Assembly (NCBI GenBank): GCA_003134435.1
Contig: PLBE01000251.1
Location: forward strand, 34,997-72,752
Length of the DNA: 37,756 bases
Direction of reading: 5' to 3'
Origin: Acidobacteriaceae bacterium
GTDB lineage: Bacteria; Acidobacteriota; Terriglobia; Terriglobales; Acidobacteriaceae
Of this stretch, positions 1 to 37,756 are shown piece after piece (within the stretch, counting starts at the first letter, position 1; each line of letters opens with the position of its first letter). The notes beneath the pieces were generated by a model. The model made no database searches. It had not been told where the DNA came from and saw only the letters and a list, made by a program, of their open reading frames with translations. The position numbers and the translations under genes are program-made.

Positions 1-335
1 AGCCACCGGTGGTACTGCGGAGAGCGCGGGTCCTGCTGCTCGGCCAGAAGGCTGTCAATGGCCTTTTGCTGGCTCGCCGACGGCGCGGTCAGCAGCGTCA
101 TGTAGCCCAATTTCAGCCCCGGTTCGACTTCGCCCCGATCAAACTGCGGCTGAGCCCGCAGCGGAACTCCCGCCGAAAGCCGGATGAGTTGCCCAGCCAC
201 AATTGGACCATTGATGCGATTCGGCGCCGCTGCAAAGCTGAAGGTGGAGAAGATCAGGATGGAAAGGATGAGCGCGGATAGCTGGCCTGCCAAAAGCCGG
301 GATGGCGACAGCAATGCCGATGGCGAACGTCGCAT
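1..335 (-). CDS. Pro-kumamolisin (S53 family) protease, N-terminal part, cut by window start
   Basis: Secreted serine-carboxyl protease of the sedolisin/kumamolisin family, of which only the first ~111 codons are present. The start at 335 is supported by TTAGGAGTGACC directly before the ATG. Residues ~18-37 form a hydrophobic signal segment ending near FAAAP. From ~75 on the sequence matches the pro-kumamolisin activation domain: a GYMTLLTAPSASQQKAIDSL-type stretch followed by LLAEQQDPRSPQYHRW, the conserved pro-domain signature (family knowledge). The catalytic Glu/Asp/Ser domain lies outside the window, so activity cannot be judged. Such proteases are abundant in Acidobacteriota. The frame stays open to base 1. 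Confidence 0.85.
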   Translation of the reverse strand, partial: MRRSPSALLSPSRLLAGQLSALILSILIFSTFSFAAAPNRINGPIVAGQLIRLSAGVPLRAQPQFDRGEVEPGLKLGYMTLLTAPSASQQKAIDSLLAEQQDPRSPQYHRW

Positions 336-394
336 GGTCACTCCTAACACAGATAGATATTGTGAGGGCTAAGCACATTATCTGTGCTTTCTCG

Positions 395-411
395 TTATCT
401 GATCAAGATAA
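395..411. promoter_or_regulatory. Palindrome upstream of the S53 protease, possible operator
   Basis: TTATCT-GATCA-AGATAA is a 6-bp inverted repeat around a 5-bp centre, 60 bp upstream of the protease start. A further TTATCT lies at 378-383, inside a small hairpin AGCACA-TTATC-TGTGCT (372-388). Repeated half-sites ahead of a secreted enzyme suggest a repressor or activator site, but no matching regulator can be named. The rest of 336-566 shows nothing else I can assign. Confidence 0.3.
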
Positions 412-566
412 TCTTCGGCGGGTTGTATGAGTAGGAACGGTTAGTCAGATACTGTGACGAAAGTCACCTTGATTTTTATCGGCCACACGCGGACAACAGA
501 CTGCGCCGCACAAGTTCCCCTGTCTCTTTAGCCGTTTCCCGGCTGAAGCCCGGCCAAGCCTCGCCT

Positions 567-2369
567 CTACACCTCGGCCAGTTCTTCTTCCAGCAGCTGT
601 TTGTTGTAGAGATCCGTGTAATAACCGTTGCGGGCAAGGAGCTCGTCGTGCGGGCCGAGTTCGACGATGCGCCCCTGATGCAGAACGGCGATGGCGTCGG
701 CGTTGCGCACCGTGGATACGCGATGGGAGATAAAGATAATGGTGCGCCCGCCCATGATCTCGCGGAGATGGTTGAGAATCTTATCTTCCGTATTGGTGTC
801 GACGCTGGAGAGCGCGTCATCCAGAATCAGAATGCGTGGGCTGCGGAGCAGGGCGCGGGCGATGGCCGTGCGCTGCTTCTGCCCGCCTGACAGCGTGATA
901 CCGCGTTCGCCGACCGTCGTGTTGTAGCCCTCCGGGAAGCTCTCGATGTCGTGCGCGATGTTGGCCGCTTCGGCGGCCGCTTTGATGGCATCGAGTTGCG
1001 GTTCGCCGTCCTCATGCGACACGCCAAAAGCGATGTTCTCCCGGATGGTGTCGCTGAAGAGAAAGGTTTCTTGGGGAACAAAACCGATGTGCCGTCGCAA
1101 AGCCTCAAGAGGGAATTGACGGATGGGCCGGCCGTCGATCAGAACCTCTCCCGGCGCCGCATCGTAGATACGCGGAATCAGATTGACTAGCGTGGTCTTG
1201 CCCGACCCCGTCGGTCCCACAATGGCGAGGCTGGAGCCCGCGGGAATCCGCAGGTTGACATCCTTCAGAATGGCTACACCATCATAAGAGAAATTGAGAT
1301 TGCGGAATTCCACTTCGCCCACGATCCCGATGTCTTTGCTGGAGAGCCGGGCGTCGTCCGCCGGCGGCGCGGGTGAGACCCCCTCCGCTCCCCTGCCTTC
1401 ATCCGCGATCTCAGGTTGCTGAGAGAGGATCTCTTCGATCCGGATCATCGATGCCGTTCCACGCTGGAAGATGTTGATCACCCAGCCCAGAGCAATCACC
1501 GGCCAGGTTAACTGCACCATGTAGGTGTTGAAGGCTACGAAATCGCCAACGTTCATTTTGCCCATTAAGACTTGCCGCCCGCCAATCCATAAGACGATCA
1601 CAACCGCGGCGCCCAGCATGAGTTCGAGCGTGGGCCAGAGCATGCCCATCAGCCGCACCAGGCCCAGGCTCCGGCGGATGTATTCCTGATTGGCGCTCTC
1701 GAAGGCGGCGATCTCCGACTGTTCCTGCACATAGGCGCGGATGACGCGGGCCCCGGAGAAATTTTCCTGGGCCCGGGCCGAGATGTCGGAAAACATCGCC
1801 TGAATCCGTTCGAAGCGCTCGTGAATGCGGCGGCCAAAGTACTGGATCACAATGCTGGTGATGGGCAGCGGCAGAAAAGCGTAGACGGTAAGCTTGGGGC
1901 TGATGGCAAGCATGAAGCCAAGTGCGCCCGCCGTGAACACCAGCGTGTTGGCCGAATACATGATGGCCGGGCCCAGCAGCATCCGGACGGCATTCAAATC
2001 GTTGGTGGCGCGAGCCATGATGTCGCCGGTCCGGTTACGCTGGTAGTAAGAGTAAGAAAGGCGTTCGAGGTGCGCGAAGAGGTCGTTGCGCAGATCGAAT
2101 TCGATGTCACGCGAGATGCCAATCACTACCCATCGCGTCAGAAACTGGAAGATGCCCTTGATGAGCGCGATGGCGATGATGATCAGCGAGTAGGTGAGAA
2201 GCTTCTGGCGGGTTACGCCGGAATGCAGATCGTTCACGGCGCGCCGCAGGACTTGCGGAAAAAGTATCCAGACCCCGTTATTGAATAAGACGCAGAGCCC
2301 GCCCCAGAATAGACCGCTGCGGTAACGCTTCAGATATGGACCGAGAGGGCGCAGGCTCTTGGGCAGCAT
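567..2369 (-). CDS. ABC exporter, fused permease and ATPase (MsbA/ABCB type)
   Basis: Half-size ABC exporter of 600 residues, the usual length for this family; it would act as a homodimer in the inner membrane and export lipids, drugs or peptides. The six-helix membrane domain covers about residues 15-310. The ATPase domain covers ~350-585, with Walker A GPTGSGKTT (~385), signature LSGGQ (~490) and Walker B ILILDDALSSVD (~512-523). An Ala/Pro-rich linker (~325-345) joins them. All catalytic motifs look intact. Substrate cannot be read from the sequence. The ATG at 2369 has no clear ribosome binding site, and the frame stays open upstream without another ATG, so the start is moderately certain. 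It stands alone between unrelated genes. Confidence 0.93.
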   Translation of the reverse strand: MLPKSLRPLGPYLKRYRSGLFWGGLCVLFNNGVWILFPQVLRRAVNDLHSGVTRQKLLTYSLIIIAIALIKGIFQFLTRWVVIGISRDIEFDLRNDLFAHLERLSYSYYQRNRTGDIMARATNDLNAVRMLLGPAIMYSANTLVFTAGALGFMLAISPKLTVYAFLPLPITSIVIQYFGRRIHERFERIQAMFSDISARAQENFSGARVIRAYVQEQSEIAAFESANQEYIRRSLGLVRLMGMLWPTLELMLGAAVVIVLWIGGRQVLMGKMNVGDFVAFNTYMVQLTWPVIALGWVINIFQRGTASMIRIEEILSQQPEIADEGRGAEGVSPAPPADDARLSSKDIGIVGEVEFRNLNFSYDGVAILKDVNLRIPAGSSLAIVGPTGSGKTTLVNLIPRIYDAAPGEVLIDGRPIRQFPLEALRRHIGFVPQETFLFSDTIRENIAFGVSHEDGEPQLDAIKAAAEAANIAHDIESFPEGYNTTVGERGITLSGGQKQRTAIARALLRSPRILILDDALSSVDTNTEDKILNHLREIMGGRTIIFISHRVSTVRNADAIAVLHQGRIVELGPHDELLARNGYYTDLYNKQLLEEELAEV

Positions 2370-2523
2370 GAGGTCTAGATGAAATTGTAGCAGCGGTAGG
2401 TGCTGATTTTCGCAACGAGGGCACGAGCGCTGCGAAGGCTGCGGTGAGCAGCAACGCCGTCCACAGCGACAGCATGCCGGCGGCGAACATCAGTCCCGAA
2501 TAGAGCAGGTCGGCGCGTTCCAT
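2278..2523 (-). CDS. Possible small membrane protein overlapping the exporter start
   Basis: An 81-codon frame starting with MERADLLYSG has one convincing hydrophobic helix (residues ~5-31, rich in Leu and Ala) followed by a basic Ser/Pro/Ala-rich tail. Its last ~90 bases overlap the start of the ABC exporter in another frame. No good ribosome binding site precedes the ATG at 2523; an in-frame ATG at 2577 would add 18 residues. It could be a real translationally coupled peptide or a chance frame in GC-rich DNA. I do not recognise it. Confidence 0.22.
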   Translation of the reverse strand: MERADLLYSGLMFAAGMLSLWTALLLTAAFAALVPSLRKSAPTAATISSRPHAAQEPAPSRSISEALPQRSILGRALRLIQ

Positions 2524-2608
2524 CTTGCGATCCAGTTCCAAAAAACCGGGCGAGGACGGAGGTAGGTGGTGCCGCACCTCGCCCGGATGGAGAGAACCCT
2601 AAGGAAAA

Positions 2609-3067
2609 CTACTCCTCCGGAGGCGGAGGCGGTCCGTGCTTGCCCATGTGCGATTCATGTTCCGCCTCGAGCTGAGCCAGTTTGGTCTTCTGATCGGGGG
2701 TCAAAATCTGAACGATTTCGGCCCGGATGCGGGCGTGCCCAACCTGTAGTTCGACCATGGTCTGCGAATTTTGGGTGGCCAGGGCGCGCGTCTTGGCTTC
2801 ATCGAAAGGACCGCTGGCCTCCAGCGCCTTCATGGCGTCATGGTTCTGCTTCATCTGTTGCATCAACGGTTGCATGGCGGGCTTCTCTTTTTCCCAGATC
2901 GCCTTGACCTGCGTCTGTTGATCGCTGGTCAAATCGAGTTGCCGGAGCATGTGGTGGAAGTCGGCGCCCGGGCCGCCAAACCCATGCCGCCCCTCCGCGA
3001 TCGCTGCGGCGGCAACTAACAGTACAGCAACTCCGATAATGAGAATGCGGGTACGAGTCGATTTCAT
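2609..3067 (-). CDS. CpxP/Spy-like periplasmic LTxxQ protein
   Basis: Small periplasmic protein of the Spy/CpxP family, whose members act as chaperones or stress-sensor inhibitors in the envelope. Residues ~7-24 form a signal peptide (AAAAIAEG cleavage region). The mature part is helical and carries two LTxxQ motifs, LTSDQQ (~46) and LTPDQK (~122), the hallmark of the family. The C-terminus ends in a Pro/Glu-rich tail. AAAGGAGTTCCA precedes the ATG at 3067. It is divergent from a CpxR-CpxA-like pair across a 184-bp region holding CpxR-type repeats, the same arrangement as E. coli cpxP-cpxRA, which argues for feedback control of the kinase. The product could equally be Spy-like; metal sensing (CnrX/ZraP type) is an alternative. 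Confidence 0.85.
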   Translation of the reverse strand: MKSTRTRILIIGVAVLLVAAAAIAEGRHGFGGPGADFHHMLRQLDLTSDQQTQVKAIWEKEKPAMQPLMQQMKQNHDAMKALEASGPFDEAKTRALATQNSQTMVELQVGHARIRAEIVQILTPDQKTKLAQLEAEHESHMGKHGPPPPPEE

Positions 3068-3159
3068 TGGAACTCCTTTTTGAACTAACCTGATTTTGCG
3101 ACTTCAGGAGGCAGCCCGAATGTCTTTCCCGATAAGAACACTTTTTCCGAAGATCCGAG

Positions 3160-3227
3160 GTAAAGAGTCGGTCAAGCGCGGTAAAGTTTTGTAAAGCCCC
3201 TTCTTCCGGCTAATCACAAATCTTTAC
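3160..3227. promoter_or_regulatory. CpxR-type operator cluster (GTAAA repeats)
   Basis: A perfect GTAAA-GTTTT-GTAAA, the GTAAA-N5-GTAAA consensus known for E. coli CpxR, lies at 3181-3195. A third GTAAA at 3160-3164 is followed six bases later by GTCAA (3171-3175). An inverted copy (TTTAC) lies at 3223-3227. The cluster sits between the CpxP-like gene and the CpxR-like regulator gene, so it could drive both outward promoters. That CpxR of this organism binds here is inference from the shared motif and gene order. Confidence 0.7.
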
Positions 3228-3251
3228 CGCCCGGACCAGCGAGGTTGTTAG

Positions 3252-3971
3252 ATGATGAAGAGAATGGATCAAGTACTGGTGGTGGACGATGACGTTGAGC
3301 TATGCGGTCTGGTGCAGGAGTACCTGACGGCCGAAGGGTTCAGCCTTAAAGCGGTTCACGACGGCGAACAGGGCCTGCAACAGGCGCTGACCAACGAATA
3401 TTCGCTGGTGGTGCTCGACGTCATGCTGCCTGGGATCAACGGCTTCGAAGTGCTGCGGCGGATTCGTAGCGTTTCCAAGATTCCGGTCCTGCTGCTGACT
3501 GCGCGCGGCGAAGACGTGGATCGCATCGTCGGCTTGGAAATCGGCGCCGACGATTATCTCCCGAAGCCTTTCAACCCGCGTGAACTCGTGGCCAGAATTC
3601 GCGCCATTCTCCGTCGCACCAAGCCCGTCCGGCCGGCGGACGCGGTTCCGGAAATCCTGAGCGTGGGCGACGTGGAACTGGATCCGGCAACGCGGAGTGT
3701 ACTGCGTGCGGGACAACCTGTCGATCTCACCTCCGTCGAGTTCAATCTGCTCGAAGTGCTGCTGCGCGAAGCCGGACGAGTCGTCACCCGCGAACGCCTG
3801 GTGAATGCCGTGCTCAGCCGGAAGTTCATGCCATTTGATCGCAGCATCGACATGCACGTCAGCAAGGTGCGGAGGAAGTTGGGCGATTCCGAAGAGGACG
3901 GCGACCACATCAAAACGATTCGCGGAGTCGGCTATATGTTCGCCCGGCCGGCGGCGAAAACGAAGAAATAA
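3252..3971 (+). CDS. cpxR: OmpR-family response regulator, CpxR-like
   Basis: Two-component transcription factor of 239 residues. The receiver domain (~7-122) has the acidic pocket D12-D14, phosphoacceptor D56 (LDVMLPG), T83 and K105. The stretch after T83, with GLEIGADDYLPKPFNPREL and then VARIRAILRR, is very close to what I recall of CpxR. The winged-helix DNA-binding domain fills ~140-232 and ends in the usual HIKTIRGVGYMF. GAGG seven bases before the ATG at 3252 supports this start. Its stop overlaps the kinase start by one base (TAATG), so the two are translationally coupled. The GTAAA cluster just upstream implies autoregulation. The cpxR symbol rests on sequence resemblance plus context; the signal sensed may differ from E. 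coli. Confidence 0.88.
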   Translation: MMKRMDQVLVVDDDVELCGLVQEYLTAEGFSLKAVHDGEQGLQQALTNEYSLVVLDVMLPGINGFEVLRRIRSVSKIPVLLLTARGEDVDRIVGLEIGADDYLPKPFNPRELVARIRAILRRTKPVRPADAVPEILSVGDVELDPATRSVLRAGQPVDLTSVEFNLLEVLLREAGRVVTRERLVNAVLSRKFMPFDRSIDMHVSKVRRKLGDSEEDGDHIKTIRGVGYMFARPAAKTKK

Positions 3972-5404
3972 TGAAAAGCCTTTTCCTCAAGATTCTCCTG
4001 TCCTTCTGGGCCGCGCTGGCGCTTTCCCTGGTCCTGGCGATTCTGGTGACCATTGCCCTCCATCCGGCGCGCCGCGGAATCGAGAATCAGGCGCCGCAGA
4101 CCCTGGCCGAGGCAGTGAACGCCTACCAGACTGCCGGACAACACGGCGTTCACGAATACCTGGAGGATCTGTTTCGCACGCAGCACGTGCGCGCTTTTGT
4201 CTTTGATTCCGAGGGCCACGAACTCTCCGGCAGGCATGTGCCCCCTTGGATCGAGGATTCCCGGGAGGGCGCGGCTCAGCCCGGTGCCAACCCGCGCGGC
4301 GGTTCGCCCTACCACCGTAGTTGGATGGATAACCTCATGCCGGACCGCATTATCCGGCAGGCCCTCACGCTCGATGGAAAGCGCTACACCCTGGTGCTCG
4401 AGTTGCCGCCGGGGCCACGCTCGTTTTTCGGCCCCAACGATCTCCATCTGCTGGGCTTCGCGATCATTCTGTCCGGAGTGGTTTGCTACCTGCTGTCGTG
4501 GTCAGTGACCAGTCCGGTGAGGCGTTTGCGTGCGGCGGCGCAGAGCCTCGCGGCCGGCGACCTGAGCGCGCGCACCGGAGCGCCCGTCGGTGGGCCGCGT
4601 GGTGAGTTGACGGAGTTAATGCGCGACTTCGATCGCATGGCCGAACGAATCGAGGGGTTGGTGGACTCCCAATCGCGGCTACTCAAAGATGTTTCGCATG
4701 AACTGCGATCGCCCCTGGCTCGGCTCAGTGTGGCGCTGGGATTGGCGCGGCAACGGGCCGCCTCCGCGGTAGGGGCGGAAAGTGCGCCGGAACTCCAGAA
4801 TTCGCTGAACCGGATCGAAACCGAGGCCGACCGCTTGAACCAGTTGATTCAGCGATTACTGACGATTTCGCGTCTGGAATCGGGGACTGATGGCCTGCGC
4901 AAGACCCGGCTATCCCTTCTCGAGTTAGTGCAACAGGTGGCGCACGACGCCGAATACGAAACTCCGGGCCGGGGCTGCCGCGTGGTCGCGCAGCCGGACA
5001 CCGCCGACAGGTTTCTGGTGGAAGCCGATCCCGACCTTCTGCGCAGCGCCATCGAGAACGTAGTAAGGAACGCCACGCGCTATACTGCGGAAGGTACAAG
5101 TGTTGAGGTGCGACTGGAGCGACAAAGGGCCACGAACGGTCAGGAAGAAGTAATTGTGCGTGTGGCCGACTGCGGTCCCGGCGTTCCGGCGGAAGCCCTG
5201 TCCAAGATCTTTGAGCCCTTTTATCGCCTCGACGATGCGCGCAACCGCCAGACTGGCGGGGCTGGTCTGGGTTTGTCGATTGCCGACCGGGCAATCAGGC
5301 TGCATGGCGGGCAGCTTCGTGCATCCAACCGCAAAGAAGGTGGGTTAGAGGTTGAAATCCGGATTCCGGGCATTCCGGCGTTTGCTCTTCCCGCTCATTC
5401 CTGA
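3971..5404 (+). CDS. cpxA: Membrane sensor histidine kinase, CpxA-like
   Basis: Sensor kinase of 477 residues, partner of the upstream regulator. Order: TM1 (~8-30), a ~125-residue periplasmic sensor region, TM2 (~158-178), HAMP (~179-232), HisKA with phosphoacceptor His243 (DVSHELRSPL), then the ATPase domain with N box ENVVRNATRY, G1 DCGPGVP, F box FEPFYRLDDARNR and G2 GAGLGLSI. These boxes resemble E. coli CpxA closely. It should phosphorylate the regulator in response to envelope stress, with the divergent CpxP-like protein as likely inhibitor (inference). The start overlaps the regulator stop by one base. Confidence 0.87.
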   Translation: MKSLFLKILLSFWAALALSLVLAILVTIALHPARRGIENQAPQTLAEAVNAYQTAGQHGVHEYLEDLFRTQHVRAFVFDSEGHELSGRHVPPWIEDSREGAAQPGANPRGGSPYHRSWMDNLMPDRIIRQALTLDGKRYTLVLELPPGPRSFFGPNDLHLLGFAIILSGVVCYLLSWSVTSPVRRLRAAAQSLAAGDLSARTGAPVGGPRGELTELMRDFDRMAERIEGLVDSQSRLLKDVSHELRSPLARLSVALGLARQRAASAVGAESAPELQNSLNRIETEADRLNQLIQRLLTISRLESGTDGLRKTRLSLLELVQQVAHDAEYETPGRGCRVVAQPDTADRFLVEADPDLLRSAIENVVRNATRYTAEGTSVEVRLERQRATNGQEEVIVRVADCGPGVPAEALSKIFEPFYRLDDARNRQTGGAGLGLSIADRAIRLHGGQLRASNRKEGGLEVEIRIPGIPAFALPAHS

Positions 5405-5490
5405 TAAAAAAATTGATTCAGCCAAAAGCTTCAGTCGCCGTGACGGCTGGCAAAGCATTGCCCGCGGACGGGAAGCGGCTGGGAGAACAG

Positions 5491-6813
5491 ATGTCGAAGA
5501 AGATAAGCCTTACCGTCGTGTTCGTGAGCATGTGCGTTCTGAGTTCCTTCCTGCTCAGTTGTGGCAGCACCTCGTCCCGGCCCTCGGGTCTCTTATATGT
5601 GCTGACTCAGGGGATCAACGGCGCCGGGAACAACATCAGTTCGTTCTCCCTCGATTTGAGCAGCGGCAGCCTGTCGCTATTGAATGACACGACGAATACA
5701 TGTTCGACGTCGAACTCGTGCGGCCTGCCTTTGGACATTGTTCTCGATCCCACCGCCGCCGTGGCGTTCGTGCTGAATCAGGGCGTGCCCGCGTCCAGCG
5801 TGGCGCCTACCATCTACGCCTACAGCATCAATTCGGATGGAAGCCTGGGAGCGACGCCATCGTCGGCCGCGGCGACGCTGACGCTCGGAGATACCCCGGT
5901 TGCCATGACACGCGATGCCGCCGGGCAATACCTGTTCGTCATCGATGTGGGGGCGGATCCTTCGGCGGCCAACTGTCAGTACCAGCCCCAGAACAATTTG
6001 CCAAACATACAGTGCGCGTCCGTGTCGGTGTTCAGCATGCAATCCGGATCGCCGACTTTAACGCCGGTAAGCGGCAGCCCGTTCCCCCTCGGCCGAGTTC
6101 CTAGCGCGGTATCCGCGTTGACCTTCCCGGTGCCGAATGGCAATCCACCTCCGCCGGCTTGTCCCGCGTCTACGTCTTCCGAGGAGTTTCTCTATATCAC
6201 CTTCAACTCGGACCCTGCTCTGCACAATGACAGCACGCTCAGCACCTACTGCATCGACTCCTCGGGCGCGCCTCACGACATCACGCCAAATGTGCCTTAC
6301 AACACTCAGACCGACCCCATCTCCGTGCTGGCGGTCGATACCAATCCGGTGGGCCAACCGACATCGGGCGGTATCTTTGTCTACGTGGGAAGTCAGCCGA
6401 CCGCGTCCGGCGCGCTCGGCGTATTCAAACAGGATACGACCACTTCGCTCTTGGTTCCGGTGGTGGGAAACACGACGCCCGCAACCGGACAAAATCCGAT
6501 TCGTCTGATCGTCGATCCCACGAACAATTTTCTCTACGTTGCCTGCCAGCAGTCGAACCAGATTTTTGGATATCGCATCAACACCGCGGCCGGCACCTTA
6601 GCGGCGCTCAACCCGCCCTACCAACCCACCGGATCCGGCCCGGTGTCGATGGCCATGCACCCCAGCACAAACTCCTCCGGCGAGTTCCTCTACACGTCAA
6701 ATAACGCGGCCGATAGCATCTCGGTATTTTCCGTGAGTACGACCAGTGGCGCCATGAGCAGTCAGGCGCCCGTGATTGCCCCGGCTGCTCCCAGTGGAAT
6801 GGCAGCCCGGTAA
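5491..6813 (+). CDS. Beta-propeller lipoprotein, lactonase/YVTN type
   Basis: Secreted lipoprotein of 440 residues. I chose the start at 5491 because GGGAGAACAG precedes it and it yields a clean lipoprotein signal (MSKKISLTVVFVSM, then a lipobox ending LLSC). An in-frame ATG at 5413 would add 26 polar residues. The mature protein has repeated blades with motifs such as LYVLTQG, PVAMTRDAAGQYLFV, PIRLIVDPTNNFLYVACQ and PVSMAMHPSTNSSGEFLYT, typical of the 7-bladed lactonase-like propeller (Pfam Lactonase family). The true substrate is unknown; most acidobacterial members are uncharacterised. It lies 86 bp after the kinase and could be co-transcribed, but no functional link is visible. Confidence 0.75.
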   Translation: MSKKISLTVVFVSMCVLSSFLLSCGSTSSRPSGLLYVLTQGINGAGNNISSFSLDLSSGSLSLLNDTTNTCSTSNSCGLPLDIVLDPTAAVAFVLNQGVPASSVAPTIYAYSINSDGSLGATPSSAAATLTLGDTPVAMTRDAAGQYLFVIDVGADPSAANCQYQPQNNLPNIQCASVSVFSMQSGSPTLTPVSGSPFPLGRVPSAVSALTFPVPNGNPPPPACPASTSSEEFLYITFNSDPALHNDSTLSTYCIDSSGAPHDITPNVPYNTQTDPISVLAVDTNPVGQPTSGGIFVYVGSQPTASGALGVFKQDTTTSLLVPVVGNTTPATGQNPIRLIVDPTNNFLYVACQQSNQIFGYRINTAAGTLAALNPPYQPTGSGPVSMAMHPSTNSSGEFLYTSNNAADSISVFSVSTTSGAMSSQAPVIAPAAPSGMAAR

Positions 6814-6840
6814 CTCCTGGCGAGTCACCCACGTAGCGAG

Positions 6841-6862
6841 GCGCGGACACTCTTGTCCGCGC
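6841..6862. repeat. Perfect palindrome between convergent genes (GGACA/TGTCC type)
   Basis: GCGCGGACA and TGTCCGCGC form a perfect 9-bp stem around a CTCT loop, between the convergent propeller gene and lptFG. There is no T-run after it on either strand, so it is not a textbook terminator. It shares TCTTGYCCGCGC with the element at 13572-13593, which suggests a dispersed repeat family that may still end transcription. Confidence 0.6.
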
Positions 6863-6929
6863 AAGGCCTGCGCACTGCTACCGCTGCTGTCGCACCACTC
6901 GCGGGTCAGGTCGCTCGCTGACTGCACCT

Positions 6930-9299
6930 TTACGTGGGCATCCGCAGAATCAGATAGCCTCCGATGCAGCCGAAGACCAGGTCTGGAGACCAGGCGGCGA
7001 GCGCTGGCGGCAGTTGGCTGAAGTTGCCCATCTGTTCGAACAGGCCCGCAATCAGCCAATACACCACTCCAATTCCGATCGCGGTTGCCACGCCTGTGAG
7101 CGCGGATCGTTTCCCCGTCGAGAGCGCGAAGGGAATGGCGAGGACCGCCATCACGAAGGTGATCAGTGGATAGGCAATCTTCTTTTGCAGTTGCACCCGC
7201 AGGCGCACCACATCAAAGCCGCTTTGCTCGAGATCGTGAATATACCGGCCCAGTTCGTCATAACTCATTTCCGACGATTGCTTGATTTCCTTCTTGAAGT
7301 AGTTGGGCGCTTCCGCCAGTTCGGGATCGGTGGTGGCGTCGAACTTGCGATAGTTCTCGATCGCGGAGTTTTTCATGCTGCGCTCCCAACCCTGCTCATA
7401 GACCCAGCGGCCCATGGGGCTTGACCAGTGGGCGTGGTCGGCGGTGATGCGGTGCGTGATCTGGAACGTGTGCGGATCGAACTGGAAAACGGAGATGCCG
7501 CCGAAAACATCGCGGTCGGGATCGAAAAATTGATAGTAATAAATGTCTGAGTGCTGCCCGAAAATCCACTTGCGTTCCGGGCGCAGGTAGGTTTGGGCCG
7601 GCTTCCCCTTGATCTGGTTGCGCAGCGCATCCTGCCGTTTGTTGGTGTAGGGCAGATAGAATTGATCCGAGAGAAAGAGAACGCCGGCAATCAGCGTGGA
7701 AGCCGCCAGGACGGGGACAATGATGCGATAAACGCTGATGCCAGTGGCCTTGATGGCGGTGATCTCGTTCGAACGCTGCAGCAATCCAAACGTGACCAGC
7801 ACCGCCAGCAACATGCTCAGAGGAGTGGTGTTGTAAAGAAAATAGGGCACCACGTTGAGCAGATACTCGCCGACGGTTAGGGGCGACACCTGATTCCGCA
7901 GAATATCGCCCAGCAGTTCGAAGAGCGTGAACACCAGCAGCAGCGTCAGAAAGGCCGCAATGATCATCGTCAGGTAGAGGGCAAAGTCACGCAATACATA
8001 ATCGTCCAGCAAGGTCGGGAAGCGAAGATTGAACAACCGCCAACGCCGGGGCCAGCGGGTGAGCGCGCTTTCGCGCCGGGATGACTCACCGTTTCGCACG
8101 AGAACCGGATTGGGCTGGCTGGATGCGGGACTCGGCGGCGTGGCTTTCCACCACCCCGTCTTAAACCAGGAGCGGAAGTTCGCCAGTTCAATGGCGCGGC
8201 GCTCCGATTGCCAAAGCAAGAAAATGCCTGCGGCCAGAAACACAAAGTCGGCGAGCCACACTCCCGACGCGGGCGAGAGCCGTCCCTGTTTCGCGAAAGA
8301 TACGCCAATCAAAGAAATCGAATAGTAGACAAAGACCAGCAGCAGAGCGAGTACGACCCCGCTGGACTTCCCGCCTTTCTTGGACGAAAGCCCGATCGGG
8401 ATGCCAACCATCGCGAGGACGATGCAGGCGCTCGGAAGCGCCAGTCGGCGGTGATATTCGATCAGATGCCAGCGCCGAGTGACTGGGTCCGCGGCGCGCG
8501 CCACCCGAAGCAGGTCGGTAACTCTGAGTTCGCTCAACGATGTAGGCTCGTGTTCCTGAGGATTCTGGGTTGCGGGGATCTGAATAGGAATGTCGGTGGT
8601 CTGGAAAGTCGAAATCTGGTACTGGTCCGGATTCCTGGGGTCGGTTTCGTGGGTGGACCCGTTGACGAGATGCAGGTCCAGGCGATCGCTTCCCTGGCTG
8701 ACGAGCAGACCCTCACGCGCCAGGCTGACGCGCGGCGCGGATGGATCCGTCAAATCAGCGAGGAACACGCCTTTCCAGACAGATCCGCCAGCCATCGCCT
8801 TGATGTCTTGTACGTACAAAACAATTTTTGGAAAGCCTTCGTAAAATACCCGGGGTTGGACCTCAAAAGAGGCCTGCGACGACTTGAGATTGTCTTCGAG
8901 GCGTCCCAGGGCGGCGAGCGATCGGGGCGCCAGATAGACGCTATTGCCGAGCGCAAGCAGCCACGCCACCATCACGAAGATGGAGATCACGCGCAAGAAC
9001 GTCCACACGCCCAAACCGCTGGCGCGCATTGCCGTGATTTCGCTGTCCGCGGCCAGGCGACTGAGCCCGATCAGGATGCCGACCAGCACGCCCATGGGGA
9101 TGGTGTAGGTGAGGGCGACCGGGATGGTGAAGAAAAATACTTCCGCCACGCTGGGGAGCGGGGCGCTGTTGCGCACGACAAGTTCCAGAATGCGGCCGAG
9201 GTCGTGGGTGAAAAGAACGAAGGTTAAAACCGCCGCGCCGATCAGGGCGTGGGAGATGACTTCTCCCAGAATGTAGCGGGTGAGGATGCGCATCCGCAA
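6930..9299 (-). CDS. lptFG: Fused LptF-LptG lipopolysaccharide export permease
   Basis: Inner-membrane part of the LPS transporter LptB2FG, here as one 789-residue chain. Two YjgP/YjgQ units follow one another: residues ~1-370 (starting MRMRILTRYILGEVISHALIG) and ~428-789 (starting LLDDYVLRDFALYL). They are joined by a ~55-residue hydrophilic, Pro/Ser/Arg-rich linker. Each unit has the family plan of paired helices, a periplasmic jellyroll and closing helices; the coupling-helix regions SEITAMRASGLGV and NEITAIKATGISV align with each other. In proteobacteria these are two proteins of ~360 residues. LptB and LptC are not in the window. The start ATG at 9299 has an upstream in-frame-like Met pair (MRMR), so 9293 is also possible. 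Confidence 0.92.
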   Translation of the reverse strand: MRMRILTRYILGEVISHALIGAAVLTFVLFTHDLGRILELVVRNSAPLPSVAEVFFFTIPVALTYTIPMGVLVGILIGLSRLAADSEITAMRASGLGVWTFLRVISIFVMVAWLLALGNSVYLAPRSLAALGRLEDNLKSSQASFEVQPRVFYEGFPKIVLYVQDIKAMAGGSVWKGVFLADLTDPSAPRVSLAREGLLVSQGSDRLDLHLVNGSTHETDPRNPDQYQISTFQTTDIPIQIPATQNPQEHEPTSLSELRVTDLLRVARAADPVTRRWHLIEYHRRLALPSACIVLAMVGIPIGLSSKKGGKSSGVVLALLLVFVYYSISLIGVSFAKQGRLSPASGVWLADFVFLAAGIFLLWQSERRAIELANFRSWFKTGWWKATPPSPASSQPNPVLVRNGESSRRESALTRWPRRWRLFNLRFPTLLDDYVLRDFALYLTMIIAAFLTLLLVFTLFELLGDILRNQVSPLTVGEYLLNVVPYFLYNTTPLSMLLAVLVTFGLLQRSNEITAIKATGISVYRIIVPVLAASTLIAGVLFLSDQFYLPYTNKRQDALRNQIKGKPAQTYLRPERKWIFGQHSDIYYYQFFDPDRDVFGGISVFQFDPHTFQITHRITADHAHWSSPMGRWVYEQGWERSMKNSAIENYRKFDATTDPELAEAPNYFKKEIKQSSEMSYDELGRYIHDLEQSGFDVVRLRVQLQKKIAYPLITFVMAVLAIPFALSTGKRSALTGVATAIGIGVVYWLIAGLFEQMGNFSQLPPALAAWSPDLVFGCIGGYLILRMPT

Positions 9300-9505
9300 G
9301 GTTTGGTGGACTCATTGCGAGTCTAGCATGAGAGCCGACTCAGTAGCCAAGATGGCAGATCGGAATCAAGGCTCCCCGGTGGCGCGATCCCACCGCCTGA
9401 CAGATTAAGCCCTCTGTTAGGATTTCCCGCATTTGCAAAGCGACCGGTCTTCGGAGAGAATGCCCATTCGTTTGTTGAGTGCCGCGAGTCTGAACCGGAG
9501 GAAGA

Positions 9506-10960
9506 ATGTCTTTACATCGTGCCATCGCATTGACAGTTTGGTGGGTGATCCCCGTACTGGCATCGGCCCAGTCGCCGTCCGAAATGAAGCCAGTGGCCGA
9601 CCAAATAGCGGGGTCCATTTACAGCGGGCCTTCGATGACAACTCTCGGTGAACTTGCGGATGGCATCGGCGGCCGCCTGACGGGCTCCCCGGCCTACGTC
9701 CGCGCCACCGAATGGGCGGTGGCTAAGTTTCGCAGTTACGGCATCCAGAACGTGAAGCTGGATCCCTTCACCATTCCAGCCGGTTGGCAGCGTGGCCCAG
9801 CAACTGGAGCCATGCTGGCGCCTTTGTCGCGGCCTCTGTACGTGGCATCGCTCGGCTGGTCGCCGTCAACTCCCGTAGGTGGCGTCCAAGGCCCTGTCGT
9901 CCTGATCGCGGATGTGGCTCCTGAGGCCTTGAAGGCTCGTGAAGCCGAGCTGCATGGAAAGATTGTTCTGCTCGATACCAGCAAGATTTATGCCGAAGGC
10001 TATGGCAAGGCTATGGCCAAAATGGAGGTAGCTTGGTCCGCCTTTCAGAAGGCGGGCGTGCTGGCCGTGCTCTCGCCCGATCGCGAGAAAAACAACGTAT
10101 TGAACGCCCATGGCGTTGGCTGGGGGGCGAAGCTGTTGCCCCTGCCCGGCGCCGAAATCGGCATGGAAGACGCGAAGCTGATCCAACGTGAACTGGAGCG
10201 GGGCCCGGTCAGTCTCCAATTATCGCTGGAAAATAAGACCTCTGGCGAAATAACCGTCAACAATGTGATTGCCGAGATTCGCGGCAGTGAACGTCCCGAC
10301 GAATGGATTCTGATCGGCGCGCACCTCGATTCGTGGGATTTCGGCACCGGCGCACAGGACAACGGCACCGGCACGGCCAGTGTCCTCGAAATCGGTCGTG
10401 CCCTGATGTCCTTGGGCAAGCCGCCGCGTCGCAGTATTCGGCTGGCACTCTGGGGCGGAGAAGAAGAGGGCTTGCTCGGATCGTACGCCTACACCCAGTC
10501 GCACCTCGCCGAGTTGAACCAGTGCGTCGCCGTTCTCAACACGGATAACGGCGCCGGCCATCCCAAGGGCTGGAAAACCGAAGGCCGCGAGGATCTGAAG
10601 AAGGCAATGCAGCCTTGGAGCGACGGCCTGCTTAAGAACATTGGCGGCGGCGATCTCTCGACCGAGACCACCTACGATACCGATCACGGACCGTTCATGC
10701 TGGAGGGAATTCCGGTGCTGGATCTGTGGGTGGATATGACGCACTATTTCGAGGTCCATCACAAGTCCAGCGACACGCTCGACAAAGTCGATTCGCTCGA
10801 CTTCAAGGGAGGCGAAGCGATTGTGGCCGTAACGGCGTACGCCATCGCGCAAACCGACACGCCGATCGCTCCCCACATCGATCACGCCGCGGTGGCGGAA
10901 ATCTTGAAGAAGGCGAAATTGGATGAAATGTTAGAGCACATAGGAGTGTGGAAACCCTGA
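9506..10960 (+). CDS. Secreted M28-family metallopeptidase (carboxypeptidase Q-like)
   Basis: Exported zinc peptidase of 484 residues. CCGGAGGAAGA precedes the ATG. Residues 1-21 are a signal peptide ending ASAQ. A PA-like insert lies at ~130-240. The M28 catalytic domain has its two-zinc ligands in order: HLDSWD (~272), AQDNGTG (~283), the GGEEEG Glu pair (~318), NTDNGAG (~346) and HHKSSD (~428). All expected ligands are visible, so it is probably active as an aminopeptidase or dipeptidase in periplasm or medium. It is divergent from lptFG across a 206-bp gap in which I see no distinct element. Confidence 0.88.
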   Translation: MSLHRAIALTVWWVIPVLASAQSPSEMKPVADQIAGSIYSGPSMTTLGELADGIGGRLTGSPAYVRATEWAVAKFRSYGIQNVKLDPFTIPAGWQRGPATGAMLAPLSRPLYVASLGWSPSTPVGGVQGPVVLIADVAPEALKAREAELHGKIVLLDTSKIYAEGYGKAMAKMEVAWSAFQKAGVLAVLSPDREKNNVLNAHGVGWGAKLLPLPGAEIGMEDAKLIQRELERGPVSLQLSLENKTSGEITVNNVIAEIRGSERPDEWILIGAHLDSWDFGTGAQDNGTGTASVLEIGRALMSLGKPPRRSIRLALWGGEEEGLLGSYAYTQSHLAELNQCVAVLNTDNGAGHPKGWKTEGREDLKKAMQPWSDGLLKNIGGGDLSTETTYDTDHGPFMLEGIPVLDLWVDMTHYFEVHHKSSDTLDKVDSLDFKGGEAIVAVTAYAIAQTDTPIAPHIDHAAVAEILKKAKLDEMLEHIGVWKP

Positions 10961-11022
10961 GCGGCAGGCTCACCATCCGCACCCGTCCGGACGCCCGGTG
11001 TCGATATGCCCATTTGTGCGAT

Positions 11023-11582
11023 ATGTTCGTTGCGACGCGTCGATATCTGAGAAGCAAGCGTGTCCTCCTCGCTCTGCTACTCGTTGGTGTGGGATGGCTG
11101 GACACTCCGCCTGCGCGGGCGGCGGCCAAAGATGCCTGCAGTTTGATCACTTCCGCCGATGCCAGCGCGGCGCTCGGTTCGCCGGTCGCGCGCCAGCAGA
11201 GAGACTCGGATTCAATTGAAGCCGAAATCACCAACTGCAAGTTCAACGGTGTCGGGGTACGAGCCGAGAGCGTGACTCTGACCGCCGATTACCGTAGCGC
11301 CGACGTGAACGCAGATCTGAACGGAGTAGTAGAGAAGCTTAAATCGGAGGGTTTCAAGGCCGAGCGTGAAATCGAAGGAGTCGGGGACTCCGCAATCTGG
11401 GCCGCCAACTTCGGTGCGGGCAGCTCTGTGGGCGAGCTCTATGTGCGGCGGGACGGGTGCGGCGGCACGGGCGTCGAACGAAGCCCGTTGTGCTGATCAT
11501 CCGTATCGCTGGCGTGCTCGATGAGGCCAAAGCCCTTGCGCGCGTCGAAGTCCTCGCCGCCAGAATTCTCCCCAGAGCCTGA
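11023..11582 (+). pseudogene. Exported DUF3558-like protein gene, frameshifted by a 14-bp duplication
   Basis: The first frame (from ATG 11023, or 10948 if extended) encodes a signal peptide, then DACSLITSADASAALGSPV and a compact domain resembling DUF3558-type exported proteins. It stops at 11496 after an unnatural tail ending VERSPLC. The expected C-terminus lies in another frame: KPVVLIIRIAGVLDEAKALA, then RVEVLAARILPRA, stop at 11580-11582. The cause is visible: a 14-bp unit is present twice (11443-11456 and 11457-11470). Removing one copy restores a single frame reading ELYVRRHGRRTKPVVLII. The product has no known function. A truncated protein could still be made; sequencing error is unlikely because a whole unit with one substitution is repeated. 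Confidence 0.75.
11443..11470 (+). repeat. 14-bp tandem duplication causing a frameshift
   Basis: GTGCGGCGGGACGG is followed directly by GTGCGGCGGCACGG, 13 of 14 bases identical. As 14 is not a multiple of three, the second copy shifts the reading frame of the surrounding gene. Confidence 0.85.
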
Positions 11583-11600
11583 GCGTTACAGAATGCGCGG

Positions 11601-13538
11601 CTACGCTTTTCGCAGAAACAGGGCCCCCAGCGGCGGCAGCGTCAGTCGCACTGAATACGGCCGGCCATGGGTTTTGTCGGGCAAGGCTTCGACACCTCCC
11701 ATGTTGCCCATGCCGCTGCCTCCGTATTCGCGGGCATCGCTGTTGAGAATTTCTTTCCAGTAACCGCCTTCCGGCACACCCACCAGGTATCCCACTCTGG
11801 GGACGGGCGTAAAATTACAAGCCACCAGGATCGGACTCTCTCCCTCTCTGCCCTTGCGCAACAGCGAAATGACGCTCATCGGCGCATCATTGCAGTCGAC
11901 CCACTCAAAGCCGGCGGGATCGTTATCGAACCAATGCAGCGGAGATTCGCTGCGATACACGCGGTTCAGTTGTTCGACCCAGTTCATGAGTCCGCGATGC
12001 AGCGGATACTCCAGCACATTCCAGTCCAGGCTGCGATCGTGCGACCATTCGCTCACCTGTCCAAACTCGCACCCCATAAACAGCAATTTCTTGCCCGGTT
12101 GACCAAACATGTAGGCGTAGAGCAACCGCAGGTTGGCGAATCTTTGCCACTCATCTCCCGGCATCTTGCCGATCAGAGAACCTTTTCCGTGCACCACCTC
12201 GTCGTGGCTGAGCGGCAGCACGAAGTTTTCATGGAACGAATAGAGCATGCGAAAAGTCAATTTGCTGTGATGGTACTGCCGATAAATTGGATCCTGGCTG
12301 AAATACTGCAACGTATCGTGCATCCAGCCCATGTCCCACTTCAGTCCAAAACCAAGTCCGCCAAGATGGGTGGGCCGCGAAACCATCGGGTACGACGTCG
12401 ACTCTTCCGCGTAGGTCTGGATATCAGGATGCTCCTTGTAGGCCTCGGTGTTGAATTGGCGCAGAAAATCGATGGCTTCCAGATTCTCGCGTCCGCCGAA
12501 CTTGTTCGGAATCCACTCCCCTTGCTGCCGCGAGTAATCGAGATACAGCATGGATGCAACCGCATCCACGCGCAGTCCGTCGATATGATATTTATCCAGC
12601 CAGAACATGGCGCTCGACAACAGAAAGCTGCGCACCTCAGTGCGCCCGTAATTGAAGATGAACGTCTTCCAATCGGGATGGAAACCTTGCCGCGAGTCGG
12701 AGTGTTCGAACAAGTGCGTGCCGTCGAAAAAAGCGAGGCCGTGTCCGTCGGAAGGGAAGTGCGACGGAACCCAGTCGAGAATGACCGCGATGCCGTGCTG
12801 GTGCAGGTAGTCCACCAGGTACATGAAATCCTGCGGCGTGCCGTACCGCGACGTCGGCGAGAAGTAGCCCGTCGTCTGATACCCCCAGGAACCGTAGAAA
12901 GGATGCTCCATGATGGGGAGCAGTTCGACATGCGTGAATCCTAGTTGATTCACGTGCTCAGCCAGGCGCGGTGCGATCTCCCGATAGCTCAGCGAACGAT
13001 TTTGCTCCGCCGGGACCCGCATCCACGAGCCCAGATGAACCTCGTAGATCGACATCGGAGCATGCAGCGAGTTGATGGAGCCGCGTTTCTCTAGAAATGC
13101 TCCGTCGTTCCAGTTGTAGCCGAGATCCCATACCACGGAGGCCGTGCGCGGCGGCTTCTCCGTGAACATTCCCACCGGATCGGTCTTTTCAATCTGGTAG
13201 CCGAGTTGGGTCGAGTCGATATGGAACTTGTACAGCGTCCCCTGCTCGATGCCAGGGATAAAGCCTTCCCAGATTCCCGACGAGCCCCGGGGCTGAAGCT
13301 GATGAGACCGTGGATTCCATCCGTTGAAGTCGCCGATCACCGAGACCGTGCGGGCGTTCGGAGCCCATACGCTGAAGACCGTCCCCTTCGTTCCCTTGAA
13401 TTCCACCACGTGCGCGCCCATCTTCTCGTAAATCCGGTAGTGGGTGCCTTCGTTGAAGAGATAAAAATCCTCCGAGGTGAGCAGGGAAACGTCGTAACGG
13501 ACGGGAGAAAGTTCCTGAGTCGTAGGTGTCTGGGTCAT
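11601..13538 (-). CDS. glgB: 1,4-alpha-glucan branching enzyme (GH13)
   Basis: Cytoplasmic enzyme that makes alpha-1,6 branches in glycogen. 645 residues, the usual length for the short GlgB form. The N-terminal carbohydrate-binding fold carries VWAPNARTVSVIGDFNGWN (~55-73). The GH13 barrel follows with VILDWVPSHF, the nucleophile Asp in DGLRVDAVASML (~325), the acid Glu in YAEESTSYP (~380) and the third Asp in LSHDEVVHGKGSL (~444). A beta-sandwich closes the chain. GGAAG eight bases before the ATG at 13538 supports the start. No other glycogen gene is in the window; it follows glmU by 83 bp on the same strand and converges on the frameshifted gene. Confidence 0.96.
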   Translation of the reverse strand: MTQTPTTQELSPVRYDVSLLTSEDFYLFNEGTHYRIYEKMGAHVVEFKGTKGTVFSVWAPNARTVSVIGDFNGWNPRSHQLQPRGSSGIWEGFIPGIEQGTLYKFHIDSTQLGYQIEKTDPVGMFTEKPPRTASVVWDLGYNWNDGAFLEKRGSINSLHAPMSIYEVHLGSWMRVPAEQNRSLSYREIAPRLAEHVNQLGFTHVELLPIMEHPFYGSWGYQTTGYFSPTSRYGTPQDFMYLVDYLHQHGIAVILDWVPSHFPSDGHGLAFFDGTHLFEHSDSRQGFHPDWKTFIFNYGRTEVRSFLLSSAMFWLDKYHIDGLRVDAVASMLYLDYSRQQGEWIPNKFGGRENLEAIDFLRQFNTEAYKEHPDIQTYAEESTSYPMVSRPTHLGGLGFGLKWDMGWMHDTLQYFSQDPIYRQYHHSKLTFRMLYSFHENFVLPLSHDEVVHGKGSLIGKMPGDEWQRFANLRLLYAYMFGQPGKKLLFMGCEFGQVSEWSHDRSLDWNVLEYPLHRGLMNWVEQLNRVYRSESPLHWFDNDPAGFEWVDCNDAPMSVISLLRKGREGESPILVACNFTPVPRVGYLVGVPEGGYWKEILNSDAREYGGSGMGNMGGVEALPDKTHGRPYSVRLTLPPLGALFLRKA

Positions 13539-13571
13539 GGCTTTTCTTCCGGACTAGTGTATTACGGTGGA

Positions 13572-13593
13572 GGGACAGGCGTCTTGCCCGCGC
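13572..13593. repeat. Second copy of the GGACA...TCTTGYCCGCGC intergenic element
   Basis: GGGACAGGC followed by GTCTTGCCCGCGC lies in the 83-bp glmU-glgB spacer. Its 3' half matches the palindrome at 6841-6862 (TCTTGTCCGCGC against TCTTGCCCGCGC), while the stem is imperfect here. A dispersed short repeat is the simplest reading. Confidence 0.45.
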
Positions 13594-13621
13594 ACCAGTG
13601 CCCGTTCGGGGCGCCGGTTTT

Positions 13622-15100
13622 CTATGAGCTCTTTGCTTTTTCTTTCTTCTGCGCTTCCCGTTTGGCGCGAGCCCATCCTTCCTTAACGCTCTGCCGCGCC
13701 CGCCCCAGCGCCAGGGCATCCTCCGGAACGTCCTCCGTGATGCAGCTTGCCGCCGCGACGTAGGCGCCGCGTCCAATCTTTACCGGAGCCACCAGCGTCG
13801 AATCACTGCCGACAAACACGCCATCTTCGATCGTCGTCTTGTGCTTATTCACGCCGTCGTAATTGCAAGTGATGGTGCCCGCGCCAATATTCACGCCTTC
13901 GCCAATTTCCGCGTCGCCCAGATACGAAAGGTGATTCGCCTTCGAACCTCTGCCCAGTTTGATCTTCTTGGTCTCCACGAAATTCCCCACGTGCGCGCCT
14001 TCGCCAATCTCGCTTCCCGGACGCAGATGAGAATAGGGTCCCAGCACGGCATCCGCGCCTACGCTCGAATCCTCCATGATGGTTCCATGCCGCACCGTGA
14101 CGCGGTCGCCAACCAGCGAGTTTCCGATCACGCTATAGGAGCGGATGCGGCAGTCCGCACCGATCTTGGTTTTGCCCAGCAACTGCACAAAAGGTTCAAT
14201 CACCGTGTCGGCGCCCACTTCCACGTCGCTGTCAATGACGCAAGTGTGCGGATAAAAAATCGTAACTCCCTGGTCCAGCAGTTCGCGGCACTTCGCCAGC
14301 CGCATTCGAGCGTCCAGCATCATCATCTCCGCCCGCGTGTTGCTGCCCAGCACTTCGCCCGCATCCGCCGTCCTGATCGTCACCACTTTCTTCCGCGCCC
14401 GGTGGAATACTCCCGCCATGTCGGTCAGATAGTACTCGCCGTGCGGGTTCGCGGTCGAAAGACGGTCGATATGCTCGTACAGGGCTGGCGCGGCAAAGGC
14501 ATAGAAGCCAGAGTTGATCTCACGTATCTTCCTCTGCCGCGGGGTTGCTGATTTCTCTTCCACAATCGCCTGCACTTCTGCCCCTTTGCCTTTGCGGATC
14601 ACCCGCCCATACCCGTACGGATTGTCGAGATCCGCGCTCAGCAAAGTCATACTGGCTTTCTGTGCGCTGTGAAAGTCGCTGACTTTCTGAATCGTCTCGG
14701 CCGTAATCAGCGGAGCGTCGCCCGAGAGCACGATGACCTGGTCATACTTTTGTCTCGCGCCGCTTAAAAGCGCCTCCCGCGCGACCATCAGCGCGTGTCC
14801 GGTGCCGCGCTGATCGGCCTGCAACACGAAGTTAACGCCCGTGTCAGCCACCGCTTTCCGCACCCGTTCTGCTTCATGGCCTACGATCACGAAGATATCG
14901 TCGGCGGGCACCACTTTTTTCGCTGTGGCAATCACGTGCGCGAGTATCGGCTTGCCGCCGATGTCATGCAGGACTTTGGGATGTTTCGACTTGAGTCTCG
15001 TGCCCTTGCCCGCCGCCATAATGACCACCGCAATGGCCGGACGCGAGCGCAGTGGCCTCGATAGGGAAGATTTCGCTCTGGTTTGTGAGGATTTTGCCAT
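13622..15100 (-). CDS. glmU: Bifunctional GlmU: GlcN-1-P acetyltransferase / GlcNAc-1-P uridylyltransferase
   Basis: Makes UDP-GlcNAc, the precursor of peptidoglycan and LPS, in two steps. The uridylyltransferase domain (~20-250) has MAAGKGTRLKSKHPKVLHDI (28-47) and GDAPLI. The left-handed beta-helix acetyltransferase domain (~270-470) has hexapeptide repeats and the conserved GNFVETKKIKLGRGSKANHL, starting with the residues that precede the catalytic-site His region SYLGDAEIGEGVNIGAGTI. 492 residues, slightly longer than usual because of a ~20-residue Ser/Arg/Lys-rich N-terminal extension. No clear ribosome binding site precedes the ATG at 15100, so a coupled or leaderless start is possible. 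It follows the glmR homologue by 31 bp. Confidence 0.96.
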   Translation of the reverse strand: MAKSSQTRAKSSLSRPLRSRPAIAVVIMAAGKGTRLKSKHPKVLHDIGGKPILAHVIATAKKVVPADDIFVIVGHEAERVRKAVADTGVNFVLQADQRGTGHALMVAREALLSGARQKYDQVIVLSGDAPLITAETIQKVSDFHSAQKASMTLLSADLDNPYGYGRVIRKGKGAEVQAIVEEKSATPRQRKIREINSGFYAFAAPALYEHIDRLSTANPHGEYYLTDMAGVFHRARKKVVTIRTADAGEVLGSNTRAEMMMLDARMRLAKCRELLDQGVTIFYPHTCVIDSDVEVGADTVIEPFVQLLGKTKIGADCRIRSYSVIGNSLVGDRVTVRHGTIMEDSSVGADAVLGPYSHLRPGSEIGEGAHVGNFVETKKIKLGRGSKANHLSYLGDAEIGEGVNIGAGTITCNYDGVNKHKTTIEDGVFVGSDSTLVAPVKIGRGAYVAAASCITEDVPEDALALGRARQSVKEGWARAKREAQKKEKAKSS

Positions 15101-15131
15101 GCTTAGTCAATATAGCCCGTCACTCGACACA

Positions 15132-16190
15132 TCAACTGCGGATCGTCTGCCGAGTCGGCGCCTGCGCCATCAGCGCCATTAGGTCGTGCGCCACCTGGTC
15201 CGTCGCATGCCGCGCCACCGTGCCTTCCTCCAGGTAATCGCCCAGCACCGGACACACCCCGAGCCCCTCGATCGCTTCGATATCCGCCACAATCTGCGAA
15301 GCTCCTTCCAATGCGTACTTGGCTTTTAACTCCGGCGATGCGACCTTGCGATTGATTAAGGCGTAATCGAAAAACTGGACTCCGGCGTGATTGTTGAGCG
15401 CGCGAATATGATCCGCTGCAGTTAAACTTAGACTTTCATTTGCCTGCGTCATGAGATTACAAACAAATACTTTAACCGCTGGCGATTCTAGAATTGCCTC
15501 GGAAATCCCGCGTACCAGCAGATTCGGAGTGAGACTCGTGAACAGCGAGCCCGGCCCCACCGTGATCAGGTCGGCGTGCGCGATTGCCTCCAGCGTCTGC
15601 GGCAGCGGCTCGACATCGGGAGGCACGAGGCGGAGTTCCCGAATCTTACCTTTACTCGCCGTGATGTGGGTTTCGCCGAGCACTCTCGTGCCATCTTCCA
15701 TCAACGCTTCCAGTTCCACGCTGGAAGTAGTGGCAGGGTAGATGTGTCCCCGGGTGAGTAGGATTTCCGACGACAACCGGACGGCCTCGCCGAAATCGCC
15801 GGTGATCGAAGTAAGTGCCGCCAGAAACAGATTGCCGAAGCTGTGGCCCTCCAGTCCAGATCCCTTCTGAAATCGATGCTGAAAGAGTCGAGAGAGCAGG
15901 GCTTCGTCTTCGGACAGGGCAACAATGCAATTACGAACGTCCCCCGGCGCCAGCATGTTGAACTCTTTGCGCAGCCGCCCGCTCGACCCGCCATCGTCGC
16001 TGACCGTGACCACTCCGCACAACTCGCGGATCGTAGGCTGACCCGGGCCAGCCAGCGTCGGCGTCGTGACATAGCGCTTCAGCCCCTTCAGCAGCGTGGA
16101 GAGGCCGGTGCCGCCGCCGATTGCGACCACGCGCAGATCGGGGCCGGCCTTGCCGGTTTCAGATGAGTTCGTACGCAACTGGGGAAGCAT
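15132..16190 (-). CDS. glmR: GlmR/YvcK-family UDP-sugar-binding regulator
   Basis: Member of the CofD/YvcK family. In Firmicutes GlmR binds UDP-GlcNAc and controls GlmS activity and growth on gluconeogenic carbon (family knowledge). The protein shows the nucleotide-binding VVAIGGGTGLSTLLKGLKRY near its start, VTVSDDGGSSGRLR, then EDEALLSRLFQHRF and TVGPGSLFTSLTPNLLV. I chose the start at 16190 (352 residues). An in-frame ATG at 16268 would add 26 residues that are merely the translation of a hairpin (16231-16247) and look non-protein-like. AAGGCGGC lies close before 16190. It is next to glmU, consistent with sensing of GlmU's product. Confidence 0.88.
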   Translation of the reverse strand: MLPQLRTNSSETGKAGPDLRVVAIGGGTGLSTLLKGLKRYVTTPTLAGPGQPTIRELCGVVTVSDDGGSSGRLRKEFNMLAPGDVRNCIVALSEDEALLSRLFQHRFQKGSGLEGHSFGNLFLAALTSITGDFGEAVRLSSEILLTRGHIYPATTSSVELEALMEDGTRVLGETHITASKGKIRELRLVPPDVEPLPQTLEAIAHADLITVGPGSLFTSLTPNLLVRGISEAILESPAVKVFVCNLMTQANESLSLTAADHIRALNNHAGVQFFDYALINRKVASPELKAKYALEGASQIVADIEAIEGLGVCPVLGDYLEEGTVARHATDQVAHDLMALMAQAPTRQTIRS

Positions 16191-16230
16191 GCCGCCTTGA
16201 TACAACCTATCGCTTCTGGCCGCTGGCTCA

Positions 16231-16247
16231 CGACTGGAAGCCAGTCG
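16231..16247. repeat. Intercistronic palindrome between TPR gene and glmR
   Basis: CGACTGG-AAG-CCAGTCG is a perfect 7-bp stem with a 3-base loop. It lies within what would be coding sequence if glmR began at 16268, and so favours the later start. It could be a REP-like element or an RNA hairpin that protects the transcript. Confidence 0.5.
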
Positions 16248-16276
16248 CCTGGAGCAAGCCGCATTCATTCACTCGG

Positions 16277-16843
16277 CTAGTAGGCGCTCGCTTCTTCTTC
16301 CTGCGGCTCAGATTCTTCCGTGCCAGGATCCGGATACAGCAATTCAGTGAAGCGCGGATCCTCCGCCAGATTCTGGAAATCGGTATCGTTTCGAGCCTGG
16401 AAGCGTAGCGCAGGTTTCACCTGAATCGCCTCGTCCAGCGTCCTGAGCGATTCCTCGACGTGTCCGGTCAGGCAATGCAGCGCCGCCAGTCCGTACAGCA
16501 CGTATTCTGCCTTCGGATTCTGCTTCAAAAGTTTGTCGAGTTGCTCGCGCGCCGTCACGTAGTCGCCCGAATTGATCAGCGATACCGCGTAGTCGTAATG
16601 CTCTTCCGTCGTCTTGAACTGCAACGCGGGCGCGTCCAGATGCTTGTCGCAGGTCAGAATATGTACCTGCGCCCTGTCCACCAGGGACTTGTTGGGCCCG
16701 GCCAGCACTTTTTGCAGGTGGCCTTTGGCCTTTTCGAACTTATGCTCCTGCAAGGCGCGAAGCCCTGATTCGTAACTCTGCACTGCCTGAGTGTGCCGTG
16801 GATCCTCCGTCGCTTGTTTCTTTGGGGTTACCTTCAGTGCCAT
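16277..16843 (-). CDS. TPR-repeat protein
   Basis: Soluble 188-residue protein with about three tetratricopeptide repeats: AVQSYESGLRALQEHKFEKA (~19-38), HYDYAVSLINSGDYVTAREQ (~82-101) and a third at LYGLAALHCLTGHVEESLRT. An acidic tail ends EEEASAY. TPR units mediate protein contacts; no enzymatic domain is visible. Start 16843 is an ATG with GAGG seven bases upstream; a TTG three bases earlier is less likely. It precedes glmR by 86 bp on the same strand and may be in one operon with glmR-glmU, but the partner protein is unknown. Confidence 0.8.
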   Translation of the reverse strand: MALKVTPKKQATEDPRHTQAVQSYESGLRALQEHKFEKAKGHLQKVLAGPNKSLVDRAQVHILTCDKHLDAPALQFKTTEEHYDYAVSLINSGDYVTAREQLDKLLKQNPKAEYVLYGLAALHCLTGHVEESLRTLDEAIQVKPALRFQARNDTDFQNLAEDPRFTELLYPDPGTEESEPQEEEASAY

Positions 16844-16995
16844 CAAGCCGCCTCTTTTTCGGAATCTAGTCCGGAATTTGGTTCTAAATTCGGTTCAAAA
16901 TCGAAATCTCACACTCTCACCGCCGAGACGCAGTGCACGCCGGGAACACGGTTAGTCCTTGGCCCTCTGTGTACCCGTGGTTTCGGGTTCTTGCT

Positions 16996-17454
16996 TTAAT
17001 TAATACTGGCCGCCGTGCTCAAATCGACCGACTTCCACTCGCCCTTGATAATTCCTGCTCGAATCTCTTTCGCCGACTTGCCCTGCTTGTTCATGGTGTA
17101 AGTGTAATAAAGCTCCTTGAGGCAGGTCCCGCACTCCGCGCCGTGGGTGCTCGAAAAGCAGCTATGCAGGCTTTTGTGTCCCATGCTGCGGTCGCAAAAG
17201 CAATAGCACGGCTGTTGGTAAATCACCTTCGGAATCTTCGCCGCCAGTTCGTAAGCATGGGTCTGATACGAGAACTGCGCATTGTTGCCGAAAAGCTGAT
17301 CCTGGGTCAGAATCGGCGGCAACTCGGTGCCCGCCGCCGGCGGACCCGCGTTGAAATGCGGAATCCCTTGCTCGGCCTCGGATTGAAGCCACGGCGCCGA
17401 CACCACCGTCACCATCAGAAACAGCACAACCGACCCGAAAACCCGTGTACGCAT
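16996..17454 (-). CDS. Exported PCYCGC-motif cysteine-rich protein
   Basis: Exported protein of 152 residues. A hydrophobic signal (~5-22) ends near SAPWLQSEA. The mature part has LPPILTQDQLFGNNAQFSYQ, then PCYCFCDRSMGHKSLHSCF and HGAECGTCLKE, matching the family of unknown function named for its PCYCGC motif (Pfam PF13798, from memory). Six clustered Cys plus two His suggest metal binding or disulfides. The start at 17454 is an ATG with GAGG upstream; a TTG at 17469 is also in frame. A 150-bp spacer to the TPR gene holds GCCGAGACGCAG and CCTCTGTGTACCCG stretches but no clear element. Confidence 0.78.
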   Translation of the reverse strand: MRTRVFGSVVLFLMVTVVSAPWLQSEAEQGIPHFNAGPPAAGTELPPILTQDQLFGNNAQFSYQTHAYELAAKIPKVIYQQPCYCFCDRSMGHKSLHSCFSSTHGAECGTCLKELYYTYTMNKQGKSAKEIRAGIIKGEWKSVDLSTAASIN

Positions 17455-17478
17455 GACGACCAGCCTCAAACTCCCATT

Positions 17479-17801
17479 TTACCTGAAGGGGCGGCATTCG
17501 GGATTACCGGGCGGGTTCGGGCGAGCCCGGCTCGCACGTTTATGGGCCGAAAAAACGCCTGGCTGATAATTAGCGCTCCGAACGAGTTCATCCGCCGACA
17601 ACGATACAGAGCGCAGAATCGAGCAAATAAAGACCCTGCCCCACCGTCTCTCCAGCATGCACTGGCACTTGGTTACTCTCCCCTCGGGCTGCCGCAGAAA
17701 TAATTGGCTGCCGCGTGTCCGCGCGATCTCAAATCCAAGCTTCTCGACGAGACGCACCAATCCCTCGCTTTCAAGCGGGGAAGGCGAGTCAGTTCACTTA
17801 A
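17479..17801 (-). pseudogene. Decayed HicA/YcfA-like mRNA-interferase toxin
   Basis: Read with shifts, this stretch gives a HicA-like chain: SELTRLPRLKARD (from 17798), then LVRLVEKLGFEIARTRGSQL plus FLRQPEGRVTK, then VPVHAGETVGQGLYL, then SILRSVSLSADELVRS. Three one-base changes separate these pieces: a lost base near 17761, a lost base near 17664, and a gained base near 17621. The start codon position holds TTA (17799-17801), and the catalytic GSH motif reads GSQ. The second and third shifts nearly cancel, so a 93-codon frame (17479-17760) remains open, but its middle is scrambled. No HicB antitoxin lies beside it. Family assignment is from remembered consensus. Confidence 0.6.
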
Positions 17802-17811
17802 GCCGGAGTCT

Positions 17812-19182
17812 TTACCCCAGCTTCTCAAAAAACAAACAGATCGTTTCAATCCCGCGATAAAAATTCGGGATGTGAAACTTCTCGTTTGGAGCATGCAGAT
17901 TATCGTCGGGAAGCCCAAAGCCCATCATCACCGACGGAATCTTCAGCACGTCCTGGAAATCGGTCACGATTGGAATCGATCCGCCGGAGCGAATGAACAC
18001 CGTGTCTTTCTTGAATGTGTCATGCAGAGCCTGGGTGGCCGCTTCAATGTACCGGTTGTCGGTCCCGACCACAGATGCCGGACCCTTGCTCCAGACTTTG
18101 ATCTTCGTATCAATCCCCTTCGGCGTGAGTTTCTTCACGTACGCGGTAAAGCGCTTCAGGATGTCGTCCGGGTCCTGGTTCGGCACCATGCGCATCGAAA
18201 CCTTGGCCGACGCCTTTGCCGGTATCACCGTCTTCGCTCCCGGAGCCACGAACCCGCCCGGCATGCCGTGCACTTCCAGCGTGGGACGAGCCCACGTCCG
18301 ATAGAGCACCGAATATCCCGGCTCACCCGTCAGCACCTTCGATCCGACCTCCGTCTTGCGATAATGCTCTTCATTGAACGGCAGCCGCTTCCAGGCCTTC
18401 AGTTCATCTTTGCTGGGAGCTTTCACGTTCTTATAAAAGCCCGGGATCAGCACCTTGCCCTTCGAATCCTTCAACTTGCTGATGATCTCGATCAGCGCGA
18501 AAAACGGATTCGGCGCCGCGCCCCCGTACATGCCCGAGTGCAGATCGGTCTTGGCTCCGAACGCCTCAATCTCCGTATAGACCAGTCCGCGCAGGCCGAC
18601 GCAGAGCGTAGGAAGGTTGGGCGCAAAAAGTTCCGTATCGCAGACCAGCGCAAAATCCGCTTTCAATTTTGCCTTCTGTTTGCGCACATACTCGGCAATC
18701 GATTCGCCGCCCACTTCTTCTTCGCCTTCAAAAATAATCTTGACGTTGATCGGCAGCTTCCCCCCATGGGCCTGCATCAGGCATTCGAGCGCCTTTACTT
18801 CCATCCAAAGCTGCCCTTTGTCGTCAACCGCGCCGCGAGCGTAAATGTTGTTGTTGCGCTCGGTTGGCTCAAACGGCGGCGTGTGCCATTCGTCCAGCGG
18901 ATCCGGCGGTTGCACATCATAGTGCGCATACATCAATACTGTCGGCTTGCCATGCGCGTGCAGCCAGTCGGCGTAGAGCAGCGGATGTCCCTTGGTCGGA
19001 ATGATCTCGACATTTTCCATCCCGATGCGGCGCAGTTCAGCCGCCACAAATTCCGCCGCTTTCTGCACGTCGCCTTTATGTTCATCGAGCGTGCTGACAC
19101 TCGGGATGCGGAGAAGAGTCTTCAGTTCGTCAAGAAAACGCGGCTGGTTATTGCGGGCAAAATCGACCGCCGGAGAAGCCAT
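17812..19182 (-). CDS. M20-family metallodipeptidase
   Basis: Cytoplasmic zinc dipeptidase or deacylase of the M20 family (CNDP/DapE/ArgE superfamily), 456 residues. Metal-site motifs appear in order: MYAHYDVQP (His/Asp, ~86), ARGAVDDKGQ (bridging Asp, ~118), FEGEEEVGG (catalytic and ligand Glu, ~151), CDTEL (~187) and a C-terminal His in DDNLHAPNEKFH (~430). The dimerisation domain lies between ~200 and 390. I chose ATG 19182 (AAAGG ten bases upstream); a GTG at 19215 would add 11 basic residues. The substrate is not evident. It is followed by the decayed HicA-like gene. Confidence 0.88.
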   Translation of the reverse strand: MASPAVDFARNNQPRFLDELKTLLRIPSVSTLDEHKGDVQKAAEFVAAELRRIGMENVEIIPTKGHPLLYADWLHAHGKPTVLMYAHYDVQPPDPLDEWHTPPFEPTERNNNIYARGAVDDKGQLWMEVKALECLMQAHGGKLPINVKIIFEGEEEVGGESIAEYVRKQKAKLKADFALVCDTELFAPNLPTLCVGLRGLVYTEIEAFGAKTDLHSGMYGGAAPNPFFALIEIISKLKDSKGKVLIPGFYKNVKAPSKDELKAWKRLPFNEEHYRKTEVGSKVLTGEPGYSVLYRTWARPTLEVHGMPGGFVAPGAKTVIPAKASAKVSMRMVPNQDPDDILKRFTAYVKKLTPKGIDTKIKVWSKGPASVVGTDNRYIEAATQALHDTFKKDTVFIRSGGSIPIVTDFQDVLKIPSVMMGFGLPDDNLHAPNEKFHIPNFYRGIETICLFFEKLG

Positions 19183-19292
19183 AGTTTTGTTGCCTTTCTG
19201 GCGCGCTGGGCGCACATAATCAAATGATTGCCGAAAACCACTCAGTATATACCTGTCCTGTTCAGCCTGGGTGAGACGCAGATGGCCTTCGC

Positions 19293-20354
19293 TCAGTCGC
19301 CAAAACGGCCAGCCGAGAAATTCGACAGATCAATCTGTGGTTTCTTCGCGGTCATCACTTGTCCCATCACCCGCGCCGTCGCCGGCGCCAGCAGGATTCC
19401 ATCCCGAAAATGTCCGGTCGCCACAAAAGACCCACGCGTCGCTGTCGCGCCCAGAATTGGCAACCCGTCGGGCGTTCCCGGACGCAGCCCCGTCCACGTT
19501 TCCAGAACGCGGGCGTCGGCCAATCCTGGAACCAGCCCGACCGCGGCCCGGCGCAATTTCTGAATCGTCTCGGGCAACGTCCGCTTGTCAAATCCCGCTT
19601 CCTCCACGGTCGCGCCGATCACCATCCGGCCGTCGCTGCGCGGGATCAGGTACACGTCCGGTGTCCGCACCACATGCCGCACCACCTCGTTTTCCGGCAT
19701 CGCAACGCACAGCATGTGCCCCTTTACGGGCCGGGTAGGGAACCGGTGCGGTCCAATCTGCCCCGCCCAGGCTCCGGCGCAATTCACTACCATGCCCGCG
19801 GCAATCTGCGCCTTGCCGGTGCGGACGCCGCAAGCCTTGCCATCTGCCACTTCTACGGCCAGAACATCGTCGCCGCACGAGAAGTCAATGCCGCGATGCC
19901 GCGCGGCCGCAATCGCGGCAGCCGTCAACTGTCGAGGATCGACGCAGCCCTCGTCCACAAAAAGAGCGTTCGAGTCCTGAACCCGAAGCCCCGGCTCCAG
20001 TTCCGCCAGGGGCTGTGGCACAGCATAACGTCGTAGAGCGGCTTTCAGTCCCGGCTCCAACCGACTCAGAATAATCGTCCCCACCGACCGCAAATCGATC
20101 TTCACTCCCGACTCATCTTCAAGTTCGCGCACGAACTCGGCGTACATCCGTGCGCTTGCAGTCGCCAGTTCCTGCAATGGAGGCTGCGTTTCGCCCGGGA
20201 AGTCGCACAACATGCCGCCAGCGGCCCATGACGCCTCTCGCCCCGGCTCACCTTTCTCCACCACTAATACCTTCAGCCCTTGCTTGTTCAGTTCAAGGGC
20301 GAGCGCTAGCCCGATGATGCCCGCCCCGACCACGATCGCGTCCCAACTCTTCAC
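19293..20354 (-). CDS. thiO: Glycine oxidase ThiO (FAD-dependent)
   Basis: FAD enzyme that oxidises glycine to the imine used for the thiazole ring of thiamine. 353 residues. The N-terminal FAD-binding VVGAGIIGLALALELN (residues 8-23) ends in Glu33 (VVEKG). Then come REASWAAGGMLC, MVVNCAGAWAGQIG and the C-terminal GLRPGTPDGLPILG and GHFRDGILLAPATA, typical of ThiO rather than other DAO-family oxidases. The start is GTG at 20354. No other thi gene is nearby, so a broader amino-acid oxidase role cannot be excluded. It is divergent from the coiled-coil protein gene. Confidence 0.82.
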   Translation of the reverse strand: MKSWDAIVVGAGIIGLALALELNKQGLKVLVVEKGEPGREASWAAGGMLCDFPGETQPPLQELATASARMYAEFVRELEDESGVKIDLRSVGTIILSRLEPGLKAALRRYAVPQPLAELEPGLRVQDSNALFVDEGCVDPRQLTAAAIAAARHRGIDFSCGDDVLAVEVADGKACGVRTGKAQIAAGMVVNCAGAWAGQIGPHRFPTRPVKGHMLCVAMPENEVVRHVVRTPDVYLIPRSDGRMVIGATVEEAGFDKRTLPETIQKLRRAAVGLVPGLADARVLETWTGLRPGTPDGLPILGATATRGSFVATGHFRDGILLAPATARVMGQVMTAKKPQIDLSNFSAGRFGD

Positions 20355-20403
20355 CCCTTCATTCTAGCCGCAAGTTACCTGAGGCCAAGAACCTGAAACG
20401 CAA

Positions 20404-20432
20404 TTGACAGCAATCCATATCTCACAAACAAT
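20404..20432 (+). promoter_or_regulatory. Sigma-70-like promoter for the coiled-coil protein
   Basis: TTGACA (20404-20409), 17 bases, AACAAT (20427-20432). The -35 box is perfect and the -10 box matches four of six. Transcription would begin near 20440, giving a ~27-base leader before the ATG at 20467. Confidence 0.45.
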
Positions 20433-20466
20433 AGGCTCTACAATTCACTTCCAACGGAGACCCCAT

Positions 20467-21303
20467 ATGTCTGAAGCCGAGCAACCGACGGTTTACCATC
20501 CTGAGCCGCAGAGCAATGTCGGCAAGTGGATTCTCATCATTCTGGCCGTTGCCTATGCCGGAGCGTCGTCGTTCTTTATTTACGACCAGCATGGCAAGCT
20601 CGACAAGGTCACGCAGGACCAGGCCGCCAGCCAGAAGCAAATCGGCGACTTGACCAAGCGTATGCAGGCCGCCGAAGCCGACTCCGAGACCCTGGGCCAG
20701 CAGTTGGGCATGACCAAGACTCAATTGGCGGCGCGGGCGGACGAATTACAGCGCCAGCAGCAGGCCGCATCGGCGCGCATCGCGGCTCAGGCAGCGGAAG
20801 AGAAAAAGGACGTGAGCGCCGTTTCGGGAGAAGTGGGATCGGTGAAGACCGACGTGGGCGGCGTGAAGACCGATGTCGCCGCCACCAAGGCGTCGCTCGA
20901 AGCGACTATCGCGAAACTGCAGGGGACCATCGGCGATCTCGGCGTGCAGAGCGGACTCATCGCCAACACCCGCAGCGACCTGGAAGCTCTGAAACACAAG
21001 GGCGACCGCCAGTATTACGAATTTGCTTTGTTGAAGGGCGCCAAGCCGCAAGCCTTCTCAACCGTGGCCTTGCAACTCAAGAAGACCGATCCAAAACGCG
21101 GTAAATACACGCTCAACGTAACCGCCGACGACAAGACCATCGAGAAAAAGGACAAGAATCAGAGCGAACCCGTGCAGTTCTATACTGGACGTGACCACAT
21201 GCTCTACGAACTGGTGGTTTGGACCGTGGACAAGAATAAAATTACCGGCTACCTGAGCACGCCGAAGAACGCTCCCATACCCATCACGGCGACGCCGCAA
21301 TAG
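20467..21303 (+). CDS. Membrane-anchored coiled-coil protein, unknown function
   Basis: 278 residues, function not recognised. A short cytoplasmic head is followed by one transmembrane helix (~20-38, WILIILAVAYAGASSFFIY). A long coiled coil (~42-170) comes next, with heptads rich in Ala, Gln, Lys and Glu, including the internal repeat GSVKTDVGGVKTDVAATK. A compact C-terminal domain (~180-278) begins YYEFALLKGAKPQAF and has a beta-rich look. Start 20467 is favoured by GGAGACCCC upstream; an upstream ATG at 20404 overlaps the promoter. The plan (anchor, stalk, head) suggests an envelope spacer or a scaffold. It may be co-transcribed with the following DUF421 gene, 129 bp downstream. Confidence 0.8.
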   Translation: MSEAEQPTVYHPEPQSNVGKWILIILAVAYAGASSFFIYDQHGKLDKVTQDQAASQKQIGDLTKRMQAAEADSETLGQQLGMTKTQLAARADELQRQQQAASARIAAQAAEEKKDVSAVSGEVGSVKTDVGGVKTDVAATKASLEATIAKLQGTIGDLGVQSGLIANTRSDLEALKHKGDRQYYEFALLKGAKPQAFSTVALQLKKTDPKRGKYTLNVTADDKTIEKKDKNQSEPVQFYTGRDHMLYELVVWTVDKNKITGYLSTPKNAPIPITATPQ

Positions 21304-21321
21304 CGGCCGCTGGAGCCATGT

Positions 21322-21427
21322 GGTCAGAAGTAGAGGTGGGATTGCAGAAGCTTAAGACGCCATGGCACCGGCGATGGTCGGCGATCCCGCGATTTCACCT
21401 CCGCAATCTGACCTCTAAACTCTGACC
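21322..21427. repeat. Imperfect inverted repeat before the DUF421 gene
   Basis: Two ~29-bp arms (21322-21350 and 21399-21427) are near reverse complements: GGTCAGAAGTAGAGGT faces ACCTCTAAACTCTGACC, and GGGATTGC faces GCAATCTG. They flank 48 bp that include CCATGGCACCGG. The right arm ends five bases before the next start codon, so a hairpin could block its translation. A dispersed repeat is equally likely. Confidence 0.5.
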
Positions 21428-21432
21428 TTTCC

Positions 21433-21957
21433 ATGCTGCCGGCGAACGCGCACACGCTGCTTGAAATCGCACTCCGCACGGGAGTCATCTACTGTCTCGT
21501 GCTGCTCGGAATTCGCCTCAGCGGCAAACGGGAAGTCGGACAGATGACTCCGTTCGATCTCACGCTCCTGCTCTTGCTTTCGAACTCCGTCCAGAATGCG
21601 ATGACCGGCCCTGACACCTCGCTGGCCGGAGGCGCCGTGGCTGCCACCACCCTGCTTGTCCTTAACTATCTGGTGGCGGAGCTTTCCGGCGGCAATCGCC
21701 GCTTCCGCAAATATATTCAGGGACAGCCCAGCCTGCTCGTTCACGACGGCCAGGTCATCGAATCGCATATGGCCAAAGAGCATGTCAGCATGGACGAACT
21801 CGAACGCGCCCTCCGCGAGCACGGCGTCGCTACCTGCAAAGAAGCCGCCCTCGCCGTGCTGGAAGTAGACGGATCCATCAGCGTCCTTAAATACGAAGAC
21901 ATTGAGCCGACCGCCTCGACCCATCTAAACCGGCGGCGCTTCCTCAAGAAAAACTGA
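21433..21957 (+). CDS. DUF421 (YetF/YcaP-type) membrane protein
   Basis: 174 residues. Two or three transmembrane helices lie at ~8-27, ~42-60 and ~62-80, followed by a soluble domain (~88-160) with GQPSLLVHDGQVIESHMAKE and VSMDELERALREHG. The stretch LGIRLSGKREVGQMTPFDLTLLLLLSN, starting at about residue 20, is diagnostic of DUF421. Family members are linked to membrane or spore-envelope functions in Bacillus, but the molecular role is unknown. The ATG at 21433 lacks a strong ribosome binding site. It converges on the DUF4188 gene with only three bases between the stops. Confidence 0.88.
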   Translation: MLPANAHTLLEIALRTGVIYCLVLLGIRLSGKREVGQMTPFDLTLLLLLSNSVQNAMTGPDTSLAGGAVAATTLLVLNYLVAELSGGNRRFRKYIQGQPSLLVHDGQVIESHMAKEHVSMDELERALREHGVATCKEAALAVLEVDGSISVLKYEDIEPTASTHLNRRRFLKKN

Positions 21958-21960
21958 CCA

Positions 21961-22476
21961 TTATTCAGCGGGGTTGCGCGGCGATGGCACTGCCGGTTCG
22001 CTTTTTCCACCCATCCGCAGCCGGGCCGTTTCCCGATTGCCCACGGCCGCAACATGTTCCCCAGCATTTGCCAGACCGAAACGCGGCATGTTGCCATAGA
22101 CGCATTCGTATTGCTTGGCGCCCACCAGATAAGTCTCGTGCCAGATTCCTACGCTTCCGTCTGCGCCCACGCGCTGGTTGAAGGCCTTCCACGCCGGCAG
22201 ATGTGGTTCGGAAGCCGCGCGGGCAAACGTTTCAAGGGCGTCGAATGACTTCCAATATTGCACCACCATCACTTCCCGCCAACCGACCCAAGTGTGCGCC
22301 CCCAGCATTCCTTTGCCTGGATTCTTAAACAGAGTCGACAGCATCGGGGTCATCGCAAGTAGTGTCGGTATCCACTTATGCAGCGCCCAGAGTTGATTGA
22401 TCCGCATTCCGATCAGAAACACGGCGAAAGGTTCTTCGAGGTTGGCGGTGTATCGTCCGGCAAATATCCGCGGCAT
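21961..22476 (-). CDS. DUF4188 monooxygenase-like protein
   Basis: 171 residues. The whole protein matches DUF4188 as I remember it: MPRIFAGRYTANLEEPFAVF at the start, LIGMRINQLWALHKWIPTLL next, then VMVVQYWKSFDALETFA and PAWKAFNQRVG, and GIWHETYLVGAKQYECVYGNMPRFG with its last part GLANAGEHV. The fold is a dimeric alpha-beta barrel-like monooxygenase; substrate unknown. The start at 22476 is where family similarity begins. No ribosome binding site is clear, and a GTG slightly upstream is possible. The open frame runs on upstream only because it lies opposite the sigma factor gene. It is divergent from the ECF sigma operon. Confidence 0.82.
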   Translation of the reverse strand: MPRIFAGRYTANLEEPFAVFLIGMRINQLWALHKWIPTLLAMTPMLSTLFKNPGKGMLGAHTWVGWREVMVVQYWKSFDALETFARAASEPHLPAWKAFNQRVGADGSVGIWHETYLVGAKQYECVYGNMPRFGLANAGEHVAAVGNRETARLRMGGKSEPAVPSPRNPAE

Positions 22477-22575
22477 GATGACGAATATACACGCCACTTC
22501 AGTCTCGGATCGACGCTTGGTTCGGTGGATCGGCCGATCAATCCGAGGCGCACCCAAGCGGTCTGGCAAGAAATT

Positions 22576-22602
22576 TGTAACCTGACCACTCTCCTCTCCG
22601 TA
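22576..22602 (+). promoter_or_regulatory. Possible ECF-type autoregulatory promoter
   Basis: TGTAAC (22576-22581), 17 bases, CGTA (22599-22602) resembles the -35/-10 pattern of ECF promoters of the SigW class (TGAAAC-N16-CGTA). It lies 24 bases before the sigma factor ATG and would give a very short leader. Self-activation by this sigma factor is inference. Confidence 0.45.
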
Positions 22603-22626
22603 AGCGTATACAGAAAGGAGGAGAAG

Positions 22627-23166
22627 ATGCTGGTGCTGGAATCGCCCTCGGACATACTCAGGCAGTTCTGTCACGGCGACCTCGGAGCCTTCGAGGCGCT
22701 GTTTCGCCAGCATCAGCGCCAGGTCTATGGCTGGATCGTTCGTATCGTTCGCGATCCTGCCGCCGCCGAGGACGTCACCATCGAAACCTTCTGGCGTATT
22801 CACCGCGCTCACGCCCGCTTCGATCCGGATCGCAGTTTCGAGGCCTGGGCGCGTCGCATCGCCACCAATGCCGCGCTCGATCATCTGCGGACGGTGCGTC
22901 GCGATGCCCCCTTGCCCGATCATCTGGCGTCGCCGTCGGTGCCGAATCCCGGTGTCTCCGAGGAGGTGCGGCAGAAAACGGCGCGCGCGTTCCGGCGCCT
23001 TCCGCCCAAGCTCCAAGTCGCGGCCACCCTCGCGCTGATTGAGGAGCAACCCTATCAGGAAATCGCCGGGGCGTTGGGCATTTCCGTCGGAGCGGTCAAA
23101 TTGCGCGTGTTCCGTTCCCTCCGCCTTCTGCGAAAAGAATTGAAACGACAAGGAATCGAACCATGA
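22627..23166 (+). CDS. ECF-family RNA polymerase sigma factor
   Basis: 179 residues. Region 2 (~12-80) has AFEALFRQHQRQVYGWIVRI, then AAAEDVTIETFWRIH and WARRIATNAALDHLR. Region 4 (~118-172) has RAFRRLPPKLQVAATLALIE and a helix-turn-helix, YQEIAGALGISVGAVKLRVF. An excellent site, AAAGGAGGAGAAG, precedes the ATG at 22627; longer upstream frames are not needed. Its TGA overlaps the ATG of the next gene (ATGA), so the small membrane protein is translationally coupled, the usual place for an anti-sigma factor. The signal is unknown. Confidence 0.92.
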   Translation: MLVLESPSDILRQFCHGDLGAFEALFRQHQRQVYGWIVRIVRDPAAAEDVTIETFWRIHRAHARFDPDRSFEAWARRIATNAALDHLRTVRRDAPLPDHLASPSVPNPGVSEEVRQKTARAFRRLPPKLQVAATLALIEEQPYQEIAGALGISVGAVKLRVFRSLRLLRKELKRQGIEP

Positions 23167-23405
23167 ATCGAACGATGCACCAACCAGAGCAGAAACGAAT
23201 CGAGCAATTACTGAAACGATCGCTGCCACCAGCGGGCGGCCAGACTAGCGCGGAACTGCGGCGCGATCTCTGGCCCGCAATGCTGAAACGACTCGATCGT
23301 CACCCAACCTCGGTGCCCTGGTTTGACTGGGCTCTGCTCGCCACGCTGGCGGCTTTGCTGGCATTCTTTCCGGGAGCGATTCCGGTGTTGCTCTATCACT
23401 TGTAA
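23163..23405 (+). CDS. Small membrane protein coupled to the sigma factor, possible anti-sigma factor
   Basis: 80 residues starting in the ATGA overlap with the sigma gene. The first ~50 residues are hydrophilic (QPEQKRIEQLLKRSLPP, then LRRDLWPAMLKRLDRH) and one transmembrane helix follows (~54-77). That topology, a cytosolic N-terminus on a single helix, fits a minimal membrane anti-sigma factor. No zinc-binding HxxxCxxC motif is present, so it is not a canonical ZAS protein. Assignment rests on context. Confidence 0.7.
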   Translation: MNRTMHQPEQKRIEQLLKRSLPPAGGQTSAELRRDLWPAMLKRLDRHPTSVPWFDWALLATLAALLAFFPGAIPVLLYHL

Positions 23406-23459
23406 ATGGCGTTTTGAATCGCATCTGTAACTTTGGAACTCAGCATCTGGAGGTGAACT

Positions 23460-23906
23460 ATGAACACGCATCCTTACCTGCGCGCCTACATGGCCGGAAT
23501 CTTCCCGCCCAACCTCGGTTTGCTGGTTGTGCTGACCATTTTCATCCTGGCGCGCCTCGTTCTCCAAATACCCGTTCCGGTTGAACGAGTCATCATATTC
23601 CCGATGGCGCTTGTCCCCAATCTCTTTGGCCTCTGGAACATGGTTTACCTGTGGTCCGGGCCGCACCGCCATCTGCCCATCGGCTTCCATGGCGCGCTGC
23701 TCCCCCTGATCATGATGCCCGTAGGAGCCGTTGCCGCCGTCTGTGGCGGCTTCTTGCACATCGGAACCCACGGCGTCACCTGGTTCCAGACCATCAGCTT
23801 CCCCTACTTTTTGATCGCGCCCTGGTTCCTCGCCGCGGTCGCGATCTATTACCTCATTTGGAAGTATCTGGTGGGTTTCCTCAATCAGATGCTGGGCATC
23901 GCGTGA
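23460..23906 (+). CDS. Four-helix integral membrane protein, unknown
   Basis: 148 residues with about four hydrophobic helices (~15-36, 42-64, 75-100, 112-140). Between helices are WSGPHRHLPIGFHG and HIGTHGVTWFQ, with several His residues. GGAGGTGAACT before the ATG is a very good ribosome binding site. It lies 54 bp after the sigma/anti-sigma pair, likely the third gene of that operon and perhaps part of the sensing or response machinery. I do not recognise a family. Confidence 0.8.
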   Translation: MNTHPYLRAYMAGIFPPNLGLLVVLTIFILARLVLQIPVPVERVIIFPMALVPNLFGLWNMVYLWSGPHRHLPIGFHGALLPLIMMPVGAVAAVCGGFLHIGTHGVTWFQTISFPYFLIAPWFLAAVAIYYLIWKYLVGFLNQMLGIA

Positions 23907-23927
23907 ATTACAACCAGTAAGCTCGTT

Positions 23928-24025
23928 GTCATCCTGAGCGCAGCGAGGGTCCCGCGCATTTCGCGCCCCAATGCCGAGGTCCCTCGCCGCCGCTGAATAA
24001 ACCAATTCCCCGCGCTCAGGATGAC
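23928..24025. repeat. 98-bp intergenic inverted repeat (GTCATCCTGAGCG family)
   Basis: GTCATCCTGAGCG (23928-23940) and its exact complement CGCTCAGGATGAC (24013-24025) are the outer arms. An inner stem, GCGAGGG (23943-23949) with CCCTCGC (23981-23987), continues the fold. It fills the space between the convergent membrane protein gene and fumC. Similar ATCCTGAGCG-type elements recur between genes in many acidobacterial genomes, as I recall, so this is probably one copy of a dispersed family that may also separate convergent transcripts. Confidence 0.75.
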
Positions 24026-24027
24026 AC

Positions 24028-25461
24028 CTACGGATGCGTCATTTTCTCCGGCTTCACCAGCGCATCAAAGTCCTCGCTCGTAAGATATCCCAGCTTCAAC
24101 GCCGCTTCGCGCAGGCTCGAGTGCTCGACGTGCGCCGTATGCGCAATCTGTGCCGCCTTGTCATATCCCACCTTCGGAGCCAGCGCCGTCACCAGCATCA
24201 GCGAATTCTTCACATACCAATCCACCTTGGCGCGATCCACTTCGATGCCCTTGACCATGTATTCCACATAGCCATGACAGGCGTCGGTGATCAGCGTCAC
24301 CGAGTGCAGAAAGTTGTAAATGATCACCGGCTTAAAAACGTTGAGCTCGAAGTTGCCCTGCGATCCCGCGAATCCCACCGCCGCCGTCGCGCCCAGCACC
24401 TGCACGCAGACCATCGTCATCGCTTCGCATTGCGTGGGATTGACCTTGCCCGGCATGATCGACGATCCCGGTTCATTCTCCGGAATCGATAACTCGCCAA
24501 GTCCGCACCGCGGCCCCGAAGCCAGCCACCTTATATCGTTCGAAATCTTCATCAGCGATGCAGCCAGCGTCTGCATCGCTCCTTGCGCAAACACGATCTC
24601 ATCGTGCGCCGATAACGCCGCGAACTTGTTCGGATGCGACCGGAAGGGAAGCCCGGTCAACTCGGCAATCTTCTTCGCGGCACGCTCGGCAAACTCCGGA
24701 TGCGTATTCAGCCCTGTCCCCACCGCCGTCCCGCCAATCGCCAGATCGTACAGCCCGTCAAGCACTTGCTCCAGTCTCTTGATATCCCGGTCCAGCAGAC
24801 TCGCCCACCCGCCAAACTCCTGTCCAATGGTCAAAGGCACTGCGTCTTGTAAATGCGTCCGCCCAATCTTCACCACGTTCTCAAATTCCTTCGCCTTGGC
24901 CGCAATCGCATCCCGCACCGTCTTGATCGCCGGAATCAAGTCGTTATTCACCCGCGCCGCCGCCGCAATATGCATCGCCGCCGGAAACGTATCATTCGAC
25001 GATTGCGACATATTCACGTGATCGTTCGGATGCACTGGCTTTTTCGATCCGATTTGGCCGCCGGCCATCGCAATCGCGCGATTGGAGATGACCTCGTTCA
25101 CGTTCATGTTGGTCTGCGTCCCGCTGCCAGTCTGCCAGATACGCAGCGGGAACTGGTCGTCCAATTTGCCACCGATGACTTCGTCGGCAGCTTGCACGAT
25201 CAGCTTCGCGATGTCGGAGGGTAGTTTGCCGAGATCCTGATTGACCAGCGCACACGCCTTTTTCAGCGTGCCGAAGGCGTGGATCAGCTCCGGAGGCATG
25301 GTGTCGCGTCCAATGTTGAAATGGAGCAGCGAGCGCTGCGTTTGGGCTCCCCAGTACACCTGGGCCGGGACTTCGATTTTGCCCATGCTGTCGGATTCCG
25401 TGCGAGTCTTGACTTGAGTCGCGGTTTGAGCCGGGATAGTGGGTTCGGTAAGAGTAGCCAT
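24028..25461 (-). CDS. fumC: Class II fumarate hydratase
   Basis: TCA-cycle enzyme interconverting fumarate and malate, cytoplasmic homotetramer. 477 residues from ATG 25461, which has AAAGGAG upstream; an ATG-like start at 25515 would add 18 residues. Substrate-site segments appear in order: [19 protein letters not shown], then [37 protein letters not shown] and the fumarase-lyase signature [13 protein letters not shown]. The combination of [10 protein letters not shown] and HPNDHVN separates fumarase from aspartase. It is a single gene flanked by intergenic repeats. Confidence 0.96.
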
Positions 25462-25544
25462 GATGAAATCTCCTTTGCCGGCGAGTCGGAGTGGCGGAAT
25501 TGAAGGAACCAGCAACGCGCCCGGACGGAAATAATGAACCGCCT

Positions 25545-25550
25545 ATTATA
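25545..25550 (-). promoter_or_regulatory. Possible -10 box for fumC
   Basis: A perfect TATAAT on the minus strand, 84 bases before the fumC start. No convincing -35 box lies 16-18 bases upstream. The remaining 25462-25775 gap (314 bases) holds this box and the hairpin at 25735-25762, and nothing else I can assign. Confidence 0.3.
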
Positions 25551-25734
25551 CGGCGCGCTCGGACATCAGTTGTTGTCGGCGACCGGAGGAAGGGATTCGC
25601 ATTTTTGGGTTTCTGGAAAGGGAATCGGAAAGTGATAGATGTGCCGAAGCCAGCGAATATAAAAAAGCTTGCAATATGTTCAAATGCCGTATCTCCTCGG
25701 TGACGCAGCCGTCGCGGAGTCTCGTGGGCGCACG

Positions 25735-25762
25735 CGGCTGGAACGATCGAGGGCTCCAGCCG
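25735..25762. repeat. Hairpin CGGCTGGA/TCCAGCCG after the GloVer gene
   Basis: CGGCTGGA (25735-25742) and TCCAGCCG (25755-25762) form a perfect 8-bp stem with a 12-base loop, 14 bases past the stop of the leftward GloVer gene. There is no T-run, so it may be a factor-dependent or structural terminator, or a REP-like repeat sharing the CTGGA core with 16231-16247. Confidence 0.45.
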
Positions 25763-25775
25763 CAGAGCATTTAAT

Positions 25776-26942
25776 TCAGTGCATCAGAGGCGGTAGACCC
25801 GCGTCCACCTTAAAGACCGAGCCGAGCGGCACTTGATTCGGAGCGAAACCTCCGAGCCCGGCGACCCCGTAGAATGCGCCATCGCTGCCTTGGATCACGC
25901 CCGATGGGCCGCATCCCGTCGTCGCGCAGTCAAAAGCCGCAGCTGCGATCTTCGCCCCTTGCAAGTTGACTGCAAATATTTCACCGGGCAAAGTCGGCGC
26001 CGGCCCGCCGTCTCCGGTCAGCACCCACAGATTGCCGTCCGATGCCTGCTGTATCTGAAGCACGGAGATTCCATCCTCGCCCTGCAGGGTATAGAGCGTC
26101 GTGACCCCGCCCTCCGGTGTCAATCGGAAGATCGTCGACGATACCGCGCCATAAAAATTGCCATCCGAAGCCTGAATCAGCGCAGCACTGGGGAATTCCG
26201 CCGTGCCGAACGTGTGCAGGATGCTGTAAGTGCCCGTCGGCGTCATCTTGAACACGATGCCCTGTTGGTCGCACTCCGTACTCGAACCCAGCGCGCCGGT
26301 GCCGTAAAAATTGCCGTCCTTGCCCTGGATCAGACTTGCCGCCGCTCCCTGCGTCACCGGATTCAGCGCCAGCACCACGCTATACGTGCCACTGGGCGTC
26401 ATGCGGAAAATGGCTGCGCCCGAGGATTGCGCCCCATAAAAGTTTCCATCCTGGCCGACGATCACCGGACCCGGGATATCCTCGCATGTCCCCGTGCAGA
26501 AATCATGCAAAACCTGAAATCCGCCGTTCGGCAGCAATTTGTACATCACTCCTCGATTCGTACTCCCACCATACTGGGTAAAGCCATAGAGATTGTGATC
26601 GGCACCCTCGACAAAGTTGATCACCGGATTTCTCCCGTTGGGAAACTTCCCCGGAGCACCCGGCTTAAACGTGTGCACCACCGAAGTCTGCCCCGCCGTG
26701 CTGACCTGCCACACCGTCCCTCCCGCATTCTTCCCTTGCCCGCCCAGCAAAGTAACTCCGTAAATGATCCCATTCGCAAACTGTAGCGGCGCGAGCGCAG
26801 GTTCAACGCCATACGGGCACGAAGTGTAATGTGAATTGCAGTAAAACGCGAAGAGCTGAGAAATAGTCGGCGACGATCCCTGAGCCTGAGCCAAAGAAAC
26901 CACCAAAAGCCAACATCCGAGAGCAGCGAAAACGGTCCGCAT
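25776..26942 (-). CDS. Secreted GloVer-repeat protein
   Basis: Exported protein of 388 residues. A signal peptide (1-20, ends LAQAQ) is followed by repeats of about 45-50 residues with the form DGNFYG...G.IFRMTPSGTYSVV: examples are QDGNFYGAQSSGAAIFRMTP, KDGNFYGTGALGSS and SDGNFYGAVSSTIFRLTPEG. This is the GloVer repeat, a beta-propeller-like extracellular module common in Acidobacteriota. No C-terminal anchor is evident. AAAGGAGTAACTTCA before the ATG is a strong start signal. Function unknown; probably cell-surface or secreted binding. Confidence 0.85.
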   Translation of the reverse strand: MRTVFAALGCWLLVVSLAQAQGSSPTISQLFAFYCNSHYTSCPYGVEPALAPLQFANGIIYGVTLLGGQGKNAGGTVWQVSTAGQTSVVHTFKPGAPGKFPNGRNPVINFVEGADHNLYGFTQYGGSTNRGVMYKLLPNGGFQVLHDFCTGTCEDIPGPVIVGQDGNFYGAQSSGAAIFRMTPSGTYSVVLALNPVTQGAAASLIQGKDGNFYGTGALGSSTECDQQGIVFKMTPTGTYSILHTFGTAEFPSAALIQASDGNFYGAVSSTIFRLTPEGGVTTLYTLQGEDGISVLQIQQASDGNLWVLTGDGGPAPTLPGEIFAVNLQGAKIAAAAFDCATTGCGPSGVIQGSDGAFYGVAGLGGFAPNQVPLGSVFKVDAGLPPLMH

Positions 26943-27057
26943 TGAAGTTACTCCTTTCGAAGGAGACGGCGTGATCTGAGAGCTAAACCGACTCGGATGT
27001 TAGCAAGCTCGCGGACGCTGCTTGTCACGGAGTTGTCAATTCGCTGCCATTTACTTG

Positions 27058-27540
27058 TCAGGCTCCGCCGTGGGCCTTTGCCCTTTCGGTCGATGCTCTG
27101 GCTGGTAGTACCACGACCGTAAACCAATACTCGGCGATGGACCGAATGACTCGACAGAACTGATCAAAATCGACCGGCTTAATGATGTACGAGCTACAGC
27201 GCAGCCTGTACATTTTCAGGATCTCCTCGTCGCTTGCCGAAGTCGTAAGCACGACTACCGGGATAAATTTCAGTTCTTGATCCGCTACCATTTCGGCCAG
27301 CACTTCACGGCCATCTACCCGCGGCATGTTTAAGTCGAGAAGCAGCATGTCGGGCGTGGGGGCATTGCAGTATTTGCCTTGCTTGCGCAGGAAAGCCAGA
27401 CATTCTTCGCCGTCCTTGACGTGGTGCAGGTTGAGCATCAACTTGCACTTCTTGAAACCCTGACGGGTCAGCTCCACGTCGTTTTCGTTGTCTTCCGCCA
27501 GCAGGATCTCCGCCGGTCTGGTGTCAATGTTGCTGGACAT
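27058..27540 (-). CDS. Single-domain response regulator (CheY/Rcp1-like)
   Basis: 160 residues, receiver domain only. Acidic pocket E16-D17, phosphoacceptor D69 (LLLDLNMP), then VVVLTTSAS with the conserved Thr, and YIIKPVDFDQF with the conserved Lys. Start ATG 27540 lies inside the kinase gene, overlapping its last 17 bases (stop at 27524), so the two are translationally coupled. An in-frame start at 27582 is deeper in the kinase and less likely. Lacking an output domain, it must act by protein contact or relay phosphate, as Rcp1-type partners of PAS or phytochrome kinases do. Confidence 0.88.
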   Translation of the reverse strand: MSSNIDTRPAEILLAEDNENDVELTRQGFKKCKLMLNLHHVKDGEECLAFLRKQGKYCNAPTPDMLLLDLNMPRVDGREVLAEMVADQELKFIPVVVLTTSASDEEILKMYRLRCSSYIIKPVDFDQFCRVIRSIAEYWFTVVVLPARASTERAKAHGGA

Positions 27541-29125
27541 TTGTTTGCGCCGTCCCTTCGGGCAGGGTGAAATGAAATACACTTCCGTGTCCGGTTCCGG
27601 ACTCTACCCAGATCCTTCCGCCGTGGCGATTGACAACGCGACGGCAGACGGCCAGTCCAATGCCGGTGCCCGGATATTCGTTTTGACCGTGCAAGCGTTT
27701 GAATATTTCAAAGATCCGCTCGTAATACTTGGGCTCGATTCCAATCCCGTTGTCGCGGACCGAAAAGGTCCATTCCTTCCCGTGGCGTTCGGCGGAAACG
27801 TGGACCTGCGGCGACTGGCCGCCATGGTACTTGAGCCCGTTGCCAATCAGGTTTTGCATCAATTGAACAAGCTGTGACCGGTCGCCCATCACGACCGGCA
27901 GTTCACCACAGGTCACCTGGCCCCCGGCGTCGTGAATAGACGAATCGAGCTGCGCCAAGACGTCATTGAAGACATCGAGGAAGGGCGTTGGCATGAAGGG
28001 ACGGGAACGGGAATCGACTCGCGAATAGGCGAGCACACCGCTGATCAGACTCTGCATCTGTTCGGTGGCTTGAATGGTTCGGCGAATCCAGTCGATGGCT
28101 TGTTCGTCGAACTGGCTCGCATATTCCATCTTGAGCAATTGCACAAACCCGCTGATGCTGCGCAGCGGAGATTGCAGGTCGTGGGAGGCAACGTAGGCGA
28201 ATTGTTGCAACTCCATATTGCTTCGTTCCAGGACTTGGTTGGAAACCGCCAGTTCCTTGGTGCGGTCGGCGACGCGCCGTTCCAGTTCCGCGTTGTCCTC
28301 CTCCGATTTCTTGCGCGCGCTGATGTTGCGGATGGCCGCCGTCACCAGAATGCCTTCGACGCTTTCCAGCGGACTCAACATGATCTCGATGGGGAACTCG
28401 CTGCCGTCCTTCCGCCGCCCGGAAAGCTCGATCCCGGTCCCGATCTGCTGCGCCAGAGCATCGACCGTACTGCGGGTAGCGTCGGCGATCAGCCGTTCCG
28501 CGAAACCGTCAGGAATAATGTTCTTTACTTTCTGACCCAGGAGTTCATCGCGCCGGTAGCCGAACTGCTTTTCCGCCTGTACATTCACCAGGACGATCTC
28601 CCCAACCTGGTTCACCACCACCATCGCATCCGGAGCCGCTTCCAGCAGCCCGCGATACCTGCTTTCCATCTGGACCAGATGCTCTTCCGCGGCCTTGCGC
28701 GCGCTGATGTTGCGGATGGCCGCCGTCACCAGAATGCCTTCGGCGCTTTCCAGCGGACTCAGCATGATCTCGATGGGAAACTCGCTCCCGTCCTTCCGCT
28801 GCCCGGAGAGTTCGATCCCCGTCCCCATCTGCTGCGCCAGAGCATCGGCCGTACTGCGGGTAGCGTCGGCGATCAGCCGCTCCGCGAAGCCGTCCGGAAT
28901 GATGTTCTTTACCTTCTGGCCCAGGAGTTCATCGCGCCGGTAGCCGAACTGCCTCTCGGCCTGCACATTCACCAGGACGATCTCCCCAACCTGGTTCACC
29001 ACCACCATCGCATCCGGAGCCGCTTCCAACAGGCCGCGATACCTCGCGTCCGATTCCCTGCTTTCGGCCAGGTCGCGCCTCATTTTGTTCCCAGTCCCTG
29101 AGTCGTCGTTGCGAATCATCGGCAT
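27524..29125 (-). CDS. Soluble histidine kinase with two nearly identical PAS/PAC repeats
   Basis: 533 residues, no transmembrane helix, so cytosolic. PAS1-PAC (~28-144) and PAS2-PAC (~156-272) are nearly identical in protein and DNA, both beginning YRGLLEAAPDAMVVVNQVGE. A short coiled linker leads to HisKA with His315 (YVASHDLQSPLRS) and then the ATPase domain: N box NLIGNGLKYHG, G1 DNGIGIEP, and FEIFKRLHGQNEYPGTGIGL. This kinase type is close to phytochrome-like and bacteriophytochrome-partner kinases but has no GAF/PHY. The sensed signal is unknown; no heme or flavin residues can be asserted. Its gene overlaps the downstream response regulator. Confidence 0.9.
   Translation of the reverse strand: MPMIRNDDSGTGNKMRRDLAESRESDARYRGLLEAAPDAMVVVNQVGEIVLVNVQAERQFGYRRDELLGQKVKNIIPDGFAERLIADATRSTADALAQQMGTGIELSGQRKDGSEFPIEIMLSPLESAEGILVTAAIRNISARKAAEEHLVQMESRYRGLLEAAPDAMVVVNQVGEIVLVNVQAEKQFGYRRDELLGQKVKNIIPDGFAERLIADATRSTVDALAQQIGTGIELSGRRKDGSEFPIEIMLSPLESVEGILVTAAIRNISARKKSEEDNAELERRVADRTKELAVSNQVLERSNMELQQFAYVASHDLQSPLRSISGFVQLLKMEYASQFDEQAIDWIRRTIQATEQMQSLISGVLAYSRVDSRSRPFMPTPFLDVFNDVLAQLDSSIHDAGGQVTCGELPVVMGDRSQLVQLMQNLIGNGLKYHGGQSPQVHVSAERHGKEWTFSVRDNGIGIEPKYYERIFEIFKRLHGQNEYPGTGIGLAVCRRVVNRHGGRIWVESGTGHGSVFHFTLPEGTAQTNVQQH
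28310..29044 (-). repeat. Intragenic tandem duplication of a PAS module (period 384 bp)
   Basis: 28694-29044 (first in the protein) and 28310-28660 (second) are 351-bp copies offset by exactly 384 bp, i.e. 128 codons. I count about two dozen base differences, mostly at third positions, so roughly 93% identity. The in-frame period keeps the domain spacing intact. Confidence 0.9.
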
Positions 29126-29342
29126 CTCTAATTGGTATCGGCAACCTTGGCGTACTACTCCAATGCGACCTGCCGCAGCCCGAAGCGACCAGAGCCGGCG
29201 GTCGTAAATTCTGATGGCGGTTGACAGAAATAGTCGAGGCCGGGTTCAAAAGTCGGCTTAAGAGAGAGGGGCCAATCCCTTCATTTTATTGGGCGTGGCG
29301 ATCCGCTCGACGGCTCCCGGGAGGGCCATAGGACCCCTCGCA

Positions 29343-30092
29343 TCAGATCGACTTCACCGGCATCGCCATCACATCGTCCACCAGACCGACTTCTTTCTGC
29401 ACGAAGGGCTCGGCATAGGTGACGCCGCCCAGCATGCCGTAAAAGCGGGCCATGGATTCCACGCGCGCCCGAATCTCTTTTTGTGCCGGAAAGATTCCGC
29501 TGCCCGCTTCCTGGTCGGTGAACTGAGATTTATATGCCATCAGCGCTGCTAATCGTGTTTCAAATTGCGCAGTGATGTCCACCACAAACGTGGGCCGCAC
29601 GTCGCGGTACAGGCTGGCATAAATAATCTTGAAAGGACGATGGGGCGCGAACGGACCGTTGGCCGAGTCGCGGCTGGCTGGCTCCTGATGATGCACCGCT
29701 AATTTAGCCAGTCCCGAGAGAAACGCCGCCTCGTAGCCCAGAATCGACGCAGTGTAGTGATCCGGATGGCGGCCCTCCCAGTAGGGAAGTATCAGCACCC
29801 GCGGCCGCTGTTCGCGGAGCACGCGGACCACCTTCAATCGATTCTCCCAGGTATTCTCGACCCGGCCGTCGGGTATATCGAGAGCGTGCCGCCACGACAC
29901 TCTCAGGATGCGCGCCGCCTCATTTGCTTCGCTCGCACGCTCCTCGGCCGTGCCGCGCGTTCCCATCTCACCCTGCGTCAGGTCGAGGATGCCAGTCCGG
30001 TACCCGCGCTCGGCCATCTTGAGCAGGGTTCCGCCGCAGGTCTGTTCTACATCGTCGCGGTGCGCGGCCAGGGCAAGAATTTCTAAAGGCAT
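29343..30092 (-). CDS. bshB1: Bacillithiol biosynthesis deacetylase BshB1
   Basis: PIG-L/LmbE-type zinc deacetylase that converts GlcNAc-malate to GlcN-malate in bacillithiol synthesis. 249 residues. Zinc site: A10-H11-R12-D13-D14 (usual AHPDD with Arg for Pro) and H109-P-D-H112. The flanking sequence LTQGEMGTRGTAEERASEAN and LDIPDGRV are typical of BshB1. The Arg for Pro change leaves the ligands in place. BshA and BshC genes are not in the window. Together with GlmU it draws on UDP-GlcNAc, but the genes are not adjacent. The 216-bp gap to the kinase start shows no distinct element. Confidence 0.88.
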   Translation of the reverse strand: MPLEILALAAHRDDVEQTCGGTLLKMAERGYRTGILDLTQGEMGTRGTAEERASEANEAARILRVSWRHALDIPDGRVENTWENRLKVVRVLREQRPRVLILPYWEGRHPDHYTASILGYEAAFLSGLAKLAVHHQEPASRDSANGPFAPHRPFKIIYASLYRDVRPTFVVDITAQFETRLAALMAYKSQFTDQEAGSGIFPAQKEIRARVESMARFYGMLGGVTYAEPFVQKEVGLVDDVMAMPVKSI

Positions 30093-30109
30093 TTTGTAAT
30101 TTTAGTAAT

Positions 30110-30171
30110 CGGGTAATTTTGTAATCTGAAGCCTGACGAACTGCACGGTTCTTCAATTACCAAATTACCCG
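30110..30171. repeat. AT-rich inverted repeat between bshB1 and the ABC permease
   Basis: Arms CGGGTAATTTTGTAATCTGA+AG (30110-30131) and CTTCAATTACCAAATTACCC+G (30151-30171) pair with about 20 of 22 positions, around a 19-base loop. A further GTAATTTTAGTAAT lies just to the left (30095-30108). AT-rich arms in GC-rich DNA set it apart; it probably belongs to a dispersed repeat family and could act as a terminator for the permease transcript. Confidence 0.7.
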
Positions 30172-30180
30172 CAAATCGCC

Positions 30181-31023
30181 CTACGCCGCTGGCGTCGTCG
30201 TCCGCCGGTTCGCCAGCGCGAACGCCAGCCCAAACATGAAAAGCGCGAACAGCACCAGCGTCAAAATCGACGCCGTCAACGAAAACGGAAATGAGAACGA
30301 ACTGGGCGCTCCCGGATACATCAGCGTCCTCAGCGCCTCCACTCCATAGGTCAGAGGATTGGCATACATCAGCCAGCGAATCCATCCCGAGGCCTTCGAC
30401 AGAGGGAAGAGCGCTCCCGAAAGCAACCACAGCGGAATCAGGAATAAATTGATGATGGCATGAAAGGCCTGCGTCGAATCCATCGGCCAGGCGATGGCGA
30501 AGCCGAGTCCGGTCAGCGCGAACGAAATCAGGAACACCGTGAGCACGATCAGACCGAACGAGGCGAGCGTGAAGTGCACGCCCACAAGCGGAGCGAAGAC
30601 CAGAAAAATCAGTCCCTGGGCAGCCGCCAGCGTCGTGCCGCCCAACACCTTTCCCAGAACAATCGCCGCCCGCGGCACGGGCGCGACGAGCACCGAAAGC
30701 AGGAAGCCCTCATTGCGGTCTTCGATCACCGACATCATGGTAAAAATCGCGGTGAAGAGCACGATCATCACCAGCGTTCCAGGATAGAAATAGTCCAGAT
30801 AATTCTGCTGTCCGGCGGCCTGTCCCGACCGAAACGACGTTCCAAACCCAGAGCCGAGCACGACCCAGAACAACAGCGGCGAAAGAATCACGCCCACTAC
30901 GCGCGCCCGCTGCCGGTAGAAGCGCACCACTTCGCGCCACCAGAGCGTAAAGGCGGGCAGCAGAATTCCGGCGGACGCCGGAGCGGTTGAACTCGCGGGG
31001 AACGGGGCCGTTTGGGTTGCCAT
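30181..31023 (-). CDS. ABC-2-type transporter permease (DrrB-like)
   Basis: Inner-membrane permease of 280 residues. About six helices, with the ABC-2 features FTAIFTMMSVIEDRNEGFLL and LVAPVPRAAIVLGKVLGGT, then WLLSGALFPLSKASGWIRWL and a closing NPLTYGVEALR. ATG 31023 is preferred; an earlier in-frame start at 31107 adds 28 unconvincing residues. It needs an ATPase, and the only candidate in the window is the DrrA-like protein at 35288-36325 on the same strand, about 4.3 kb away. Substrate unknown: drug, polysaccharide or heme-related export are possible given ctaA next to the ATPase. Confidence 0.87.
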   Translation of the reverse strand: MATQTAPFPASSTAPASAGILLPAFTLWWREVVRFYRQRARVVGVILSPLLFWVVLGSGFGTSFRSGQAAGQQNYLDYFYPGTLVMIVLFTAIFTMMSVIEDRNEGFLLSVLVAPVPRAAIVLGKVLGGTTLAAAQGLIFLVFAPLVGVHFTLASFGLIVLTVFLISFALTGLGFAIAWPMDSTQAFHAIINLFLIPLWLLSGALFPLSKASGWIRWLMYANPLTYGVEALRTLMYPGAPSSFSFPFSLTASILTLVLFALFMFGLAFALANRRTTTPAA

Positions 31024-31168
31024 AACCTCTAGTTTAACAGCGATCCCAGCTTCCAATGATTTGTAGTAGCTCGAACTCGACCTTGCCCACAGGGTTGGCA
31101 ACGCCACGTATCAGAAACATCCCTGTATCGGATCGGGGAACTGTGAGTATAACCTGTCATCAATCCAG

Positions 31169-31183
31169 TTGACCGTTGGTCAA
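31169..31183. promoter_or_regulatory. Palindrome TTGACC-GTT-GGTCAA, possible operator
   Basis: A perfect 6-bp inverted repeat around a 3-bp centre, in the 266-bp divergent space between the permease and the gene at 31290. CATAAT (31259-31264) may be a -10 box for the rightward gene. The regulator is unknown. Confidence 0.35.
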
Positions 31184-31289
31184 TGAGCGACATTGCGATG
31201 TTACGACAACCACGAGATGGCCAAGGCCAACTGCGTGTCATCTCGCTTGGTGTTAAGGCATAATTCTATGAGCTAAGGCGGAGTTAACC

Positions 31290-31862
31290 ATGGGTAAACT
31301 AGACGAGGTAGCCGGACGCTTTCTGAATCCGGTGTCAGTCGTCGCCGAATCCGATGCTCGCCTTGAGCGTTTACAACCCGAGGCTCGAACCGCCTTCGCG
31401 GTCCTTTGCGCGCAAAGGCTCATGGACGCCCATCTGAGACTGCCAAAATCTGAGCAACGACCGTTCACGCTGTCATGGGCTCCTGTTTTTCAGGTGATCT
31501 GGGCTGGGTTGGAAGCAGCCGATAGCTCTTCAGCAAAGACCATCATTGGTGAGCATTTGAAAGCATTCTATGAAGGCGGGTTCAATCACAATCTTGGACA
31601 GGACGGGCCGTCCGATCCAGATGACGACGCTGCTGCATGTTCGATCTACGCGGCACAAGTGTTCTGTCGGGGCGATGTCAAGTCAGCCCGGTGGGCGGCC
31701 GGTCGAATGATTGACGCATCCGATACGACTTTGCAGGCCGACACATCCGCACCTTCCTCTATGCAGGTCGAAGCCGATCGATTGTTAACGGCGCTGCAAA
31801 TGCTCGAAAGCCAACCTTGGACACCTACCTTGATTCCCGCGCTTCGCGCTGCCTTCCGCTGA
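31290..31862 (+). CDS. Unknown soluble protein, possibly DUF416/immunity-like
   Basis: 190 residues, all-helical by composition, with no signal peptide or membrane helix. Segments ARTAFAVLCAQRLMDAHLRL and DPDDDAAACSIYAAQVFCRG, then WAAGRMIDASD loosely recall DUF416-type helical proteins that occur among immunity genes; this is a weak resemblance. GGAG seven bases before the ATG at 31290 is a good site. It converges with the next gene and lies in the stretch that separates the ABC permease from its likely ATPase. Codon use looks less GC-biased than in neighbours. Confidence 0.7.
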   Translation: MGKLDEVAGRFLNPVSVVAESDARLERLQPEARTAFAVLCAQRLMDAHLRLPKSEQRPFTLSWAPVFQVIWAGLEAADSSSAKTIIGEHLKAFYEGGFNHNLGQDGPSDPDDDAAACSIYAAQVFCRGDVKSARWAAGRMIDASDTTLQADTSAPSSMQVEADRLLTALQMLESQPWTPTLIPALRAAFR

Positions 31863-31932
31863 GACAGCCGTTGGACGCCGCCACGAGAGAGTCGCTCCAC
31901 CGCGGAGGTTGCGCACCGCCGAGACTTGGTCA

Positions 31933-32541
31933 TCAGGGGACTTTAGCTATACGATCTCGCAAACTTTCCAGCTCGTACCTATGTTTTGGCCTCGCTCCCA
32001 CTCGCTGAGCCAAGGCGCTGTCCAGAATTTGCAGTGCGGCGGGTTTGTTCCCTTCGACCATTTGAATCGCTGCGCGCACGAGCACGCGGTCAGTTGTGTC
32101 CAGACCGACATCGTCGGTTCCATCGAGGGCTCTTGAAAGCCTGGGAAGCGTAGAGTATCGATCGATGAAGGGCAAGGCCTCATTCTCCAGCGAAGTCAGA
32201 ATGGGGACACGCAAGCTTGGAAGGTCTTCAGCCCGAGAAAACTTCCATTCTTCAAAGGCCTTGTCCTCGCGAAGAAGGTGGAGCGGCAGGCCCACAGTTC
32301 CTATCATCTCCGTGCGAAGCCACGAACCCAGAGACTCAAATCGCAGTCCAACAATGCAGTTAAAAGCGGCGAAACCCCGTGGGTCAACGCGGCATGGCCA
32401 GGAAAGTGAGGCAATGGCCTCGTTTGCCGGACGTGTATATTCCAGATATTCCAGTCTTGCAGCCCGGCTGAAGCCTAAAGGCGACAGCAAGTCCTTCAGA
32501 AATGTCTCTAGTACCTTTTTCGCTTGGCTCAGCTTGATCAT
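31933..32541 (-). CDS. Unknown protein, possibly DUF4304/immunity-like
   Basis: 202 residues, cytosolic. The N-terminus (LETFLKDLLSPLGFSRAARL, then EYLEYTRPA, and later FAAFNCIVGLRFE) has the 'long helix, GF, beta-strands' start seen in DUF4304-type proteins, a group that includes toxin-immunity proteins. The rest (~95-202) is helical and contains AAIQMVEGNKPAALQILDSA, TPR-like. Identity is uncertain. GGTGAG stands close before the ATG at 32541. It converges with the gene at 31290 (70 bp between stops), so the two may form a small accessory pair. Confidence 0.65.
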   Translation of the reverse strand: MIKLSQAKKVLETFLKDLLSPLGFSRAARLEYLEYTRPANEAIASLSWPCRVDPRGFAAFNCIVGLRFESLGSWLRTEMIGTVGLPLHLLREDKAFEEWKFSRAEDLPSLRVPILTSLENEALPFIDRYSTLPRLSRALDGTDDVGLDTTDRVLVRAAIQMVEGNKPAALQILDSALAQRVGARPKHRYELESLRDRIAKVP

Positions 32542-32722
32542 GGCTCACCAGATTGGCGGAAGGTTGCGAATCAGAAGGTCATCCCATCTATGCGGGATTG
32601 TTATTTGGCGGCCTCAATCATCGACCTACCAATTCTGTCGCAGGTGATGTTTTCTGTAAACAGGGCATTCTCCCACGTTGCGCCTCTGTTCGCTCCCGAC
32701 GCCGCTACGCGCACGACGCATC

Positions 32723-32761
32723 GATCAAATTTTGATCTCCCCGTAACAATTCGGTAACAAT
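32723..32761. promoter_or_regulatory. Operator-like palindrome and direct repeats before the NCS2 permease gene
   Basis: GATCAAA-T-TTTGATC (32723-32737) is a perfect palindrome. It is followed by two direct copies of GTAACAAT (32743-32750 and 32754-32761) with an 11-bp period, placing them on the same face of the helix. Both sites lie within 75 bp of the permease start. Purine-responsive control is conceivable but unproven. Confidence 0.45.
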
Positions 32762-32797
32762 CCGCCCATAACATTGCGCTTTTGTTTTGGAGGTTCA

Positions 32798-34588
32798 TTG
32801 GCTCGCCCGGGCGTTTCCAAGGTCACTGCCGTATTCCCGCAGTCGCTGCGCCGTTGGCGTGATTGGCGCGGCCCGATTGCCTTTCCCGGACGCAAGAAGC
32901 CCGCCAGCCTGATCTACGACGTCGATGACATTCCGCCCATGGCGGTCCAGATTGGCGCCGCCTTTCAGCATCTTTTCGTGATATCGGTCGGTTGGATCTA
33001 CGTTCTGCTCGTGTCGAACGCGATTGGAGGCACGTCGGCGGATGCGCAGAGCCTCATCCGCATGTCCATGATCGCCTCTGGAGTGGCGACCATTGTCCAA
33101 GCCAGGCGCGGCTTTGGCAATGGATACCTGTGCCCGCTCACCTGCAGCCTCACCTATTTATCCCCCGTCGTCCTGGCCGGGATCGCTGGTGGCTACTCTT
33201 TGATGTTCGGAATGCTATTCGCTGCGGGCGTCGCCGGAATGATCGTTTCGCGCGTCGTCCATCGTTTGCGGATGCTCTTCCCCCCCGAAGTGACCGGCCT
33301 CATGGTCGCTATGTCAGGGCTGCAACTGGTAGCGTTGGGCTGCCCGCGTTTTCTCGGCTACTCCAAAGAAAGCGCTGCGGCCGACCCCCGCGCCATGCTG
33401 ATCGGCTTGACGACTCTGTTTGCCATGATTATCCCCACGGTTTGGACCAGAAGTAAGTTGCACCTGTATCCCATGCTGATCGGGGTCGCAGCCGGCTTTG
33501 CCATCGGCTGGGCGATGGGGGAGTTCCACGTCGCGCAGCTGCTGGCGCAGATGCCGCCAGGATTCTTGAGTTTTCCGCATCGGGCGGCGCCCGGCCTTTC
33601 CTTCAAGGCCGCGCTGTTGCCGCCTTTCCTCATTGCCGCCCTAACCGCCAGCCTGAAGACGGTTGGTGATACCACGCTCTGCCAAAAAGTCAACGACACC
33701 ACGTGGAAGCGTACTGACATGAAATCCGTGAGCGGAGGTGTCTTCGCGAACGGTTTCGGAAGCGCCATCTCGGGCCTCCTGGGCGGGATCGGGCAGAACA
33801 CGGCATCGAGCAGCATCGGTATTTCGCTGGCCGCGGGCACGACCAGCCGGGCGATTGCTTTGCCCCTGGGCTTGCTGGTTATGGGACTTGCCTTCTTCCC
33901 CAAGGCGGCCGCGCTCGTAACCGCTTTGCCCGGTCCCGCCGTGGGTGCGATGTTGATCTATTCCGCGTGCTTCATCATTTTGGGAGGTCTCCAGCTCCTT
34001 ACATCGCGCATGCTCGATTCCCGGCGCATCTTCGCCGTCGGAATCGCACTGATTTTCGGCCTCAGCGTGGAGATCATACCCGACCTTTATCGCACGTTCC
34101 CAGCCTTCCTGAAGCCGGTCTTCAGTTCTTCAACTTCGGTCGCGACCGTGCTGGTTGTGATCTTAAGCCTGCTGTTTCGCGTGGGTATCAAGAAACAACG
34201 CAGTCTGGAATTGCGAGCCGGTTCGGAACACCTCGACGAGATCACCCAGTTCATGGAAGACCAGGGCTCTGCCTGGGGTATGAGAAAGGAAGTCGTCACC
34301 CGCGCGACCGATGCTGCCTACGAGGTAGTGAACAACCTGGGCCTCCTGCCGCTCCGCTCCGAGATCATCACTTTGAACACGTCCTGGGACGAGCTTCGGC
34401 TCGATCTCAATATCGAATACTCCGGACCCGCGATTGAACTTGCGAACACCATGCCCGCCTTGGAGGAGATGGGTACGGAGGCCGGCGCCGCACATCTCGC
34501 CGGATACCTGATTCGCCAATATGCCGATCGCGTGAAGATTCGCGAAAAGAACGGCGTCTGCCGCGTCTCGTTACATTTCGATCACTGA
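32798..34588 (+). CDS. NCS2 purine/pyrimidine permease with C-terminal RsbW-like ATPase domain
   Basis: 596 residues from a TTG at 32798, which follows GGAGG (32789-32793). The first ~450 residues are a nucleobase transporter of the uracil/xanthine permease family: IYDVDDIPPMAVQIGAAFQH at the start, about 12-14 helices, and the conserved GGIGQNTASSSIGISLAAGT. The last ~120 residues are soluble and resemble HATPase_c_2 anti-sigma kinases of the RsbW/SpoIIAB type: N box ATDAAYEVVNNL (~503-514), a G1-like IEYSGPAIEL (~537-546) and a closing AGYLIRQYADRVKIREKNG. The Asp of the G1 motif is absent (YSGP instead of DxGxG), so ATP binding may be altered. An NCS2 protein normally has ~430-460 residues. 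The extension suggests a transporter that signals or is regulated. Confidence 0.85.
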   Translation: MARPGVSKVTAVFPQSLRRWRDWRGPIAFPGRKKPASLIYDVDDIPPMAVQIGAAFQHLFVISVGWIYVLLVSNAIGGTSADAQSLIRMSMIASGVATIVQARRGFGNGYLCPLTCSLTYLSPVVLAGIAGGYSLMFGMLFAAGVAGMIVSRVVHRLRMLFPPEVTGLMVAMSGLQLVALGCPRFLGYSKESAAADPRAMLIGLTTLFAMIIPTVWTRSKLHLYPMLIGVAAGFAIGWAMGEFHVAQLLAQMPPGFLSFPHRAAPGLSFKAALLPPFLIAALTASLKTVGDTTLCQKVNDTTWKRTDMKSVSGGVFANGFGSAISGLLGGIGQNTASSSIGISLAAGTTSRAIALPLGLLVMGLAFFPKAAALVTALPGPAVGAMLIYSACFIILGGLQLLTSRMLDSRRIFAVGIALIFGLSVEIIPDLYRTFPAFLKPVFSSSTSVATVLVVILSLLFRVGIKKQRSLELRAGSEHLDEITQFMEDQGSAWGMRKEVVTRATDAAYEVVNNLGLLPLRSEIITLNTSWDELRLDLNIEYSGPAIELANTMPALEEMGTEAGAAHLAGYLIRQYADRVKIREKNGVCRVSLHFDH

Positions 34589-34831
34589 AGCCGTCTCGTC
34601 CGCATGCGCTGGCCGGGCCTTCCCGAAAAACGTGGAGCGTCTCTTTTCGACCAACAGGTCATAACAGTCCCGCGGGTCGCAAAAGAACCCGACAGCTTGG
34701 TGTGCAAGGTCAAGTCTTGACTATCGCAAATAATTGCTGGCTTGCAGATTGGTCATGCCGGCGTCTGGCTGCTGCGCACCCGGATCAAGCCAAATGAATG
34801 ACAAAAGCGACACAAGTGATAAACTACCGCT

Positions 34832-35239
34832 GTGTTTTCCAGACCTGCCGCCGTTTGTGGAGCCTTTCTAGTCTCGCTGGCCTTTTGCGCGTTCGCCCAG
34901 ACCACGCCGCCGGCGAACTCCGATTCAGGCAAGGACTCGCCGAGCGGTGAGGTGTTCAAGGTGGGTCACGGCGTGTCGATCCCTAAAGGGATTTACCAGC
35001 CGGAACCGGAGTATTCAGACAAGGCTCGCAAGAAGAAGATTCAGGGAACCTGTCTGCTTTCGCTGGTGGTAGGCGCCGACGGCAAAACTCGAGACATCCG
35101 GGTGATTCGTCCTCTCGGCTTCGGACTGGACGAGCAGGCCATCAAAGCTGTGTCCCAATGGAGATTCGATCCAGCCCGCAAAGACGGCCAACCGGTGGCG
35201 GTTCAGATCAACGCCGAAGTCGCTTTTAGATTGTACTGA
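34832..35239 (+). CDS. Secreted TonB C-terminal-domain protein
   Basis: 135 residues with a GTG start. A signal peptide (~1-22, ends AFAQ) is followed by a short polar linker and a TonB C-terminal domain: YQPEPEYSDKARKKKIQGTC at ~55, LSLVVGADGKTRDIRVIRPL, then LDEQAIKAVSQWRFDPARKD. Unlike energy-transducing TonB it lacks a persistent N-terminal anchor and a long Pro-rich stalk, so it is probably a periplasmic member of the family. Such short proteins are numerous in Acidobacteriota. No good ribosome binding site precedes the GTG. Confidence 0.82.
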   Translation: MFSRPAAVCGAFLVSLAFCAFAQTTPPANSDSGKDSPSGEVFKVGHGVSIPKGIYQPEPEYSDKARKKKIQGTCLLSLVVGADGKTRDIRVIRPLGFGLDEQAIKAVSQWRFDPARKDGQPVAVQINAEVAFRLY

Positions 35240-35287
35240 CTGCCCACCCGCGTCTTGTGTTTACCCGATCAGACTCTCAGGCCGCTT

Positions 35288-36325
35288 TCATTTGCTTTTC
35301 TTCAGCTTTTTCTTCATGGTTGGATTCATTGCATTCTCTGCGTCTTCGTTCCAAAAGCGATGGCCCGTCCGATGGATGAATACATCTTCCAGTGTCGGCT
35401 TGCTGACGCTGAGCGACTGGATTTCTCCAGGGAACGCTTCGACCACATCGGGTACAAAACGGTGTCCATTTTCAATCTCTATGCGGACTTGCTTGTCCAT
35501 GACTGTAGCCTCTACCTGAAACTTGTCGCGTATGCGCTCGGCGAGCGATTGCGGGTCGGTCGCCTCCAGTAGAATTACGTCGCCGCCGATCTCGCGGGTC
35601 AGAGCCTCCGGCGTGCCGAGCGCTACCAGGTTGCCCTCGTTCAGAATGGCCAATCGGTCGCAGCGTTCCGCCTCTTCCATCAGGTGAGTCGTGACGATGA
35701 CGGAGACGCGTTCCTGATCGCGCAGGATCTGTAAATACTGCCAGAGGTCGCGCCGGGCGCCCGGATCCAGGCCAGTCGTAGGCTCATCAAGTAGCAGAAC
35801 TTCGGGATGATGCAGCAACCCCTTGGCGAGCTCGATGCGCCGCTGCATGCCTCCGGAAAAAGTCTCGACACGGTCCGCCGAGCGGTCCAGCAATCCCACT
35901 CGCATAAGAATCTCGTTGATTCTCGCTTTGAGTTCCGCTCCGCGCAGGCCGTACAAGTGTCCCTGATGCCAAAGATTTTCGTGGGCCGTCAGCTTGGGAT
36001 CGACACTCTGCGACTGGAACACGACACCAATGTGCCGGCGCACCGCTCCCGGTTGTCGAACGGCGTCGAAGCCGGCAATCGTGGCGCCGCCGGACGTTGG
36101 GACCATCAGCGTCGAAAGAATGCGAAACAAAGTCGTCTTCCCGCTGCCGTTCGGGCCCAGCAGCCCAAACAGCTCGGCGGGTCGAACGTCGAAAGAAACG
36201 CCGTTGAGCGCGGTGCGATCCTGATAACGATGGACCAGGTCGCGTACCGTGATGATGGGCGCGCCCACCTTTTCCGCAGGCTGCGCGGCAGGAGCAAAGT
36301 CGATGGCGGATGAGTTCGGGGTCAC
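35288..36325 (-). CDS. ABC transporter ATP-binding protein (DrrA type)
   Basis: 345 residues: one ATPase domain plus the extra ~100-residue C-terminal domain typical of DrrA/CcmA-like exporters. Walker A GPNGSGKTT (~56), Q loop VVFQSQSVDPKLTAHENL, signature FSGGMQRR (~157), Walker B VLLLDEPTTGLD (~177) and the H-loop VTTHLMEEAERCD. The chain ends in a Lys-rich tail. The start is GTG at 36325. It follows ctaA on the same strand by 113 bp. Its membrane partner is probably the permease at 30181-31023, now separated by about 4.3 kb. Confidence 0.93.
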   Translation of the reverse strand: MTPNSSAIDFAPAAQPAEKVGAPIITVRDLVHRYQDRTALNGVSFDVRPAELFGLLGPNGSGKTTLFRILSTLMVPTSGGATIAGFDAVRQPGAVRRHIGVVFQSQSVDPKLTAHENLWHQGHLYGLRGAELKARINEILMRVGLLDRSADRVETFSGGMQRRIELAKGLLHHPEVLLLDEPTTGLDPGARRDLWQYLQILRDQERVSVIVTTHLMEEAERCDRLAILNEGNLVALGTPEALTREIGGDVILLEATDPQSLAERIRDKFQVEATVMDKQVRIEIENGHRFVPDVVEAFPGEIQSLSVSKPTLEDVFIHRTGHRFWNEDAENAMNPTMKKKLKKSK

Positions 36326-36438
36326 AGGCTATTCTACGCTGGGACCGAGGGGATTATCATCCGGAGCGGCATTCCAGAAGGGAAGCACTCGTCTCCACGC
36401 CTCTAACTCTCCACCCATCGGTACGCGCCAAAAATACC

Positions 36439-37413
36439 TTACGCGGCTACCGCACTGCCGCCAGGAACGCGCTCTTCGAATGCCACCGGAACATGGCGCC
36501 AGACCTGAATGGCCAGAACCACCGTGGTCGCGAGCAACAACGCTCCAACCGCAACATGGACTACGGTCGACACCACCATGGGCAGTTCCGGTTGCGCCGC
36601 GTCTCGTCCCCACATGACCCGCGTGATAAAGGCCAGAAACCCGAGACAGAGTTGCGTCACCATCAGGCCCAGCATGGCGATTGCGGGACGCCGGACGGCA
36701 TCCACCTCCGGATAAACCCTGATCGCGCGAACCGCCGTCCAGGACAGGACAAAAGCCACGACGCCCGCGTTGATCACATGCGGCCACCAGCTCAAGCCGT
36801 GATGTCGGAACATCGCTCCGAGGATCAACTGCACGTAAAGCACAAAAATCGAGAGCAGGGTCAAAGTAAAAAGAGCGGGGCGCCGGTGGTCGAACTCAGC
36901 CCGCGGCTGTTCCTCGACCCAGCGCCGGCCCGTAAAAACCGCGATCGAGACTGCAATGCAGAAGAAAGTCTGCGCCACCGCGGCGTGCGCGCTCGAGATG
37001 GGCGCGGGCAGGAAGAACAAAACCGTCAGTCCGCCGAGGACGCCTTGCGCGATCACGGTTGCGAGCGCGGCCAGTCCCAGAACGCGCAGCCAGCGCCGCT
37101 TCTCTACCTTCCAGGTCCACACCGCCAGGATGATGGTGAGCAGCCCTACGAACTCCGCGAACATGCGATGGCTGTGTTCATACTTAATTCCGCCGACCAT
37201 GTGCGGAATTTTGTAAAACGATCCGAAGCTGGTCGGCCAGTCGGGAACCGATAACCCCGCATCATTACTTGTGACCAGCGCTCCCGCGACGATTAAGACG
37301 AGCGTGGCGCAAGAGGTCAAGACGGCGAAGCGGTGCAGTCCACGATGATACGGAAGTTCGATGCCCTTCACGATAGCCCCCAGAGAAACCGGCAATACAG
37401 CGACGCCCGGCAC
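36439..37413 (-). CDS. ctaA: Heme A synthase (CtaA/COX15)
   Basis: Integral membrane enzyme that oxidises the C8 methyl of heme O to give heme A for aa3-type cytochrome oxidase. 324 residues, eight helices in two related halves. Motifs: AGALVTSNDAGLSVPDWPTS (43-62), EHSHR (79-83) and ISSAHAAVAQ with a conserved His. The second half has HHGLSWWPHVINAG and VVHVAVGALLL with further heme-ligand His. The start is GTG at 37413; a GTG at 37371 following GGGGG is an alternative that trims 14 residues. CyoE/CtaB and oxidase genes are not in the window. Confidence 0.92.
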   Translation of the reverse strand: MPGVAVLPVSLGAIVKGIELPYHRGLHRFAVLTSCATLVLIVAGALVTSNDAGLSVPDWPTSFGSFYKIPHMVGGIKYEHSHRMFAEFVGLLTIILAVWTWKVEKRRWLRVLGLAALATVIAQGVLGGLTVLFFLPAPISSAHAAVAQTFFCIAVSIAVFTGRRWVEEQPRAEFDHRRPALFTLTLLSIFVLYVQLILGAMFRHHGLSWWPHVINAGVVAFVLSWTAVRAIRVYPEVDAVRRPAIAMLGLMVTQLCLGFLAFITRVMWGRDAAQPELPMVVSTVVHVAVGALLLATTVVLAIQVWRHVPVAFEERVPGGSAVAA

Positions 37414-37433
37414 GTTACCCGAAACGCAGTAGT

Positions 37434-37756
37434 TTAGCAGACCAGGTCGCGGAAAGGATTCAGCACTTGAAGACCATCGATTTCTCGGCCATCTTCAAGA
37501 TCTTCGGACAAAAGCACGCGACAGCCGGCCTGTTTAGCGGTGCGAACCACAAGAGCGTCCCAGAAAGAAAATCCATGGAGCCGGTGAAGATCGATCGCTG
37601 CCAGAATATCTGCCACCTCTGGAACGACTACATCGAACTCCGAAAGGATTTCGACCTTCCGACGCGCGACCGGTGAAGCGACCCCTAGTTTTTGCGTCAC
37701 GGTGACGAAATACTCCTGCAGCACCTGGAGAGAGACCACGCCGGTTCCGCCGCGCC
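37434..37756 (-). CDS. PIN-domain ribonuclease (VapC-type), N-terminus beyond window end
   Basis: The C-terminal ~107 codons of a PIN-domain toxin. VVSLQVLQEYFVTVT holds the conserved Glu, FSFWDALVVRTAKQAG the third acidic residue, and LLSEDLEDG the fourth. The first catalytic Asp lies outside the window. The frame is open to base 37756 (RGGTGVVSLQ is in frame), so a GTG at 37739 is not the real start. A VapB-like antitoxin would be expected just beyond the edge. It sits 20 bp upstream of ctaA on the same strand. Confidence 0.88.
   Translation of the reverse strand, partial: RGGTGVVSLQVLQEYFVTVTQKLGVASPVARRKVEILSEFDVVVPEVADILAAIDLHRLHGFSFWDALVVRTAKQAGCRVLLSEDLEDGREIDGLQVLNPFRDLVC

Follow-up and report, generated by a model that had tools for sequence, protein, structure and literature searches.

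An NCS2/SLC23 nucleobase permease from Acidobacteriota carries a degenerate RsbW/SpoIIAB-like tail, a candidate docking site for STAS proteins

Partner switching is known mainly as a means of controlling sigma factors, and the natural ligand of an RsbW-type domain is a STAS protein, as established for RsbW/RsbV and SpoIIAB/SpoIIAA. Excerpts from the transporter literature describe a 7+7 inverted-repeat elevator fold common to SLC23, SLC4 and SLC26 (PMC11362169) and, in SLC26/SulP proteins, an attached cytoplasmic domain taken from the anti-sigma system (PMC8256260). In a further excerpt, the free STAS protein MlaB of the MlaFEDB complex acts in trans on an ABC transporter (PMC7367683). Here we describe a gene in a 37,756-nucleotide stretch of an Acidobacteriaceae contig (PLBE01000251.1; this whole stretch is called the window) whose product appears to be a nucleobase permease, probably for purines, of the NCS2/SLC23 family, with a C-terminal tail for which we put the chances about even that it is a docking site for a STAS protein gating transport. 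The fusion, its predicted fold, its degeneration, its spread and the repeated vicinity of STAS genes in relatives are supported by the observations below, and they suggest a connection between the uptake of nucleobases and partner-switching control.

The gene lies on the forward strand at 32798-34588, in an uninterrupted frame that starts at TTG 32798 (596 residues) or possibly at an alternative TTG at 32774 (604 residues) and runs to a stop at 34588. The transport part (32957-34081, residues 54-428) matches Xan_ur_permease (PF00860; E 1e-52) with 179.6 bits against a gathering score of 27. The final hydrophobic stretch ends near residue 466 with none following, and the soluble part, residues 462-596, has a mean hydropathy of at most 0.72 in any 19-residue segment. 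The sequence-only reading of an NCS2 permease with an extra soluble domain in one frame is thereby confirmed, the soluble tail of about 130 residues being C-terminal to the permease, on the side that is cytoplasmic in NCS2 proteins by topology. The accompanying argument that NCS2 proteins are usually shorter holds as well, with eight tail-less NCS2 frames ending 10-27 residues beyond the place where the window tail starts (LSLLFR). PDB matches of the whole protein (P0001) are NCS2 permeases only, and its full-length AlphaFold model from single-sequence input has a pLDDT of 40.

The same architecture is found in L003 and other loci. It is present in L002 (96% identity over the best segment, with Ns inside), in G113, where permease and tail form one frame 52% identical to the window protein, and in more distant relatives, again as one frame. 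Because the fusion occurs in these separate assemblies, it is not an assembly error, nor are permease and tail separate genes in all close relatives, an outcome that had been named as fatal to the idea of a fusion. Within the tail, the window and L002 differ at 7, 1 and 11 first, second and third codon positions, so the tail evolves like coding sequence. The 96% identical permeases of L002 (PMBA01000328.1) and of window 30181-36325 have quite different neighbours, those in L002 being a TPR protein and trehalose-phosphate genes (by reading); for this reason the window permease gene appears to move, or the region to have been rearranged. We also note that genes for an ABC-2 membrane protein and a DrrA-like ATPase (30181-31107 and 35288-36325), of kinds that often adjoin, are split in the window by a block that contains the permease and a TonB_C gene together with two frames that match nothing in Pfam. 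Further upstream, a histidine kinase on the reverse strand (27524-29125) contains a tandem pair of almost identical PAS blocks that looks like a recent internal duplication.

The tail (34202-34585, approximately residues 469-596) had been likened to RsbW/SpoIIAB anti-sigma kinases, with a match to HATPase_c_2 (PF13581) expected. Using HMMER, that match failed to appear for the window tail even at E<=1, and neither Pfam nor NCBIfam gave a match that counts. Matches to GDH_ACT3 and a tRNA methyltransferase (E 0.076 and 0.098) are regarded as chance, and tail profiles searched against PDB sequences returned nothing usable, only matches that look like chance or designed proteins. Structure prediction points to a GHKL-like fold and not to some other one. 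The best of five AlphaFold2 models of the tail alone (pLDDT 68.2, pTM 0.63; the other four have pLDDT 34-53) runs strand, helix, helix, strand, strand, short helix, helix, strand, strand, and Foldseek places it with 18 PDB chains at E<=1e-3, all of them SpoIIAB, UsfX or RsbW entries. VIA-align, applied as a second look to the list from Foldseek, gives the RsbW domain of Rv1364c, SiaB, UsfX, SpoIIAB and RsbW Z values of 8.2-9.4 (SiaB and RsbW being level), followed by LvrC at 7.5 and others at 6.5 or less, with an unrelated phosphatase at 6.5; Z 7-8 is often reached by models without a clear match and 8-9 is modestly higher, which is a point against STAS docking.

This placement is further supported, independently of the model, by related tails. 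HATPase_c_2 matches two of eight window-type tails (set A2, tail-A; best E 0.0017) and four of eight from a second set (A3, tail-B; best E 1.7e-5), the first A3 member scoring 21.4 bits against a gathering score of 27.4, and among the matches listed in the genome search PF13581 picks out a permease tail in G343 at E 8.8e-5, under the cut-off. In a single hhalign comparison, twelve tails score 44.7 (probability 92.7, E 4.2e-7) against a target of two distinct real Acidobacteriota RsbW proteins, each entered twice; the best of 100 column shuffles reaches 18.4, and a false target, STAS, gives 10.5. For the A3 tails the score with RsbW is 30.1 (at most 17.6 in 100 shuffles), and A2 and A3 compared directly are weakly similar (probability 23.5, E 0.00087). 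Fold search, Pfam matches of related tails and profile comparison concur in supporting the assignment of the tail to the Bergerat-type fold of SpoIIAB and RsbW, on a predicted model of middling confidence; the likeness claimed by the sequence-only reading is thus borne out through the fold and the related tails, a PF13581 match of the window tail's own being absent. The same concurrence makes it highly improbable that we are dealing with an unrelated two-layer alpha/beta domain that only looks like RsbW, as might be argued from the lack of a Pfam match of its own, from a single model of modest confidence with four worse ones, and from the middling Z.

The ATPase motifs of the tail are degenerate. 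The N box that had been read in the window tail is present as ATDAAYEVVNNL (34304-34339, residues 503-514), where E509 and N513 form ExxxN, so that both the Glu and the Asn of RsbW kinases are in place. The absence of the G1 Asp was likewise read correctly: in the G1 remnant YSG (34418-34426), Tyr541 stands in place of Asp and Gly543 is kept. Across an alignment of twelve tail-A sequences (G672, G812 and G922 left out), the N-box Glu is found in all twelve, the N-box Asn in two (the window and G113), the G1 Gly in eleven and the G1 Asp in none. The place of the G2/ATP-lid helix, AGAAHLAGYLI (34481-34513), was located by eye in an alignment with RsbW, and no G2-box glycine signature is recognisable there by eye. 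The natural reading of these residues is that the window-type tail is a pseudo-ATPase, and with the ExxxN of the window tail, nucleotide may still be weakly bound. The loss of most catalytic residues would also suit a tail that serves as a dimerisation or stability module only, a signalling-domain fossil without a partner. For such a module it also speaks that RsbW-type domains dimerise and that NCS2 transporters function as dimers, as is reportedly the case for UapA.

Tailed permeases occur in three of 150 genomes of the window's family (G000, G113 and G112; the tail alone as query finds two), with no match in the four other genomes of the window's genus in that sample, and in five of 399 genomes of the class, where the remaining six of eleven matches, 144-183 residues long, are RsbW-like frames that stand alone. 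At the level of the phylum, the full-length profile finds matches at E<=1e-20 in 35 of 396 genomes, many of which have a second tail type; tails are confirmed for the matches among the 50 frames read. Family f2 has matches in 15 of 200 genomes, five of them tailed. The search beyond the phylum covered plasmids, together with one genome-contig scan with the window protein that reaches close relatives only and has L002 as its sole match. On plasmids, we find two tailed copies in Azospirillum thermophilum, one in Pseudoroseomonas cervicalis, and two plus one remnant in Ca. Thiodictyon syntrophicum. Several candidates were set aside: G407, the third f15 genome, looked like a broken tailed permease and has the transport part only, in two frames, with no tail or STAS there; the f91 proteins matched by the tail profile are short stand-alone RsbW-like frames and not permease tails; and the G725 match is a real RsbW. 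The degenerate f91 proteins (L047-L051) are found, by reading, near a gcvT-like (aminomethyltransferase) gene.

A quick tree of 31 of the 50 frames, built on their transport part only, puts tail-A on one side of a branch with SH-aLRT 99, tail-B on a branch with 99, and six tail-less permeases on a third with 100. There are thus two tailed clades in all, one of them common to Acidobacteriota and Proteobacteria plasmids, and this topology would fit two fusions and a single fusion followed by loss equally well.

STAS domains (PF01740) were sought across whole genomes. Among ten tail-A places in Acidobacteriota, a count that excludes L002 as a near copy of the window's gene, six have a STAS domain within 200 bp of the permease. 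In G161 and G363 the two genes are on the same strand and the STAS stop overlaps the permease start by four bases; in G780, G672, G812 and G674 they are divergent, with the edge of the STAS domain 122-194 bp from the permease. These six places come from two families and therefore amount to two independent cases. No STAS domain lies within 1 kb of the tailed permease in G000, G113, G112 or G922, the nearest in G113 being 11.5 kb away and the G112 contig being 6.5 kb long.

STAS genes also lie near tailed permeases on a plasmid and near a tail-B paralogue. In Thiodictyon, a STAS gene lies 32 bp behind the remnant of the third permease tail and 2.9 kb from the second, intact tailed permease, and is followed by genes for a substrate-binding protein, a SpoIIE phosphatase and an RsbW-like ATP-binding protein. 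The cluster on plasmid pTs417 (L095 10716-24137) brings together two tailed permeases, the tail remnant, the genes just named and xanthine dehydrogenase subunits, and a RiPP precursor sits in between. In genus g141, coordinates place STAS two genes downstream from the third paralogue of tail-B in all 13 genomes, its domain 1.1-1.5 kb beyond the matched part of the permease; the tail is confirmed in five of the 13 and gene order was read closely in two, where it is permease, GPP34 gene, STAS. The intervening GPP34 (Golgi phosphoprotein 3 family) gene occupies L069 8020-8697 and L072 8053-8730, its identity coming from a PF05719 match (E 4.1e-46) in one of the two loci. Against STAS docking stand the two Azospirillum copies and the one of Pseudoroseomonas, with no STAS-profile match in flanks of 8-12 kb, and the other tail-B paralogues (g141 types 1 and 2, f21, f45 and f54), with no STAS within 10 kb by eye.

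By chance, 0.002-0.0055 STAS domains per genome would be expected within 1 kb on each side. Near tail-less NCS2 genes, STAS was found at none of the 26 places tested (0/15, 0/10 and 0/1). For the 15, STAS was sought among the matches listed and absence of a tail was established by HMM in eight and by the end of frame or match in the rest, including three long frames that may carry a tail (G163:C70, G380:C97 and G150:C2); for the ten, the linked-STAS profile was run on flanks of up to 1.5 kb, some shorter; the single place is G407. The 26 leave out G132 as well as G142 and G073, whose frames are partial or broken and whose contigs have no STAS among the matches listed. Since STAS lies near tailed permeases in four lineages and near no tail-less place tested, docking of STAS on the tail is the best-supported function in the STAS-linked lineages, where we would give it roughly one chance in two. 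The same distribution weighs against the tail being a fossil that serves dimerisation or stability alone, an account we consider doubtful even though the window's genome and several others have no linked STAS. For STAS docking itself, vicinity is no proof of binding, and the linked cases make up few independent lineages.

The linked STAS proteins resemble one another. Six aligned copies from four lineages have a common YxSSxGL motif, which includes a serine that we take to be at the usual phosphosite, and a later G-F. A profile trained on the linked copies themselves gives those copies 155-163 bits in four genomes, with other STAS proteins there reaching up to 76; in G000, G113, G112 and G922 the best scores are 48-57 bits and the linked subtype is not found, and such tailed permeases, with neither this subtype nor any STAS nearby, count against STAS docking. 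The window's genome has 13 PF01740 matches. Nine of these proteins were compared and have D-S or D-A at the place of YxSSxGL and no G-F, and two outside the nine are SulP-length frames. On the window's contig (C144) there is no PF01740 or PF07228 match. The coupling to partner switching proposed by the sequence-only reading, and the survey of STAS and phosphatase neighbours that went with it, therefore find their support in STAS, SpoIIE and RsbW genes beside or near the relatives' permeases, and none in the window, where neither STAS nor SpoIIE is matched on the contig.

Kinase and phosphatase genes near some permeases raise the question of direction. The tail might hold or release STAS according to nucleobase supply, the freed STAS acting on an RsbW/sigma-factor pair, so that transport would be the input and transcription the output. 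Consistent with this, a real RsbW gene lies convergent and 8 bp beyond the permease stop in G674, SpoIIE and RsbW-like genes are found in the Thiodictyon cluster and within 5 kb of the tailed permease in G363, and the second Azospirillum copy, without STAS, has ECF-type sigma and ChrR-type anti-sigma genes 1.2-2.5 kb away. The last two genes (L094 13638-14929, on a plasmid) are one gene from that permease. In G161, however, the SpoIIE-HATPase pair and the permease are on different contigs, so the vicinity in G363 may be chance. We regard this sensor direction as unlikely and think it likelier that transport itself is directly controlled; the data do not decide whether the transporter acts as a sensor or a STAS protein acts on the transporter.

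For direct control through STAS docking, the following mechanism can be envisaged. The cytoplasmic C-terminus of the permease has become an RsbW/SpoIIAB-type domain that lost most of its ATPase residues, and this tail, because STAS proteins are the natural ligands of RsbW-type domains, would be where a STAS-domain protein docks. The phosphorylation state of the STAS protein, which real RsbW kinases and SpoIIE phosphatases would set elsewhere, would decide whether it binds the permease and opens or locks transport. To assign the same role to the window's own protein is an extrapolation; in its genome, any partner would have to be a generic STAS protein encoded at an unlinked place, or else the domain may now serve dimerisation only.

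The substrate is likely a purine, as suggested by purine-metabolism genes near distant tailed relatives: guanine deaminase and urate hydroxylase genes lie 1-3.6 kb from one Azospirillum copy, and those for xanthine dehydrogenase subunits 8-9.4 kb from the second of the two copies in Thiodictyon. The scanned neighbours of the window gene give no hint of purine metabolism. In its transport part the window protein is like the PbuX-type NCS2 xanthine permeases, the best NCBIfam model being PbuX (TIGR03173, E 5.9e-61), and differs from them in that the family model has no such tail and the protein's 206.4 bits fall far under the curated cut-off of 414.15; the family therefore does not assign the substrate.

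The component parts of this protein are known, and their combination seems new as far as the literature was searched: an NCS2 permease with an RsbW-like tail was not found in print in the open-licence PMC set, a passage search of PMC8256260 gives no occurrence of 'permease', 'nucleobase' or 'HATPase', and plasmid members are annotated 'solute carrier family 23 protein' with the tail unmentioned. If the proposal is true, partner-switching signals would feed directly into nucleobase uptake (or be fed by it), outside transcription, and a permease bearing the RsbW side next to a STAS gene would extend partner switching to the control of nutrient uptake. The role of the SLC26 STAS domain 'has not been fully explored', in the words of one excerpt (PMC8256260). 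The tailed permease and its STAS neighbour would offer a tractable pair in which to study why anti-sigma domains are repeatedly joined to transporters of this fold.

Compared with the RsbW/SpoIIAB anti-sigma serine kinases (HATPase_c_2, PF13581), the window tail is alike in predicted fold, topology and the N-box Glu, whereas the window-type domain sits on a transporter, has lost the G1 Asp and, in ten of the twelve aligned tails, is missing the N-box Asn. MlaB of MlaFEDB, as excerpted, sets a precedent in that a transporter is acted on in trans by a STAS protein that stands alone, but it binds an ABC nucleotide-binding domain that is not RsbW-like, on a transporter that is not NCS2. SLC26/SulP proteins have the same transport fold as the tailed SLC23 permeases and, like them, an attached anti-sigma-type cytoplasmic domain. 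SLC26/SulP fuses STAS, the antagonist side, whereas tailed SLC23 fuses the RsbW side and has STAS as a separate protein where present; no PF01740 match is found within P0001 at E<=1. Because SLC23 and SLC26 have a common transport fold, the tailed SLC23 permease looks like the complement of SLC26-STAS, and it would achieve with a STAS protein in trans what SLC26/SulP achieves in cis with its own STAS domain. We tentatively propose, at somewhat less than even chances, a mirror-image use of STAS control within the SLC4/23/26 fold, with STAS fused to the transporter in SLC26 and, in tailed SLC23, a pseudo-kinase partner fused to the transporter and STAS acting in trans.
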